Origin: Methylotenera sp.
Lineage (GTDB): Bacteria; Pseudomonadota; Gammaproteobacteria; Burkholderiales; Methylophilaceae
DNA length: 64,000 bases
Reading direction: 5' to 3'
NCBI RefSeq assembly: GCF_029945535.1
Contig: NZ_JAQSCU010000012.1
Location: 62,001-126,000, forward strand
Positions 1 to 64,000 of this stretch are shown here, one piece after another (position 1 is the stretch's first letter; each line of letters starts with the position of its first letter). The notes under the pieces are model-generated. The model did no database searches. It was given only the letters and a program-made list of their open reading frames with translations, and was not told the origin of the DNA. The position numbers were made by a program, and so were the translations under genes.

Positions 1-129
1 AATTTAGCTGGCAACCATTAGTCTTCTGGCGCATCAAGTTCCTTACAGTTAATTATTATTTTTCAGAAACATCTTAAGCTCAACACTAATTAACTCCTTA
101 ATTTTTGTTTATTACCTTAAACTATCTTA

Positions 130-990
130 ATGAAATCTATGCGCCATTTATTTTTAATTCTGATCGCAAGCGCGACTTTCTCAGCCTTATTCGCTACACA
201 AATTAACGCCAAACAAAATGACTCCAACGTCTTGCTCGCGAAGGTTTATCAGCCAGGCACGAACGTACAGCAATACTTGGTCAGTGAGAAGTTTGATGGT
301 GTGCGTGCAGTATGGGATGGCAGCACTTTTCATACGCGTACAAATCATGTCATTGCGGCGCCAGCATGGTTCACTAAAGGCTTACCTACAACACCGCTTG
401 ATGGCGAACTTTGGCTTGGACACGGCAAATTCGAGGCACTTTCTGGCGCGGTAAGAAAAGATGTGCCGATTGACGAAGAATGGCGTGGCATCTCCTACAT
501 GGTATTTGAATTACCAAATGCAACAGGCACATTTGCAGAGCGTGCAAAACGTATTGTCAGCATCGTAAAACTGGCAAATACTCCACATCTAAAAACTGTA
601 AAACAATTTAAAGTGAATGACGAAGTAACGTTACACAAACTGCTTAAACAAATTGTTGCTCAAGGTGGCGAGGGGCTAATGCTGCATCGCGCCGACGCAC
701 CTTATGTGACAGGCCGTAGCGATGTGCTGCTTAAGTTAAAATTGTTATACGATGCCGAAGCGACCGTAGTGGCGCATACCGCTGGTCAAGGGAAATATAA
801 AGGCAAGCTTGGGGCGCTAGAGGTAGAAACACCAGAAGGCATACGCTTTAAGTTAGGGACAGGCTTCACCGATGCGCAACGGGAAAATCCGCCAACAATT
901 GGCAGCACCGTTACCTACACTTATCGTGATAAAACTAAAGCCGGCAAGCCAAAGTTTGCCAGCTTTTTACGAGTTCGCAATGAGCAATGA
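130..990 (+). CDS. ligE: ATP-dependent DNA ligase, periplasmic LigE type
   Basis: A minimal ATP-dependent DNA ligase that seals nicks by enzyme adenylation. The adenylation motif KFDG is present with the nucleophile Lys at about residue 54. Motif III (DGELW, about 91-95) and the motif IV region (GGEGLMLHR, about 178-186) follow, and a short OB-like C-terminal part contains the family's KYKGKLGAL segment. Residues 1-27 are a hydrophobic signal peptide ending near INA, so the enzyme is probably exported, as known for Lig E proteins of Gram-negative bacteria. At 286 residues it is as small as the family usually is. It converges on the next gene with only 9 bp between stops. The periplasmic role (nicked or incoming DNA) is inferred; the ligase assignment is firm. 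Confidence 0.9.
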   Translation: MKSMRHLFLILIASATFSALFATQINAKQNDSNVLLAKVYQPGTNVQQYLVSEKFDGVRAVWDGSTFHTRTNHVIAAPAWFTKGLPTTPLDGELWLGHGKFEALSGAVRKDVPIDEEWRGISYMVFELPNATGTFAERAKRIVSIVKLANTPHLKTVKQFKVNDEVTLHKLLKQIVAQGGEGLMLHRADAPYVTGRSDVLLKLKLLYDAEATVVAHTAGQGKYKGKLGALEVETPEGIRFKLGTGFTDAQRENPPTIGSTVTYTYRDKTKAGKPKFASFLRVRNEQ

Positions 991-999
991 GCAATGACG

Positions 1000-1599
1000 C
1001 TACTGCCCAAGTAACGACTTTTTTAAACTAGTATCAACCGCATGATCGCCTAGCCAAACACGCAATAAAGCTTGATTGAACAACTCGCCGTCAATTTTAC
1101 CTAGCAACCTGCCATTCAAACTCACTTGCGTGCCTGCTGTTGTGCAGTCCAGCAGAATCACATCACCCTCTTTCACTTCTTTTGCCGATACCATCATTTT
1201 TTGGAATATCTTCATTTGCGCGTCAATCGAAGTCATTTCAGCCTGAGTATTATTGTCGGCAAAACCTTCGTTCATACCATCCAACAACTGCTCTGAACTT
1301 ACATCGCGTAAAAAATGCATAGAAATACGCTTATTGCCATGATCATTGATCACGGCATTTGCATCGCTTTGCTTTTGCGGCAAATAAAGGGCACCAGCAT
1401 AGACCTTAAACATCATCTTGGTCCGTAAGCCAGCGCCATTTAACACCAAAGTGCTGCTGCCGACTTGCGCGGTTTCATCAATCTTTACACCTTTGACTTC
1501 TAATGCCTGAGCAGAAATAGTAAGCGCTAGCAATATTGCAAAAATTGAGCTTTGAGCAAGCGCCTGTTTAACACCAAGCTTACTAAATCTAGATTTCAT
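1000..1599 (-). CDS. Chalcone isomerase-like secreted protein
   Basis: A secreted protein of the bacterial chalcone isomerase-like family, about 199 residues, with no known substrate in bacteria. The N-terminus is a signal peptide ending near SAQA, followed by EVKGVKIDE and the family segment GLRTKMMFKVYAGALYLP, then ISMHFLRDV. I chose the ATG at 1599 because AAAGG stands at the right distance before it; the in-frame ATG at 1620 has no visible ribosome binding site. It lies downstream of the Gfo/Idh oxidoreductase gene with a 22-bp gap and may be co-transcribed. Catalytic activity should not be assumed from the family name. Confidence 0.8.
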   Translation of the reverse strand: MKSRFSKLGVKQALAQSSIFAILLALTISAQALEVKGVKIDETAQVGSSTLVLNGAGLRTKMMFKVYAGALYLPQKQSDANAVINDHGNKRISMHFLRDVSSEQLLDGMNEGFADNNTQAEMTSIDAQMKIFQKMMVSAKEVKEGDVILLDCTTAGTQVSLNGRLLGKIDGELFNQALLRVWLGDHAVDTSLKKSLLGQ

Positions 1600-1621
1600 A
1601 AAAGTACCTTTAGCATTCAAT

Positions 1622-2653
1622 TTAAGCCAAGCTCACTCGAGCGCCACTGCTTATAGACTGCAAAACTGCCTCTATCACTTTGCAGTTGGCTTTCGCGTCA
1701 GCAAAGCTTAGATGCGGCGTTGTATTATTAATTACACAATCGCCGAAATGCTCGATCTCCAAAGTAAAATGATTACTTGGCGCGAAGCGCTCTTCTGCAT
1801 ACTTACCATCTTCCAGCGCCCATGAAATCACAGGTACATCGTTTTGAAACACCCAAGCGGCATGGCACTTCACCCAACCTTTAGTGCCGATGATTTCATA
1901 TTCTGATTTACGACTACGCTCAAAGCTAATATCAAAATGACCGAATCGGGCACGGCCTTCTGCATCGTTACCAAAATCCAGCACGCCACTAGTGACAATA
2001 TCCGCGCCAACTTCATTTAGCTTGGCATGCGCGATCACGCTTTTAGGCTCCAAACCGCCATTCAAACCAAACGCCCAACGCAAAGAATGAATCGCATACG
2101 GGCCAATATCCCACATTGCGCCGCCGCCCTCTTTCACGCCGCTAGCAATGCGGTACATACGAGCTGGACGCATCAAAAATGAGTAAGACGCTTTGCATGA
2201 CAATACGTCACCTATTAAACCCGACTCAACAATCGCTTTGACCCGCGCATGCTGCGGATGAAAGCGATACATGAAACCTTCCATCACTTTTACATTGTTT
2301 TTAATCGCAGCTGCTTCTATCGCTTCAATATCTGCCACAGTTAACGCCATTGGTTTTTCTATCAACACATGCTTACCTGCATTGATGGCTTTAAGCGCCC
2401 ATTCTGCGTGCTCGTTGTTCGCCATCGGACAGTAAATCGCATCGACGTTTTTATCATGAATAAGCGCATCCATGTCGTCATAACAGATGACGTTTTGATG
2501 GCAAGGCGCATATTTATCCAAGGTAGCTTTTGCCGCACCTGCACGACGACTTGCGATAGCAACCAATTCCGCATTAGACGCTTCAATAATCGCAGGAAGC
2601 AAGCGCTCATTAACACGCGCTGCGCCTAAAATTCCCCATTTAACTTTACTCAT
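1622..2653 (-). CDS. Gfo/Idh/MocA family oxidoreductase
   Basis: An NAD(P)-dependent sugar or polyol oxidoreductase of the Gfo/Idh/MocA family, 343 residues. The N-terminal Rossmann fold opens with KWGILGAARVNERLLPAI, and the family EKP motif (Lys of the nicotinamide site) is at about residues 99-101 in VLIEKPMAL. The C-terminal half contains GGGAMWDIGPYAI, typical of the substrate-binding domain. Its ATG overlaps the TGA stop of the upstream thioredoxin-like gene (ATGA at 2650-2653), implying translational coupling. The substrate cannot be told from the sequence. Confidence 0.85.
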   Translation of the reverse strand: MSKVKWGILGAARVNERLLPAIIEASNAELVAIASRRAGAAKATLDKYAPCHQNVICYDDMDALIHDKNVDAIYCPMANNEHAEWALKAINAGKHVLIEKPMALTVADIEAIEAAAIKNNVKVMEGFMYRFHPQHARVKAIVESGLIGDVLSCKASYSFLMRPARMYRIASGVKEGGGAMWDIGPYAIHSLRWAFGLNGGLEPKSVIAHAKLNEVGADIVTSGVLDFGNDAEGRARFGHFDISFERSRKSEYEIIGTKGWVKCHAAWVFQNDVPVISWALEDGKYAEERFAPSNHFTLEIEHFGDCVINNTTPHLSFADAKANCKVIEAVLQSISSGARVSLA

Positions 2654-3204
2654 AAATTACTCCACTTAATACTGCATCCGATACTAGCAACTTGCTCTTT
2701 AGGACCGACTCCTGTTTCAGCGATTTGCTTCATGGCGTGAAACAAGTCGCGCGTGCTATGGGGCGCGGTGTCTTTGCGCGACTCATCGAAGCGGCCACGA
2801 TATTGCAACTCAGCCTTATTATTAAATCCAAAGAAATCTGGTGTGCATACGGCGTTGTAGGCTTTAGCCACCGATTGAGTTTTATCCCACAAATAGGGAA
2901 ATGAAAACTCCATTTGATGCGCGACTTTTTGCATATTTTCGAAGCTATCTTCTGGGTAATCTGCTGGGTCATTAGACATAATCGCCACAGTGTTAACACC
3001 CAGCATTTTGAGCTCGAGCACATCATTGACCAACCTTGGGAAAATAGCTTTTACATATGGGCAGTGATTACAAATGAACATCACTAACAAGCCATTTTTA
3101 CCCATGATTAGGTCACGTGAAATCATGCTGCCATCAATATTTTGTAGACTAAAATCTGGCGCTTGCCAGCCAAAATCACATACAGGTGGGTTTACACTAG
3201 CCAT
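2650..3204 (-). CDS. Thioredoxin-like (redoxin) family protein
   Basis: A cytoplasmic thioredoxin-fold protein of 184 residues, related to the AhpC/TSA redoxins. The motif CNHCPYVKA puts a Cys pair (CxxC) at residues 45 and 48, and the preceding PDFSLQNIDG segment is the usual redoxin N-terminus. No signal peptide is visible. Proteins with this CNHCPYVKA signature are common in bacteria and plastids, but their partners are mostly unknown. It is the first gene of a probable operon with the overlapping Gfo/Idh gene and the chalcone isomerase-like gene. Confidence 0.8.
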   Translation of the reverse strand: MASVNPPVCDFGWQAPDFSLQNIDGSMISRDLIMGKNGLLVMFICNHCPYVKAIFPRLVNDVLELKMLGVNTVAIMSNDPADYPEDSFENMQKVAHQMEFSFPYLWDKTQSVAKAYNAVCTPDFFGFNNKAELQYRGRFDESRKDTAPHSTRDLFHAMKQIAETGVGPKEQVASIGCSIKWSNL

Positions 3205-3343
3205 AAAAAACTTTCATCATAGTTAGAATATATAGGCCTTATGATACTTTATTCCTGTGCAAGCGGGAATCTAGCGTCAGATTTAAAATCAAAGCCAATT
3301 TCCAGTTGCGCAGCAATGACTGGCATTAGCTTTTCAATATAGA

Positions 3344-4087
3344 ATGACGGTTATGAGTAATTTACGATTTTTTAGCACTGAAGATTTGGTCATTGGCGCA
3401 ACGGTCAAACTGTCTGAAAATGCCGCCACCCATGCCACGCGAGCGCTTCGCTTAAATGCGGGTGATCTCATTCACTTGTTTAATGGCGATGGTTTTGACT
3501 ATGCTTGTGAGTTAATTGTAGTTAAAAAAAGTGAAGTGATTGCCAAGATTAATGCTAGCCAAGCACGTGATACAGAATCGCCACTCAACATCACTTTACT
3601 GCAGGGCATCTCTAGTGGCGACCGCATGGATTACTCCATTCAAAAGGCAGTGGAGTTAGGTGTAAAGCAAATACAGCCAATTGCTACCGAGCGTAGCGTG
3701 GTTAAACTCTCTGCTGAGCGTGCAGAAAAACGGTTAGAGCATTGGCAAAACATAGTGATTTCCGCCTGCGAGCAATGTGGTCGCGCGACGATTCCTCAAG
3801 TACTAGCGCCAAAAACCTTAGCTAATTGGTTATCGAGTAATTCAGCCTCTAGCGCTACCCGCATTTTGCTTAACCCAATAGGCGCAAAACGCTTAGCAGA
3901 ACTGGATAAACCGAGCGGTGAAATTCAATTACTGATTGGCGCTGAGGGTGGCTTAAGCCAAGCAGAAATCAATTTAGCCCTATCGCAGGATTTTCAATCA
4001 GTGATTCTCGGCCCAAGAATTTTACGCACAGAAACCGCAGGCCCGACTGCGATTGCCACACTACAGTCGCTTTGGGGGGATTTTTAG
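3344..4087 (+). CDS. rsmE: 16S rRNA m3U1498 methyltransferase RsmE
   Basis: SPOUT-class methyltransferase that modifies U1498 of 16S rRNA using S-adenosylmethionine. The N-terminal PUA-like part opens with LRFFSTEDL, and the C-terminal trefoil knot shows GAEGGLSQAEI and LGPRILRTETAGPTA, both diagnostic of RsmE. Its 247 residues match the family. A second ATG lies at 3353; no strong ribosome binding site separates the two starts. The gene stands alone, opposite to the preceding operon and about 130 bp upstream of the argA fusion. Confidence 0.93.
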   Translation: MTVMSNLRFFSTEDLVIGATVKLSENAATHATRALRLNAGDLIHLFNGDGFDYACELIVVKKSEVIAKINASQARDTESPLNITLLQGISSGDRMDYSIQKAVELGVKQIQPIATERSVVKLSAERAEKRLEHWQNIVISACEQCGRATIPQVLAPKTLANWLSSNSASSATRILLNPIGAKRLAELDKPSGEIQLLIGAEGGLSQAEINLALSQDFQSVILGPRILRTETAGPTAIATLQSLWGDF

Positions 4088-4169
4088 CGGGTTTAGATAC
4101 AAAGAGTTTAAGTTTAAAACAAGCCACCTATAAATAATTTGCATTATTTACATATATATTTTATATTAT

Positions 4170-4203
4170 TGTAATAATTACATTTTATACTGTGAATTTA
4201 CAC
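4170..4203 (+). promoter_or_regulatory. Paired palindromes upstream of the XRE-ArgA gene
   Basis: The very AT-rich leader contains a 13-bp palindrome TGTAATAATTACA at 4170-4182. A second, imperfect one, GTGAATTTACAC, is at 4192-4203. Their centres are about two helical turns apart, with a TATACT -10-like hexamer at 4186-4191 between them. This is a plausible operator pair. Autoregulation by the helix-turn-helix of the downstream fusion protein is an inference. Confidence 0.4.
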
Positions 4204-4215
4204 TAAGTCATCACT

Positions 4216-5826
4216 ATGTCTATTGGTCACTCTATACGCTTTCGGCGCAAGTCGCTGAACATCACACTGCAATCTCTCGCCAATCAAGTAGGGGCAGACG
4301 CTGGTAATTTGTCGCGCATTGAGCGCGGCGAATTAGGCATTAACGAAAATACTTTACGCAAAGTCGCTGAGGCGCTCAATTGCACCCCAGCTTATTTGTA
4401 TGCGCAAAGTGATATGCCAAAAACAGCTTTATCTGTGCAAGAACATCACCAGCCATACCTCACAACTTTATCGCAAGTGCCTAGCAAAAACAGCACCTCA
4501 AACATTAAAGATTTCGTACAGTGGTTTAGGTCTGTTGCGCCGTACATACATGCGTTTGGTGGCAGAACTTTTGTGATTGCATTCGGCGGCGAAGTGGTTG
4601 ATGAAAAGCAATTTGTTGCACTTTCACATGACTTAAACTTACTCGCCAGCTTAGAGGTCAGGTTAGTGTTAGTACACGGCGCACGTCCACAAATTGAAAA
4701 GCGCCTACGTCGCGACAAACTGTCACCTAAGTTTGTGAATGGTCTGCGCGTCACAGACGATGCCGCAATGGAAGCCGTAAAAGAGGCCAATGGCGCGATT
4801 CGCGTTGAAATTGAAGCACTGCTGTCTATGGGTTTGGTGAATTCACCGATGGCAGGCTCTGACATTAGGGTGGCGAGTGGTAACTTTGTCACCGCAAAAC
4901 CGATGGGCGTACGCAATGGCATCGATTTACAACACACAGGTGAAGTACGTCGGGTTGATGCAATCGGCATCCAAAAACGTCTTGATGACAACGAACTAGT
5001 GCTGTTATCGCCACTGGGTTATTCCCCCACAGGTGAGGCATTCAATTTAAGCTTAGAAGACGTAGCGGTGAGCGCTGCCGTTGCGCTAGATGCTGACAAG
5101 CTGATTTTTTTGATGGATTCCGAAGGCGTACATAATCTACGCGGCGAATTATTGCGTGAAATGACCGCAGGTAAAGCTAAAAATCTACTACGTAACGTCG
5201 AAGGCAATGAACAAGCAATCAACATTTCTGAAGACATTAATTACTACTTACCTGCCGCGGTAAGGGCTTGTGAACACGGTGTGGCACGTACTCACCTGAT
5301 TTCGCGGCATATTGACGGCGCGATTATTCAAGAGTTGTTCACACTAGATGGTATCGGCACCATGGTGACCGAGCTTAGTTTAGAAAGCATGCGTCAAGCC
5401 AATATTGACGACGTAGGCGGCATATTAAAGCTGATTGAACCGCTAGAAGCCGAAGGCTTTTTAGTACGGCGCGGACGCGAACATATTGAAATGGAAATCG
5501 AACACTTTTATGTGATGGAACACGACAATCGCATTATTGGTTGTGCAGCTTTGTATCCATTTAGCGCTGAGCGCACTGCTGAATTCGCCTGCCTCGCGAT
5601 TGACCCAGCCTACAGAGGCGGCGGCCGTGGCGATAAATTATTTTATTACTGCGCTAGCCAAGCCAAGGAATTAGGTTTTAAAAGCTTATTCTGCCTAACT
5701 ACACGTACTGAACACTGGTTTTTAGAACGTGGGTTTAAGGAACAGAATGTAGAAAAACTACCTGCTGAGAAACAGAAACTTTACAACTTTCAGCGTAAAT
5801 CAAAGGTGTTTAGCAAAACTTTATAA
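4216..5826 (+). CDS. argA: XRE helix-turn-helix fused to N-acetylglutamate synthase (ArgA)
   Basis: First enzyme of arginine synthesis: it acetylates glutamate with acetyl-CoA. Residues about 95-370 are the amino-acid-kinase-like domain (RTFVIAFGGEVVD, VLVHGARPQIEKRL, GLRVTDDAAMEAVKEANG), which normally binds the arginine feedback inhibitor. Residues about 385-530 are the GNAT domain (ACLAIDPAYRGGGRGDKLF). Unusually, residues 1-65 are a complete XRE-type HTH: SIRFRRKSLNITLQSLA, then DAGNLSRIERGELGINENTLRKVAEAL. At 536 residues it is about 90 longer than ordinary ArgA. An internal ATG at 4414 could start a stand-alone enzyme, but the reading frame is open and HTH-like throughout. argB follows after 60 bp. 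The fusion suggests a trigger enzyme coupling arginine sensing to transcription (inference). Confidence 0.88.
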   Translation: MSIGHSIRFRRKSLNITLQSLANQVGADAGNLSRIERGELGINENTLRKVAEALNCTPAYLYAQSDMPKTALSVQEHHQPYLTTLSQVPSKNSTSNIKDFVQWFRSVAPYIHAFGGRTFVIAFGGEVVDEKQFVALSHDLNLLASLEVRLVLVHGARPQIEKRLRRDKLSPKFVNGLRVTDDAAMEAVKEANGAIRVEIEALLSMGLVNSPMAGSDIRVASGNFVTAKPMGVRNGIDLQHTGEVRRVDAIGIQKRLDDNELVLLSPLGYSPTGEAFNLSLEDVAVSAAVALDADKLIFLMDSEGVHNLRGELLREMTAGKAKNLLRNVEGNEQAINISEDINYYLPAAVRACEHGVARTHLISRHIDGAIIQELFTLDGIGTMVTELSLESMRQANIDDVGGILKLIEPLEAEGFLVRRGREHIEMEIEHFYVMEHDNRIIGCAALYPFSAERTAEFACLAIDPAYRGGGRGDKLFYYCASQAKELGFKSLFCLTTRTEHWFLERGFKEQNVEKLPAEKQKLYNFQRKSKVFSKTL

Positions 5827-5871
5827 GCAAATTTTAGATACAATGACACAAATCGCATTTACAAAATTTAA

Positions 5872-6771
<900 letters not shown>

Positions 6772-6772
6772 A

Positions 6773-7432
6773 TTGGGTGCAAACTGTAGTGCAAGCGGCA
6801 GGAGTGCTAGAGTCTGGATTTTCGATCTAGATGATACCTTGCACAATGCATCTGCACACATCTTTCCAGTGATGAATCGTACCATGACGAAATATATCAT
6901 GGACAATCTGACCTTAGATGAAACGGCTGCGCATCAGTTACGCCAGCACTATTGGCGTATTTATGGCGCTACGCTTAAAGGCTTGATGCGCCATCACGGC
7001 ACTAGCCCACAGCACTTTCTTGAAGAAACGCACAAATTTTTAGATTTGCCAGAGATGGTGCTTGAAGTAAAACGTTTGCGCCACATGCTGCAAAGCCTTT
7101 CAGGACGTAAGTTAGTGTTCACAAACGCGCCTAAAAGCTATGCTATGCGTGTGCTGAATATTCTGGGCATTAGCGATTGTTTTGAACTTGTATTTAGTGT
7201 GGAATCAACCAAATTTCATGCGAAGCCTTCTATACGCGGCTTTCAAATGCTACTCAAAACCATCAAAGTAAAAGCCAGTGATTGCACAATGCTAGAAGAC
7301 AGCCTGCCTGCCTTGATGACCGCAAAACGTTTAGGCATGAAAACAATCTGGGTGACAAAAAAACTACAAAAACCAAATTTTGTGGATTATCGATTAAGTG
7401 AAGTGTTAGCACTTACTCACCTTAAGTTATAA
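6773..7432 (+). CDS. HAD-family pyrimidine 5'-nucleotidase-like protein
   Basis: A cytoplasmic haloacid dehalogenase-type phosphatase of 219 residues, similar to the pyrimidine 5'-nucleotidase (SDT1/YjjG-like) group. HAD motif I is WIFDLDDTLHNA (catalytic Asp pair at about 17-19), motif II is VFTNAP, the motif III Lys lies in FHAKPS, and motif IV is MLEDSLPAL. The start taken is TTG at 6773, one base after the argB stop. No ATG is in frame before motif I, so this or another weak start must be used and the first 10 residues are uncertain. The order argB - HAD - slmA is one I know from other betaproteobacteria. The natural substrate is not provable here. Confidence 0.85.
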   Translation: MGANCSASGRSARVWIFDLDDTLHNASAHIFPVMNRTMTKYIMDNLTLDETAAHQLRQHYWRIYGATLKGLMRHHGTSPQHFLEETHKFLDLPEMVLEVKRLRHMLQSLSGRKLVFTNAPKSYAMRVLNILGISDCFELVFSVESTKFHAKPSIRGFQMLLKTIKVKASDCTMLEDSLPALMTAKRLGMKTIWVTKKLQKPNFVDYRLSEVLALTHLKL

Positions 7433-7506
7433 TTTGCAAAATTTAATAACCAGAACTAAATAACAAGTTTAATAAAAAGTTTAGAAAAAATTCTTAGGGG
7501 AAAAAG

Positions 7507-8070
7507 ATGGCAGGGGAACGCAAGCAGCAGATTCTGGAAACGCTCGCTAAAATGCTAGAGACGCCAAAGCGTGAGAAAATCACAACCGCATCACTTGCGG
7601 CAAAACTTGAAGTGAGTGAAGCTGCGCTTTACCGCCACTTTGCCAACAAAGCCCAAATGTTTGAGGGCTTAATTTCATTTATTGAGGAAACAGTTTTTGG
7701 TTTAATTAATAAAATTGGTACCGAAGAAACAGATGGCTTGAGACAAATTCAACGCACAATTACCATGCTACTCGCGTTTGCTGAAAAAAATCCGGGTATG
7801 ACACGCGTGCTAATTGGCGATGCATTAGTCAATGAGGATGAGAAACTTCAGGTACGCATCAACCAACTTTATGACAGAATTGAAGTCACACTCAAGCAAA
7901 GCTTACGCATTGCTGAAACGCAAAGTGGCAGCAAGGGCGATGCAGAAGCACAGGCTAACCTAATTGTCTGTTACATCATTGGTCGCTGGCAGCAGTTTGC
8001 TAAAAGTGGCTTTAAGCGCAAACCAACTGAGTATGTACAGCAACAAATTACTACACTTATCAATTATTAA
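7507..8070 (+). CDS. slmA: Nucleoid occlusion factor SlmA (TetR family)
   Basis: DNA-binding protein that blocks FtsZ assembly over the nucleoid. The N-terminal TetR HTH is seen in KREKITTASLAAKLEVSEAALYRHFANKAQMFEGLI (about 21-56), which is characteristic of SlmA. The remaining 130 residues form the all-helical FtsZ-contacting domain. Its 187-residue length is close to E. coli SlmA. A purine-rich AGGGGAAAAAG ribosome binding site precedes the ATG. It lies downstream of the argB-HAD pair and before a DUF2788 gene; its partner ftsZ is also in this window. Confidence 0.9.
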   Translation: MAGERKQQILETLAKMLETPKREKITTASLAAKLEVSEAALYRHFANKAQMFEGLISFIEETVFGLINKIGTEETDGLRQIQRTITMLLAFAEKNPGMTRVLIGDALVNEDEKLQVRINQLYDRIEVTLKQSLRIAETQSGSKGDAEAQANLIVCYIIGRWQQFAKSGFKRKPTEYVQQQITTLINY

Positions 8071-8125
8071 GTGTGAATTATTAATCAGTTTGATCAAACA
8101 AAATTTATAACACTGGGGACTTAAA

Positions 8126-8347
8126 TTGCAAGGCACGATATTTGGATTTACAGAAGCACAAATTAGCCAATTCGGTATGAATTATGCCGTTACTGGGTTA
8201 ATGTTGTTAATGATGGTGATTGTCGGAAAACTCGCTTGGGATTCAAAAGCGGGGAAGTTTGGTGGTATCGCGTTATTTATTGGGTTAACGCTTGGCGTTG
8301 CTGGATTTGTAATCAAGCTTCTAATTGAACATTTTTTAAAAATATAA
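8126..8347 (+). CDS. DUF2788 small membrane protein
   Basis: A 73-residue protein of the DUF2788 family with two membrane helices (about 19-36 and 46-68) joined by the short hydrophilic loop WDSKAGKFGG, which is the conserved part of the family. The start is a TTG at 8126, preceded by ACTGGGGAC as a ribosome binding site. No function is known. It follows slmA in the same direction and converges on cca. Confidence 0.75.
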   Translation: MQGTIFGFTEAQISQFGMNYAVTGLMLLMMVIVGKLAWDSKAGKFGGIALFIGLTLGVAGFVIKLLIEHFLKI

Positions 8348-8359
8348 GCCTACTCGCGA

Positions 8360-9568
8360 TTACAAGGCCTGCTTTACAGCCTTGAGTCTTGCTTCAAATA
8401 CAGCCGCTTTTATTTTTTCCGGCTCGGAATATGCACTCGCAATAGCACCCGCATCTACACTAGATGCGGCTTCTAGCACTTTAAGCATTAAATCTGCAGC
8501 GGGTGTTGCGCAGTTTTCAAAACCTGTTCGCCCACGTGAGTCTGCCTCACAAGCTTTTAGAAAGTCTTTAAATCTAGCAGGTTGGCGAATCGCATCTAGC
8601 TCGACTAGAAACTCTAATAAGGTACTTGGTTTCATTTGAGGCGCTTGGTGCAATTTGCCATGGAACTTAGCCACAATATTGCCAAGTTCTTTACAATCGT
8701 TAGGCACACGTAAACGCTTACATAGCGCTTTAAGCAAACTCGCGCTACGCTCTTCATGGCCAATATGCCGAGGTAATATCTCTGCTGATGTAGTGCCTTT
8801 ACCTAAATCATGCATCAAAGCAGCAAAGCGCACTGGTAAGCTAAAGTTCTGCTTGGCAGCATAATCTATCACCATCATCACATGTACGCCTGTGTAGACT
8901 TCAGGATGATGCTGTGGCGGCTGTGGTACACCCCAAAGCTTGTCTAATTCAGGCATTATTTTTTTTAGTGCGCCGCAAGCGCGTAACACATCAAACATGC
9001 GGCTTGGTTTAGCTTCCATCAAGCCTTTAGCAAGCTCTTGCCATACGCGCTCTGCAACCAAAGCATCCACCTCACCTGCGCTCACCATGTCTTGCATCAG
9101 TTGATTGGTTTCTGAGGCTACGCTAAAGTCTGCAAATCTGGCTGAAAGGCGTGCTGCACGAAGGATGCGCACAGGATCTTCAGCAAAAGCAGCACTCACG
9201 TGGCGCAAAGTTTTAGACTGAATATCCGCTAAGCCTTGGTATGGATCAATCAACTGACCATCTGCAGATTTTGCAATGGCATTAATGGTTAAATCGCGAC
9301 GTGCCAAATCCTCTTCTAAAGTCACATCTACTGAAGCATGTACGGCAAAGCCTTTATAGCCTTTTGCAGTTTTGCGTTCAGTACGGGCTAATGCATACTC
9401 ATCATGCGTTTTAGGATGTAAAAATACAGGAAAGTCTTTGCCTACGGGTTTATATCCCGCAGCTTCCATTTCTTCTGGCGTGCTGCCGACCACCACATAG
9501 TCTTTATCTTTTACAGATAAACCCAGCAACTCATCACGTACTGCGCCACCGACCAAATAAATCTGCAT
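8360..9568 (-). CDS. cca: CCA-adding enzyme (tRNA nucleotidyltransferase)
   Basis: Adds or repairs the 3' CCA of tRNA without a template. The 402-residue protein begins with IYLVGGAVRDELLGL and DYVVVGSTPEEM, the class II nucleotidyltransferase head. The catalytic region and the RRDLTINAIA motif follow at about residues 90-99, then a neck helix with FAEDPVRILRAARLSARF. The C-terminal HD phosphohydrolase domain (HPEVYTGVHVMMV, ALMHDLGKG) is present, as in the long bifunctional enzymes of gamma- and betaproteobacteria. It sits 12 bp downstream of the NDUFA9-like gene on the same strand, so co-transcription is likely. Confidence 0.95.
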   Translation of the reverse strand: MQIYLVGGAVRDELLGLSVKDKDYVVVGSTPEEMEAAGYKPVGKDFPVFLHPKTHDEYALARTERKTAKGYKGFAVHASVDVTLEEDLARRDLTINAIAKSADGQLIDPYQGLADIQSKTLRHVSAAFAEDPVRILRAARLSARFADFSVASETNQLMQDMVSAGEVDALVAERVWQELAKGLMEAKPSRMFDVLRACGALKKIMPELDKLWGVPQPPQHHPEVYTGVHVMMVIDYAAKQNFSLPVRFAALMHDLGKGTTSAEILPRHIGHEERSASLLKALCKRLRVPNDCKELGNIVAKFHGKLHQAPQMKPSTLLEFLVELDAIRQPARFKDFLKACEADSRGRTGFENCATPAADLMLKVLEAASSVDAGAIASAYSEPEKIKAAVFEARLKAVKQAL

Positions 9569-9580
9569 GACGCGACCTAT

Positions 9581-10543
9581 TTACCTAGCGGCGTTGCGAC
9601 GAAAGCGATCATAAGCGCCACGCGGTGTTTGATCGACCAAGTATTGTGGAATCACTGTTTCCATCGCAGTAGGAGTGATATTGAATAACGCAGGGAAAGC
9701 TTGTTCACTCACACTATCAATTTCCATAGAACGCACGTTGTCACGCGACATTAGCTTAACGGGCATCAGCTCCATCATAAACGCTTGCGCATATGAAAGT
9801 TTGTCACACAAGCCAATAATTGGTCGCTGTACTTGCAGTGCATTCATCACAGTGTTAACCAACTCACGGAAGGTATACACCTTTGGCCCAGCTAATTCGT
9901 AGATTTGACCATAAGTTGCGTCATTTGCGATGCTCGCAACAAAGCAACTAGCCACATCTTCCACCCAAACTGGTTGAAATTTTGCGTTGGGTTTGGCCAA
10001 CATGACGACGGGTAAGGTTTTGATCAGTGCTGCGAATAAATTAATAAAACTATCGCCTCGACCAAAAATAACAGAAGGCTGAAATATTGTGATATTTAAT
10101 TGATTTTGAAATTCAAGCAAAGCCGCTTCACCTGCGCCTTTAGAGCGCAAATACTGACTCGGCGCGCTTTTAGCTGCTTTTAAACTGCTCATATGAATCA
10201 AGCGTTTAATGTTTAAATCTACACAGATTTTTGCTAACTGCGCAGGCAATTGATGATGAATGGCATTAAAAGTTGAATGGTGGCTTTGATGCAATATACC
10301 TAGCAAGTTAATGACGACATCTGACCCTCTTAAAGCTGAGTTCAGTGATTGGTAGTCGTTGACATTGCACTCTTGCACCTGAACATTTGGCAGCAAGAAT
10401 AAATGCTTGGCAGAATCCCTACGGCGCGTCAGCACTTTGACTGAGTACCCTGCTGCATCGAGCTTGGCAACAATCGCGCTACCCACAAAGCCTGAGCCGC
10501 CTAATACACACACTTCTTTTAATTGATCTGTTGTTTTAAACAT
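9581..10543 (-). CDS. NDUFA9-like NAD(P)-binding protein (atypical SDR)
   Basis: A 320-residue extended/atypical short-chain dehydrogenase of the group called complex I NDUFA9 subunit family. The nucleotide-binding motif is VCVLGGSGFVGSAIVAKL (about 11-28). SDVVINLLGI and HMSSLKAAKSAPSQYLRSKGAGE follow, the latter resembling the SDR active-site segment with S and YxxxK. Bacterial members are not proven complex I subunits; an epimerase- or quinone-related role is possible. Neighbours are cca (downstream, 12 bp) and slt (upstream, 50 bp) on the same strand. Confidence 0.8.
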   Translation of the reverse strand: MFKTTDQLKEVCVLGGSGFVGSAIVAKLDAAGYSVKVLTRRRDSAKHLFLLPNVQVQECNVNDYQSLNSALRGSDVVINLLGILHQSHHSTFNAIHHQLPAQLAKICVDLNIKRLIHMSSLKAAKSAPSQYLRSKGAGEAALLEFQNQLNITIFQPSVIFGRGDSFINLFAALIKTLPVVMLAKPNAKFQPVWVEDVASCFVASIANDATYGQIYELAGPKVYTFRELVNTVMNALQVQRPIIGLCDKLSYAQAFMMELMPVKLMSRDNVRSMEIDSVSEQAFPALFNITPTAMETVIPQYLVDQTPRGAYDRFRRNAAR

Positions 10544-10593
10544 TGGTGTTCCTAACCTATACTTCCAAAAAATAACCGTATCACTTTACTCTG

Positions 10594-12552
10594 TTACTGA
10601 TCATCGTCTGCACTGATGTCTTCTGGCTTACCAGTACCAGGAATAATGCCTAAGCGTGCTTTTAATGTTTGAATTTTTACATTCTTATTTTCGCTGACTA
10701 GACGTGGTGCGTAAATCTGTGCATTGGCCATCACTTTTTGTACGTAGGTTCTAGTTTCAGCAAATGGAATACTTTCAATATAAATTGCCGCTTCCATCGG
10801 CTCAGTCGCTTGCCATCGTTTTGCACGACTTGGACCTGCATTATAGCCAGCAGTTGCCATCACAGCTTGGCCTCCCATCAAATCTAAGGTGTAGCGCATG
10901 TAGTACGTGCCGAACTCAATATTAGTGCTCAAATCATGAATCATACTATTGTTATAACTATTCATGCCCATGCGCTTAGCCACCCATTTAGCCGTTGCTG
11001 GCATTAGTTGCATTAAACCTGCAGCTCCCACGCCTGATTTCGCGTAGTGCATAAAACGGCTTTCTTGACGTGTAATACCATATACCCAAGACTCATCCAA
11101 ACCTACCTCATTGGCTGATTTACGAAACAAATCCCGATAGGGTGTTGGGTAGCGTAAATTAAAATTATGGGTTTGCTTGGTGTTGTCGGCAGTGCTAATT
11201 GCAACGTCGTACCATTTTTGGCGCAAAGCGAATTCAGCGGCAGCTAGTAACTCCCTGTCATCATAATGTCGTGTTGCCCAAAGCCATTCTGCCTTGGCTT
11301 CCCAACGCATATCCAAACGTTGCAGTTCAAGTGCACGTTTGATTTCTGGCTGGCTTGCTATCGCGGTGACTTCATTATCTGTCACTTTATATTCTATAGC
11401 TTGGCTGCTCATCACGCTTTCTAGCTCTTCCGCAGCTAACCAGCCATAGTAGTGGCGCTCAGTTGAGAGCTTACTGAATATTGTATTAGACTCAACCAAA
11501 TCACCCGTTTCTCTTAACGCTCGCGCCTTCCAATAACGCCAAGCGCTCTCTTCTTGCTGCTTGGTACTCATAGCAGCAATAGTTTTCAACACCACAGGCC
11601 AATTTTGAGCGCGTAAAGCGGCACGCACTTCCCATGCGAGCTGTTCTTTGTCTAAGACACTATTTTCCGCCAAAGCATAAAACTCAAGTGCTTGTGGATT
11701 GTGCCCACGCGCAGCATGGTAGGCGATACGCCCCCAGCCAAAAGCTCGATTATCAATATCAAATAGACTTTGCACTTTACTGTAAGTGCTAATCGCTGCA
11801 TCTACTTTACTACGTGCCAAACGGTCAAGCGCGTATAGATTTACTTCTGCACCAAAGCGCGTTTTAAAAGAGACAGTTTTTTTCTCTAATATAAGCTGTG
11901 GCGACTGATAAGCTTTATCGAGCAGTTTGAGCGTAGTTGGCTCCACATTGGGCAAACGGGTAATCACACTTTTAGCTAAGCTCAATTTGCCATCTTGCAA
12001 CGCAAGCCTGAATCTTGCCCAAATATCATCATTAGTGAGTGCACCTGACTTTTGTAACGCATCAAACAATTGATTGCAATTGCTCGGCAAGTCGGCACTT
12101 GTCATCCACAAAGTTTTAGCCTGACTTGCCACTTCAAGATCGGCTAATTGAGTATGACCAAGCATTGCATAGCATTGCACGGCAATATCTTCGCGCTGGA
12201 AATTGTTGAGCTCTTCAAAAAACGGTCCCCAATTTTCACTTTTAGCCAGCTTTTTGAGCCACTCGCCGCGAACACGGTCGGTGAATGGCATATCCACATA
12301 CTTAGCTAAAAAATTCTGGACTTCTTCATCTCTGGCTTGATCCATATTGAGCAGCATCAACCAGTAATCGGCATACGGTGCCAATATATATTGCTGCGTA
12401 TTCAGCTGTGCGACATCTTCGGTAAGTGCAATTGTGTTCTTTGCGGCGTAAGAATCACGCGCATGTTGAAACAAGGCTTCATCTGATAAGGCGAAGGCTT
12501 GGCTTGAAAGTGTGATGGTTACTAACGCTAGTAAAAGGCGAGTAAATATCAT
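10594..12552 (-). CDS. slt: Soluble lytic murein transglycosylase
   Basis: Periplasmic peptidoglycan lyase that cleaves MurNAc-GlcNAc bonds to 1,6-anhydro products. The chosen ATG at 12552 opens a signal peptide (MIFTRLLLALVTITLSS, cleavage after AFA). A long alpha-helical superhelical U-domain follows, and the C-terminal SLT catalytic domain starts near YGITRQESRF, whose Glu is the catalytic acid. GVGAAGLMQLMPATA and ATAGYNAGPSRAKRW complete the fold. The reading frame stays open upstream to 12741, but that part overlaps lpxC, is very basic and would bury the signal peptide. It lies 73 bp below lpxC and is probably read with the end of the dcw operon. Confidence 0.92.
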   Translation of the reverse strand: MIFTRLLLALVTITLSSQAFALSDEALFQHARDSYAAKNTIALTEDVAQLNTQQYILAPYADYWLMLLNMDQARDEEVQNFLAKYVDMPFTDRVRGEWLKKLAKSENWGPFFEELNNFQREDIAVQCYAMLGHTQLADLEVASQAKTLWMTSADLPSNCNQLFDALQKSGALTNDDIWARFRLALQDGKLSLAKSVITRLPNVEPTTLKLLDKAYQSPQLILEKKTVSFKTRFGAEVNLYALDRLARSKVDAAISTYSKVQSLFDIDNRAFGWGRIAYHAARGHNPQALEFYALAENSVLDKEQLAWEVRAALRAQNWPVVLKTIAAMSTKQQEESAWRYWKARALRETGDLVESNTIFSKLSTERHYYGWLAAEELESVMSSQAIEYKVTDNEVTAIASQPEIKRALELQRLDMRWEAKAEWLWATRHYDDRELLAAAEFALRQKWYDVAISTADNTKQTHNFNLRYPTPYRDLFRKSANEVGLDESWVYGITRQESRFMHYAKSGVGAAGLMQLMPATAKWVAKRMGMNSYNNSMIHDLSTNIEFGTYYMRYTLDLMGGQAVMATAGYNAGPSRAKRWQATEPMEAAIYIESIPFAETRTYVQKVMANAQIYAPRLVSENKNVKIQTLKARLGIIPGTGKPEDISADDDQ

Positions 12553-12625
12553 GATACGCCCCTTGTTTGATGATACTGGTTGCGATGCCAGTTCGATATT
12601 AAGTTTATTCGTAAAATTAGGTGTA

Positions 12626-13558
12626 TTAGTAAACTGGCGCAGCAAACAGCTGCGTTTCTGGCGTCGAAAAAGTTTCCGGCGCATCTTCTTGTTTTTCAAA
12701 TGTTGCATATTCCCATGCGGTTTCATCTTGCATAAGCGCACGTAACAATTGGTTATTCAGTGCGTGGCCTGATTTATAAGCGTAGAAAGCGCCCAAAATT
12801 GGGTGCCCCAACATGTATAAGTCACCAATCGCATCTAATACTTTGTGTTTTGCAAATTCGTCGTCATAACGCAAACCATCGTCATTAATCACGCGATACT
12901 CATCTAACACTATGGCGTTATCTAGACTTCCACCACGCGCCAAACCATTGGAACGTAAATATTCAACTTCGTGCATAAAACCAAAAGTACGCGCACGACT
13001 AATTTCTTTAATGTAAGAGTCTTCAGCAAAATCGATTTTTACCTGACTTCCTGAATTTTCAAATACTGGGTGATTGAAATTGATAGTGAAATCGACTTTA
13101 AAACCGTGATAAGGCTCAAAGCGCACCCATTTATCGCCATCAATCACTTCAACTGTTTTTTTAACGCGTATAAATTTTTTAGCTGCGGCTTGTTCAACAA
13201 TGCCAGCTTCTTGCAATAAATATACAAATGGGCCTGAACTACCATCCATAATCGGTATTTCAGAAGCATCTACTTCGATATAAACATTGTCCACGCCTAA
13301 ACCAGCAAGCGCAGACATAATATGTTCAACAGTTGCAACACGCGCGCCATTGGCCTCTAACGCAGAACACAAACGTGTGTCATGCACTGCATTAGGAGTC
13401 GCTAAGATTTCATTGGGTTGAGGCAGATCAACCCGTTTGAAAACAATACCAGTATCGGCTGCAGCTGGGCGCAGGGTAAGAGTAACCTTTTCGCCGTTGT
13501 GCAGACCAACGCCAGTGGCGCTAATCGCTTTTTTTAATGTACGTTGCTTTAACATCAA
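12626..13558 (-). CDS. lpxC: UDP-3-O-acyl-N-acetylglucosamine deacetylase
   Basis: Zinc hydrolase for the first committed step of lipid A synthesis, which shows that the organism makes lipopolysaccharide. The 310 residues carry [26 protein letters not shown] N-terminal features, the zinc His in [18 protein letters not shown] (about 75-92) and the second ligand cluster [19 protein letters not shown] (His and Asp, about 239-257). It is the last gene of the dcw cluster, 208 bp below ftsZ, the position it occupies in E. coli. The C-terminal tail after about 285 is low in complexity and poorly conserved, as is usual. Confidence 0.96.
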
Positions 13559-13766
13559 TATTCCTAATTTCTAAAACTCCAAGTTCCAAATCCTAAGTCC
13601 GCGTCACTTACAAAAAGTAACATTTACCTTAGTAATCAAGCAAATAGTAGCATATTTTATGCAGTTTCTCTAAGGCGCATTAGCCGCCCCAATGCCAAGC
13701 ACTGGCTTACTTAAGACGCAAACTTATAGTTTTATTAAATAGTATTATTTAACTATTAATTAACGC

Positions 13767-14939
13767 TTAATCCGCTTGTTTGCGTAAAAATGCAGGGATG
13801 TCGTATTCTTCAACACCTGACATTTTCATTGCTTCTACTTGCGCACGGCGATTGTTTGAACTGAACACTTGCGGTGTATCATCTTCATCCATACTACCAC
13901 CCACAAACATTGGTTGGTTAGTTGTACCGTTACGCACCACTTCTTGTGTCATCACGCGAAGTTCTGGTTTTTGTTGACGACGTTGTGCACCTGTTAACCC
14001 AGTTGCTACCATCGTTACACGCAAGCCATCACCCATTGCTTCGTCAAACACGTTACCTACAATCACCGTTGCATCATCCGCTGTAAACGCTTTAATTGTA
14101 TTCATCACATCATAGTATTCTTTCATTTTGAAAGAAGCAGATGTTGTAATATTGACTAAAACGCCACGCGCATTCGCAAGGTTGACATCTTCAAGCAGCG
14201 GACTTGCAACCGCTTGTTCAGCCGCAATACGTGCACGGTCTGGACCAGACGCAATTGCTGAACCCATCATCGCCATACCCATTTCAGACATCACTGTGCG
14301 CACATCGGCAAAGTCAACGTTCACTAAACCTGGGCAATTGATGATTTCGGCAATACCAGAAACCGCATTGTGCAACACATCATTAGCCGCTTTAAAAGCT
14401 TCTAAGAATGGTACATCTTCGCCTAATACTTCCATCAATTTTTCGTTAGGAATCACAATCAGTGAATCTACATACTTTGATAACTCTTCTAGACCATCAC
14501 TTGCAACTTTAGTGCGTTTTCCTTCAAAAGCGAAAGGTTTAGTCACAACAGCAACAGTCAGGATGCCCATTTCTTTTGCGATTTGCGCAATCACAGGGGC
14601 AGCACCAGTACCAGTACCACCACCCATACCTGCTGTGATGAACAGCATGTCTGCACCGTCAATCAACTCAGCAATCGCATCACGATCTTCAAAAGCTGCA
14701 TCGCGACCAATTTCTGGTCTAGCACCTGCGCCTAAACCCTTAGTCATCGCCACGCCCATTTGCAACACTGTTTTTGCTTGGCTCTTTTTCAAAGCTTGCA
14801 TATCAGTATTTGCGCAAATAAATTCAACACCTCCAACGCTTTTTTCTATCATGTGCGCTACCGCGTTACCACCACAACCACCCACGCCAATTACCTTAAT
14901 AACGGCTTCTTGAGCATTTTTTTCCATAATTTCAAACAT
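13767..14939 (-). CDS. ftsZ: Cell division GTPase FtsZ
   Basis: Tubulin-like GTPase that forms the Z-ring. The 390-residue protein shows the N-terminal nucleotide site GVGGCGGNAVAHM (about 18-30), the tubulin signature GGGTGTGAAP at about 106-115 and the T7 region NVDFADVRTVM. The variable linker ends in the conserved C-terminal peptide EEYDIPAFLRKQAD, which binds FtsA, ZipA and SlmA. It follows ftsA after 91 bp. MEKNAQ, four codons into the frame, may be the true start. slmA, encoded at 7.5 kb, regulates this protein. Confidence 0.98.
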   Translation of the reverse strand: MFEIMEKNAQEAVIKVIGVGGCGGNAVAHMIEKSVGGVEFICANTDMQALKKSQAKTVLQMGVAMTKGLGAGARPEIGRDAAFEDRDAIAELIDGADMLFITAGMGGGTGTGAAPVIAQIAKEMGILTVAVVTKPFAFEGKRTKVASDGLEELSKYVDSLIVIPNEKLMEVLGEDVPFLEAFKAANDVLHNAVSGIAEIINCPGLVNVDFADVRTVMSEMGMAMMGSAIASGPDRARIAAEQAVASPLLEDVNLANARGVLVNITTSASFKMKEYYDVMNTIKAFTADDATVIVGNVFDEAMGDGLRVTMVATGLTGAQRRQQKPELRVMTQEVVRNGTTNQPMFVGGSMDEDDTPQVFSSNNRRAQVEAMKMSGVEEYDIPAFLRKQAD

Positions 14940-15030
14940 TTAATATCTCCTCTTTTTAATTTACATCTGCCTGTTGTTACAAATTAACTACTTAACTTCT
15001 GCCTGAACTACACATACAACTTTTTACTAC

Positions 15031-16269
15031 TTAAAAATTGCCTTGAAACCAGCTCTTCATTTTCTCTAACATTCTTCCAAATGAACTTGATTCCATTTGC
15101 CCGCTAATATGTCTTTCTAACTGCTGCTTGCCCATTAGTACCAAACCAACACCTGTGGCATAGCGTGGGTTGCTAACTACTTCTGATAAACCACCAACAT
15201 ATCTTGGTAAGCCCATACGCACTGGCATATGGAATATCTCTTCGCCAAGCTCGACCATGCCCTTCATCATTGCTGAGCCACCAGTAATCACGATGCCAGA
15301 TGCGATCATTTCTTCCATGCCGCTGCGACGTAATTCATTGAGCACCAGCTCATACAATTCAACGATGCGTGGCTCTAGCACTTCCGCCAATGTTTGCACT
15401 GACAATTGACGTGGCTCGCGGCCATCAACGCCCGGCACTTCAACGATTTCACGCGGGTCTGCCAATTGACGTAATGCACAACCATGCTTCACCTTAATAT
15501 CTTCTGCTGATTGCGTTGGCGTACGGAAAGCAACTGCGACGTCATTAGTCATTTGGTCGCCAGCGATAGGCACGACTGCTGTGTGGCGAATAGCGCCCTG
15601 TTTGAATACCGCGATATCCGTGGTACCACCACCAATATCAACTAAACAAACGCCTAACTCCTTTTCATCTTCAGTTAATACTGCAAGACTTGAAGCAAGT
15701 GGTTGCAATATCAAATCGCTCACTTCAATGCCGCAACGCTTGATGCATTTCACAATATTTTGCGCGGCGGCTACTGCGCCAGTCACGATATGGACTTTCA
15801 CTTCCAGCTTCATGCCGCTCATGCCCAATGGTTCGCGTACGTCTTCTTGACCATCGATGATGAACTCTTGCGTAAGAATATGTAGAATTTGTTGGTCAGC
15901 TGGTAGAGCAATCGCACGTGCAGTTTCAATCACGCGGTCGACATCCATCTGCGTCACTTCTGCATCTTTAATCTTCACCATGCCATGCGAGTTCAAGCTT
16001 TTAATATGGCTACCTGCAATACCTGTGTAGACATTATTAATTTTGCAGTCCGCCATCAGCTCAGCTTCTTCAAGCGCGCGCTGAATTGATTGCATGGTGG
16101 ATTCAATATTCACCACCACGCCTTTTTTCAAGCCGCGTGAAATATGCTGACCTAGCCCGATCACCTTTACTGTGCCTTCTGGCTGCAATTCAGCGACGAT
16201 GGCAACAATTTTTGATGTACCTATATCTAGGCCTACAATCAAATTCTTATCTTCTTTTATTCTACTCAT
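15031..16269 (-). CDS. ftsA: Cell division protein FtsA
   Basis: Actin-like ATPase that tethers FtsZ to the membrane. The first nucleotide motif is LIVGLDIGTSKIVAIVAEL (about 10-28). The phosphate 2 motif VCLVDIGGGTTDIAVFKQG is near 203-221 and the adenosine motif GIVITGGSAMMKGM is near 323-336. The C-terminus ends in an amphipathic helix (RMLEKMKSWFQGNF), the membrane-targeting sequence. At 412 residues it is of standard length. It sits 29 bp below ftsQ and 91 bp above ftsZ. Confidence 0.97.
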   Translation of the reverse strand: MSRIKEDKNLIVGLDIGTSKIVAIVAELQPEGTVKVIGLGQHISRGLKKGVVVNIESTMQSIQRALEEAELMADCKINNVYTGIAGSHIKSLNSHGMVKIKDAEVTQMDVDRVIETARAIALPADQQILHILTQEFIIDGQEDVREPLGMSGMKLEVKVHIVTGAVAAAQNIVKCIKRCGIEVSDLILQPLASSLAVLTEDEKELGVCLVDIGGGTTDIAVFKQGAIRHTAVVPIAGDQMTNDVAVAFRTPTQSAEDIKVKHGCALRQLADPREIVEVPGVDGREPRQLSVQTLAEVLEPRIVELYELVLNELRRSGMEEMIASGIVITGGSAMMKGMVELGEEIFHMPVRMGLPRYVGGLSEVVSNPRYATGVGLVLMGKQQLERHISGQMESSSFGRMLEKMKSWFQGNF

Positions 16270-16298
16270 GGCTTGCTCCCTCCGTGCTTAACACACGG

Positions 16299-17126
16299 TT
16301 ATGTCTGTTGCTTAATAATGTCAGTTGGCTTAGTTTTGCCAGGTTTTGAAGTACTTGGCTTTATAGTCGTTATATCTATGCTTTTATCTTCAATAACTGG
16401 CTTAACTTGTAAATCTGCTTTAACCTGTACTGGCTTACGCACCGCAAACCCATTGGGATAGCGCAAATCGGCATAAGTCACTTTCATATTCAAGCTCGCG
16501 ATCGTGCGGCTATACACGCTGACAAACTTCTCTAATCTTGGCTGCATTTCAATGCGTCCTAGCTCCACCACCATGCCATCTGCTGTAGTAATTTCCCAAG
16601 CGCGTCTTGGCGTAAGTGCCAAATTTGCAATTTCTAAATTAGCGGTTTTCAATATTTTGCTAAACTCACCATATTGAGATGCCACTTCGATCACGCCATC
16701 ACCCGGACCATAAAACACTGGTAAATCACTACCAGAAGCCGCATGAAACAACTCACCATGCGTATTCACCAATGCGATGGTTCCCCAACGTGCCAATGCT
16801 TGATGCTCTTCAATCACCACTTCTAAAGTATCTGGCCAGCGGCGACGCAAACTCACATTGCGTGCCCAAGGCAATTTCTCAAAAGCATTACGTGCTTTCA
16901 CTAAATCCAACGTAAAGAAATTACCTTTTAGATGCTTAGCAACAATCAGCTTCACTTGCTCACGATTCACGTGGCTAAGTTCGCCATCCACTTTCACTTC
17001 ACGTAGCGGGAAAATAGGCAAATGCACCACGGCAAAGAGCGCCGCATATAGCATCACCACCACGCTCAAAGCAAAGAGCAAGCTAGCAATCCAATTTAGC
17101 AATGTAGGTTTATCCCACATCCGCAA
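16299..17126 (-). CDS. ftsQ: Cell division protein FtsQ
   Basis: Bitopic inner-membrane divisome protein linking FtsBL to the early ring. One membrane segment (about 11-32, [22 protein letters not shown]) is followed by a POTRA domain ([21 protein letters not shown]) and the beta domain with the family segments [31 protein letters not shown] and [10 protein letters not shown]. The tail after about 245 is Lys/Thr/Pro-rich. The start overlaps the end of ddl by 17 bp; the second Met (MWDKPT) would shorten this overlap and is equally possible. Confidence 0.94.
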
Positions 17127-18048
17127 GCTCCAAAATACGCACGACTAATTGTTCAAAACTAATACCCGCCGCTTTTGCCGCCATCGGCACTAAGCTGTGG
17201 TCTGTCATCCCTGGGCTAGTATTCACTTCTAAGAAGTAATGATTCGCTGCGTCATCCATTAAGAAATCTACACGCCCCCAACCACGGCAACCTATGGTTC
17301 TAAATGCCTGTAACGCTTCTTGCTGAATTTGTGCCTCTTTCTCAGCGCTTAATCCGCAAGGGCAAAGGTATTCAGTATCGTCACGTAGGTATTTCGCCTC
17401 GAAATCATAAAATTCATTTTTTGGCACAATGCGAATAATTGGCAATGCTTGATAACCGCCTTTACCGTCGCCAATAATTCCCACGGTATATTCACCGCCA
17501 TTGATGAATTTTTCAGCAATCACTAATGGGTCGGCTTCTGCGGCAATTTTATATGCTGCCTCTAAACCACCTGCTTGTTTTACTTTGCTGATGCCTAGGC
17601 TAGAGCCTTCATTAGCAGGTTTCACAAACAGCGGCAAACCTAAACTTTTCTCGACGGCAGCAAAGTCACTGGTCGCTGTTACCAACTCAAAATCTGGCGT
17701 GATAACATTCATCGCACGCCACAATAATTTAGTGCGCCATTTATCCATACCAATCGCTGACGCCATCACGCCACTACCGGTATATGGAATGTGCAACATC
17801 TCTAATGCGCCTTGTATGCAGCCATCCTCGCCATAACGACCATGCAAGTTGATAAAAACGCGGTCAAATGCTTCTAAGTCATGCAGTGGTTTATCGCGCG
17901 GGTCAAAACCATATGCATCAATACCTTGCTCTTGCAAAGCCGCCAGCACCGCACCACCACTTTTGAGTGAAACTTCACGCTCGCCAGATTTCCCACCAAG
18001 CAATACGGCTACTTTTCCAAATTTCTTATTCAAACTGTTGTCATTCAT
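17110..18048 (-). CDS. ddl: D-alanine--D-alanine ligase
   Basis: Cytoplasmic ATP-grasp enzyme joining two D-alanines for the peptidoglycan stem. The 312-residue protein opens with [20 protein letters not shown] (about 12-31). The ATP-grasp region contains [18 protein letters not shown] and [14 protein letters not shown], and the metal site is [10 protein letters not shown] followed by [17 protein letters not shown]. It matches the DdlB form found inside dcw clusters. murB ends 3 bp upstream and ftsQ overlaps downstream. Confidence 0.96.
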
Positions 18049-18051
18049 ACC

Positions 18052-18945
18052 TTAATATTCCCCAATGACTTTTACTTCTTGCTGCAATGCCACGCCTTGT
18101 TTCTCTAACACGGTTTCGCGCATATGTTTAATCAGTAACTCAATATCCAGCGCGTTCGCATCGCCAATATTCACAATAAAATTAGCGTGCTTTTCCGAAA
18201 CCTGCGCACCGCCTATGATGTAACCCTTCAAACCACTGGCTTCTACCAACCTTGCGGCATAATCGCCTTGTGGGTTTCTGAATGTTGAACCCGCACTAGG
18301 TAAATTAAGCGGTTGTGAAGCTAATCTTGTCGCTAATAAATCTTTAATCTTTTTTGCTGACTCATGCGCATCGCCCGCTCTTAAAGTCAACCATGTGGCA
18401 ATAAACCATTCGCCTGCTACTGGCATATCAACATGGCGATAACTGGCAATAAACTCTGCCGCACTACGTTTAGTTAACTCACCCTGTCTGTTAATCGTAG
18501 TGACGCTATTCACGACATTCCAAGTTTCAGTGCCATAACAACCTGCATTCATTGCCAGCGCGCCACCCAATGTGCCAGGAATGCCTGCAAAGAATTCCGC
18601 GCCTTGTTTAGCTTCTTTTGCGCAAAATTTAGCTAACTTTCCACATGTCACGCCAGCCTCGGCGTAGACTAAATCGCCATCCATCTTCAAGCCCGTCAAC
18701 ACGTTATGCATGATGATGACAGTGCCGCGTACACCACCATCTCGCACTAGTAAGTTGGAACCTAAACCGACAAAGTAGATTGCCTGATTCGCATCTACAT
18801 TTCTTAAAAACTCCTGTAAATCTTCCAAATCCGCTGGAATATACAGTTGATCTGCCTTACCACCCACGCGCCAGCTGGTATAGCGAGTCATAGGCTCGTT
18901 TAATAGTAGCTTTCCTGTGCGTTGTTGAATGGCAGCCATCATCAC
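18052..18945 (-). CDS. murB: UDP-N-acetylmuramate dehydrogenase
   Basis: FAD enzyme that reduces the enolpyruvyl group to make UDP-MurNAc. FAD-binding signatures are YFVGLGSNLLVRDGGVRGTVI (about 57-77) and GIPGTLGGALAMNAGCYG (about 121-138). The catalytic Ser lies in LPSAGSTFRNP, and the C-terminal segment LKGYIIGGAQVSEKHANFIVN is typical of the shorter MurB class, in agreement with its 297 residues. Three consecutive ATG codons begin the gene; the third is also plausible. It lies between murC (2 bp) and ddl (3 bp). Confidence 0.95.
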   Translation of the reverse strand: MMMAAIQQRTGKLLLNEPMTRYTSWRVGGKADQLYIPADLEDLQEFLRNVDANQAIYFVGLGSNLLVRDGGVRGTVIIMHNVLTGLKMDGDLVYAEAGVTCGKLAKFCAKEAKQGAEFFAGIPGTLGGALAMNAGCYGTETWNVVNSVTTINRQGELTKRSAAEFIASYRHVDMPVAGEWFIATWLTLRAGDAHESAKKIKDLLATRLASQPLNLPSAGSTFRNPQGDYAARLVEASGLKGYIIGGAQVSEKHANFIVNIGDANALDIELLIKHMRETVLEKQGVALQQEVKVIGEY

Positions 18946-18947
18946 GT

Positions 18948-20366
18948 TTAATACGCTCCTTCTTCTAAAACACTCGCGGCCAAAGTTCTGGTTTTTTCTG
19001 CAACTTGCCCGATTGAACCAGCGCCCATCACGATGACCACATCATCGGCTTGCGCCATGTTTAGAATTGCCTCTGGTAACGCATCCGTAGTTTCAATAAA
19101 TAGGGGCTCAACCTTCCCTAGAACACGTATTGAGCGAATCAAAGAACGAGTATCCGCAGCCACGATAGGTGCTTCACCTGCTGAGTAAACTTCCGTGAGC
19201 AACACTACGTCGGTACTTGAAAGCACGCGCACAAAATCTTCAAAGCAATCACGTGTACGTGTGTAACGATGTGGCTGAAATGCCATCACTAATCGACGAT
19301 TAGGAAAAGCCGCGCGTGCGGCAGCAATGACCGCTTGCATCTCAACTGGGTGATGTCCGTAATCATCAATCAGCGTAAATGCACCGCCACCTTTAACTTC
19401 AATTTCGCCATAGCGTTCAAAACGTCTGCCTACACCTTTGAACTCCTTTAATGCTTTGATAATCGCCGCATCAGGTACATTCAGCTCGCTGGCAATTGCA
19501 ATCGCCGCAAGTGCATTGAGCACATAATGGTTACCCGGTAGATTTAATGTCACATCAAACTCTGTCACTACGCCATTGATACGTTGCGCTGTAAAATGCA
19601 TTTTTCCGTCATCCGCGCGTACATTAATGGCGCGTACACGCGCATCTTCACTAAAACCGTAAGTCATCACAGGCTTAGTCACGCGCGGCAAAATCTCGCG
19701 AATATTGGCATCATCGATGCAAACCACAGCCATACCCCAAAACGGTAGTTGCTGTAAAAATTCTACAAATGCGCTTTTTAACTTATCAAAGCTGTGCTCG
19801 TAAGTATCCATGTGGTCTTGGTCGATATTGGTCACCACGGCCATCACAGGCGTGAGATGCAAGAATGAGGCATCTGACTCATCAGCCTCTGCCACGATAT
19901 ACTCACCTGTACCTAATTTAGCGTTGGCATTGGCTGCTTCTAACTTACCGCCAATCACAAAGGTTGGATCCATACCTGCCTCAGCCAAAATGCTGGCAAT
20001 CAAGCTCGTTGTCGTGGTTTTTCCGTGCGTTCCTGCAACGGCAATGCCCTGTCTAAAGCGCATCAACTCAGCCAACATCAACGCACGTGGCACGACTGGA
20101 ATATTCTTCGCACGAGCGGCTTTTACTTCTGGGTTTTCTTCATTCACTGCGCTTGAAACCACTACCACGTCTGCATTACCAAGGTTTTCTGTCGCATGCC
20201 CTTGAAAGACAGTTGCGCCAAAATCAGTAAGCCTTTTGGTCGTGGCATTCACGGCTAAATCAGAACCTGTGACTGTGAAATCCAAGTTAATCAACACCTC
20301 GGCAATACCGCTCATACCTGAGCCGCCTATGCCAACAAAATGTATGTTTTTGACTTTATGTTTCAT
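18948..20366 (-). CDS. murC: UDP-N-acetylmuramate--L-alanine ligase
   Basis: ATP-dependent ligase adding L-Ala to UDP-MurNAc. The N-terminal Rossmann part is [21 protein letters not shown] (about 8-28). The P-loop is [12 protein letters not shown] (about 111-122), and the carbamate/metal region has [27 protein letters not shown] and [11 protein letters not shown] are specific for MurC. At 472 residues it has normal length. It follows murG after 10 bp and nearly abuts murB. Confidence 0.97.
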
Positions 20367-20376
20367 GTGTTTTACG

Positions 20377-21450
20377 CTAAAGCGCTACCTCCATACAAAT
20401 TTTTGCAACAGTTGCAGTTGCCTCTGGCTTGCCTAAAGCACGGGCTTTAATCGCCATCTCCAAGCACTTTTCGCGACTTAAATCTTTTAACAAAGCCAGT
20501 ACTTTTTGCACGGTAAATTCTGTTTGTGGGACTAAAATTGCGGCACCTGCATCAGATAAATATCGTGCATTTGAAGTTTGATGATCATCAACAGCATGTG
20601 GAAATGGCACCAACACACTCGCTACGCCAGCAGCAGAAAGCTCTGCAACTGTCAGCGCACCCGCACGACAAATCACCACATCAGCCCATGCATACATATC
20701 AGCCATATTATTGATAAAAGCTTTGGCATCCGCGCTGACACCAGCGGCTTGATAGTTTGTTTGTAACGTTGCGATATGCTTTTCGCCCGCTTGATGCGCC
20801 ACTTGTGGACGATTTTCAATAGCCATTTCAGCAAGTGCTTTTGGTATGATTTCATTCAAAGCCTGAGCGCCCAAACTGCCACCCACTACCAGCATATTTA
20901 ATGCACCAGTATTTGCTTTCATTCTATTTTCAGGCGCCGCAACCTGTGTGATGTCTGCGCGTACAGGGTTACCTACCAGTTGAGCTTTTTTGCCAAACGC
21001 ACTTGGAAATGCAGCCAATACACGTGCTGCGAACACTGCCAATACTTTATTGGTTAAGCCAGCAATTGAGTTTTGCTCATGTATCACCAATGGCTTGCCT
21101 AACAATTTAGCCATCAAGCCACCTGGAAAAGCGGCAAAACCACCCATACCCAACACCACGTTTGGCTGATGCTGACGAATAGCTGCAACACTTTGCGTAA
21201 ACGCTTTGAGCAACTTCACTGGTAGCAACACCCAGCCCATTAAGCCGTTGCCGCGCACGCCTCGCATAGTAATCATGGCTTTTTCGTAGCCTTTATTTTC
21301 AATCAAGCGATTTTCCATGCCACCTTCTGTGCAAAGCCACACAATGTTCCAACCTAGATTTTTCAAATAGTCTGCCACTGCCATTGCAGGGTAAACATGA
21401 CCACCCGTGCCTCCTGCCATCACCATTAATGTTTTTGCTGGCGCACTCAT
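20377..21450 (-). CDS. murG: Lipid II synthase MurG
   Basis: Peripheral membrane glycosyltransferase that transfers GlcNAc to lipid I to make lipid II. The GT-B protein of 357 residues starts with the G-loop [49 protein letters not shown] follows at about 104-131 and [13 protein letters not shown] near 187-199; [34 protein letters not shown] binds the UDP-sugar. Its ATG overlaps the ftsW stop (ATGA at 21447-21450), indicating translational coupling in the dcw operon. Confidence 0.97.
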
Positions 21451-22610
21451 GCTGGTAGGCCTTTCTGCAAGCGGCGATTCTCAAAATCAATTCTGATCAT
21501 GATGGCCATGGCGATGCAGTTAGCCAATATGCCGCTGCCGCCAAATGAAAGCAGTGGTAAGGTCAAGCCTTTTGTTGGCAACAACCCCATATTCACACCC
21601 ATGTTAATGATGCCCTGCACACCCATCCAAACACCTATGCCTTGCGATAGTAGTGCCGCAAAATAACGCTCATTGGCGATAGATTCCTTGGCAATACCAA
21701 ATGAGCGAATCACTATCCATGAAAATAAGCCAATGACAGCTAACACGCCCACAAAGCCTAGCTCTTCAGCAATCACGGCTAATAAAAAGTCGGTATGCGC
21801 TTCTGGCAAATAAAGCAATTTTTCTACGCTTGCCCCTAAACCCACGCCAAACCATTCACCGCGACCGAATGCAATCAGCGCATGTGAAAGTTGGTAGCCT
21901 TTTCCATACGGATCAGCCCATGGGTCCATAAAGCCGATGACGCGCTCGAGGCGATACGGCGAGCTCCAAATCAAGAAGACAAAGCCGACGACTAGCAATA
22001 TTAGTAAACCCACGAAAATACGTCCGTTTATGCCACCTAGCCATAAAATTGAAATTGAGATTGCCGCGATCACCGCAAATGCACCAAAGTCAGGCTCACG
22101 TAGCAGCAAGCCGCCCACTACTAGCATCACCATTAACATTGGAAAGAAGCCGTGCCTAAAACTATCCATCACAGCGGCTTTGCGCACGGTATAGTCGGCC
22201 ACGTACATGGCGGCAAAAAGCTTCATAAATTCAGAAGGTTGTGGGTTAATCACAAAGAGACGCAACCAGCGACGGCTTCCGCCTGCTTTCAAACCAATGC
22301 CAGGAATCAGCACAAGTATCAGCAGCGCTAATCCAATCAAAAATAGATAAGGCGCCATTTTTTGCCACCAAGCGACTGGCACGTTGAACGCCACAAATGA
22401 GGCACTGAGCGCTACCACCATGAATATTGCCTGATGCACTAAGTAGTAACTACTGTTATAGCCAACGCCTTTATCTGCTTCAGCGATGGCGATTGAAGCC
22501 GAGTACACCATGACTAAACCTATGCCTAGCAAGCAAAGTACAACCCATAGCAAACCTTGGTCGTAGCTTGGGGAGTTGATACGTTCGCGATTGAGCATAG
22601 CCGCAATCAT
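21447..22610 (-). CDS. ftsW: SEDS peptidoglycan glycosyltransferase FtsW
   Basis: Polytopic inner-membrane SEDS protein that polymerises septal glycan together with FtsI. About ten membrane helices are visible in 387 residues. Family signatures include [63 protein letters not shown] and the C-terminal [19 protein letters not shown]. The gene is coupled by 4-bp overlaps to murD (before) and murG (after). Being in the dcw cluster it is FtsW rather than its paralogue RodA. Confidence 0.96.
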
Positions 22611-23977
22611 ACTAGCTCCTTCAGGCTGGTTTTTAATGCAGTCACCGCTGCAACAAACACTTCTGCACGATGCACGTAGTTTTTAAACATATCAAAACTT
22701 GCACAAGCGGGTGATAGCAACACAGCTTCATCAGCTTTGGCTAATTTTTTTGCAATGTTGACTGCCTCTGGCAAGTCAATCGCTCGATAAAGCGGAATAT
22801 TCGTTGGAATAAGAACCGCCTCAATCAAAGGTGCATCGCGACCAATCAATACGACTGCGCTTGCGTTCTCAGCCACAGCTGCTGCAAGCGGCGTAAAGTC
22901 TTGGCCTTTACCATCACCACCTGCGATTAACACGACTTTTTGTGCTAAGCCAGTGAGCGCCGCGCAAGTTGCACCAACATTGGTACCTTTTGAATCATCG
23001 TAATAATCTACGTCATTGATATTGGCAACCCACTCAACGCGGTGTGGCAAGCCTTTAAAATTGTAAAGTGTTTGAATGATATGGGCGTAATCAACGCCAA
23101 TACCACGACAAAGCGCAACGGCTGCTAGAGCGTTAGCCGCGTTGTGCAGACCAACAATTTTCAAATCTTGCAAGTTGATAAGCTCTTTATCACCTTCGCA
23201 TAGCCATGTATCGCCATCCACTTGCTTCAAGCCGTATGAATTTTCTTCGTCATCATTACCCAAGCCAAATGTTACTTGCGCTAATTTGGGGCGCGCCATC
23301 ATCATGCTCCACGCGTCATCGCGATTAAGCACTTGCAACTTAGCATTGTAGAAAATCCGCGCTTTCGCAATGGCATAATCTTGAAAGCTTGCGTATCTGT
23401 CCATGTGATCTTCAGATAAATTAAGCATGGTAGCGGCATCAATCTGCAAGTTGCTGGTTGTTTCCAACTGGAAGCTAGAAAGCTCAAGCACGTAAACATC
23501 AGGCGTTTCCATCATTAACGCATCCAGCACCGGCAAACCAATGTTGCCAGCAACGATGGTTTTCAAACCCGCAGCTTTACAGATTTCACCCACCAAAGTC
23601 GTTACTGTCGTTTTACCATTCGCACCAGTGATGGCAATCACTTTGGCGTTAGTTGGGCGGTATTGGGCAAACAACTCAACATCACCCACAACACTCACGC
23701 CACGTTGTACAGCAGCTTGAATCTCAGGCTCACTCAATGGCACGCCTGGGCTTGCTACGATTAAATCTACATCAGCAAAACTAGCAGCTTTAAATGCACC
23801 CATATGAATGGTCACCTGCGGCAACTCAGCTTTTAAAGCATCCAAACCTGGAGGATTTTCACGTGTATCTGCCACAGACAAACGTGCGCCTTGCGCGGCA
23901 AGCCAGCGCAAGGAAGATAGACCTGTTTCACCAAGGCCTAGCACTAATACTTTTTTGTCTTTTAGGGCAATTTTCAT
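22607..23977 (-). CDS. murD: UDP-N-acetylmuramoyl-L-alanine--D-glutamate ligase
   Basis: Mur ligase adding D-Glu to the UDP-MurNAc-L-Ala precursor. The N-terminal domain has [21 protein letters not shown]. The P-loop is [17 protein letters not shown] (about 116-132), and [11 protein letters not shown] and [11 protein letters not shown] are typical of MurD. The third domain has [17 protein letters not shown] and [18 protein letters not shown]. Its 456 residues are in the family range. It begins 26 bp below mraY and overlaps ftsW by 4 bp. Confidence 0.97.
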
Positions 23978-24003
23978 GTTGATGTATTTAATAACCCGTG
24001 TGT

Positions 24004-25107
24004 TTATCTTAATTTCAAACTAGCTAGACCAATCAACACCAGCATCATGCTGATAATCCAAAAGCGCACGACGACCTGTGTTTCTTTCCAGCCTTTTTCT
24101 TCATAGTGGTGGTGTAATGGCGCCATTAAGAAAATACGTCGTCCCACGCCATACTTTTTCTTGGTGTATTTGAAATACAAAACTTGCGCAGCTACAGAGA
24201 ATGTCTCCACCACAAATACACCGCCCATAATGAAAAGAATAATTTCTTGGCGCACAATCACTGCGACGATGCCCAACGCTGCACCCAATGCCAACGCGCC
24301 TACATCACCCATAAACACCTCGGCTGGATATGCGTTAAACCATAAGAAACCCAAACCAGCACCAGCCATGGCAGCGCAGAACACCATCAATTCACCAGCG
24401 CCAGCAACATAAGGAACGCCTAAGTATTTTGAGAAATACAAATGACCAGCAACATAAGCAAAAATACCCAGAGCTGCCGCAACCATGACGGTGGGTAAAA
24501 TTGCCAGGCCATCTAAACCATCAGTTAAGTTCACTGCATTACTGCTACCCACCACCACTAAATAGGTCAATACGATAAAGCCTACGGCACTTAATGGCAG
24601 CACTAGATGCTTAAAGAATGGAACGATAAGTGTAGTTTCCACAGGCGTTGTAGAGGTTTTATATAAAAATACCGCGACAGCCACGCCAATCAAGCTTTGC
24701 CAAAAGAACTTCGCTTTTGCAGATAAGCCTTTGGGATTTTTGTAAACCACTTTACGGTAATCATCCACCCAGCCAACCGCGCCAAAACCTAAAGTGGTAA
24801 ACAACACCACCCACACAAAACGGTTACTTAAATCTGCCCAAAGTAAGGTTGATATGGCAATAGAAACCAATATCAATGCGCCGCCCATGGTAGGCGTGCC
24901 TGTTTTAATCAGGTGTGTCTGCGGACCATCATCACGCACGGCTTGACCGACCTTGTACTCAGTGAGCTTGCGTATCATGGCAGGGCCTGCGATAAATGAA
25001 ATAGCTAAAGCGGTAAGTGTGGCTAACACTGCGCGTAAGGTGATGTAATTGAATACATGAAACCCACGAATATCGTGTGACAGCCATTGTGCTAACGTAA
25101 GTAACAT
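24004..25107 (-). CDS. mraY: Phospho-N-acetylmuramoyl-pentapeptide transferase
   Basis: Integral membrane enzyme that makes lipid I from UDP-MurNAc-pentapeptide and undecaprenyl phosphate. About ten membrane helices are predicted in 367 residues. The catalytic Asp-rich elements are [18 protein letters not shown] (about 60-77), [14 protein letters not shown] and [16 protein letters not shown]. The C-terminal [19 protein letters not shown] is also characteristic. It directly follows the murF stop without a gap and precedes murD. Confidence 0.97.
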
Positions 25108-26517
25108 TTAGTGCTCCTCTCCATTTTTTACTGCGCCTGTTTTTACAGCACTTGTTTTTATAGCGTCTGTATTTTTAATCACTATTGCGTCCACAACTCG
25201 TTCCATCGCCATAAAGCGTGAGCCTTTTACTAGCACATTCGTGCCTTGCTGCATTTGTTTAAGTAAATCCGCAACCAAATCTTGAGACGTCGCATAATGC
25301 TTAGCACCAGTACCAAAAGCTTTAGCCGTTTCAGCACTCATATCACCGAGTAAAAACAAGCTTTTTAGACCGCTTGCTTTAGCGTAGCTGCCAATTTCGG
25401 CATGCATTTCTACCGCGTTATCGCCAAGCTCTCCCATATCGCCAAGAACCAATATTTTTTCACCCGGCATCGCCATCAACACATCAATCGCCACTTTCAT
25501 CGACATCGGGTTTGCGTTATAGGTATCGTCAATCACTAAAGCACCGTTCAGTCCTGCTTTTTGCTGTAAGCGGCCTTTTACACCTGCGTAGTTCTCTAAC
25601 CCTGATGTAATCGCCTGAAGGGACGCACCCATCGCCAGCGCTGCAGTAGTTGCCGCGAGCGCATTCATTACATTATGCAAACCTGGTGTTGGTAAACTTA
25701 CGTTTACCGCGCCTTGTGGCGTTGTGATTTCAATGTCGCTTGCACTAGCATGCAATTGATATTGCGCAGTAACATCCGCTTTATTTTTAAGCCCAAAAGT
25801 CATGATTTTGCGTTGACCAGCTAAGCCCAACCACAGCGGCGCAAAGATATCATCAGCATTAATCAGCGCTGTGCCATCTGCCGCCAAACCTTCAAATATT
25901 TCGCCTTTAGCTCTGGCGATCGCTTCAAACGAGCCAAGTTCGCCAATATGCGCATTGCCCGCGTTATTGATCAGCGCAACTGTTGGCTTGCCAATTTTAG
26001 ATAAATAGCTGATTTCGCCTGTGTGGTTCATGCCCATTTCAGCTACGGCATAACGATGTTGAGCTTTTAACTTAAGCAAAGTGAGCGGCAAACCAATGTG
26101 GTTATTTAAATTACCCACTGTGGCTAATACTTGATCTGGCTGATCGCATGCAGCCCTTAGAATTGACGCCAGCATTTCTTTTACCGTTGTTTTGCCGTTA
26201 CTACCCGTCACCGCTGCAAGTGGAATGTCAAACTTACTGCGCCAATATGCGGCCAACTCGCCCAAGGATTGGCAAGTGTCATCTACCAATATTGCAGGCT
26301 GTACATCAAGTGCTTTATCTGAAATCAACACAGCAGCAGCGCCCTGTGCAAGGGCTTGGGCGGCAAAGCTATGCCCATCAAAATTATCACCTTTTAGCGC
26401 GACAAATAATTGGCCTTTGGTTACGTTGCGGCTATCTGTGCCCACACTGGTGAACGCTACATCTGCGCCCAAAAGTGTCGCCTGCATCGCTTTGGAAGCT
26501 TCGGATAGCAACATCAT
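25108..26517 (-). CDS. murF: UDP-MurNAc-tripeptide--D-Ala-D-Ala ligase
   Basis: Last cytoplasmic Mur ligase, adding the D-Ala-D-Ala made by Ddl. The P-loop is AVTGSNGKTTVKEML (about 102-116). YAVAEMGMNHTGEISYL, LINNAGNAHIGELGS and DDTYNANPMSMKVAI are MurF-specific. The 469-residue protein ends with a repetitive Lys/Thr/Ala tail (KTSAVKTGAVKNGEEH) not usual for the family and probably unstructured. It overlaps murE by 4 bp (ATGA). Confidence 0.96.
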   Translation of the reverse strand: MMLLSEASKAMQATLLGADVAFTSVGTDSRNVTKGQLFVALKGDNFDGHSFAAQALAQGAAAVLISDKALDVQPAILVDDTCQSLGELAAYWRSKFDIPLAAVTGSNGKTTVKEMLASILRAACDQPDQVLATVGNLNNHIGLPLTLLKLKAQHRYAVAEMGMNHTGEISYLSKIGKPTVALINNAGNAHIGELGSFEAIARAKGEIFEGLAADGTALINADDIFAPLWLGLAGQRKIMTFGLKNKADVTAQYQLHASASDIEITTPQGAVNVSLPTPGLHNVMNALAATTAALAMGASLQAITSGLENYAGVKGRLQQKAGLNGALVIDDTYNANPMSMKVAIDVLMAMPGEKILVLGDMGELGDNAVEMHAEIGSYAKASGLKSLFLLGDMSAETAKAFGTGAKHYATSQDLVADLLKQMQQGTNVLVKGSRFMAMERVVDAIVIKNTDAIKTSAVKTGAVKNGEEH

Positions 26518-27980
26518 ATTGCAGCTCCGTTTCTGAAATTTGCTTGATACTGGTTTAACACAGCTTGTGCAATCAGCGCATCATCAAATGGGTGTTTCAC
26601 ACCTGAAATTTCCTGATAGTTTTCATGACCTTTGCCAGCTACTAAAACAATATCACCTGAATTTGCACATTGAATCGCCGCACTTATTGCATTTGCGCGG
26701 TCAGTATCAATTACATAACCAGCATGCATCTCACTAACGACAGCAGCAATAATGGCTGCTGGATTTTCACTGCGCGGATTATCTGAAGTCACAAACACTT
26801 GGTCTGCAAGTTTGCTCGCGATGCTGCCCATTAGCGGACGCTTACCCACATCACGGTCGCCACCACAGCCAAATACACAGATTAATTTAGCTGAAGTCTT
26901 CGCCAAATCGATTTGCTCTTTTAATGTACTTAATACTTTTTCTAAAGCATCTGGCGTATGCGCATAATCAATCACAACTAGAGGCAACTCTCCGCCGCCA
27001 AATTGCTGCATACGTCCAAGTACAGGCTTGATTTTTGATATCACCTCTAGCGCATCAGACAAACTTACTTTAAGCGCCAATAATGTTGCCAACACCGCCA
27101 GCACGTTATATGCGTTAAAACGACCGAGTACCGGTGCGCTTAGCAGAGCATGACCTTGCGGTGTATTTACCTGCATAGTCAAGCCAGTATCATGCAATTT
27201 CAAATCACCACCTTGCACATCCGCACTTGTTAAGCCGTACGTCAAGCAAGGTTTATCTTGTGCATTCAGCGCAATTACTAAAGATTTCCCAAATACATCA
27301 TCTGCATTCACTACTGCTGTACTTAAACCGTCCCAAGCAAACAACTTCTGCTTGGCAGCGGCATAGGCTTCCATGGTTTGGTGATAGTCCAAATGATCAC
27401 GACTTAAATTTGTGAGTACAGCAATATCGAATGCCACGCCATTCACGCGCCCCTGATCTAAACCGTGCGATGAAACTTCCATGGCAACGGCGTCTGCTTG
27501 CTGTTCAACATAATCTGCCAGCATCGCTTGCAGCAATATCGCATTTGGCGTGGTATTAGCGGCTTCAGTTTGAGCACCTAAAAAACCATTGCCTATCGTG
27601 CCCAGCACAGCTGTTTTCTTGCCTAATAATGTCAAGCATTGCGCAATCCACTGGCTCACCGAAGTTTTGCCATTCGTGCCAGTCACACCTATCATGGTTA
27701 GTTTGCTTGATGGGTTTTGATAGAACTCAGCGGCAATATCACCTACTTGTTGCTTTAAATTTTGTACCGGAAGGTTGTTGACTTGCCAATCAGCATTCCA
27801 AGTAAAGCCCTCTTGCTCCCAAACCACAGCTGAAGCTCCCGCTTGTATAGCTTGAGCAATATACTGACGACCATCGGTATGCGATCCTGGATAAGCCAAG
27901 AACAACGAGCCAGCTTGCACTTTTCTGCTATCAGCAGTGATAGAAGTAAATGATTGGTTGAATGAAGAGAGAATACTCAC
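26514..27980 (-). CDS. murE: UDP-MurNAc-L-Ala-D-Glu--meso-DAP ligase
   Basis: Mur ligase adding the third stem residue. The P-loop is GVTGTNGKTSVSQWI (about 98-112), and MEVSSHGLDQGRVNGVAFD follows. The DNPR motif in VTSDNPRSENPA near residue 400 is the known determinant of meso-diaminopimelate specificity, so the cell wall is the Gram-negative DAP type. At 488 residues it is of normal length. It overlaps ftsI and murF by 4 bp each, consistent with one tightly coupled transcript. Confidence 0.96.
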   Translation of the reverse strand: MSILSSFNQSFTSITADSRKVQAGSLFLAYPGSHTDGRQYIAQAIQAGASAVVWEQEGFTWNADWQVNNLPVQNLKQQVGDIAAEFYQNPSSKLTMIGVTGTNGKTSVSQWIAQCLTLLGKKTAVLGTIGNGFLGAQTEAANTTPNAILLQAMLADYVEQQADAVAMEVSSHGLDQGRVNGVAFDIAVLTNLSRDHLDYHQTMEAYAAAKQKLFAWDGLSTAVVNADDVFGKSLVIALNAQDKPCLTYGLTSADVQGGDLKLHDTGLTMQVNTPQGHALLSAPVLGRFNAYNVLAVLATLLALKVSLSDALEVISKIKPVLGRMQQFGGGELPLVVIDYAHTPDALEKVLSTLKEQIDLAKTSAKLICVFGCGGDRDVGKRPLMGSIASKLADQVFVTSDNPRSENPAAIIAAVVSEMHAGYVIDTDRANAISAAIQCANSGDIVLVAGKGHENYQEISGVKHPFDDALIAQAVLNQYQANFRNGAAI

Positions 27981-29737
27981 ATACCCTCCTTAGCATCTTC
28001 AGCATCGCCTTCAAGTACCACGTTATTATTTGGTGCATCTTGTGGCACTGCGAACAAACGTAAGGTATCCGCCATAATCGTGCTGAATACTGGTGCCGCA
28101 ACAGTACCGCCGTAATAGGCGCCGTTATTAGGCTCATCTATCATCACTGCGATAATAAAACGTGGATTAGACGCAGGCGCCAACCCTACAAATGATGCAA
28201 CGTACTTATTCTCCTCATAACCATGCACGCCAGGTTTGTGCGCAGTACCTGTTTTACCACCTACGCGATAACCCAACACTTGCGCTTTAACCGCCGTACC
28301 ACCCGGTTGCACAACTAACTCCAGCATATCCTTAACACTATTTGCCGTAGCTGCTGAAAACACTTGTTGGCCTATTGGCATGTCATTAATCTTAAGTAAC
28401 GATACAGGGCGCAATTCGCCTTCATTGGCAAACACGGTATATAACCTGGCCAATTGCAACAAAGTCAGGCTAATACCGTGACCAAAAGACATGGTCGCCA
28501 TCTCAATAGGGCGCCACGTTTTATATGGGCGCAATCTGCCAGTAGCCTCACCGGGAAAGCCAACGCCTTCCACATGACCTAAACCAAGCTCGTTATAGAC
28601 ATTCCACATAAACTGCTTATCTAGCGTAAGTGCGATTTTAGAAGCACCTACGTTAGAAGATTTTTGTATCACTTGCGCAACCGTTAAAATTCCCTGCGGA
28701 TGTGAATCGTGAATGGTGGCGGGGCCGATACTAAGGCTACCTGGTGAAGTTTGAATTTTGGTATCTGGCGTATATTGACCAGATTCAAGCGCGGCGGCTG
28801 CTGTGACTGGCTTCAATGTAGAACCTGGTTCGAAAGTATCAACAATCGCACGATTACGCGTTTTGCCTTTAATATTCACAGGGTTGTTTGGGTTGTAGGT
28901 AGGCACATTCGCCATCGCTAACACTTCACCTGTTTTAGCGTCCAACACAATTGCCGCGCCAGCCGCTGCTTTATTTGCTTCCACAGCTTTAACTAATTCG
29001 CGATACGCGATATATTGAATTCTAAGATCTAACGCCAATGAAACATCACGACCGTCTTGCGGCACTTTTACCGCTTGCAAGTCTTCAATAATATGCCCAG
29101 ATCTATCCTTAATCACGCGACGGCTTCCATCCACACCAGATAGCGGGCCATTCATCGCCAATTCATAGCCCTCAAGCCCTCTATCGCCCGTACCTTTATC
29201 GCCTGGGCCAGTGAAGCCAACCATGTGCGCAGTGACATCGCCCGCTGGGTAATAACGCTTATACTCACGCTGCAACTCAATGCCCGGAATACCAAGTTTC
29301 ATTACCTTTGCTGCTAATTCAGGTGAAATTCGACGCTTTAGATAGATAAACTCGCGTTCGTCATTAGCTAACTTTTTCTTAACTTCATCAGGCTTTAAAT
29401 TTAACAATGCTGCGATTTGTTTTGTTTGAGCCGCATCAATCACGACGTCTGGCGGGCTTGCCCATACAGACTCCACTGGCGTACTGATAGCTAACAGCTC
29501 ACCATGTCTATCGGTTATTTTGCCACGTTGAGAAGTTAAAACAAGGTTGCGGCTATAGCGAGCGTCACCTTTATCTTGTAAGAATTTTTTGTGGATACTC
29601 TGTAAATAAACGCCACGCCCTAGCAATGCCAAAAATCCAGACAATACTAAAATCAACAGTACGCGTCGGCGCCATGCTGGCAACTTCACCACAATAGGCG
29701 CAGCGATAGATGAGCGGCTGAATGGGCGCAATGCCAT
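27977..29737 (-). CDS. ftsI: Septal transpeptidase FtsI (PBP3)
   Basis: Class B penicillin-binding protein that cross-links septal peptidoglycan as partner of FtsW. One membrane anchor (about 26-45) precedes a pedestal domain. The transpeptidase domain carries the active Ser in GSTLK (Ser about 306), SSN at about 360-362 and KTGT at about 495-498. All three penicillin-binding motifs are intact in the 586-residue protein. Its ATG shares one base with the ftsL stop (TAATG). Confidence 0.97.
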   Translation of the reverse strand: MALRPFSRSSIAAPIVVKLPAWRRRVLLILVLSGFLALLGRGVYLQSIHKKFLQDKGDARYSRNLVLTSQRGKITDRHGELLAISTPVESVWASPPDVVIDAAQTKQIAALLNLKPDEVKKKLANDEREFIYLKRRISPELAAKVMKLGIPGIELQREYKRYYPAGDVTAHMVGFTGPGDKGTGDRGLEGYELAMNGPLSGVDGSRRVIKDRSGHIIEDLQAVKVPQDGRDVSLALDLRIQYIAYRELVKAVEANKAAAGAAIVLDAKTGEVLAMANVPTYNPNNPVNIKGKTRNRAIVDTFEPGSTLKPVTAAAALESGQYTPDTKIQTSPGSLSIGPATIHDSHPQGILTVAQVIQKSSNVGASKIALTLDKQFMWNVYNELGLGHVEGVGFPGEATGRLRPYKTWRPIEMATMSFGHGISLTLLQLARLYTVFANEGELRPVSLLKINDMPIGQQVFSAATANSVKDMLELVVQPGGTAVKAQVLGYRVGGKTGTAHKPGVHGYEENKYVASFVGLAPASNPRFIIAVMIDEPNNGAYYGGTVAAPVFSTIMADTLRLFAVPQDAPNNNVVLEGDAEDAKEGM

Positions 29738-30063
29738 TATGGCGTTACCCCATTTGGCTGAGTTACTTGTGGCGCAGGCGGTACGGCAGCTGTTTGCATA
29801 TCTGCAGGTGAAATCACTTGCACACGCTTCGCATCTGGCACTTGCATTTGCATTTGTTGTGAAGCAATTTGTTCAATGCGCGAATGCATCGCCCAAGTAC
29901 TTTGTTCAAGTTGTAGCTGACCATACTCTTGCTCAGTTTGTTTTGCAGTCTGGCTTGCACGCTCCAATTCAATATAGAGATTGCGCGCTTTGTGCTGTGA
30001 ATTCACTAGCCCTAAAGCTGAGAATATCAACGCAAAAAACAAAATGAGATTTAGCCGTGTCAT
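29737..30063 (-). CDS. ftsL: Cell division protein FtsL
   Basis: Small bitopic divisome protein that, with FtsB and FtsQ, activates FtsWI. In 108 residues there is a short cytoplasmic end, one membrane helix (about 4-20, [17 protein letters not shown]) and a heptad-rich periplasmic coiled coil ([19 protein letters not shown]). A Pro/Ala/Gln-rich tail follows. Sequence conservation in this family is weak; position between rsmH (4-bp ATGA overlap) and ftsI settles the call. Confidence 0.92.
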
Positions 30064-31154
30064 GCTACGTCGGTTCTTTCAGCCACACGCAGTACCGCGC
30101 TTCTTGAGCGCGGATTCGCTTTAACTTCTTTTGCGCTCGGCTTAATAGTTTTGCCCACACCCTTTAGTTTGGGTTGCGGCAAATCTGCTGCGCGTACCGG
30201 AAAGTTAGCAGGTAAGTCATCACGATTCGCTTGGTCGCGGATGAACTGCTTCACAATACGGTCTTCTAGCGAGTGAAAGCTAATCACCGCCAATCGACCC
30301 TGTGGGGCTAACAATGCCAAACATTGCGGCATCGTTAGCGATAACTCCTCAAGCTCTTGATTGACGTAAATCCGTAAAGCTTGAAATGTACGCGTTGCGG
30401 GGTTCTGCCCAGGCTCAAACCGCGTGACTGCCCCTGCCACGACCTTGGCAAGTTGCCCTGTAGTGGTGATGGCGCGCCCGTCATTGCGCTCCGTAATAAT
30501 CGCCCTTGCAATCTGCTTAGCAAACCGTTCTTCACCATAATTCTTTATAACCTCCCCTAAATACTGCTCCGTTACATTGGCTAAAAAATCTGCCGCTGTT
30601 TGCCCACTACTTTGATCCATGCGCATGTCCAGCGGCGCATCGTACCTAAAACTAAAACCGCGGCTTGCATCGTCGATTTGCGGTGATGAAATACCCAAAT
30701 CCAGCAAAATTCCGTCTACCTTTGAAACGCCCATTTCGCTCAACTCGGCCTGCATGCCCGCAAAATGGCTATGCACCATGCTAAAACGTGGATCTGTAAT
30801 TTCTTTGCTTGACTCAATTGCCTTCAAATCACGGTCAAACGCAATCAAACGACCGTTAGCACCTAACTGCTCTAATATTTTCCTAGAATGTCCACCACGA
30901 CCAAATGTGCCATCCACGTAAACACCATCCGCTTTAATGGCAAGCGCCTGCACTGCTTCTTCAAGCAGCACTGTGATATGGGAGTTTGTATTTGGGCTTA
31001 ATTCAGACACTTCTGTTTGCGGCTTTTCTAAATTTAAAACGCCTTGGTTTAAAACACCGTGTGCAGACGCTTTTTTGGGGGACTCATCTTTTAAAGTCGT
31101 TTCTTTTAAAGACAATGATGCTTTGGTGGGCGCGCTGTTCACGCCCTTAATCAC
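30060..31154 (-). CDS. rsmH: 16S rRNA m4C1402 methyltransferase RsmH (extended N-terminus)
   Basis: SAM-dependent N4-methyltransferase for C1402 of 16S rRNA. The conserved core begins with [13 protein letters not shown], then [18 protein letters not shown] (SAM site) and [21 protein letters not shown]. It ends with [13 protein letters not shown] and the Pro/Lys-rich C-terminal segment. The start taken is GTG at 31154: it overlaps the mraZ stop as GTGA and has GAGGG nine bases upstream. This gives 364 residues with about 58 Lys/Ser/Thr-rich residues before the conserved core, longer than the usual enzyme, and no later start codon exists before the core. The frame is open up to an ATG at 31244 inside mraZ, which I reject. 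Confidence 0.92.
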
Positions 31155-31597
31155 AGCGAGAAGCCCTCGAGTTCTGATGGCATAGAAAAATTGTCGTCTT
31201 GCATCACTTGTGCAAGTTGTGCACGCCAAGCTTCCATATTCCATAATTCAAAGTGACTACCCTGACCAACTAACATCACTTCTTTATCCAATCCTGCAAA
31301 ATCACGTAGCACTGGCGATACCAACATACGACCTGCGCTGTCCATAGACACATCTTCCGCAAAACCAACCAACAAACGCTGCAAAGCACTTGATTGCTTA
31401 TCGAATGACGACAACGCCATCATTTTGGCTTGAATTGGCTCCCAAGCAGGTTGCGGATACAGCAACAAGCAACGATGTGGATGCGCGGTCAACACCAAAT
31501 CACCAGCACATTGAAGCTGCAAAGCCTCCCTGTGCTTAGTTGGCACTGCTAATCTGCCTTTAGCATCTAAACTTAATGATGTCGCGCCGCGAAACAT
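31151..31597 (-). CDS. mraZ: Transcriptional regulator MraZ
   Basis: Ring-forming DNA-binding repressor of the dcw operon. The 148 residues contain two tandem SpoVT-AbrB half-domains: [19 protein letters not shown] (about 7-25) and [21 protein letters not shown] (about 79-99), each with the DxxGR signature. It is the first gene of the cluster. The TGGGN boxes it is known to bind lie about 116 bp upstream (31713-31737), so autoregulation is expected. Confidence 0.95.
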
Positions 31598-31712
31598 GTT
31601 TAAATAATTAACCTAAATTGTTGCCATAAAAATATGGCAAATAAAATGATGAAAAAAGTGAGGAATTTCTAACCGCCCTTAGCCTCAGTTAGAATTAGGT
31701 TCAAGCAGAAAT

Positions 31713-31737
31713 CTCCACAAAACCCCACTTTTCCCCA
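31713..31737 (-). promoter_or_regulatory. MraZ operator (three TGGGN-type boxes)
   Basis: On the minus strand three boxes occur in exact 10-bp steps: TGGGG (31737-31733), TGGGG (31727-31723) and TGGAG (31717-31713), separated by 5-bp spacers. This matches the established MraZ target of direct TGGGN repeats with 5-bp spacers. The third box is degenerate at position four. It would mediate repression of mraZ and the genes below it. Confidence 0.8.
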
Positions 31738-31755
31738 CTAAGATGAACTATAGAT

Positions 31756-31786
31756 AAAAAAATAGGGCAATGCAAGCCCTTTTTTA
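31756..31786. terminator. Bidirectional intrinsic terminator between rnpB and mraZ
   Basis: A GC stem AGGGC (31764-31768) / GCCCT (31776-31780) has an A-run before it and a T-run after it, so it can act on both strands. On the minus strand it could end read-through from rnpB, which lies about 260 bp upstream, and shield the mraZ promoter. Confidence 0.6.
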
Positions 31787-32042
31787 CTATTTTCTCTTTA
31801 TATCTCAATGACTTAGCGCATTTTAATACTAAAAATAATATCGTTATAAATTAAGCACATACGAAATTAAGTGAATGTAGATTATCAGAACAATGATGAA
31901 AGCAATTGAATTGTAATTAGCGAACTGAATTAGCAAGAATTGTAAACTTTTGTTATTCCCACCTAGACGTTAACCAGAGCAAGATTTAACCTTAGCCCGC
32001 GCAGGAAAAATAAAATGTTGAGGAATGAAATAGAATTTAATT

Positions 32043-32406
32043 GAAGCTGGCCGATAAGCCGGGTTCTGTTTACGTTTTGCAACGCACGACAGTCATTCAT
32101 CTAGGCGCACAATTACTTGTACGCTCAAGCAACCTACCCGCTAGCAGCGCGAACCACGCCTTATTACGCTAATGTAAACATCGGCGTAAAGTGCTAGCCT
32201 ATTTGGTCTTGCTGCGAATGGAGGTTACCGCGTTTCACCGTAACTAAATACGCTCGTCTCTGTGGCCCTATTCCGCGCCTTATACTCAATGAACTAATTT
32301 CTTAGCCCCAAGCTTTCAACGTACGGCCGTTAGCCGTCATCCCGCTCTATGCAGCCCGGACTTTCCTCCCCCCACTTACGTGAGCGGCGACTGTCTAGCC
32401 AGCTTC
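32043..32406 (-). ncRNA. rnpB: RNase P RNA (type A)
   Basis: Catalytic RNA that trims the 5' leader of tRNA precursors. On the minus strand the 5' end GAAGCTGGC (32406-32398) pairs perfectly with the 3' end GCCAGCTTC (32051-32043) to form P1. The 5' part reads CTAGACAGTCGCCGCT, then GGAGGAAAGTCCGGGCT (around 32353-32369), and the 3' part has ACAGAACCCGGCTTATCGG, the standard CR-I and CR-V landmarks of bacterial RNase P RNA. The exact ends are taken from the P1 stem. A TAAAAT -10-like hexamer lies just upstream, without a convincing -35. Confidence 0.95.
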
Positions 32407-32496
32407 GGGTAGTATTTTAACATGCCTCAGGATGCAATTCTTAAACAATCTAGATACCGTTATAATCTATCTACCTAACAACTATTGTATTTAATC

Positions 32497-33192
32497 ATGC
32501 CACTAGAAAAAGCCGGTCAACTTCATCCTTCATGGCAAGCAGTCATTGGTGAGGAGTTCGATAAACCTTACATGCAAGCGCTACGTGCTTTCTTAAAACA
32601 AGAAAAGGCCGACGGAAAAACGATTTTTCCACCTAGCCCATTGATTTTTAATGCATTCAATCACACACATTTTGACAAAGTACGTGTAATCATTGTTGGA
32701 CAAGACCCCTATCATGGTCAAGATAAAGGACAACCACAGGCTCATGGCTTAAGCTTCTCAGTGCCACAGGGCGTAGCTTTACCCCCTTCACTAATGAATA
32801 TTTATAAAGAAATTGAAGCAGATTTAGGCGTAAAAATGAGCAGAAAAGGCGACCTAACTCCGTGGGCAAATCAGGGGGTATTGCTAATCAACGCCACACT
32901 CACAGTTGAAATGGCCAATGCTGGCTCACACCAAAAGCGCGGCTGGGAAGCCTTTACCGATGCCGCAATTACCGCTTTAAATAAACACAGAGAAGGATTA
33001 GTGTTTGTGCTGTGGGGCAGTTATGCGCAGAAAAAAGGGGAAATGATAGACCCCAAAAAACATCTGGTACTGAAATCACCACACCCCTCGCCTTTATCAG
33101 CGCACCGAGGCTTTTTTGGCAATCATCAGTTCTCTAAGATTAACGACTACTTAAGCAAACACGGTCAAGCTCCAATTGAGTGGCAGCTTTAA
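32497..33192 (+). CDS. ung: Uracil-DNA glycosylase
   Basis: Removes uracil from DNA as the first step of base excision repair. The catalytic water-activating motif GQDPYHG is at about 68-74 (Asp70), the uracil-binding region reads LLINATLTVE, and the Leu-intercalation loop is HPSPLSAHRGFFG near the C-terminus. The ATG at 32497 gives 231 residues, normal for family 1 enzymes; a TTG four codons earlier is less likely. It stands alone, divergent from rnpB and followed by a repeat-rich gap. Confidence 0.96.
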   Translation: MPLEKAGQLHPSWQAVIGEEFDKPYMQALRAFLKQEKADGKTIFPPSPLIFNAFNHTHFDKVRVIIVGQDPYHGQDKGQPQAHGLSFSVPQGVALPPSLMNIYKEIEADLGVKMSRKGDLTPWANQGVLLINATLTVEMANAGSHQKRGWEAFTDAAITALNKHREGLVFVLWGSYAQKKGEMIDPKKHLVLKSPHPSPLSAHRGFFGNHQFSKINDYLSKHGQAPIEWQL

Positions 33193-33249
33193 ATTGCGCA
33201 ACAAGAACGAACAAAACAACTACCGCTTATACTAAGCGCACTTCCACCC

Positions 33250-33369
33250 CGTCCGTCATTCCCGCGTAGGCGGGAATCTAGGCAATGTGAATACCAGCAA
33301 CTTTTCAATCAACACGCACTCATGACCACCACCTAAACTGGATTCCCGCCCACGCGAGAATGACGGACG
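33250..33369. repeat. Inverted pair of REP-type palindromes
   Basis: Arm 33250-33280 and arm 33338-33369 are near-perfect inverted copies of each other, differing at a few positions. Each arm is itself a hairpin: ATTCCCGC / GCGGGAAT with a GTAG loop on the left, and ATTCCCGC / GCGAGAAT on the right. The arrangement resembles a BIME-like pair of repetitive extragenic palindromes. Confidence 0.7.
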
Positions 33370-33411
33370 AGAGATTCTTGCATTAAACCACCAACCATGA
33401 AAACTCACAGT

Positions 33412-33543
33412 TTTTGACTTTAAATCCACTGCTACCGCGCTTATGCCTGTTGTATTGCGCGAAAAGCTTCGCGATGTAAACATCGCTCCTACAAAAGTAC
33501 AAAGCTTCAGCTGGTTTTGACATAAAATCCCCTGCTACCGCGC
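33412..33543. repeat. Imperfect 29-bp direct repeat enclosing a GCGATGT palindrome
   Basis: Positions 33412-33440 and 33515-33543 match at 26 of 29 bases and lie 103 bp apart; both contain CTGCTACCGCGC. Between them is the palindrome GCGATGT-AA-ACATCGC (33471-33486), flanked by GCTTC and TCCTAC. This is the form of a common dispersed hairpin repeat. Confidence 0.6.
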
Positions 33544-33568
33544 CTGATCTTCTCAGTTTCATGGGAGT

Positions 33569-33722
33569 TTTCGGCAAGCGACTGTTTGAGCGAAGCGAGT
33601 TTCCGATTGCCGCCCATGAGGCTGAGTAGAACAGGAATCAAGCGGGAGGGCGTAGCCTTTTCTTTGGTTACTTACTTTTGGCTAAGCAAAAGAAAGTAAC
33701 TCGCCAGTCGCGCGAAAGCGAC
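33569..33722. repeat. Interspersed repeat-like element ending in GTTAC hairpin
   Basis: The segment includes GAGCGAAGCGAGTTTCCGAT, then a strong hairpin with arms 33667-33680 and 33687-33700 (GTTACTTACTTTTG / CAAAAGAAAGTAAC, one mismatch) and a smaller one GTCGC / GCGAC (33707-33722). I recall closely similar sequences dispersed through many beta- and gammaproteobacterial genomes; their function is unknown to me. A genome-wide search was not possible. Confidence 0.5.
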
Positions 33723-33773
33723 CGCTTACAATATGCAACAGTGAAACGATATGCAAATAAAGGTATTGCACAC

Positions 33774-34421
33774 CTACTCACTAAGAACTATGTGTTGCTT
33801 GAGGAAATGGCGAGACTTTAATCCAGGCTTATGAGGCCATACGAACAAAAATTGATGCTCTTCTGAACTTATAACATTATCAACTTCATTAATACCAAAG
33901 CATTCGCCATTTAGAAGAACGCACTCATATATTTCAATGAACTCATTATTAACAAGTGATATTAATTGCTTCGCATCTTTCTGCTTAAGACGCTCTGGGG
34001 TAGAAATACGCCCACTGACATCAACATTTCTGTTTGCTCGCTCCAAGCTAACATAGGTTGATTGCTGTTTCTTTAGTTCAAGCTTTTTAGCCTTAATAAA
34101 CTTAACCAACTTCGGTGAATAATCAAACACATCTCTTGCAATAAATGCATATTGCTTCTCAGTATGGGAATAGAGCAACATAAGCCAATGTTGCTCAAAA
34201 TCAGCTTCGGGAAAACCTTCATTCGTAATAGAACTATAATAATAATGAGAAACCCATTTAGCTTTAGCGAGCTCCTCCAAAGCCAACACCGCAAGTTGAA
34301 ATGCTGAGGGATAAGAAGAATTCTCGTAAAGTAAAATTGCGTCCGAATGAAGACGGAGCGAATTACGTAAAGATTCGCGTGCTAAGCGCTGAAATTTATA
34401 TCGTGATAAGGTTGTTCGCAT
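33774..34421 (-). CDS. AbiV-family abortive infection protein
   Basis: A 215-residue, all-alpha protein of the AbiV (HEPN-like) family, whose lactococcal founder stops phage growth by acting on translation. The N-terminal half has the typical layout: ARESLRNSLRLHSDAILLYEN, then SYPSAFQLAVLALEELAKAKW at about 37-57, with the family hallmark LALEELAK. No signal peptide or membrane segment is present. It sits 23 bp downstream of pyrC on the same strand, probably using its transcript. Its base composition looks more AT-rich than its neighbours, and a repeat-rich gap follows, which suggests an acquired gene. The defence role is inferred from the family. Confidence 0.75.
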   Translation of the reverse strand: MRTTLSRYKFQRLARESLRNSLRLHSDAILLYENSSYPSAFQLAVLALEELAKAKWVSHYYYSSITNEGFPEADFEQHWLMLLYSHTEKQYAFIARDVFDYSPKLVKFIKAKKLELKKQQSTYVSLERANRNVDVSGRISTPERLKQKDAKQLISLVNNEFIEIYECVLLNGECFGINEVDNVISSEEHQFLFVWPHKPGLKSRHFLKQHIVLSE

Positions 34422-34444
34422 ACCTTATTTCTTGCAGACGACCA

Positions 34445-35503
34445 CTACTTAAGGCTCCAACTTATTACCTGCCCCGCCCTCAAAGGCACCAACACATCTC
34501 CTCCATCAAACGGCAAACTCTCAGGTACTTTCCAGCCCTCTTTCACCAAAGTAATCTGCTCTTTATTCCTTGGCAAACCATAAAAATCTGCCCCATAAAA
34601 ACTCGCAAACCCCTCCAATTTATCTAAAGCTTCCGCCGCTTCAAAAGCCTCTACGTAAAGCTCTATCGCCGTATGTGCCGTGTACATTCCAGCACAACCG
34701 CAAGCCGCCTCTTTAGTATGCTTGGCATGTGGTGCACTATCTGTACCTAAGAAAAATTTAGGGTTACCAGAAGTAGCAGCTTTTACCAAAGCCACACGAT
34801 GCTCCTCGCGCTTTAAGATTGGTAAGCAGTAGTAATGCGGCTGTATGCCACCTTTAAACATGTCGTTACGGTTCATCAATAAGTGGTGCGCGGTAATGGT
34901 TGCGGCGACATTGCTTGGCGCACTCATCACAAAATCTGCCGCATCTTTAGTGGTGATATGCTCAAACACGATTTTTAAAGCAGGGTATTTTTTTAATAGT
35001 GGAATCATATGGCGCTCAATGAATACGCGCTCTCTATCAAATACATCCACATCGGCATCTGTGACTTCCGCATGTGCTAACAGCGGCAACCCAAGCTTTT
35101 CCATCACATCTAGTGCGCTTGCGCATTTATCTAAGCTGGTGACGCCTGAATCACTATTGGTGGTTGCGCCTGCTGGGTAAAGCTTCACGCCATGAATAAT
35201 GCCGCTCGCTTTTGCTTTGGCGATTTCTTCCGCTGTGGTGTTGTCAGTCAAATACAATGTCATCAACGGCTCAAATTGCATGCCAGCGGGTAGCGCTTCC
35301 ACAATACGCTGACGATAAGCAGTAGCTAACTCAATAGTTGTGACTGGCGGACGCAAATTAGGCATGACAATGGCGCGAGCAAACTGGCGTGCCGTATCTG
35401 GCAACACCGCTTTTAAGGCTGCGCCATCACGTAAATGTAAATGCCAATCGTCTGGGCGGGTGATTTTAATTGAAGTCGTGGTAGGTGAATTTGGAGTAGT
35501 CAT
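34445..35503 (-). CDS. pyrC: Dihydroorotase (PyrC type)
   Basis: Zinc amidohydrolase closing carbamoyl-aspartate to dihydroorotate in pyrimidine synthesis. Metal ligands are seen in [10 protein letters not shown] (about 18-27). The carboxylated Lys lies in [16 protein letters not shown], His ligands are in LLAHAEV and [14 protein letters not shown], and the catalytic Asp is in [14 protein letters not shown]. At 352 residues it is the short homodimeric class also found in E. coli. It lies between rsmI (upstream, 35 bp) and the AbiV gene on the same strand. Confidence 0.96.
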
Positions 35504-35538
35504 ATTTAAGGCTTTAACTGATTGAGTTAGATATTTCT

Positions 35539-36396
35539 TTAAGGATTTTCTTTTAGCTTTAAGGCAAATTCGTACAACACATTTTTCTTTTCATGCGTGA
35601 TTTCAGTGGCTAATTTTACCGCCTGCTTAAGTGGCAAATCGGCAAGCAATAACTTCAATACTCTGACTGTTTCCTCTGGAATCTCTTCCGCCTCTTTTAC
35701 CGCAGCAGCTTCTACCAATAACACAAATTCGCCACGTTGCTGATTAGTATCGGCCTGTAACCAAGCACTGGCCTCATCTGCTCTACATGTGTAAAACGTT
35801 TCAAAAGTCTTGGTAAGCTCACGGGCGAAGGTCAAACGGCGCTCACCGCCTAGCACGTTAGCTAAATCTTCCACGCACTCCACAATACGGTGTGGTGCTT
35901 CGTAGAACACTAAAGTCACGGTTTGTGATTTTAAGCTTTCCAATACTTTACGGCGCGCGGCACCGCTTGCTGGTAAAAAACCGTGAAAGTGAAAGCCATT
36001 TTGCGTAATGCCAGACGCTGATAAAGCCGCAATGACAGCGCTCGCACCCGGAATCGGCACAACTTTAACGCCTGCCTTGCGCACTAAATCAACCACCACA
36101 GCACCGGGATCACTTATGCCAGGCGTACCAGCATCTGTAACCAAGGCTATATTTTCACCTGCTTGAAGTTGCATCAGTAACTTTTCTGCGGATTGACGTT
36201 CATTATGTTCATGCACGGCGATAAGCTTTTTGCTAATGCCAAAATGCGACAACAAACCCGAGGTGTGGCGCGTATCCTCCGCGGCAATCGCATCTACCGT
36301 TTTAAGTGTTTCTAAGCCGCGAATAGTCATATCGCCCAAGTTGCCGATAGGCGTTGCGACTACATATAATGTACCTGTTGATGTAACCGCGCTCAT
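35539..36396 (-). CDS. rsmI: 16S rRNA 2'-O-methyltransferase RsmI
   Basis: SAM-dependent enzyme that 2'-O-methylates C1402 of 16S rRNA, the same base whose N4 is modified by RsmH at 30 kb. The tetrapyrrole-methylase fold starts with [24 protein letters not shown] (about 8-31). [16 protein letters not shown] and [22 protein letters not shown] follow, with [17 protein letters not shown] further on. The 285-residue length is standard. It is divergent from yraN, with which it is grouped in many proteobacteria. Confidence 0.95.
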
Positions 36397-36477
36397 GCAG
36401 GCCAGCCATTTAATTTAAAATAGTTCATACTAGAAGTTTACAGCTTTAGCTAATATCTCGTCCATGAAATTAAGTTT

Positions 36478-36831
36478 ATGAAATTAAGCAAAAACAACGC
36501 AGGACTTGAGGCCGAAAAGTTAGCTGCAACTTTTTTGGCGAATCACGGCCTTAAATTAGTGACGCAAAACTATCATTGCAAATACGGTGAAATTGATTTG
36601 GTGATGAAAGATGCCAAAACGCTGGTGTTTATTGAGGTTAGGTTAAGATCAAATAGTCAATTTGGCAGCGCTGGTGCCAGCATTACAGCGCAAAAACAGC
36701 AAAAACTCATTTTGACGGCGCAACATTATTTACAACAACATGGCGACTGCCAATACCGCTTTGACGCCATTTTAATGAATAAAGCAGACGTCAATCACAT
36801 CGAGTGGGTTCGTAATGCATTTGACGCATAA
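36478..36831 (+). CDS. yraN: YraN family (UPF0102) nuclease-like protein
   Basis: A 117-residue cytoplasmic protein of the UPF0102 family, which has a restriction-endonuclease-like fold. The signature is AEKLAATFLANHGLKLVTQNYHCKYGEIDLVMKD followed by TLVFIEVRLRS, where the Glu, Asp and E-x-R residues form a putative metal site. The ATG at 36478 gives the standard length. Next to rsmI (divergent) and a dolP-like gene, it repeats the E. coli yraL-yraN-yraP neighbourhood without lpoA or diaA. The biochemical role is not established. Confidence 0.88.
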   Translation: MKLSKNNAGLEAEKLAATFLANHGLKLVTQNYHCKYGEIDLVMKDAKTLVFIEVRLRSNSQFGSAGASITAQKQQKLILTAQHYLQQHGDCQYRFDAILMNKADVNHIEWVRNAFDA

Positions 36832-36950
36832 TGAGCGTATCATTCGCGAAAATGCTGTTTTACAGTGCTAATATAAAACGTATTTAAAGCTTAAAGATAT
36901 AAGTTAAAATTAACCTAGGGGTTATCTAAAGTAACATCAAGGAGCAATCT

Positions 36951-37538
36951 ATGAAATCAAGTATGACCAAACAAACCGCACTAAAGCTAATCTTATCCGC
37001 AGCACTCATTTCACAAATCACCGCTTGCGTACCCGTTGTAGTTGGCGGTGCCGCAGCGACTGGCGCAATGGCGGCTGATAGACGCACTTCTGGCATTTAT
37101 GTAGAAGATGAGAATATCGAACTAAAAGCTGTTAAGAAAATGGAAACAAACTTGGGTGAAGACGCGCATGTGAACGTCACCAGCTACAACCGCAATGTAT
37201 TGCTAACAGGTGAAGTGCCTGCGGCTGAATCTAAATCTAAAGCGGAAAACTTGGTAAAAGAAATCACCAACACACGCTCAATCACTAACGAAATTACTGT
37301 TGGGCCTAAATCGACTATTGGTTCACGTAGCAACGATAGCTACATCACCTCTAAAATCAAAACAAAATTTGTAACTGAAAATAAATTTCCAGCTAACTAT
37401 GTAAAAGTAGTCACCGAAAATGGCGTCGTTTATCTATTAGGTATAGTCACTAATAAAGAAGCTGATGAAGCGGTAGAAATAGCTCGCAATACTGATGGCG
37501 TGACTAAAGTGGTTAAAGTATTTGAATACTTACCATAA
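36951..37538 (+). CDS. dolP: BON-domain outer-membrane lipoprotein (DolP/YraP-like)
   Basis: A 195-residue lipoprotein with a signal peptide and lipobox ending at Cys26 (ISQITAC). Two BON domains follow: about 45-115 (VNVTSYNRNVLLTGEVP) and 120-190 (YVKVVTENGVVYLLGIVTNKEADEAVEIARNTDGV). DolP proteins support outer-membrane integrity and sit at division sites. A good AAGGAG ribosome binding site precedes the ATG. Its place after yraN supports the assignment; other BON lipoproteins remain an alternative. Confidence 0.85.
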   Translation: MKSSMTKQTALKLILSAALISQITACVPVVVGGAAATGAMAADRRTSGIYVEDENIELKAVKKMETNLGEDAHVNVTSYNRNVLLTGEVPAAESKSKAENLVKEITNTRSITNEITVGPKSTIGSRSNDSYITSKIKTKFVTENKFPANYVKVVTENGVVYLLGIVTNKEADEAVEIARNTDGVTKVVKVFEYLP

Positions 37539-37599
37539 AGGAAACACCTGCGCGCCTTGGGCATCTCACCAGCTTGAGGCGGCGCATTTAAACTGAAAA

Positions 37600-37608
37600 T
37601 GCTATAAT
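37600..37608 (+). promoter_or_regulatory. Extended -10 promoter before the DUF3579 gene
   Basis: TGCTATAAT is a full extended -10 element (TGN plus consensus TATAAT), 61 bp before the DUF3579 ATG. No -35 at the proper spacing is seen, which such promoters can tolerate. Confidence 0.5.
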
Positions 37609-37669
37609 ATGCAGCACGAATAACACAGAACACCTCTGAAATACGGCTAAAAGAACTGGTAAATCACAC

Positions 37670-37987
37670 ATGACAACACAACCCACAATGACACAAGTAA
37701 GCGGCGAAATTATCATCGAAAGTAACACGCGTGCAGGCAAACCTTTTCGCCCTAGCGACTGGGTGGATCGTATGTGTAGCACTTACGCGACGTTTGGCGA
37801 AGACCGCAAACTGAGATACTCACCGTACTTAAAACCAAAAGTGGTAAACGGCGTACGCTGCCTAGCCGTAGATTTGAAGCTAAAAACCGTGAACCCTGAA
37901 GGCTATGCGCAACTGATGCATTTTGCTGATGAAAACCAATTGAATGTTTTAGACGCTGAAGGCAACAGCATCGCGGTGCCACACTAA
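37670..37987 (+). CDS. DUF3579 family protein
   Basis: A 105-residue cytoplasmic protein of the DUF3579 family, common in betaproteobacteria. Conserved stretches are GKPFRPSDWVDRMCSTYATFG and the segment from SPYLKP to CLAVDLKL, near the middle. No catalytic motif, signal peptide or membrane helix is visible, and no function is known to me. It has its own extended -10 promoter and converges on the TlpA-like gene, 25 bp away. Confidence 0.8.
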   Translation: MTTQPTMTQVSGEIIIESNTRAGKPFRPSDWVDRMCSTYATFGEDRKLRYSPYLKPKVVNGVRCLAVDLKLKTVNPEGYAQLMHFADENQLNVLDAEGNSIAVPH

Positions 37988-38012
37988 CTGAATACGCTGG
38001 CGTCTAACTAAT

Positions 38013-38492
38013 TTACTTAGCAACGCCAATTATCTTTTCAATATATTGCTTAGTAATTAAGCCGCGTTTAATTTTAACCAACTCACCTTGTGGGTTAAAA
38101 ATAAACGTGGTGGGCAACACATCCGCCGTTCCAATTTGCGCAGCAACCTCATCGTCACCCAGAACAATTGGATACGACATCAACATATCATCCACGTAAC
38201 CTGCCACTTCTTTAGTACTTTTGTAATCAAAAACAACACCCAATACCATCAAGTCTTTTTTTCTGCGGTGATCGTAAAGATTGACCAAATCTGGCACCTC
38301 TTCTAAACATGGTGGACACCAAGTTGCCCAATAGTTCACAAGCACCCATTTACCTTTGTAAGCAGCCAGTTTGTGTTTAACGCCAGCGGTATCTTTTAAT
38401 TCAAAAGAAATAGGTGTCGTCTCCGCAGCAGTCGCCAATGAATTGGCCGTGAGGGATAGTAATAAAGAAAAACAAAGTAAAAGTTGGCGCAT
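38013..38492 (-). CDS. TlpA-family thiol:disulfide oxidoreductase
   Basis: A periplasmic thioredoxin-fold protein of 159 residues from the ATG at 38492, which opens a clear signal peptide (MRQLLLCFSLLLSLTANS, cleavage near ATA). The redox motif is NYWATWCPPCLEEVP (CPPC, about 59-62), and VLPTTFIFNPQGELV contains the cis-Pro. TlpA/ResA proteins reduce target cysteines, often for cytochrome c maturation or copper centres. An upstream in-frame ATG (38540) would add 16 residues before the signal peptide and is rejected. No ccm genes adjoin it, so its partner is unknown. Confidence 0.85.
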   Translation of the reverse strand: MRQLLLCFSLLLSLTANSLATAAETTPISFELKDTAGVKHKLAAYKGKWVLVNYWATWCPPCLEEVPDLVNLYDHRRKKDLMVLGVVFDYKSTKEVAGYVDDMLMSYPIVLGDDEVAAQIGTADVLPTTFIFNPQGELVKIKRGLITKQYIEKIIGVAK

Positions 38493-38658
38493 TGAGTAAT
38501 TTTCTAAAATACAAGGTTTGAAATCAAGCAAACCGTCCATTCTGCCGCTAATTAAGCGCCATCCAGATGAATGTTATTTTGCCAGTGTAAATACTAGTGT
38601 AAATGTAAACATTATCATACAATCATAAATCTGCCCTAGGCCTATAAGAAGTAAAAAA

Positions 38659-40233
38659 ATGGCGTTAAATCTTAATATTCCTTCACTTAAAGATAATCCA
38701 ATTATCATTGCCGAGACTCGGTCACAGAAAATCAGCCAGTCGCTGTTAGATCATATTGCCAAGAATCCGCTAGACATTGCCTCGCACTTACACAGTGAAT
38801 TAGAAATATTAAACCGCCAGAAAATATCTCCAACCAATAGAGTACAAGCGCTAGATGCGTATCGCCCGCTATTAATTAGCACCGTGCAAGCGCTTGCTGA
38901 AGACTATAGCAACGCGGCTTTACCATTACACGACAAAGCCAAATTGGCAGCTGCTGCAGCAGAGTCATTATGGCTAGAGCTAGGCTATGGCTACAAACTT
39001 GTGTTGGTTGATTTGCAAAATCAGCTGATTAAATTGGGCACCGACAAAAGTTCGGCAAATGCCATACAACGTGCGATGCACGCTGTAGCAGAACACGCAT
39101 TGACCTACTATCAAACATACTCAACGCCGCCAGAACATATATGGAGCGACTTGCATCAACTTTATTTTTGCGCCATAAAACTTGGTGTACAAAACGTTAA
39201 AGTAGATGAAGAGAAAGCCGTAGTCGGGTCAACCGCGACAATTGCCAACACCATAGAAAACACTTACAAGCATGCATTATTGATGTCACTTGCTGACCCT
39301 CAGCATTTAACACAGAAGAACATGCGTTTAGCCGCTGAATATTTAGCATTTCATGTTGAAAACGCAAGAATATCGATTGTTGCGCCTTTAGAAATCACCA
39401 CTAGCTGTTTTATTGTCAATCTATCTTCAAACAAACCACCGGTTCCATATAGCAAACAGAAAGTCGAACCCAATCCTGACAGTGACATTCTGTTACAGAC
39501 CTTAGATTTAGTGATTGGTATCCACCAAGATTTAAATTCTTTGCAAAATAATCAACTGCCTAAAGATGGCGGCGTTCCTGCAAATGCAAATCGTGATGAA
39601 TATATCGATTTGTTAACTTACCTCATCAAGCACTGGGGCGTGACGCAAAAACGCATTTTCAACCGCACCAAGTCAGAAGGTGAAATTGAGATTGTGACGG
39701 GTATTCCTGCCATACATTATTTCTCTAGTGCAAATGTAGAACACACCGCGCATGCTAACATTGGCAAACTCCAACATAGCGAAAATATGCCAGAACCTTC
39801 ACGCTGGCATATTATTAACATTAGCGCGATTGGAATGTCGGTTAGACGCCACGCGACTGCCGAGAAAAATATACGCATTGGCGGACTATTAGGTTTTAAA
39901 ACTAAAAGTGAGCAGTATTGGTCTATAGGCTTAGTGCGCTGGGCAGCCTGCGGTAGTAGAGATAGGCTAGATATAGGCGTACAGCTAATTGCGCCGCGCG
40001 CGCAAAGTGCAATCGCTCACATCGACAAAACAGGCCGTGAAGAAATGATATTATTACTGCCTGAACTCGTTGCAGTAAAGCAACTTGCGACAGTTATTGC
40101 TCGGGTTGGCACATATCAACCTGCGCGCCAATTATCGATCACGTACAATAACAGCACACATGTGATTATGCTCACTAAAATTGTGGAGCGTTCACATCAT
40201 TTTGAACGCATACAATATAGTGTCATTAATTAG
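38659..40233 (+). CDS. Large protein with C-terminal PilZ-like domain
   Basis: A 524-residue cytoplasmic protein that I do not recognise by name. Residues 1-280 are mostly helical with no motif I can assign. Residues about 375-480 look like a PilZ-type beta barrel: RWHIINISAIGMSV resembles the D/NxSxxG motif, followed by GGLLGFKT, WSIGLVRWAA and IGVQLI. The RxxxR motif that binds cyclic di-GMP is not clear, so ligand binding is uncertain. It stands alone between the TlpA-like gene (divergent) and trxA, with its own upstream gap. No signal peptide or membrane helix is seen. Confidence 0.6.
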   Translation: MALNLNIPSLKDNPIIIAETRSQKISQSLLDHIAKNPLDIASHLHSELEILNRQKISPTNRVQALDAYRPLLISTVQALAEDYSNAALPLHDKAKLAAAAAESLWLELGYGYKLVLVDLQNQLIKLGTDKSSANAIQRAMHAVAEHALTYYQTYSTPPEHIWSDLHQLYFCAIKLGVQNVKVDEEKAVVGSTATIANTIENTYKHALLMSLADPQHLTQKNMRLAAEYLAFHVENARISIVAPLEITTSCFIVNLSSNKPPVPYSKQKVEPNPDSDILLQTLDLVIGIHQDLNSLQNNQLPKDGGVPANANRDEYIDLLTYLIKHWGVTQKRIFNRTKSEGEIEIVTGIPAIHYFSSANVEHTAHANIGKLQHSENMPEPSRWHIINISAIGMSVRRHATAEKNIRIGGLLGFKTKSEQYWSIGLVRWAACGSRDRLDIGVQLIAPRAQSAIAHIDKTGREEMILLLPELVAVKQLATVIARVGTYQPARQLSITYNNSTHVIMLTKIVERSHHFERIQYSVIN

Positions 40234-40386
40234 TAAAACTATCTTTAATAGAAGTGGTCATCACTTAACATTACAGAAATTTACTTTTAACTAGATCTTT
40301 CGCATTTTGCACTTCACTAAAACAGTTTTTTTCGTTACGATACGTAATAATTTTTTTTAAAAGCATTAACCAATTAGAGGTTTTCC

Positions 40387-40713
40387 ATGAGCGAGCATAT
40401 CACACACCTTAACGACGCAAGTTTTGAACAAGATGTACTGCAGTCACAACTTCCTGTTTTAGTAGACTACTGGGCAGAATGGTGTGGCCCTTGCAAAATG
40501 ATTGCGCCAATCTTAGATGAAATTTCTAAAGAGTACGCTGGCCGTCTTAAAGTGGGCAAACTAAATATTGATGATAATCAACTAACGCCACCAAAATACG
40601 GCATTCGTGGCATTCCAACATTGATGCTATTTAAAAATGGTAATGTTGAAGCGACAAAAGTTGGCGCATTATCAAAATCTCAATTAACAGCATTCATTGA
40701 CAGCAACATCTAA
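40387..40713 (+). CDS. trxA: Thioredoxin
   Basis: Cytoplasmic general disulfide reductase of 108 residues. The active site is WCGPCK (Cys33 and Cys36), in the context [20 protein letters not shown]. The cis-Pro region is [15 protein letters not shown]. Length and sequence match classical Trx1. It precedes rho, an arrangement also found in E. coli, but a clear terminator separates the two genes here. Confidence 0.96.
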
Positions 40714-40740
40714 ACCATTTAGGCTGTACATGTCATCACA

Positions 40741-40779
40741 AATGCTTGATTTCTAACCCCTTAAAATCAAGCATTTTTT
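40741..40779 (+). terminator. Intrinsic terminator after trxA
   Basis: Twelve-base arms AATGCTTGATTT (40741-40752) and AAATCAAGCATT (40764-40775) form a perfect stem followed by a T-run. It lies 28 bp after the trxA stop and before rho. Confidence 0.85.
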
Positions 40780-40850
40780 GAAATTATCCTTTAATTTAAA
40801 TCTGTAGTTCTCAATCCTGCCCCACACAATTCTTGTTTTAGTGAGCCTCC

Positions 40851-42110
40851 ATGCACTTATCCGACCTTAAGCATTTACCCGTTACAGAGCTAGTAGAAAT
40901 GGCTATCGCCGATGAAATTGATAATGCTAGTCGAATGCGCAAGCAGGATTTGATTTTCGCCATTTTGAAACATAAAGCGAAAAAGGGAGAAAGCATTTTT
41001 GGTGATGGGACGCTTGAGGTGCTACAAGATGGTTTTGGATTTTTGCGCTCGCCAGACACGTCTTATTTAGCTGGTCCAGATGATATTTACGTATCACCTT
41101 CACAAATCCGCAGATTCAATCTGCACACAGGCGATAGCATACAAGGTGAAATTCGCATCCCTAAAGATGGTGAACGTTACTTCGCACTAGTTAAAGTCGA
41201 TGTAGTCAACGGTGAGGCGCCTGAAAACACTAAGCACAAAATTCTGTTTGAAAACTTAACACCGCTATTCCCAACGATTCCACTTACATTAGAGCGTGAT
41301 ATCAAAGGTGTAGAAAACATTACTAGCCGCGTAATTGATATGATTGCACCAATTGGTCGCGGTCAACGTGGCTTATTGGTCGCGAGCCCGAAAAGCGGTA
41401 AAACCGTGATGATGCAAAACATCGCGCATGCAATTACTGCAAATCATCCTGATGTAATTTTAATCGTGTTGTTGATTGATGAGCGTCCTGAAGAAGTGAC
41501 AGAAATGACCCGCTCAGTAAGAGGCGAAGTCGTTGCGTCAACCTTTGACGAGCCAGCAACACGCCACGTACAAGTTGCTGAAATGGTGCTTGAAAAAGCT
41601 AAACGCTTGGTTGAACATAAAAAAGACGTCGTCATTCTATTAGACTCTATTACTCGTTTAGCGCGAGCTTACAATACCGTAATCCCATCTTCTGGCAAAG
41701 TATTAACTGGTGGTGTGGATGCCAATGCATTACAACGCCCAAAACGTTTCTTTGGTGCTGCGCGTAATGTCGAAGAAGGTGGTTCATTAACTATTATTGC
41801 TACAGCCCTCGTTGATACTGGCTCTCGCATGGATGATGTCATCTATGAAGAGTTCAAGGGTACGGGTAATATGGAAATTCATCTTGACCGTAAAATGGCT
41901 GAGAAACGTCAGTATCCTGCTATCAATGTTAATAAATCTGGCACGCGTCGTGAAGAGCTTCTTATCGAAAAAGATGTGCTACAGAAAATTTGGGTGCTTC
42001 GTAAACTACTCTACCCTATGGATGATCTAGAGGCGATGGAGTTCTTGTTAGACAAAATCAAAGCCACGAAAAACAATGCTGACTTTTTTGACAGCATGCG
42101 TCGCGGCTAA
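40851..42110 (+). CDS. rho: Transcription termination factor Rho
   Basis: Hexameric RNA helicase that terminates transcription. The N-terminal helix bundle ([18 protein letters not shown]) and cold-shock-like RNA-binding domain ([22 protein letters not shown], about 61-82) are followed by the motor. Walker A is SPKSGKTV at about 179-186, Walker B is [17 protein letters not shown], and the Q- and R-loops include [25 protein letters not shown]. At 419 residues it equals E. coli Rho. Bicyclomycin-site residues appear intact, though they were not checked individually. Confidence 0.98.
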
Positions 42111-42172
42111 ATAAGCTGTAGTTGTTAAGGCTATAGCTTACTAAGATTTATCAGCTTAATTAACACATAACC

Positions 42173-42201
42173 TTGCGCACGAACCAGAATGCAAATATAA
42201 T
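42173..42201 (+). promoter_or_regulatory. Sigma-70 promoter for rpmE2
   Basis: TTGCGC (42173-42178) and a perfect TATAAT (42196-42201) are separated by exactly 17 bp, leaving a leader of about 95 nt before the rpmE2 ATG. This is the best sigma-70 match I found in the window. Confidence 0.7.
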
Positions 42202-42301
42202 GCGCGGTTACAGCGAAACTGTATTTTTACAGCAATTTGCACTTACTAACGAACTACTAAATAGTGCCGTATCTTTCGGCAACACATATTGAGGCTATAT
42301 T

Positions 42302-42544
42302 ATGAAAGATGGAATCCATCCAGAATACCGCGACGTTGTTTTTCAAGACATCGGTGCAGATTTTAGTTTTATCACTCGCTCTACTATCTCAGCGCGCGAC
42401 ACAATCAAATGGACTGATGGTAAAGAATATCCATTGGTTAAAATCGAAGTATCATCAAAATCACACCCGTTCTACACTGGTAAACAAATGATTTTAGATA
42501 CTGCTGGTCGTGTTGATAAATTCCGTAAAAAATACGGTATGTAA
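42302..42544 (+). CDS. rpmE2: Ribosomal protein bL31, type B
   Basis: Large-subunit ribosomal protein of 80 residues. It starts [14 protein letters not shown] and contains [17 protein letters not shown] and [14 protein letters not shown] with a C-terminal KFRKKYGM. It has no cysteines, so it is the zinc-independent (C-) type B form, which in other bacteria can replace the zinc-binding form. It has its own promoter and terminator. No Cys-containing bL31 gene is in the window. Confidence 0.95.
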
Positions 42545-42550
42545 TCATAC

Positions 42551-42599
42551 TTTGCAATCTAGATTGCAAATATCAAGGCAGCTCAGGCTGCCTTTTTTA
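42551..42599 (+). terminator. Palindrome plus intrinsic terminator after rpmE2
   Basis: A perfect 20-bp palindrome (42551-42570, centre TCTAGA) is followed five bases later by the stem AAGGCAGC / GCTGCCTT (42575-42594, TCAG loop) and a T-run. The second stem is a standard Rho-independent terminator. The first may add stability or act on its own. Confidence 0.85.
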
Positions 42600-42731
42600 T
42601 TTTCGTAACTAAAAGACTCAACATCGATAACGCAGCTTCATTTAATTCAACAGAATTTCTTGCTGCGCGACACAATCGGTTAAAATAAACAATTAAGACT
42701 AATAAAAAAGCAAACTTAGCGACTCAATATT

Positions 42732-44384
42732 ATGCGTTTTCAACTGGATCACGACTGGCAAGGTAATATGTCAACACCGCGGGCACGCATAGGTGACGGG
42801 GCAAAAACACAACTATTACTTTTATTATGTGCAATCTGGATTGTATTAGGCCTAATTGGTCATGCACCTTGGAAGCCGCTAGAGTCTACCAGCATCAATA
42901 TTGTCAAAAATATTTTAGATGGTGGCAGCATACTTGCGCCTTTAGTTAGTGGCGAATCCTTTCCTTCGACCCCTCCTCTTTACTACCTAAGTGCAGCTGC
43001 CAGCGCAAAATTACTCTCTCCACTACTAAGCACTCATGACGGTGCCAGGCTGTTCAATACCATTTGGTTAGCCATATTATTGCTCATGGTGGGAATGACC
43101 GGTAGAGAGCTGTGGACGCGTGGTGTCGGGCGTCACGCTACATTCATTATGATAGGTACCATAGGTTTGATTATCAGCGCACACAGCTTGAGCGCTGAAA
43201 TCGCAAACCTAACTTGCTTGGCGACTGGCTTTTATGCATTAGCGCTGTCTAAGCGCCGCCCTTGGCGTGCAAGCGCTCTTTTGGGAGCCGCGCTTGGCAT
43301 CGGGTTTTTAAGCTTTGGTGTAATGCCAGCACTTATTTTACTAAGTACCGCACTTATACTGCCTTTAATATTCAAAATTTGGCGCACAAAAAGCTTTGCA
43401 AAGTTCTTGAGTCTAGCCATTGTGATTGCCGCCCCAATGATATTAACTTGGATTCTATTACTGCAAAATTACTACCCTGCAATGCTATTGAGCTGGTGGC
43501 AACTCAATCTTAATAATTTCAACCAATTAAACCACCTCTATTTTTTACGTATCTTAATTTGGTATGCTTGGCCTGCCCTGCCATTGGCAGTATTAGGCTT
43601 ATGGCGCTATCGCCAACAGTTGCTCAGCAAACCTAAATTTCAGTTGATGATTAGCTTTTTTGTTTGCAGTTTATTTTTCTTAGGGTTAGGTGCCAGCACT
43701 AAAGACATTAATGCACTACCTTTACTTTTACCACTTGTAGCACTAGGTGCAGGCAGTGTAGAACATCTAAAACGCGGAGCGGCTGCGGCTTTGAACTGGT
43801 TTGGCGTCATGCTATTTGGGCTAATTGGTGCGCTGATTTGGTTAGGTTGGGCAGCAATGCTGACTGGCTATCCTGTCAAAATTAAAGAGCGCATGCAGTT
43901 CTTATCTGGTGCATATGCAACTCATTTTAACTGGTTATCATTTGTTATTGCCTTAGCAATTACCCTCATATGGATGTTTGTTTGCATGCGGGCTAAACAA
44001 ACCAATAAGTCCACAGTGACCAATTGGGCAGTAGGAATGACTTTTGGCTGGGGCTTATTAATGACGCTTTGGTTACCACTGATAGACTCAGCTAAAAGCT
44101 ATCAAACAGTGTTTTTAAGCATGAATAAAGTACTACCAAAAACATATAACTGCATCAACAGCCTAGATGTAGCTCAGGCTCAAGGCTTATTGCTTAATTA
44201 CTACACCAATATTCAACTACTGCCTTTTGAAACCACGCAGCAATTAAATTGTGATTTTTATTTATTGCAAGACGTAAGAGGTGTAGGAAAAATGCAGCCT
44301 GGTCAGGAGTGGAAACAGATTTGGAACGGCAAACGCGCGGCTGACAGAAAAGAGGGCTTTAGGTTATTTCAGCGCGTAAAGTAG
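42732..44384 (+). CDS. ArnT-like polytopic glycosyltransferase
   Basis: A 550-residue inner-membrane protein with about 11-12 hydrophobic helices, of the ArnT/PMT-like GT-C type that uses lipid-linked sugars. After the first helix the periplasmic loop GHAPWKPLESTSINIV holds an acidic residue where the catalytic Asp/Glu usually stands, and PSTPPLYYLSAAASAKL fits the family pattern of a Pro-rich loop. The C-terminal 100 residues form a soluble domain. The acceptor could be lipid A, a glycan or a protein. It is a single gene with about 130 bp upstream, convergent with fdsD. Met13 of the frame is an alternative start. Confidence 0.75.
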   Translation: MRFQLDHDWQGNMSTPRARIGDGAKTQLLLLLCAIWIVLGLIGHAPWKPLESTSINIVKNILDGGSILAPLVSGESFPSTPPLYYLSAAASAKLLSPLLSTHDGARLFNTIWLAILLLMVGMTGRELWTRGVGRHATFIMIGTIGLIISAHSLSAEIANLTCLATGFYALALSKRRPWRASALLGAALGIGFLSFGVMPALILLSTALILPLIFKIWRTKSFAKFLSLAIVIAAPMILTWILLLQNYYPAMLLSWWQLNLNNFNQLNHLYFLRILIWYAWPALPLAVLGLWRYRQQLLSKPKFQLMISFFVCSLFFLGLGASTKDINALPLLLPLVALGAGSVEHLKRGAAAALNWFGVMLFGLIGALIWLGWAAMLTGYPVKIKERMQFLSGAYATHFNWLSFVIALAITLIWMFVCMRAKQTNKSTVTNWAVGMTFGWGLLMTLWLPLIDSAKSYQTVFLSMNKVLPKTYNCINSLDVAQAQGLLLNYYTNIQLLPFETTQQLNCDFYLLQDVRGVGKMQPGQEWKQIWNGKRAADRKEGFRLFQRVK

Positions 44385-44424
44385 CATAAGAGCCTCAGCT
44401 ACCTAATTCAGTAACTTAAATAGT

Positions 44425-44643
44425 TCAAAGCTTTAAATGTGCTTTAATCGCGTTCTGCACTTGAGCATGTATGCCAGCACCGCTTTGTTCACTCACATAC
44501 TCTGCAATTTGTTTACGCATCGATAATGCCCAAAACTTATTGATATGCTCTGCAATGTCTTTTTGAGCGTGACTTTGGTTTGGATATGATTCGTAAAAAT
44601 CACCGATTTGATTAGCCATTGAAATTAAGCGTTGAATATCCAT
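44425..44643 (-). CDS. fdsD: Formate dehydrogenase subunit delta
   Basis: Small accessory subunit (72 residues) of the NAD-dependent molybdenum formate dehydrogenase. The sequence MDIQRLISMANQIGDFYESYP with HINKFWALSMRKQIAEYV fits the FdsD family, which carries a conserved helical MANQI...FF/Y core and W-x-x-RM/MR segment. It is the last gene of the operon, 18 bp after fdhD. FdsD is needed for active enzyme in relatives and probably takes part in cofactor insertion or stability. Confidence 0.88.
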   Translation of the reverse strand: MDIQRLISMANQIGDFYESYPNQSHAQKDIAEHINKFWALSMRKQIAEYVSEQSGAGIHAQVQNAIKAHLKL

Positions 44644-44661
44644 TTTTACTTTTCTCTAATC

Positions 44662-45474
44662 TTACTCATTCATAATATTGTCAGCGTGACTGTAAATCAC
44701 ATAACGACCTTCTCTTGCAAATCCAACTAAGGTTAAGCCGCATTGTTCTGCTACTCGCACTGCCAAACCTGTGGGTGCTGAAACCGCGACTAACATGCCC
44801 ACGCCAGCGCTTGCTGTTTTTTGTACCATTTCAAAACTTGCACGACTGGTGGTAATAATAAAACCAGTCCTATCAAGCTCTTGTTTTGCTAGTGCGCCAA
44901 CCAACTTATCCAGTGCGTTATGCCTTCCTACATCCTCACGCACCAAGCTCACCGTGCCATCAGCCTGTACATAAGCACTAGCATGGGTTGCGCCCGTTTG
45001 CTGTTGTAACTTCTGCTGCGCCTGTATGGTTTTCAAGCCAGTCACTATGGCGCTTGCATTAAACCTGCGATATGTTTTTAGCAACGCTGGATAACGCATG
45101 GCTTGTGCTAAATTTTCAGCGCCACATAATCCGCAGCCAGTTTTACCTGCTAAGGTACGACGTCGCTCTTTAAGCTGCATAAACCGTTCACTAGCAATTT
45201 CACAATGCAACTCTATGCCATTACTTTGCACTTGTAATTCAATGCCATATAGCTCACCAGCACTTTGTACGATGCCTTCGCTAAGCGAAAAACCAAGTGC
45301 AAAATCTTCTAAATCTTGTGCCGTTGCCAACATCACCGCATGTGAAACACCGTTGTAAATCAGCGCCACCGGTGTTTCTTCTGCCAAACAATCTTGCGTT
45401 TTTACTATTTCACCATTTTGCCATTGTGAAACACTCAACGTGCTTAATGGCACATCTGCAACCAATTTAACCAT
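44662..45474 (-). CDS. fdhD: FdhD/FdsC sulfurtransferase for formate dehydrogenase
   Basis: Cytoplasmic chaperone that delivers sulfurated bis-MGD cofactor to formate dehydrogenase; called fdsC in fds operons. The functional Cys pair lies in GKTGCGLCGAENLA (CxxC). DFALGFSLSEGIV, SLVREDVGRHNALDKLVG and TTSRASFEMVQKTASAGVGMLVAVSAPTGLAV are FdhD signatures. I start it at ATG 45474 (MVKLVADV); a TTG five codons earlier is unlikely. The gene lies between fdsA and fdsD, the exact order fdsGBACD known from Rhodobacter and Cupriavidus. The 153-bp gap to fdsA holds hairpins. Confidence 0.93.
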   Translation of the reverse strand: MVKLVADVPLSTLSVSQWQNGEIVKTQDCLAEETPVALIYNGVSHAVMLATAQDLEDFALGFSLSEGIVQSAGELYGIELQVQSNGIELHCEIASERFMQLKERRRTLAGKTGCGLCGAENLAQAMRYPALLKTYRRFNASAIVTGLKTIQAQQKLQQQTGATHASAYVQADGTVSLVREDVGRHNALDKLVGALAKQELDRTGFIITTSRASFEMVQKTASAGVGMLVAVSAPTGLAVRVAEQCGLTLVGFAREGRYVIYSHADNIMNE

Positions 45475-45503
45475 ATGTAAATCTGCCAACTACACACACC
45501 TTC

Positions 45504-45581
45504 ATACCAACAGAAGCTGGTATCCATTGGCTTGCTTTGCACAGCTATTGGTAGCAACTGTATTCCAGCTTTCACTGGAAT
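45504..45581. repeat. Two hairpins in the fdsA-fdhD gap
   Basis: Stem ATACCA / TGGTAT (45504-45509 with 45518-45523) and stem ATTCCAG / CTGGAAT (45562-45568 with 45575-45581), the latter followed by GACG, lie in the 153-bp space between fdsA and fdhD. The second resembles the ATTCCxG...GGAATGACG hairpins seen elsewhere in the window. Neither has a T-run, so an mRNA-stabilising or REP-type role is more likely than termination. Confidence 0.5.
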
Positions 45582-45627
45582 GACGTAGTAGCTGATGAAT
45601 GACGGCTAACATTAAATAAACTTATTG

Positions 45628-48534
45628 CTAAAGCTCAATTTTTGCTGCTTCTAGGTCTCTATCGGCAAACGCCAACTGTGCTTCACTAAAGGTTTTGTAA
45701 TGTTGCTGCCAATCAGAAAGCTGATTCACGCGTGTCACTTGTACGGCGGTGACCTTAAACTCAGGACAGTTTGTTGCCCAGTCCGAATTCTCAGTCGTAA
45801 TGACGTTTGCGCCAGATTCTGGATGGTGGAACGTGGTGTAAATCACACCAGGTTGCACACGTTCAGTAATTTTTACACGCAATACAGTTTCACCTGCTCG
45901 ACTAGCAATACCTACCCAATCACCTTCGTGAATGCCGCGCTCTGCTGCATCATGCGGGTGAATTTCCACAATATCTTCGCTATGCCAAGCTACGTTCTTA
46001 GTACGACGTGTTTGTGCTCCTACGTTGTATTGCGAAAGGATACGACCTGTCGTTAGAATCAGTGGGAACTTAGGCGTTACTTTTTCAGTGGTCGCCACAT
46101 ATTGCGTCACGAAGAATTTACCTTTACCGCGTACGAATTCATCGATATGCATGGTCGGCGTGCCTAGTGGTTGCTCGTCATTGCACGGCCACTGTATGCT
46201 GCCTAACTCGTCAAGTTTCTTGAAGCTAACGCCTTTAAATGTTGGTGTTAGGCTTGCCACTTCATCCATAATTTCAGAAGCGTGTTTATAGTCCATAGGG
46301 TAGCCAAGCGCATTCGAGAATTTAGCTGTCACTTCCCAATCTTCCATACCATTTTTTGGTGTCATCACACGGCGCACCGGTGAAATACGACGCTCAGCGT
46401 TGGTAAATGTACCGCTTTTTTCTAAGAATGATGCGCCTGGGAAGAATACATGCGCGAACATTGCAGTCTCGTTCAAGAACAAATCTTGCACGATCACACA
46501 CTCCATATTCTCTAGCGCATGCGTTACATGCTGTGTGTTAGGGTCAGACTGCACAATGTCTTCACCAACACAGTAAATCGCTTTAAAACTGCCTTCTATG
46601 GCATTGTCCAGCATGTTAGGGATACGTAAACCAGGATCATTACTTAACGGACGACCCCATGCGCCTTCAAATAACTCTCGCGTAGCTTCATCTGACACAT
46701 GACGATAACCTGGGTATTCATGTGGCATAGAGCCCATGTCACAAGAACCTTGCACGTTATTTTGACCGCGTAATGGGTTAACGCCCACGCCTTCACGGCC
46801 AATGTTAGCGGTTGCCATGGCTAAGTTTGCAATACCCATCACCATGGTAGAACCTTGGCTGTGCTCGGTAACGCCTAAACCATAATAAATCGCAGCATTG
46901 CCGCCAGTAGCATATAGTCTTGCTGCTGCGCGCAGCTCTTCAGCTGGCACGCCCATTGCCAAACCTAATACTTCAGGTGAGTTTTGTGGGAGCGCAACAA
47001 AATCACGCCACTCTACAAATGAATCCCACTCACAACGCTCTTTTACAAATTCCTCATTCACTAAGCCCTCAGTCACAATGACGTGTGCAATAGCGGAGAT
47101 TAATGCCACGTTAGTGCCTGGTTGTAATTTAAGGTGATAATCTGCTTTAACGTGTGGAGAGTCCACCAAATCAATCGCGCGTGGATCGGCAATAATCAGT
47201 TTTGCACCTTCGCGCAAGCGACGTTTCATTTGTGAAGCAAACACTGGGTGACCATCTGTTGGGTTTGCACCAATCACAAAAATGACATCCGACTGCATCA
47301 CGGAGTCAAAGGTTTGCGTACCTGCTGATTCACCTATTGTTTGTTTTAAACCATAACCTGTCGGGCTATGACAAACACGTGCGCAAGTATCCACGTTGTT
47401 TACACCAAACACTGCACGTACTAGTTTTTGCACGACATAAACTTCTTCATTGGTGCAGCGTGACGATGTAATACCGCCCACAGAAGCTTTGCCATATTTG
47501 GCTTGAATGCGGGTAATTTCACTGGCGGCATAGCTAAATGCTTCATCCCAGCTCACTTGTTGCCATTCATCATGAATGCTTTTACGTATCATAGGTGTGG
47601 TGATACGGTCTTTGTGTGTTGCGTAACCCCATGCAAAACGTCCTTTTACGCATGAATGGCCGTGGTTTGCGCCACCATTTTTATTCGGTACCATGCGAAC
47701 GACTTCTTCGCCTTTCATTTCAGCGTCAAATGAACAACCAACGCCACAATAAGCACAGGTTGTTGTCACGCTGTGCTCAGGCACACCATGCTCAATCACG
47801 GTTTTCTCAATCAATGTTGCCGTTGGGCAAGCTTGCACACAAGCGCCACAAGACACACATTCTGAATTCATAAAATCGGTTACACCAGCAGCTACTTTTG
47901 ATTCAAAGCCACGACCTGAGATAGTGAGTGCAAAGGTGCCTTGCGTTTCTTCACAAGCGCGCACGCAACGTGAACAGACGATACATTTACTTGGGTCAAA
48001 GGTGAAATAAGGGTTGCTTTCATCTTTTTCTGCTTTCAGGTGATTTTCACCTTCATAGCCATAACGCACTTCGCGCAAACCTACTGCGCCAGCCATGTCT
48101 TGCAGTTCACAATCACCATTGGTTGCACAGGTTAAGCAATCTAAAGGATGGTCTGAAATATACAGTTCCATCGTACCGCGACGAATATCGGCAAGCTTAG
48201 GCGTTTGCGTATGTACTTTTAAACCTTCTGCTACAGGCGTTGTACATGAAGCTGGATAGCCACGACGACCTTCAATTTCCACCACACACAAACGGCATGA
48301 ACCAAAAGGCTCTAAGCTATCTGTTGCGCATAGTTTAGGCACGTTAATGCCCGCCATAATTGAGGCACGCATAATAGAGGTACCTTCTGGCACGGTAATT
48401 TCTCTATCATCAATCATCAACGTGACTTGAACGTCTGAATCACTCGCAGGCGTACCATAATCTAATTGATCATCATAATTAGTGCGGCTGTGCTCATGTT
48501 GATGATGCGTATTGCTGTATTTAATGTCGTCCAT
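45628..48534 (-). CDS. fdsA: NAD-dependent formate dehydrogenase, molybdenum subunit alpha
   Basis: Catalytic subunit that oxidises formate to CO2 at a bis-MGD molybdenum centre. In order it shows an N-terminal [2Fe-2S] domain (CATDSLEPFGSCRLC), the HPLDCLTCATNGDCELQ cluster, two ferredoxin-like [4Fe-4S] motifs (CIVCSRCVRACEE and CVSCGACVQACP), and a further [4Fe-4S] site CAYCGVGC near 265. The Mo-ligand Cys is in NNVDTCARVCHSPTGYGL near residue 390, followed by molybdopterin-binding domains. Its 968 residues are typical of soluble FdsA. A Mo-ligand Cys rather than U/TGA makes it a Cys-type enzyme. It follows fdsB after 62 bp containing a repeat. Confidence 0.97.
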   Translation of the reverse strand: MDDIKYSNTHHQHEHSRTNYDDQLDYGTPASDSDVQVTLMIDDREITVPEGTSIMRASIMAGINVPKLCATDSLEPFGSCRLCVVEIEGRRGYPASCTTPVAEGLKVHTQTPKLADIRRGTMELYISDHPLDCLTCATNGDCELQDMAGAVGLREVRYGYEGENHLKAEKDESNPYFTFDPSKCIVCSRCVRACEETQGTFALTISGRGFESKVAAGVTDFMNSECVSCGACVQACPTATLIEKTVIEHGVPEHSVTTTCAYCGVGCSFDAEMKGEEVVRMVPNKNGGANHGHSCVKGRFAWGYATHKDRITTPMIRKSIHDEWQQVSWDEAFSYAASEITRIQAKYGKASVGGITSSRCTNEEVYVVQKLVRAVFGVNNVDTCARVCHSPTGYGLKQTIGESAGTQTFDSVMQSDVIFVIGANPTDGHPVFASQMKRRLREGAKLIIADPRAIDLVDSPHVKADYHLKLQPGTNVALISAIAHVIVTEGLVNEEFVKERCEWDSFVEWRDFVALPQNSPEVLGLAMGVPAEELRAAARLYATGGNAAIYYGLGVTEHSQGSTMVMGIANLAMATANIGREGVGVNPLRGQNNVQGSCDMGSMPHEYPGYRHVSDEATRELFEGAWGRPLSNDPGLRIPNMLDNAIEGSFKAIYCVGEDIVQSDPNTQHVTHALENMECVIVQDLFLNETAMFAHVFFPGASFLEKSGTFTNAERRISPVRRVMTPKNGMEDWEVTAKFSNALGYPMDYKHASEIMDEVASLTPTFKGVSFKKLDELGSIQWPCNDEQPLGTPTMHIDEFVRGKGKFFVTQYVATTEKVTPKFPLILTTGRILSQYNVGAQTRRTKNVAWHSEDIVEIHPHDAAERGIHEGDWVGIASRAGETVLRVKITERVQPGVIYTTFHHPESGANVITTENSDWATNCPEFKVTAVQVTRVNQLSDWQQHYKTFSEAQLAFADRDLEAAKIEL

Positions 48535-48544
48535 TTTAATGCTC

Positions 48545-48600
48545 CTACTATTTTGTAGAGCGGGTTTTAACCCGACATATCAGGCCAAAGCCTGACCTAC
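48545..48600. repeat. Two-hairpin palindromic repeat between fdsB and fdsA
   Basis: Stem CGGGTT / AACCCG (48561-48574) and stem TCAGGC / GCCTGA (48580-48595) lie side by side. The ends GTAG and CTAC can pair to enclose both, giving a cloverleaf-like fold. The right end runs into the fdsB stop codon. It fills nearly the whole fdsB-fdsA gap and looks like a REP-type insertion. Confidence 0.65.
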
Positions 48601-50138
48601 TTAGCTATTCCGAAATCTTCAGGGAAATGATTCATCGCGCTTAACACTGGATATGGCGTCATGCCACCCAATGCGCACAGCGAACCATTCAACATAGTGT
48701 CGCTTAAATCGCGCACCAACTTAATGTTTTTCGCAGTATCTTTGCCTGCAATGATTTTATCAATTACTTCAACGCCACGGGTTGAACCTATACGACACGG
48801 CGTACATTTTCCGCATGACTCTATCGCGCAGAATTCAAATGCATAACGTGCCATTTTCGCCATATCAACCGTATCATCAAACGCGACAATACCGCCGTGG
48901 CCAACAACCGCCCAAATATTGCTAAACGCTTCATAATCTAAAGGCGTATCGAATTGGCTTTCTGGCAAGAACGCGCCTAATGGCCCGCCCACTTGCACTG
49001 CGCGAATCGGCTTGCCTGTCGCTGAACCACCACCGTAATCGTAAAGCAGCTCACGCAAGGTAACACCAAACGCAAGTTCGACTAGTCCACCATGTTTTAA
49101 ATTACCTGCCAACTGAATAGGCAAAGTGCCGCGTGAGCGACCCATGCCGTAATCCGCATAATATTGTGCGCCTTTATCCAAAATAATTGGCACCGTTGCG
49201 AGTGAAATTACATTATTCACAACAGTAGGTTTGCCGAATAAGCCCTCAATCGCTGGTAGTGGTGGTTTAAATCTTACTAGACCTCGCTTACCTTCTAAGC
49301 TTTCGAGTAGTGAGGTTTCTTCACCGCATACATAAGCACCAGCTGCGCGACGAACCTCTAAATTAAAGGTATGTGTTGAGCCAAAAATTTTATCGCCCAA
49401 ATAGCCTGCCGCCTCTGCTTTAGCAATAGCTTCGTTCAAAACTTTAAGCGCATGTGGGTACTCACTACGCAAGTAAATATAACCTTGTGTCGCACCTACT
49501 GCAACCCCTGCAATCGTCATGCCTTCAATCAGCACAAACGGGTCATCTTCCATAATCATGCGGTCTGAGAACGTACCAGAGTCACCTTCATCCGCATTAC
49601 ATACAATGTATTTTTGGTCAGCCTGACAGCCCAATACGGTATTCCATTTAATACCAGTTGGGAAAGCAGCGCCACCACGACCACGCAGACCTGAGTCTGT
49701 GACCGCTTTAACAATCTCAGCACCTGATAATGTCAGTGCTTTTTTGAGGCCTTTATAGCCATCGTGGGCAATATAATCATCTAAAGAAACTGGGTCCGTA
49801 ATACCAACACGCGCAAACGTTAAGCGCTGTTGTTTTTTCAACCATTCAATTTTTTCGGTTAAACCTAAACTCAAAGGGTGATTTTTAGCATTCAGAAAAT
49901 CTGCGTCAAAAAGCGAAGGGACATCTTTAGCTTTAACGGGACCATAAGCAACACGACCTTGGTCTGTTGCTACTTCAACCATTGTTTCAAGCCAGTAAAG
50001 ACCACGAGAGCCATTACGGATAATTGTTATTTCTAAACCGCGTTTTTTTGCTTCCAGAGCAATCGCACTAGCTACTTTTTCAGCGCCCATTGAAAGCGCG
50101 CTAGAGTCGCGAGGAACATATACTTTAGTTGTCATCAT
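48597..50138 (-). CDS. fdsB: NAD-dependent formate dehydrogenase, subunit beta
   Basis: Flavoprotein subunit that passes electrons from the FdsA clusters to NAD+. The N-terminal ~120 residues form a thioredoxin-like domain. FMN/NAD binding is shown by DSGLRGRGGAAFPTGIKW and YIVCNADEGDSGTFSDR (about 150-200), and the C-terminal [4Fe-4S] site is ESCGKCTPCRIGS. It is homologous to NuoF. The 513 residues match FdsB. Its ATG overlaps the fdsG stop by one base (TAATG); a second ATG follows immediately. Confidence 0.96.
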   Translation of the reverse strand: MMTTKVYVPRDSSALSMGAEKVASAIALEAKKRGLEITIIRNGSRGLYWLETMVEVATDQGRVAYGPVKAKDVPSLFDADFLNAKNHPLSLGLTEKIEWLKKQQRLTFARVGITDPVSLDDYIAHDGYKGLKKALTLSGAEIVKAVTDSGLRGRGGAAFPTGIKWNTVLGCQADQKYIVCNADEGDSGTFSDRMIMEDDPFVLIEGMTIAGVAVGATQGYIYLRSEYPHALKVLNEAIAKAEAAGYLGDKIFGSTHTFNLEVRRAAGAYVCGEETSLLESLEGKRGLVRFKPPLPAIEGLFGKPTVVNNVISLATVPIILDKGAQYYADYGMGRSRGTLPIQLAGNLKHGGLVELAFGVTLRELLYDYGGGSATGKPIRAVQVGGPLGAFLPESQFDTPLDYEAFSNIWAVVGHGGIVAFDDTVDMAKMARYAFEFCAIESCGKCTPCRIGSTRGVEVIDKIIAGKDTAKNIKLVRDLSDTMLNGSLCALGGMTPYPVLSAMNHFPEDFGIAK

Positions 50139-50617
50139 TAAGCCCTTGCCTCTGCAATCAATGCATCCAAATCTTCAGCAGAAACACGTCCATAAACTTC
50201 TTCATCCATCATCACAGCTGGCGAAAGTGCGCAATTGCCCAAACAGTAAACGGCTTCCAGCGTAATCGCATCATCAGAAGTCGTTTGATGATAATCCACA
50301 TTCAAGCACTTTTTAGCATGCGCCTCCAATGCTTCGGAGCCCATAGATTGGCATGACTCAGCCCGGCAAATCTGCATCACATGGCGACCTGGTTTGTGCG
50401 TACGGAAATGATGATAAAAAGTCACCACACCATGCACCTCAGCCACGGATAAACTCAGAGCCTTACCAATCTGAGAATAAGCAGATTCTGGCACATATCC
50501 AATGTTATCCTGAATGGCGTGCAGCAATGGCATTAGCGCACCGGGCATATGCTGATGCTCACTAATCAAAGCCCCTAATCTGACATCTAAATCTTGTTTT
50601 GTTTCTAAATCTTGCAA
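50138..50617 (-). CDS. fdsG: NAD-dependent formate dehydrogenase, subunit gamma
   Basis: [2Fe-2S] subunit homologous to NuoE, 159 residues. The cluster ligands are visible as [17 protein letters not shown] (Cys at about 91 and 96) and [13 protein letters not shown] (Cys at about 132 and 136). [21 protein letters not shown] is the conserved core preceding them. It is the first gene of the fds operon, divergent from moaA with an 85-bp shared promoter region, which suggests coordinated expression of enzyme and cofactor genes. Confidence 0.95.
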
Positions 50618-50702
50618 CTTATTCTCTCCAAAACATCTAACATTATATGCATGTACGCATTAGTATAATACACTTGTTAAATCGTTACCAATTCGACAAG
50701 CA

Positions 50703-51740
50703 ATGGCCAAAAAAGTGCTTAATTCTTCAAAAATACTTACTCAAAAACCGCAGCAAAAACTGATAGACCAATTTGGTCGTACAGTAGATTATATCCGTCT
50801 ATCTATTACAGATCGCTGCGATTTTCGCTGCGTGTATTGCATGTCAGAAGACATGACATTTTTACCGCGCGATGAAGTATTAAGTCTTGAAGAATGCGCG
50901 CGGCTCGTCAAAATATTTGTCGGATTAGGCGTAAGCAAAGTGCGCATTACTGGCGGTGAGCCGCTAGTCCGCAAAAATGCATTGTGGCTTTTTGAGGAAG
51001 TCGGCAAGCTTGAAGGCCTTAATGAGTTAGTACTCACTACCAACGGAAGCCAGCTAGAGAAGCAAGCCCAAGATTTAAAAAACGCAGGGGTGAAGCGCAT
51101 TAACATTAGTGTTGACAGTCTCAACGCTGAGCGATTTAAGAAAATTACGCGCACAGGTGAGTTGGATAAAGTGTTGCGCGGCATACAAGCCGCCAAACAA
51201 GCTGGCTTTGAAAATATCAAATTAAATACCGTGCTCATGCGCGGCGTGAATGATGACGAAGCTTTATCATTAGTTAAATTCGCTATCGACGAAGCGATCG
51301 ATATTTCATTCATTGAAGAAATGCCTTTAGGCGAAGTAGACCACACAAGAGAATCAACATTTTGCAGCAATGAAGATACTCTTAAAATACTCCAAAGTGA
51401 GTACCCGCTCATCACCAGTACCGAAACAACTGGTGGCCCTGCTCGGTATTGGCGAGTCGCGAATACAAAAACCAAAATTGGTTTCATTTCACCGCACAGC
51501 CATAACTTTTGCGAAAGCTGCAACCGCGTACGCATCACCTGCAAAGGCGAGCTTTACTTATGCTTAGGGCAGGAAGATAAAGTCGATTTAATGCCTCTGT
51601 TGCGTGCAAATCCAAATGATGACCAAGCAGCCATTGACGCAATTTTGGCCAGCATGGCAATTAAACCTAAAGGACATGACTTTGATTTACGCCGCGCAGA
51701 ACCTGCGGTGATTCGGTTTATGTCACATACAGGTGGATGA
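50703..51740 (+). CDS. moaA: GTP 3',8-cyclase MoaA
   Basis: Radical-SAM enzyme for the first step of molybdenum cofactor synthesis. The N-terminal [4Fe-4S] motif is TDRCDFRCVYCMSED (Cys39, 43, 46). VRITGGEPLVRKNA and LTTNGSQL follow, and the second cluster is FCESCNRVRITCKGELYLCLG. The protein ends in GG, the activating C-terminal pair inserted in the active site. Its 345 residues are normal. It heads a + strand Moco gene group divergent from the fds operon. Confidence 0.96.
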   Translation: MAKKVLNSSKILTQKPQQKLIDQFGRTVDYIRLSITDRCDFRCVYCMSEDMTFLPRDEVLSLEECARLVKIFVGLGVSKVRITGGEPLVRKNALWLFEEVGKLEGLNELVLTTNGSQLEKQAQDLKNAGVKRINISVDSLNAERFKKITRTGELDKVLRGIQAAKQAGFENIKLNTVLMRGVNDDEALSLVKFAIDEAIDISFIEEMPLGEVDHTRESTFCSNEDTLKILQSEYPLITSTETTGGPARYWRVANTKTKIGFISPHSHNFCESCNRVRITCKGELYLCLGQEDKVDLMPLLRANPNDDQAAIDAILASMAIKPKGHDFDLRRAEPAVIRFMSHTGG

Positions 51741-51756
51741 TTAGAAAAATATCATT

Positions 51757-52098
51757 ATGTTAGATAGAATCTTTCCAGCCATTATTTCCCCCATTATTTT
51801 CAATCTTGCAGTTGTCATCATGCTAGGAGTTTTCAGTCAAAGAAGTTATCTTTTTAGAGTATCTTTTGGCAATATTGAATCAATAGTTTTAGGATATACA
51901 GGACAAAAACTTTTCTTGTTGTTTGTCATCATTCCTGCTGTTTATGGATTAATTTTTGGTTCAAAAGGTGTATCTGAATTCATTGGGCATGTCTTTTATT
52001 CCATCATGGAAGAACAAAAGAACTTAACTATCACTTTTGCCATTTGGGCAATCATTGCGCTTACGGCTTATTTCATGCAAAACCAGATTCCGACTTAA
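51757..52098 (+). CDS. Small hydrophobic membrane protein, unknown
   Basis: A 113-residue protein with no family I recognise. Three to four hydrophobic segments are visible (about 8-25, 45-68 and 90-107), so it is probably an inner-membrane protein. It is wedged between moaA (16 bp) and mobA (3 bp), so it is co-transcribed with Moco genes. Its codon and base use look more AT-rich than its neighbours, suggesting later insertion. Involvement in molybdate or cofactor handling would be speculation. Confidence 0.65.
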   Translation: MLDRIFPAIISPIIFNLAVVIMLGVFSQRSYLFRVSFGNIESIVLGYTGQKLFLLFVIIPAVYGLIFGSKGVSEFIGHVFYSIMEEQKNLTITFAIWAIIALTAYFMQNQIPT

Positions 52099-52101
52099 AT
52101 C

Positions 52102-52689
52102 ATGTCAATCTCAGCAATCATCCTATCAGGCGGCCGTGCCACTCGTATGAACGGTGTGGATAAAGGCTTGGTGCTTTTACAAAGCAAATCACTCATTCAG
52201 CACGTCATTGAACGCTTAACGCGACAAGTTGATGAAATACTCATCAATGCCAATCGGGAGCTGGCCCAGTATCAAGCTTTGGGCTACCCCGTGTTACAAG
52301 ATGAAGTGGAAGACTTTTTAGGGCCGCTAGCTGGATTTAGCTTGGGCTTGCAACACGCCCAACATGATTATGTACTCACAGTACCTTGCGATTCTCCATT
52401 ATTGCCAGTTGATTTAGCCCAACGTCTGATGGCTGCACTAGTTGAAAACAAAGCAGAGATTGCCGTAGCGAGTAGTGACGGCAGCACCCACCCAGTATTT
52501 TGTCTGTGCAAAGAAACTGTGTTGCCATCCCTCACCGCTTATTTACAGCAAGGTGAGCGCCGCGTGAGCACTTGGCAAAAAAGTCTGCAATATATTGAAG
52601 TAGATTTTAGTGATCGCAACGAAGCTTTTACAAACTTAAATACGTTTGAAGATTTAGCAGTATTGGAAGCTGCACTTAATAATACTTAA
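52102..52689 (+). CDS. mobA: Molybdenum cofactor guanylyltransferase
   Basis: Attaches GMP to molybdopterin to form MGD, the form required by FdsA. The nucleotidyltransferase P-loop is ILSGGRATRMNGVDKGLVLL (about 7-26), and TVPCDSPLLPVDL carries the metal-binding Asp. HPVFCLCKETVLPSLTAYLQQGERRVSTW is typical of MobA. The 195 residues match the family. It begins 3 bp after the unknown membrane protein gene and is followed by an inverted repeat before moeA. Confidence 0.95.
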   Translation: MSISAIILSGGRATRMNGVDKGLVLLQSKSLIQHVIERLTRQVDEILINANRELAQYQALGYPVLQDEVEDFLGPLAGFSLGLQHAQHDYVLTVPCDSPLLPVDLAQRLMAALVENKAEIAVASSDGSTHPVFCLCKETVLPSLTAYLQQGERRVSTWQKSLQYIEVDFSDRNEAFTNLNTFEDLAVLEAALNNT

Positions 52690-52698
52690 ACCTTTACC

Positions 52699-52773
52699 CG
52701 TCATTCTGAGTGAAGCGAAGAATCCAGTGGTTAAGACACATTGCTTGGATTCTTCGTTGCAGTCAGAATGACG
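52699..52773. repeat. Long inverted repeat between mobA and moeA
   Basis: Arms 52699-52725 and 52746-52773 are inverted copies (CGTCATTCTGAGTGAAGCGA / TTCGTTGCAGTCAGAATGACG-type ends) with a few mismatches and a 20-bp loop. No clear T-run follows, so it is more like a dispersed extragenic palindrome than a classic terminator. It could attenuate read-through into moeA. Confidence 0.65.
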
Positions 52774-52825
52774 TAGGAATAGATTGATTTTTCCAAGAAA
52801 CCTCAAAATATAAGCATCTCAAAAT

Positions 52826-54118
52826 ATGACCAATAAAACCATTCTTTCTGAACTAGCAACCAACCCTAGTTGCATGGACGACTACGATCCAAACTCCATG
52901 CCTGTCACTAAAGCACGACAATTCATCAAGCAGTTTTTAAGCCCTGTTATTGAAACTGAAGTTTTACCGATTCGCGAGAGTTTAGGTCGCGTATTGGCGG
53001 CAGATATATTGTCGCCAGCTAACGTGCCCAATTACGATAACTCGGCGATGGATGGCTACGCGTTCAATGCTGCAGATATAAGCAAGTCTACCGAGTTAAA
53101 AGTAATAGGGTCAGCATTTGCAGGTAAAGCCTTTGTCGGCGGCATTCAATCTGGAGAATGCGTACGCATTATGACGGGTGGCATGATGCCCAAGGGCGCA
53201 GATACGGTCATTATGCAAGAGCGGGTAAACGTTGAAGGCGACTTGATTCGCTTTACAGAAGCGCCAAAACCTAAAGCAAACGTACGTTACACAGGTGAGG
53301 ATTTGCAATTGGGTAAGGCGGTATTGCCTATAGGCCATATGATGCGTGCGGCTGATTTAGGCTTAATCGCTTCACTTGGTATTGGCGAAGTAAATGTGTA
53401 TCGTCAACTCAAAGTGGCTTTCTTCTCTACAGGCGATGAATTAGCCAGTATCGGCAAACCTTTGCAAGAAGGTCAAGTATACGATAGCAACCGCTACACA
53501 CTTTACGGCATGCTAAAACGTCTTGGCGTAGAAATCATAGATATGGGCGCAATTGCTGATAACCCTGAGTTGCTTGAAAAGACCTTACTTAATGCTGCAA
53601 AACTAGCTGATGCAGTCATTACCAGCGGCGGCGTTTCGGTTGGCGAAGCTGATTATATGAAGCAGTTACTAGCTAAACATGGTCAAGTGATGTTTTGGAA
53701 AGTCGCCATGAAGCCAGGCCGCCCTTTAGCTTATGGCAAAATCCAAGGAAACCAAGATAAGCATGCACATTATTTCGGCTTACCTGGCAACCCAGTGGCA
53801 GTGATGGTGACTTTTTATCAGTTTGTACGTGAAGCCATGCTGGTATTAATGGGACAGCCCAATCCAGCACCATTACCCACGTTTAATGTTGTATGTACCG
53901 AAAATATCAAAAAACAAACAGGCCGCACGGAGTTTCAACGCGGCATATTATTTGCAGATAATGATGGCACATGGAAAGTCAAACCGACGGGCGCACAAGG
54001 CTCGGCGATTTTAAGCTCGATGTCATTGGCTAATTGTTTTATTGTTCTCAGTGAAACTGTTGGCAACTTAGATGCAGGTGCTTTAGTGCAAGTGCAAGTG
54101 CTAGATGGCTTGGTTTAA
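52826..54118 (+). CDS. moeA: Molybdopterin molybdenumtransferase MoeA
   Basis: Inserts molybdate into adenylated molybdopterin. The 430-residue protein has NYDNSAMDGYAFNAADI (about 72-88) and VRIMTGGMMPKGADTVIMQE. The MoCF-biosynthesis domain contains FFSTGDELASIGKPLQEGQVYDSNRYTL and VITSGGVSVGEADYMKQLL, and KPGRPLAYGKI and FGLPGNPVAVMVTFYQF follow. The first 25 residues (to ~DPNSMPV) are an unremarkable extension. It follows mobA after an inverted repeat and completes the local Moco gene set (moaA, mobA, moeA). Confidence 0.96.
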   Translation: MTNKTILSELATNPSCMDDYDPNSMPVTKARQFIKQFLSPVIETEVLPIRESLGRVLAADILSPANVPNYDNSAMDGYAFNAADISKSTELKVIGSAFAGKAFVGGIQSGECVRIMTGGMMPKGADTVIMQERVNVEGDLIRFTEAPKPKANVRYTGEDLQLGKAVLPIGHMMRAADLGLIASLGIGEVNVYRQLKVAFFSTGDELASIGKPLQEGQVYDSNRYTLYGMLKRLGVEIIDMGAIADNPELLEKTLLNAAKLADAVITSGGVSVGEADYMKQLLAKHGQVMFWKVAMKPGRPLAYGKIQGNQDKHAHYFGLPGNPVAVMVTFYQFVREAMLVLMGQPNPAPLPTFNVVCTENIKKQTGRTEFQRGILFADNDGTWKVKPTGAQGSAILSSMSLANCFIVLSETVGNLDAGALVQVQVLDGLV

Positions 54119-54127
54119 GATAGCTTT

Positions 54128-54156
54128 TCAAATTCATGACTAGCTTGTTGTATAAT
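54128..54156 (+). promoter_or_regulatory. Possible promoter for the tonB-like gene
   Basis: A perfect TATAAT at 54151-54156 has TTCAAA (54127-54132) 18 bp upstream. It precedes the GTG start of the TonB-like gene by about 68 bp. The -35 element is weak. Confidence 0.45.
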
Positions 54157-54223
54157 TTTCAGTTGATTTGAAATTCACTACCGATTTCTTTAGAAATTTT
54201 TTACTCACCTATTTGGAATATTT

Positions 54224-55000
54224 GTGCCTCTGAACATCGCCGTCAATCATTCCAATAACCGTCAATCTGGTGCAATCAATGCTAACAGCAACACGCTTAT
54301 ATGGGCGGTTATCTGCTCAATCTTGCTGCATATTTTGCTCGCGTTTATTATTCCCAATGTTAAGTTTGAGGCTATTAAAAAACCAGTTTTATTAACCGTT
54401 GAATTAAGCAAAAAACCTGAGCCACCGCCTGCGGCTATACCAGAACCTGTCAAAGCCGAACCTGAACTGATTAAACCAAAAATAGAACCCAAGCCTGAGC
54501 TTAAACCCGTCACCAAACCTCTACCAACAACAGTGGTGAAAAACGAACCTACACCTATTGCTCCGCCTCCCGCAGTTGTGACCCATCAAACAGAAGTTAT
54601 TGCAGTTGCACCTAAGGTCGATGCAGCGCCATCACCAATGCCACCTGCGCCAGTAGTGATGCCTGATCCTAAAACTGCTGCGCCAAACCAAGAGGATATA
54701 GATGATGCTCGCGGCAGATATGGCAATACCCTCTGGGGCGCGATTGGCAAACACAAACAGTACCCTCGCATTGCACAAATGCGCGGCTGGCAAGGTGAGG
54801 CCGTTGTCGAGTTACTACTTGATGGCAACGGTAAACTTAAATCAAAAAAAATTATTCAATCAAGTGGCTTTGAGAGCTTAGACAAACAAGCCCTAGAAAT
54901 GGTTGAAAAAGCGGCGCCATTTCCAGCGCCACCAGAAGCCTTACGAGGCAGTAACTTTAGTATCAAAGTACCTATTCCATTTAAGCTTGAAGATCAGTAG
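54224..55000 (+). CDS. TonB family energy transducer
   Basis: A 258-residue inner-membrane protein that would pass proton-motive energy to outer-membrane receptors. A single membrane helix at about 26-46 (LIWAVICSILLHILLAFII, including the Ser/His usual in TonB) is followed by a long Pro/Lys/Glu-rich periplasmic stretch (about 58-150) and a C-terminal TonB domain (YPRIAQMRGWQGEAVVELLL, SGFESLDKQALEMVEKAAPFPAPP). The start is GTG at 54224. No exbB or exbD is adjacent; the next gene is a histidine kinase. Which receptor it serves is unknown. Confidence 0.88.
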   Translation: MPLNIAVNHSNNRQSGAINANSNTLIWAVICSILLHILLAFIIPNVKFEAIKKPVLLTVELSKKPEPPPAAIPEPVKAEPELIKPKIEPKPELKPVTKPLPTTVVKNEPTPIAPPPAVVTHQTEVIAVAPKVDAAPSPMPPAPVVMPDPKTAAPNQEDIDDARGRYGNTLWGAIGKHKQYPRIAQMRGWQGEAVVELLLDGNGKLKSKKIIQSSGFESLDKQALEMVEKAAPFPAPPEALRGSNFSIKVPIPFKLEDQ

Positions 55001-55033
55001 CTTTTCAAGACTCATCACAATTAACTTGCCAGC

Positions 55034-56497
55034 ATGCTAAGAAAAAACAAATCTCTAAAAGACCTACTGCTGATTCATGAGTTGGCATTTATCTTACTCA
55101 TTATCTTGGCGGCCACTGCTGGCGCCATTGGTATTCATTTGTGGGAAAAGTCTAGCCAAGAGGCAAGCCGAATCAGCTTATTAGTAGTCGAGGTGCAGCA
55201 AACCCGTGGTGATTTATATCGCCAAATGAAAGAATTATTTGACGCCTACTTTTTGGATGATGCTACAGCACGCAAAGAATATAGTGACTTTACCATCTCG
55301 ATTGAAAAGCATTTTGATCAATTACAAACCATTACTGTAGGTGAAGCAGAAAAATCTGCCATTAATGAACTGCATGCTAGTTACAAAAAATTTGTAGTAG
55401 AAACACCCGCTTTATTTGAACAATACCAAAGTCTAAGTAACGACAAAACCAAACACGCGCTAAATACTGACATAGAAACAGGACTATTTAAGCGCTTTGA
55501 AGACATTCTTGCGCACACCGAAAAGTTATTGAATCAAAAGCAAGCTCAACTTAACAAACAGCTCGTTGAAACCAAGCGCACCGCAACTATCTTACTGATT
55601 ATTCCACTCATATTGGCTGTATTACTGTTGATTTTTTCTAGAATATTCTTGAAACGTGCCATTGTTAAACCTATCAGAGATGTATTGAAAGCCACGGCAG
55701 AGATTAGCGCAGGCAATCTTACTTACAAAGCACCCGAAGAAGGTGTTGCCGAACTGGCTTCGGTATCACAAGCCATTAATGAAATGGCGGAGAAACTGGC
55801 CTCTAGCCAAGAAGCGCTGGTACGCACCGAAAAACAAGCAGCGCAAGGTTTATTGGTGCCTATGCTGGCACATAACATTCGCAACCCGTTAGCGAGCATA
55901 CGTGCCACCGCTCAAGTAATGGATGATCCAGAATATGACACAGAAACGCGCTTATCATTACGCGGCATTATCGACACTGTAGATAGGCTAGAACGCTGGA
56001 CGGGCGCACTGCTGGCTTATTTATTGCCACTAAAACCTCAGCCAGAAAATACTAGTCTGCAAGAAATCGTGAGTGGTGCGCTAGCGCCGCTGCAACAAAA
56101 GATAAGAGAAAGGTCAATTGAGTTCATTCTGCCAAATTGGCCTAAAGCTACTGCAATATACACAGACCAGCATTTGCTAGAACAAGTGATTTACAACTTA
56201 TTATTAAATGCGATTGATGCTTCAAGTAAAAACAGCACTATAGAAATTACGCTAAAAGTAGCGCCGACAAAATATACGCTATCACTGCTAGATCAAGGCT
56301 GCGGCATGCCATTTACGCCAGATCCTAGCGCCATGAGCGCACCAACCACCAAGAGATTTGGTACGGGTATCGGCATCCCATTCGCATTTAAAGTATGTGA
56401 TGTGTTGGCTGGCGAATTAAAATTTGAGGCGCGTCATGAAGGCGGTACGGCTATCACGATTCTACTGCCTAAAACTTTGAACTTATCTGTCAATTAA
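55034..56497 (+). CDS. Sensor histidine kinase (orphan)
   Basis: A membrane sensor kinase of 487 residues. Two membrane helices (about 14-35 and 184-205) bracket a periplasmic helical sensor region, then comes a HAMP domain (RAIVKPIRDVLKATAEISAGNL). The phospho-acceptor helix has MLAHNIRNPLASI with His280. The ATPase domain has the N box VIYNLLLNAIDASSK, G1 LLDQGCGMPF and G2 FGTGIGIPFAFKVCDV. No response-regulator gene lies next to it, so its partner is elsewhere. It begins 33 bp after the tonB-like gene and may share its transcript. The signal is unknown. Confidence 0.88.
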   Translation: MLRKNKSLKDLLLIHELAFILLIILAATAGAIGIHLWEKSSQEASRISLLVVEVQQTRGDLYRQMKELFDAYFLDDATARKEYSDFTISIEKHFDQLQTITVGEAEKSAINELHASYKKFVVETPALFEQYQSLSNDKTKHALNTDIETGLFKRFEDILAHTEKLLNQKQAQLNKQLVETKRTATILLIIPLILAVLLLIFSRIFLKRAIVKPIRDVLKATAEISAGNLTYKAPEEGVAELASVSQAINEMAEKLASSQEALVRTEKQAAQGLLVPMLAHNIRNPLASIRATAQVMDDPEYDTETRLSLRGIIDTVDRLERWTGALLAYLLPLKPQPENTSLQEIVSGALAPLQQKIRERSIEFILPNWPKATAIYTDQHLLEQVIYNLLLNAIDASSKNSTIEITLKVAPTKYTLSLLDQGCGMPFTPDPSAMSAPTTKRFGTGIGIPFAFKVCDVLAGELKFEARHEGGTAITILLPKTLNLSVN

Positions 56498-56633
56498 AGC
56501 CCTTATTTAAAAGTCATTAATTAAAACCTAAAGCCATCAATATTTAATTATCAATTTACGGCTAAATATCGATAATTCTTCGCATATCCTATTGCCTATT
56601 TCAGGCTTTTTATCAACAATGGAGGTAGACAAT

Positions 56634-57104
56634 ATGACCGATACACTAATACTCGACAAAGCAGTTCCAGATTTTCAGTTACCCGCTACTAGCGGTGTGA
56701 CTTTTCAGTTATCCCAATTTCTCGGTAAAAATCTTATCATCTACTTTTACCCCAAAGATTCCACCCCAGGCTGCACTACACAAGGCATTCAATTTAGAGA
56801 GGCTTATGCCGATTTTCAGAATCTGAATACTGAGATTTTTGGCGTTTCTAGAGATAGCTTAAAGTCGCATGAGAACTTTAAAGCAAAATTTAGCTTTCCC
56901 TTCGAGTTGCTGGCAGATACCGAAGAGCTTGCTTGCTCGCTATTTGGCGTCATGAAAATGAAAAATATGTACGGTAAGCAAGTACGTGGTGTTGAGCGCA
57001 GCACTTTTGTTATCGATAAAAATGGTACGCTTATTAAAGAATGGCGCGGCGTTAAGGTGGATGGCCATGCTGCAGAAGTTCTTAACTTCATTAAAACTAT
57101 TTAG
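56634..57104 (+). CDS. bcp: Thioredoxin-dependent peroxiredoxin (Bcp/PrxQ type)
   Basis: Reduces hydroperoxides using thioredoxin. The peroxidatic Cys47 is in KDSTPGCTTQGIQF, and the PrxQ-type resolving Cys five residues later is absent; another Cys at about 101 (EELACSLFG) could serve, or the enzyme may work as a 1-Cys type. I start at ATG 56634, which has a perfect GGAGGT eight bases before it, giving 156 residues; the frame is open to 56592 without a ribosome binding site. trxA at 40.4 kb is a likely reductant. Confidence 0.92.
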   Translation: MTDTLILDKAVPDFQLPATSGVTFQLSQFLGKNLIIYFYPKDSTPGCTTQGIQFREAYADFQNLNTEIFGVSRDSLKSHENFKAKFSFPFELLADTEELACSLFGVMKMKNMYGKQVRGVERSTFVIDKNGTLIKEWRGVKVDGHAAEVLNFIKTI

Positions 57105-57165
57105 TATCAACTTACTTGTTTAAATATTATAAATTTCTTTATCACTCACAATTAGAAAGAATGTA

Positions 57166-58563
57166 ATGGCAAAAAAATCGCTAAATGCTACCAAGCTTTT
57201 TGTACTTGATACCAACGTATTGATACATGATCCTTCTAGCTTGTTTCGCTTTGAAGAGCATGACATTTTTCTGCCCATGGTAACGTTGGAAGAACTTGAT
57301 AACAATAAAAAAGGGCTCACTGAAGTTGCGCGTAACGCCCGTCAGGCAAGCCGTAATTTAGAGGAAATTGTAGGCACCGACTTAACCAATCTTGAACTTG
57401 GCTGCCCACTTAACGTGAATGGCAACCGACATCTAACAGGGCGTTTATTCGTACAAACGCTGCAAGTCACTACTGAGCTACCGGGGCTTGCAGGGCTAAA
57501 AGCAGATAATCAAATTTTAGCAGTCGTGCTTGAGCTGCAAAAAAGTCAGCCAGACCGCCAAGTTATTCTTGTCAGTAAAGACATCAACATCCGTATTAAA
57601 GCTCGTGCAATGGGGATGCCTGCGGAAGATTACTTTAATGACAAGGTGCTTGAAGATAGCGACCTTTTGTACAGTGGCATGAAGGAGCTACCTGCTGACT
57701 TTTGGGAAAATCACAGTAAAGAAATGGAGTCATGGCAAGAAGCTGGTCGCATGTTCTACCGCATTAGCGGACCTTTATGCAAAACGTTTCTAGTGAATGA
57801 ATTTGTCTATTACGAATATGAAAAACCATTCCATGCTTTGGTGCGTAGCGTAGATGGCAACAGCTCAGTATTAGAAGTCGTTAAAGACCATATGCAGCCT
57901 AAGCACAATGTTTGGGGCATTAATGCACGCAACCGCGAGCAAAACTTCGCGCTTAATTTACTGATGGATCCAGAGGTGGATTTTGTCAGCTTATTAGGTC
58001 AAGCGGGTACGGGTAAAACATTGCTCACATTGGCATCCGCACTCACACAGGTACTTGATAAAAAGATCTACTCTGAAATCATTATGACGCGTGTCACGGT
58101 TTCGGTAGGCGAAGATATTGGCTTTCTACCAGGGACTGAAGAAGAGAAAATGGGCCCTTGGATGGGAGCGCTAGATGATAATTTAGAAGTACTCAATAAA
58201 AGTGATGAGGATGCAGGAGAATGGGGACGTGCAGCCACGCAAGATTTAATTCGCAGCCGTATCAAGGTGAAATCACTGAATTTCATGCGTGGACGTACAT
58301 TTTTGAATAAATTCTTAATCATCGATGAAGCGCAAAACTTAACGCCTAAACAAATGAAAACGCTCATTACGCGTGCAGGCCCTGGCACTAAAGTGGTTTG
58401 CCTAGGCAACATCGCACAAATCGATACGCCATACTTAACAGAAGGCAGTTCAGGTCTGACCTATGTGGTCGATAGATTTAAGGGCTGGAGCCACAACGGC
58501 CATATTACGCTGCAACGTGGTGAGCGCTCTCGTCTAGCCGATTTTGCATCCGAAGTTTTATAG
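57166..58563 (+). CDS. PIN-PhoH family ATPase
   Basis: A 465-residue cytoplasmic protein joining an N-terminal PIN RNase domain to a C-terminal PhoH ATPase. The PIN part has LFVLDTNVLIHDPSSLFRF (about 11-29, acidic Asp15) and VTLEELDNNKKG, with further acidic residues near 140. The PhoH part has Walker A GQAGTGKT (about 279-286) and Walker B FLIIDEAQNLTPKQMKTLI. PhoH2-like PIN-PhoH proteins act as RNA helicase/RNase toxins in mycobacteria; here no small antitoxin ORF is adjacent. It is probably a housekeeping RNA-processing factor. Confidence 0.9.
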   Translation: MAKKSLNATKLFVLDTNVLIHDPSSLFRFEEHDIFLPMVTLEELDNNKKGLTEVARNARQASRNLEEIVGTDLTNLELGCPLNVNGNRHLTGRLFVQTLQVTTELPGLAGLKADNQILAVVLELQKSQPDRQVILVSKDINIRIKARAMGMPAEDYFNDKVLEDSDLLYSGMKELPADFWENHSKEMESWQEAGRMFYRISGPLCKTFLVNEFVYYEYEKPFHALVRSVDGNSSVLEVVKDHMQPKHNVWGINARNREQNFALNLLMDPEVDFVSLLGQAGTGKTLLTLASALTQVLDKKIYSEIIMTRVTVSVGEDIGFLPGTEEEKMGPWMGALDDNLEVLNKSDEDAGEWGRAATQDLIRSRIKVKSLNFMRGRTFLNKFLIIDEAQNLTPKQMKTLITRAGPGTKVVCLGNIAQIDTPYLTEGSSGLTYVVDRFKGWSHNGHITLQRGERSRLADFASEVL

Positions 58564-58592
58564 TTCTATTGATAAATCAATAATGACTCAAA

Positions 58593-58648
58593 GACTCCTC
58601 CATAATTGTGCTGTAGCACCTCAATGTGAAGCACAGCATGGTGGAGTC
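58593..58648 (+). promoter_or_regulatory. Structured leader with two alternative hairpins before the lplT-like gene
   Basis: A long interrupted hairpin pairs GACTCC (58593-58598) with GGAGTC (58643-58648), CCAT with ATGG nearby, and TGTGCT (58607-58612) with AGCACA (58630-58635). The segment GTGCT (58608-58612) can instead pair with AGCAC at 58615-58619 in a tight hairpin, so the two folds exclude each other. It ends 29 bp before the next ATG. No T-run follows. Confidence 0.4.
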
Positions 58649-58677
58649 GGAAAAGTCAGTATTGATTTAGAAATGAA

Positions 58678-59850
58678 ATGACCAAAGGTTTTTATACCCT
58701 ATTAATTGCTCAATTCTTATCTGCCGTTGCAGATAACGCCTTACTGTTCGCCTCTATCGCATTACTTTCGAAGCTCAATGCGCCTGAGTGGCACGAACCT
58801 TTATTGCGCGAATTCTTTGTAATTGCGTATATAGTATTAGCACCATTTGTAGGCCCATTTGCTGATGCCCTGCCTAAGGGCAAGGTTATGTTTTTAAGTA
58901 ATGGCATAAAGTTCTTAGGTTGCTCGCTGGCTTTATTCGGCTTGCCCCCTTTGTATGTATACGCCATTGTAGGCATTGGTGCTGCAGCTTACTCCCCTGC
59001 CAAATACGGCATATTGACAGAAATGTTGCCTCACTTTCAGCTCATCAAAGCAAACGCTTGGATGGAAGGCACCACAGTTACCGCCATTATCTTAGGGCCA
59101 GTATTCGGCTCCAGCATTTCAGCTCACGATCCATATTTCGGTATCGCCATCATCACCTTAATTTACTTACTGGCAGCAGGTTTCAACTATTACATTCCGA
59201 AGGTACCTATCGATCATAAAATGCCAAAACGTGACCTGGTTTCCCTTCTAAAAGACTTTTGGCATGCCTTTACAACCCTATGGCGTGACCCACAAGGCCA
59301 AGTATCACTCGCTGTGACTACTTTATTTTGGGGTGCAGGTGCTACACTGCAATTTGTAGTGCTGCGCTGGGCGGGTCTAAAACTGGGCTTAGATGAACAA
59401 TCTGCAACAAAACTAATCGCTATACTCGCTGTTGGTATTGCCATCGGGTCAGTGGGCGCATCCATGTTTGTTAAGTTAGAGAATGCAGTCAAAGTTTTAC
59501 CGGCAGGCATACTCATGGGTATTTTAGTCATGAGCATGATACTGGTTGACTCACCCGAGGTCGCCGCCGTTGTGTTATTTTGTATTGGTGTTCTGGCGGG
59601 TTATTTCTTAGTGCCCCTTAACTCATTGCTGCAGCATAGGGGGCATACTCTACTTGGCGCAGGACATTCCATTGCAGTGCAAAACTTCAACGAAAATATC
59701 GGCATTCTTGTACTGCTAGGCATTTACACTTTGATGGTACATGAAAATTTATCTATAGATATAATTATCATCATATTTGGTGCATTTGTGAGCATTAGTA
59801 TGGCCATTATTTACAAACTATATTTAAAACATACTAAAACGAAATGCTAG
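58678..59850 (+). CDS. lplT: LplT-like lysophospholipid transporter (MFS)
   Basis: A 390-residue major facilitator with about 12 membrane helices. The N-terminus FYTLLIAQFLSAVADNALLFASIALL matches LplT, which flips lysophospholipids inward for re-acylation. PAKYGILTEMLPHFQLIKANAWMEGTTV and PLNSLLQHRGHTLLGAGHSIAVQNFNENIGIL are also characteristic. No acyltransferase (aas) gene adjoins it. A strong terminator follows. The substrate is inferred by family resemblance. Confidence 0.85.
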   Translation: MTKGFYTLLIAQFLSAVADNALLFASIALLSKLNAPEWHEPLLREFFVIAYIVLAPFVGPFADALPKGKVMFLSNGIKFLGCSLALFGLPPLYVYAIVGIGAAAYSPAKYGILTEMLPHFQLIKANAWMEGTTVTAIILGPVFGSSISAHDPYFGIAIITLIYLLAAGFNYYIPKVPIDHKMPKRDLVSLLKDFWHAFTTLWRDPQGQVSLAVTTLFWGAGATLQFVVLRWAGLKLGLDEQSATKLIAILAVGIAIGSVGASMFVKLENAVKVLPAGILMGILVMSMILVDSPEVAAVVLFCIGVLAGYFLVPLNSLLQHRGHTLLGAGHSIAVQNFNENIGILVLLGIYTLMVHENLSIDIIIIIFGAFVSISMAIIYKLYLKHTKTKC

Positions 59851-59866
59851 CGTAATCATTTCGAAA

Positions 59867-59924
59867 AAATCTTTAATCAATAAAAAAGGTCGCTATCGCG
59901 ACCTTTTTTATTGATTAAAGATTT
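59867..59924. terminator. 58-bp perfect palindrome, bidirectional terminator
   Basis: Two 27-base arms around a TATC loop are inverted copies. The inner stem GGTCGC / GCGACC is flanked by AAAAAA and TTTTTT, so it terminates both the + strand lplT-like gene and the - strand NADH dehydrogenase gene, whose stop lies 13 bp away. Confidence 0.9.
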
Positions 59925-59936
59925 AGTGAGTCGTAC

Positions 59937-61307
59937 TTAGTGAAGCTTCACTTGTGACTCAGCTCGTCTGGTAATAGTGCGCGCTAGCGTTTGCAATGCG
60001 GTGCTCCAGAAGCCATGTAAAGCCATCAAATGCATTTTATAGAGTGACTGATACATCAACCTAGCAAATAAGCCCTCAATAAACAAACTACTGCCAGAGA
60101 GTGATCCCATCAAATTGCCAACTGTAGTGTAACTACCTAGATTGACTAAAGAACCGTAATCTCGATAGGTAAACTCTGGCAGTTCAGTTTTACCAGCTAC
60201 ACGGCACTTCACTGATTTAATCAACATAGATGCTTGCTGATGTGCCGCCTGCGCACGCGGGGGAACGCTCTCACCCGCATGACCAATCCATGGGCAAGCA
60301 GCACAATCACCAAATGCGAAAATATTCTCGTCTAAAGTCGTTTGCAATGTTCGATTCACCACAAGCTGATTGATGCGGTTAGTCTCTAAACCATCTATCT
60401 CATGTAAAAAGTCTGGCGCCTTAATACCTGCAGCCCAGACGACTAATACTGACGGAATAAAGCGACCACTATGTGTATGTACACCTTTATCCGTCACCTC
60501 TGTAACGCGTTCGCCTGTGTACAAATGCACACGTAGCTTGCTAAGCTCTAGCTCCACTGAGTTAGATAGCTTAGGTGGAAGCGCAGGTAGTACGCGCGAA
60601 TTAGCCTCAATCAATGAAATCTGAATATCGCGATCTGGATTAATTTTATCTAGTCCATAGGCCGCCAGCTCACGCGTCGTATTATGCAACTCGGCTGACA
60701 ACTCAACACCTGTCGCCCCCGCCCCTACAATAACCACTTCTAATTGGCCTGCATGTACTGGTGCTTGCTGTGTCTGCGCACGCACAAGAGCATTGTGTAA
60801 GCGTCTATGGAATTTTTCCGCTTGGTCTTGGGTGTCTAAGGCTATTGAATACTCGCTGGCACCTTTAACGCCGAAATCATTCGTGGTACTGCCAACCGCA
60901 ATAATCAAAGTATCATACTGCACGGTACGACGAGGGATAACTTCCTCACCATCTTCGTCAAAATAAGGAGAAATAGATATTTCACGCTTAGCTCGATCGA
61001 GATTATCCATGCTACCTAAGCGGAATTTGAAATGATGCCAATGCGCCTGTGCAAGATAATTTAACTCGTGCTTATCAGGATCCATACTGCCAGCTGCAAT
61101 TTCATGCAATAACGGCTTCCAAACATGGGTTTTTGTCTTATCGATAAGCGTAATCATGGCCTTACCTTTGCGGCCAAGAGAATCGCCAAGTTTTGTTGCC
61201 AATTCTAAACCACCCGCACCACCACCTACGATTACTACCTGGTGTAATTTATTATTTTCAGTGTTTTTCAAAGGAGCCTTTACTGGGATTAAGTAAATAC
61301 AATTCAC
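59937..61307 (-). CDS. Type II NADH dehydrogenase (NDH-2-like)
   Basis: A 456-residue membrane-associated flavoprotein that oxidises NADH and reduces quinone without pumping protons. The FAD-binding Rossmann motif is VVIVGGGAGGLELATKLG (about 24-41), and the NAD-binding motif is VVIVGAGATGVELSAEL near 185-201. IFAFGDCAACPW binds FAD, AQAAHQQA lies near the quinone site, and the C-terminal ~50 residues are hydrophobic/amphipathic, fitting membrane attachment. It could recycle NADH made by formate dehydrogenase. The first 20 residues (before LHQVVIVGGG) are not conserved and the start is uncertain. Confidence 0.88.
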   Translation of the reverse strand: MNCIYLIPVKAPLKNTENNKLHQVVIVGGGAGGLELATKLGDSLGRKGKAMITLIDKTKTHVWKPLLHEIAAGSMDPDKHELNYLAQAHWHHFKFRLGSMDNLDRAKREISISPYFDEDGEEVIPRRTVQYDTLIIAVGSTTNDFGVKGASEYSIALDTQDQAEKFHRRLHNALVRAQTQQAPVHAGQLEVVIVGAGATGVELSAELHNTTRELAAYGLDKINPDRDIQISLIEANSRVLPALPPKLSNSVELELSKLRVHLYTGERVTEVTDKGVHTHSGRFIPSVLVVWAAGIKAPDFLHEIDGLETNRINQLVVNRTLQTTLDENIFAFGDCAACPWIGHAGESVPPRAQAAHQQASMLIKSVKCRVAGKTELPEFTYRDYGSLVNLGSYTTVGNLMGSLSGSSLFIEGLFARLMYQSLYKMHLMALHGFWSTALQTLARTITRRAESQVKLH

Positions 61308-61332
61308 TAAAGTTGTTAAGCAACATTACAAA

Positions 61333-61364
61333 TAAAAACAGCTATTGCATTATACAATAGCCGT
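61333..61364 (-). terminator. Terminator after the lipoprotein cytochrome gene
   Basis: On the minus strand stem GCTATTG / CAATAGC (arms 61355-61361 and 61341-61347) is followed by a T-run. The sequence is clearly related to the terminators at 62134-62168 and 62938-62973. Confidence 0.75.
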
Positions 61365-61417
61365 CTTCGTAGTTACAGTAGCTGTTAGACTTTTGACTAA
61401 CGCTACTCAGCTAAAAC

Positions 61418-62011
61418 TTATTTCAACCATGTTTTCTCGCCATCACCTTGATACACTGTGCGAATATAACCAATAGCTTTTAAAATATCATCTGTTGTCA
61501 AGCCATCACCCACATGACCTGGCAATTGATTATGCCAAATAGACATAACACCGCCTGATGTGCCAGGTGTGCCATTCGAGATCGTCTCAAACATACCTTT
61601 ATCAGTCGCATTTTTTGCATAAACCCATTTAGTATCAAAAGCACCTGTACCGCCATTTTTAACTAGCGATGGTGCCATAAGTCCGCCTAAATTACCGCCA
61701 TGACATCCAGTACAGCCATTTAACGTCATTACTTTTCTCCCTGCTTTTGCGGCTTCTGCATCTGCGGCATATTTTTTAGTATATGGGTTCATGCAAGTTG
61801 CCAAAAACTCTTTAGCCTCTGGCGTATCTGTTGCAACCGCTTTAATAGCCAATGGGCTGTTATCTTTTGTTGAGACTAAACTACAAGTTTCTGACGAGCC
61901 TGCAGATGCAGTTGACTCTCCAGCTGCGCCGGTGCTCGCAGTTTTATCACCACAACCACCCAATACTGCCAACATCACTAACAATGCTAAGCTCAACGTA
62001 CTTTTACCCAT
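61418..62011 (-). CDS. Cytochrome c-L-like c-type cytochrome, lipoprotein form
   Basis: One of three tandem paralogues resembling the c-L/XoxG electron acceptors of methanol dehydrogenases. From ATG 62011 (RBS GGGAG) the 197-residue precursor has a lipobox LAVLGGC (Cys20), so it is membrane-anchored, unlike its two sisters. A Gly/Ser/Thr-rich linker follows. The haem site is CTGCH at about 100-104; a conserved Met in SGGVMSIWH is the likely distal ligand. Two extra Cys (about 43 and 73) are shared by all copies. The frame is open upstream to 62089 but without a signal for translation. Confidence 0.85.
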   Translation of the reverse strand: MGKSTLSLALLVMLAVLGGCGDKTASTGAAGESTASAGSSETCSLVSTKDNSPLAIKAVATDTPEAKEFLATCMNPYTKKYAADAEAAKAGRKVMTLNGCTGCHGGNLGGLMAPSLVKNGGTGAFDTKWVYAKNATDKGMFETISNGTPGTSGGVMSIWHNQLPGHVGDGLTTDDILKAIGYIRTVYQGDGEKTWLK

Positions 62012-62133
62012 TTCAAATCTCCCTGAATTAAACATAAGCTTCAAATTAGAATACTGAAAAATGACTCTAAATTTTATAAACTTCCACACGTCGCCACAGC
62101 ATTACCAACCCTTTAGCTGCTAAGGCTGGCACG

Positions 62134-62168
62134 TAAAAAAACGGCTGCTGTAATTATACAGCAGCCGT
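62134..62168 (-). terminator. Terminator after the second cytochrome gene
   Basis: Minus-strand stem ACGGCTGCTGTA / TACAGCAGCCGT (arms 62157-62168 and 62141-62152), perfect over 12 bp, is followed by a run of seven T. It is the strongest of the three related cytochrome terminators. Confidence 0.9.
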
Positions 62169-62231
62169 TCAAGTTATTACAGCACTACGTTTTTATAGCT
62201 AATAGATGACTAAATCATTAATTATATTGAC

Positions 62232-62789
62232 TTATTTCATCCAATCTTTATCGCCATCGCCTTTGTAAACAGTACGAATATAAGCAACTGCTTTCAATAT
62301 TTCATCTGTAGTTAAACCATCGCCAACATGTTCTGCTTGCTGAGCATGCCAAACAGGCATTAAACCACCTGAAACACCTGGTGTACCAGCAGAGATAGTT
62401 TCAAACATACCTTTGTCAGTTGAGTCTTTAGCATAAACCCATTTGGTATCAAATGCCCCTGTACCGCCATTTTTAACTAATGAAGGTGCCATCAGGCCAC
62501 CTAGATTACCACCATGACAACCAGTACATCCGTTAAATGTCATCACTTTTCTACCCGCTTTAGCTGCTTCAGCATCTGCTGCGAATTTCTTAGTATATGG
62601 ATTCACGCAAGTGGCTAAAAATTCCTTAGCTTCAGGTGTATCCGTATCTGTTGCTTTAACTGTTAATGGACTACTGTCTTTCGTTGAAACTAAACTACAA
62701 GCAGCGCTTGCTTGTGTTGTTGCAGTTAAACCTACAAAACCAAGCATTGAAATTAATAACGCAGCTTTAACTGATTTAAAACCTAACAT
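62232..62789 (-). CDS. Cytochrome c-L-like c-type cytochrome, secreted (copy 2)
   Basis: Second paralogue, 185 residues, with a cleavable signal peptide ending near QASA. The haem motif CTGCH is at about 88-92. The segments DTKWVYAKDSTDKGMFETIS, SGGLMPVWH (distal Met about 144) and DEILKAVAYIRTVYKGDGDKDW follow the c-L/XoxG pattern. Cys31 and Cys61 are conserved in all three copies and may form a disulfide. The mature part is nearly identical to the lipoprotein copy around the haem, while its signal peptide is nearly identical to copy 3. A GGAGATGAT ribosome binding site precedes the ATG. Confidence 0.88.
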   Translation of the reverse strand: MLGFKSVKAALLISMLGFVGLTATTQASAACSLVSTKDSSPLTVKATDTDTPEAKEFLATCVNPYTKKFAADAEAAKAGRKVMTFNGCTGCHGGNLGGLMAPSLVKNGGTGAFDTKWVYAKDSTDKGMFETISAGTPGVSGGLMPVWHAQQAEHVGDGLTTDEILKAVAYIRTVYKGDGDKDWMK

Positions 62790-62937
62790 ATCATCTCCTT
62801 ATTGTAATGAATTTTGCTACGATCATTTTGCAAACGCATTACTGAACGTGTTTTCATCTAACGTACTTATTATTTAATTGGTTGACACTTCAATTTCAAA
62901 TACTACGTTAGTAACTATTGTTGCCATTGCTTAGTCG

Positions 62938-62973
62938 CATAAAAACGGCTGTTGCGGATTATACAATAGCCGC
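62938..62973 (-). terminator. Terminator after the third cytochrome gene
   Basis: Minus-strand stem CGGCTATTG / CAACAGCCG (arms 62964-62972 and 62946-62954, one mismatch) is followed by TTTTT. It shares its loop TATAAT-CC and stem sequence with the other two cytochrome terminators. Confidence 0.8.
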
Positions 62974-63028
62974 TGAATTAATTACAGCTTAGTCAACGCT
63001 ATGACTGATTACATAAGCTGTTTAAAAG

Positions 63029-63589
63029 TTATTTCAACCAGTCTTTGTCGCCATCACCTTTGTACTCTGTGCGGATGTAAGCAATAATTTTTAATATTTC
63101 ATCTGTAGATAAGCCGTCACCAACATGATCTGGTTGATGTACATGCCACACAGGCATCAAACCGCCTGAAATTCCTGGAGTACCGCCAGCGATTGTCTCA
63201 AAAATACCTTTATCAGTAGAATTTTTTGCATATACCCATTTTGTGTCATATGCGCCCTGCCCACCTTGCTTATTTAATGCCGGCGCCATGACACCTTCTA
63301 ATTTGCCACCGTGGCAGCCAGAGCAGCCGTTATATCCAAACAGTTTTTTGCCACCAGCTTTAATTAAGTCTGGGTTTGCTGCATAAGCTTTTGTGTATGG
63401 GTTAATACAAGTTTCTAAAAATGATTTTGCTTCTGGCGAGTCAGTATCTACAGCCTTAACTGCAAGTGGAGTGTTATCTTTTGTTGAAACTAAATTACAA
63501 GCTGCACTAGCCTGTGTCGCAGCTGCTAAAACGACAAAACCAAGCATTGAAATTAATAAAGCAGCTTTAATTGATTTAAAACCTAACAT
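63029..63589 (-). CDS. Cytochrome c-L-like c-type cytochrome, secreted (copy 3)
   Basis: Third paralogue, 186 residues, next to the xoxJ-like gene and so the best candidate for the true XoxG. Its signal peptide is almost identical to copy 2 (MLGFKSIKAALLISMLGFV). The haem motif is CSGCH at about 89-93, one residue later than copy 2 owing to an insertion in ANPDLIKAGGKKLFGYNG. The distal Met is in SGGLMPVWHVHQPDH, and the C-terminus is EYKGDGDKDWLK. It is the most divergent copy around the haem. Extra Cys at about 31 and 61 are kept. Confidence 0.88.
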   Translation of the reverse strand: MLGFKSIKAALLISMLGFVVLAAATQASAACNLVSTKDNTPLAVKAVDTDSPEAKSFLETCINPYTKAYAANPDLIKAGGKKLFGYNGCSGCHGGKLEGVMAPALNKQGGQGAYDTKWVYAKNSTDKGIFETIAGGTPGISGGLMPVWHVHQPDHVGDGLSTDEILKIIAYIRTEYKGDGDKDWLK

Positions 63590-63663
63590 GCTATCTCCCA
63601 GATTGAATAAAAATCACTACTAGTGCCCATAAGGACATTGTTACACTTGTATTTCTAGCACAT

Positions 63664-63694
63664 AAAAATGCTTGGTTAATTTCTCAACCAAGCA
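63664..63694 (-). terminator. Terminator after the xoxJ-like gene
   Basis: Minus-strand stem TGCTTGGTT / AACCAAGCA (arms 63686-63694 and 63669-63677, perfect) is followed by TTTTT. It lies between the xoxJ-like stop and copy 3, so the cytochromes probably rely on their own promoters or on read-through. Confidence 0.85.
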
Positions 63695-63720
63695 GTTTGT
63701 TAGCTTACTTCTAATACTAG

Positions 63721-64000
63721 TTAATTGCCTTCTACCTTTTTAGGATTGGCACCATATTTTTTATATGAATTCATCAAGCTATCGCCTTCAACTACTGGCA
63801 CATGTGGAATACCATAATCATCTAAAATTTTCATGATTTTATCTTGGTTGCGATCTAAAGCACCTTGAATCATTTCCATGCGATCTTTATCTTTTTTACG
63901 CACTCCAACTGAAATATTCCAGTACTCTTTACCTTTAGCATTTTGTGTTTCATACTCAGGAATCGGTGCAACCACCATTGGTACTTTTGATTGCTTAGCA
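63721..64000 (-). CDS. xoxJ: XoxJ/MxaJ-like periplasmic protein, C-terminal part (cut by window edge)
   Basis: The 3' end of a gene that continues beyond the right edge; the frame is open to the last base. The 92 visible residues (PMVVAPIPEYETQ, WNISVGVRKKDKDRMEMIQGALDRN, KILDDYGIPHVPVV) match the end of MxaJ/XoxJ proteins, solute-binding-protein-fold partners of methanol dehydrogenases. With c-L-like cytochromes downstream, the expected upstream gene is xoxF or mxaF. The XoxJ rather than MxaJ label is an inference from context. Confidence 0.65.
   Translation of the reverse strand, partial: AKQSKVPMVVAPIPEYETQNAKGKEYWNISVGVRKKDKDRMEMIQGALDRNQDKIMKILDDYGIPHVPVVEGDSLMNSYKKYGANPKKVEGN

Follow-up and report, generated by a model that had tools for sequence, protein, structure and literature searches.

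The window, a stretch of 64,000 nucleotides of Methylotenera sp. DNA, contains an open reading frame at positions 4216–5826 that has an ATG start, 536 codons followed by a stop, and zero internal stops. Coordinates are those of the window, and the features given lie on its plus strand. The product of 536 amino acids, XRE-ArgA, begins with a helix-turn-helix (HTH) domain of the XRE type, matched by the Pfam family HTH_3 over residues 7–61 (positions 4234–4398; E = 3.8e-08, 33.7 bits against a cut-off of 23). A variable linker (residues 66–99, positions 4411–4512) leads to an amino acid kinase-like domain (residues 118–363, positions 4567–5304), delimited by the Pfam family AA_kinase and by alignment to a solved N-acetylglutamate synthase (NAGS). 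A GNAT acetyltransferase domain (residues 391–536, positions 5386–5823), delimited by profiles and alignment, completes the protein, with a match to Acetyltransf_7 at residues 429–509. HTH_3-type, AA_kinase and GNAT are the only Pfam families found on it. The NCBIfam model NF003641 covers residues 95–536 with 695 bits against a cut-off of 344, identifying a full-length classical NAGS, and a second NAGS equivalog model, TIGR01890, covers residues 100–536. The initial annotation had described an XRE HTH in frame with a complete NAGS, and this is confirmed by the uninterrupted reading frame and by the Pfam and NCBIfam matches above cut-off. By sequence, the closest solved relative of the HTH is the P22 c2 repressor, and that of the enzyme part is the NAGS of Neisseria gonorrhoeae (2R8V). 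Among the best 120 of 8000 database relatives, the name, where one is given, is plain amino-acid N-acetyltransferase. Identity with BzdR/BoxR was rejected, as the model NF006015 matches the HTH part only, with 18.8 bits against a cut-off of 204. The argB gene follows 60 bp downstream of argA (positions 5887–6771).

XRE-ArgA has the same kinase-like and GNAT domains and the same arginine site as the Neisseria NAGS, which, unlike XRE-ArgA, has no HTH. In the available part of the report on that enzyme (PMC4490483), the arginine site comprises Lys201, Glu270 and the loop E-(L/I)-(F/M)-(T/S)-x-x-G-x-G-T; the N-terminal helices of neighbouring subunits of the hexamer interlace, and they shift upon arginine binding. 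In XRE-ArgA, Lys295 (positions 5098–5100) lies within the kinase-like domain, and the motif defined after the same source reads ELFTLDGIGT (E373–T382, positions 5332–5361). The equivalents of the arginine-site residues, identified by alignment to 2R8V as K295, E373, T376, G379, G381 and T382, are intact in 103 of 103 family loci. Gating of DNA binding by arginine is plausible on this basis. The variable linker may uncouple the XRE and enzyme domains.

These 103 loci of Methylophilaceae consist of 30 best matches, three loci from an order-wide search, 20 taken across genera, 10 of genus g2, and 40 more. The search for the same domain order that the initial annotation had proposed found it across the family, with the HTH in frame in all 103 aligned loci (63, then the 40 more), and in none of the 39 outgroup argA loci read. 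A whole-protein match was obtained in 181 of 187 family genomes, including 119 of 119 high-quality ones; as this tally takes in weak matches, possibly to ArgB only (e.g. G122, G006 and G169), the 103 loci read provide the firmer count. They include OM43-like and Methylopumilus genomes. In genus g2, which we take to be OM43-like, sequence identity with the window protein is down to about 37% and the genomes measure 1.2–1.4 Mb. Among the best 80 of 581 named loci, 49 are fused and 31 unfused. The fused ones come from Methylotenera, Methylophilus, Methylobacillus, Methylovorus, Novimethylophilus and Methylopumilus; argA without HTH occurs in Gallionella, Nitrosomonas, Nitrosospira, Thiobacillus and Sulfuricella. 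Five of the 31 unfused loci, chosen as early-starting or typical matches, were read and hold no HTH. Among the matches listed for 384 other genomes of the order, none starts before residue 44, and the two earliest-starting ones (G335 and G299) were read and found without HTH. At the level of the class, no match in 231 other genomes spans the HTH in an open frame, those starting before profile position 54 containing stop codons. No description of a DNA-binding ArgA was found in the open-licence literature searched.

The initial annotation had considered that a recognition helix not conserved in homologues would speak against its proposal. The corresponding stretch, D28–G38 (positions 4297–4329), is near-invariant: L32, S33, I35 and E36 are present in 103 of 103 loci, N31 and G38 in 102, R34 in 98 (Lys in the other five) and D28 in 94. 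Several of the invariant residues occupy general positions of the XRE consensus, which show mainly that the fold is kept; D28, N31 and R34 would speak more for a kept contact with DNA. The rate of evolution was estimated from 30 same-genus loci. The median dN is 0 over residues 27–38. The dN/dS (ratio of medians) is 0.11 for the HTH, 0.53 for the poorly conserved linker and 0.03 for each enzyme domain, where dS is near saturation and 154–214 of 435 pairs were kept per region after dropping pairs with no usable value. Within the genus, and with the same near-saturated dS, the linker thus evolves at four to five times the rate of the HTH.

Comparison of the upstream sequences revealed a pair of dyads, TTGYA-N5-TACAW, located 30 bp apart on the argA promoter. 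In the window, the putative operators O1, TTTGCATTATTTACATA (positions 4138–4154), and O2, ATTGTAATAATTACATT (positions 4168–4184), are both exact matches, and the pair is conserved. A pair score, designed after the family sequences had been seen, prescribes nothing but the outer TTG/CAA and a centre rich in A+T, at spacings of 29–31 bp; to provide the null, each upstream stretch of 150 bp was shuffled 200 times by dinucleotides. One family locus (L130, upstream sequence too short) and one outgroup locus (L178, N) were left out. The pair scored above the shuffles in 77 of 102 family loci at p ≤ 0.01 and in 91 at p ≤ 0.05. The corresponding numbers were 0 and 1 of 38 for the outgroup argA, which have a higher G+C content, were each compared with their own shuffles and have approximate gene starts. 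In a control stretch of the family loci, from −300 to −151, they were 1 and 3 of 100. Over spacings of 22–55 bp, the mean pair score peaks at 30 (14.53), the next value being 13.07 at 22, and the spacing between O1 and O2 in the family is 29–31 bp. The 11 of 102 family loci that fail at p ≤ 0.05 comprise two with a spacing of 42 bp (L062 and L065), four of the S30 clade (L124, L125, L133 and L134), four with weak pairs (L032, L033, L045 and L056) and one (L157) where the start was called too early and the site is visible at the proper place.

Some variants of the arrangement were observed. In five g2 loci (L061–L065) the spacing between O1 and O2 is 41–42 bp, about one extra helical turn. In genus g17, two loci (L050 and L145) contain an extra dyad, TTGCG..CGCAA, which is possibly a third operator and is located some 31 bp ahead of O1, close to where the preceding gene ends; similar extra dyads are present upstream of argA in L143, L144 and L146.

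A putative −35 element, TTGCAT (positions 4139–4144; TTTGCA at 4138 in the scan), overlaps the left half of O1, and a putative −10 element, TATATT (positions 4162–4167), lies between O1 and O2. Both were assigned by consensus match only, with 9 of 12 positions matching for the two together. The scan also gives three matches on the minus strand (4 found, 1.1 expected). Of the 72 loci whose pair is clear, 49 have their best sigma-70-like −35 beginning at O1, and 40 have their best −10 beginning 7 bases ahead of O2. With O1 over the −35 and O2 over the predicted start point, the arrangement would be that of a repressor. In 57 loci the downstream sequence was long enough to look for argB, which comes after argA in 44. 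A stretch of about 1.1 kb beyond argA showed no argB in the other 13 (L008, L009, L030, L036–L039, L041, L043–L045, L051 and L053), and most of these 13 keep the operator pair at argA.

The residues of the recognition helix were compared with the operator type, on the basis of the clear O2 present in 78 of 100 loci. Where G30 is combined with L, I, V or A at position 40, O2 is of the type TTGTA..TACA, with T in the left half in 50 of 51 loci and A in the right half in all 51. Of the 19 loci with Q40, 12 carry C at this left position and 9 carry G at the right one; of the eight with S30, six carry C on the left. Within genus g15, the O2 half-sites of the G30 group and of the S30 group differ likewise. 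Upon alignment to the recognition helix of P22 c2, residue 30 corresponds to a valine and residue 34 to a glutamine, both of which presumably contact bases. A quick tree was drawn from 92 of the 103 rows, a text filter having removed 11 (five g2, five g16 and one g1); on it, the class changes twice at residue 40 and once at residue 30. Residue 29 changes 11 times on this tree with no clean operator match. The co-change of helix and operator appears as a consistent pattern, on few branches and only partial.

The specificity of the sites was examined in the genome of the window. Five exact matches to WTTGYAWWWWWTACAWW were found, namely the argA pair, which provides the only intergenic ones, and three inside predicted ORFs. 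With up to one mismatch, there are 30 and 33 matches against 8 and 9 for the reversed control, a surplus due in part to palindromes being counted on both strands. As the window shows no surplus of the single motif with up to two mismatches (9 found against 13.2 expected), the case is made by the exact pair and by its conservation rather than by the single motif. According to a list read by eye, the paired pattern (up to one mismatch) adjoins argA in 40 of 52 same-genus genomes; the three other paired places are a contig end repeating the argA upstream region (G112), metW (G118) and a coding site (G132).

In the genome of the window, 44 site loci with up to one mismatch were read, and 18 of them lie between genes, namely the argA pair and 16 more, among which there may be weak further targets. 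One such site (G000:C12:9575-9591, L218) is located 264 bp from a gene that resembles leuA by eye. A second, below-cut-off carbamoyltransferase (L212) has an upstream site with two mismatches. A wider regulon was rejected, given the location of the three exact non-argA sites inside ORFs and the best sites within 400 bp upstream of argC (4 mismatches), argF (3) and argJ (4), none of which is comparable to the argA pair. The pair pattern recurs at a metW-like ORF in four genomes (G116, G118, G120 and, by sequence likeness, G132), and it overlaps the start of the ORF in the three loci read (L188, L190 and L191). This overlap probably reflects a coding coincidence, and metW was tentatively set aside as a second target. 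In the genome of the window, an operator-like dyad is found at the start of a metW-like ORF (G000:C6:155450-155466).

The C-terminal domain of ArgR (PF02863) was found in 0 of 121 family genomes, including that of the window, and in 0 of 200 genomes of the order; the same search was positive in 8 of 14 control genomes. PF01316 (ArgR) has no match in the genome of the window. Because the absence of ArgR extends more widely than the fusion, the latter would be a local solution rather than a direct swap for ArgR. The result for the 200 genomes makes the control of arginine genes an order-wide question.

An enzyme with a DNA-binding domain, one of the features of trigger enzymes, is what the sequence of XRE-ArgA encodes. 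That it is a trigger enzyme, as initially proposed, appears well supported at this level, because a cognate-looking operator pair is found on the promoters of fused argA and not at the unfused argA examined. The binding of ArgA to its own promoter, as predicted from sequence, appears well supported too. It is likely that ArgA is a trigger enzyme that represses its own gene, together with argB where it is next, and arginine would most likely act as the corepressor. The enzyme would make N-acetylglutamate and, through its own XRE domain, bind O1 and O2; occupation of O1 over the −35 and of O2 over the start would repress argA, plus argB where adjacent. The XRE domains would be attached to helices corresponding to the interlaced N-terminal helices of the Neisseria NAGS, so that, two by two, they could contact both O1 and O2 at once from a single face of the DNA. 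XRE-ArgA would thereby probably switch its own gene off when the enzyme is not needed. We infer all three elements, namely repression as the sign of the effect, binding by XRE-ArgA itself and gating by arginine. A fuller model is given an even chance: the ArgA hexamer, having bound arginine and with its XRE domains paired at the two-fold interfaces, would bridge the two phased operators and shut its own promoter, in a family with no detectable ArgR.

The long and variable linker, and all of the operator evidence, would fit equally well with plain autorepression, in which the XRE domain would respond to how much ArgA is present and hold the enzyme level constant, arginine acting on catalysis alone. 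This is a serious possibility, against which stands the position of the HTH, adjoining the N-terminal helix that moves with arginine in the Neisseria NAGS according to the part of the report available (PMC4490483); the two could evidently be coupled at this point. The sign of the effect could also differ, XRE-ArgA binding the pair and activating argA, or acting both ways depending on the ligand, but the location of O1 over the putative −35 and of O2 over the predicted start point makes this improbable. Attribution of the pair to another regulator, with the XRE domain being structural or protein-binding, is still harder to sustain, as the pair accompanies fused argA but was not found at the 38 unfused ones tested, and its half-sites differ with the helix residues. 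Lastly, the HTH could be a passive leftover, or translation could begin at the internal ATG at position 4414. This ATG exists, but the corresponding residue 67 is a Met in 5 of 103 loci, and any Met within residues 60–100 is found in 15 of 103. A start at this position alone, which the initial annotation had regarded as fatal to its proposal, is thus not supported, and with the HTH dN/dS of about 0.11 and the helix dN of 0 within the genus, such a reading is scarcely credible.

As the trigger enzyme that we favour, XRE-ArgA may be compared with PutA, the DNA-binding fold of which differs from XRE. The trigger enzymes of E. coli named in the available part of one source are BirA, NadR, PepA, PutA and PyrH (PMC8249747). 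According to the same text, PutA likewise combines an enzyme and a DNA-binding domain and represses its own gene and very few others, but it is an enzyme of proline catabolism and acts as a repressor in the absence of its substrate, whereas XRE-ArgA catalyzes a biosynthetic first step (PMC8249747). NadR and BirA of E. coli are likewise biosynthetic enzymes with a DNA-binding domain; they are other enzymes in other pathways and, as described there, multi-target regulators (PMC8249747). BzdR/BoxR has the same succession of an N-terminal XRE-type domain, a linker and an enzyme fold; in the portion of the report available, its shikimate-kinase-like part has lost activity, whereas XRE-ArgA keeps the residues of a complete synthase (PMC3602430). 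The expected logic is that of ArgR, with the end product limiting the transcription of arginine genes, but ArgR as presented in the part of the source available is a protein of its own, differing in fold and controlling a wide regulon (PMC5343134).

If the trigger-enzyme reading is true, such an enzyme would stand at the first step of an amino-acid synthesis, and the feedback on activity and that on transcription would be exerted through one allosteric site of one polypeptide. The fusion is kept even in streamlined genomes of 1.2–1.4 Mb. Since the Methylophilaceae, which consume methanol, are methylotrophs of biotechnological interest, XRE-ArgA bears on the engineering of methylotrophic strains. 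For the family itself, in which no ArgR is detectable, the fusion would offer a testable answer to how arginine synthesis is controlled.
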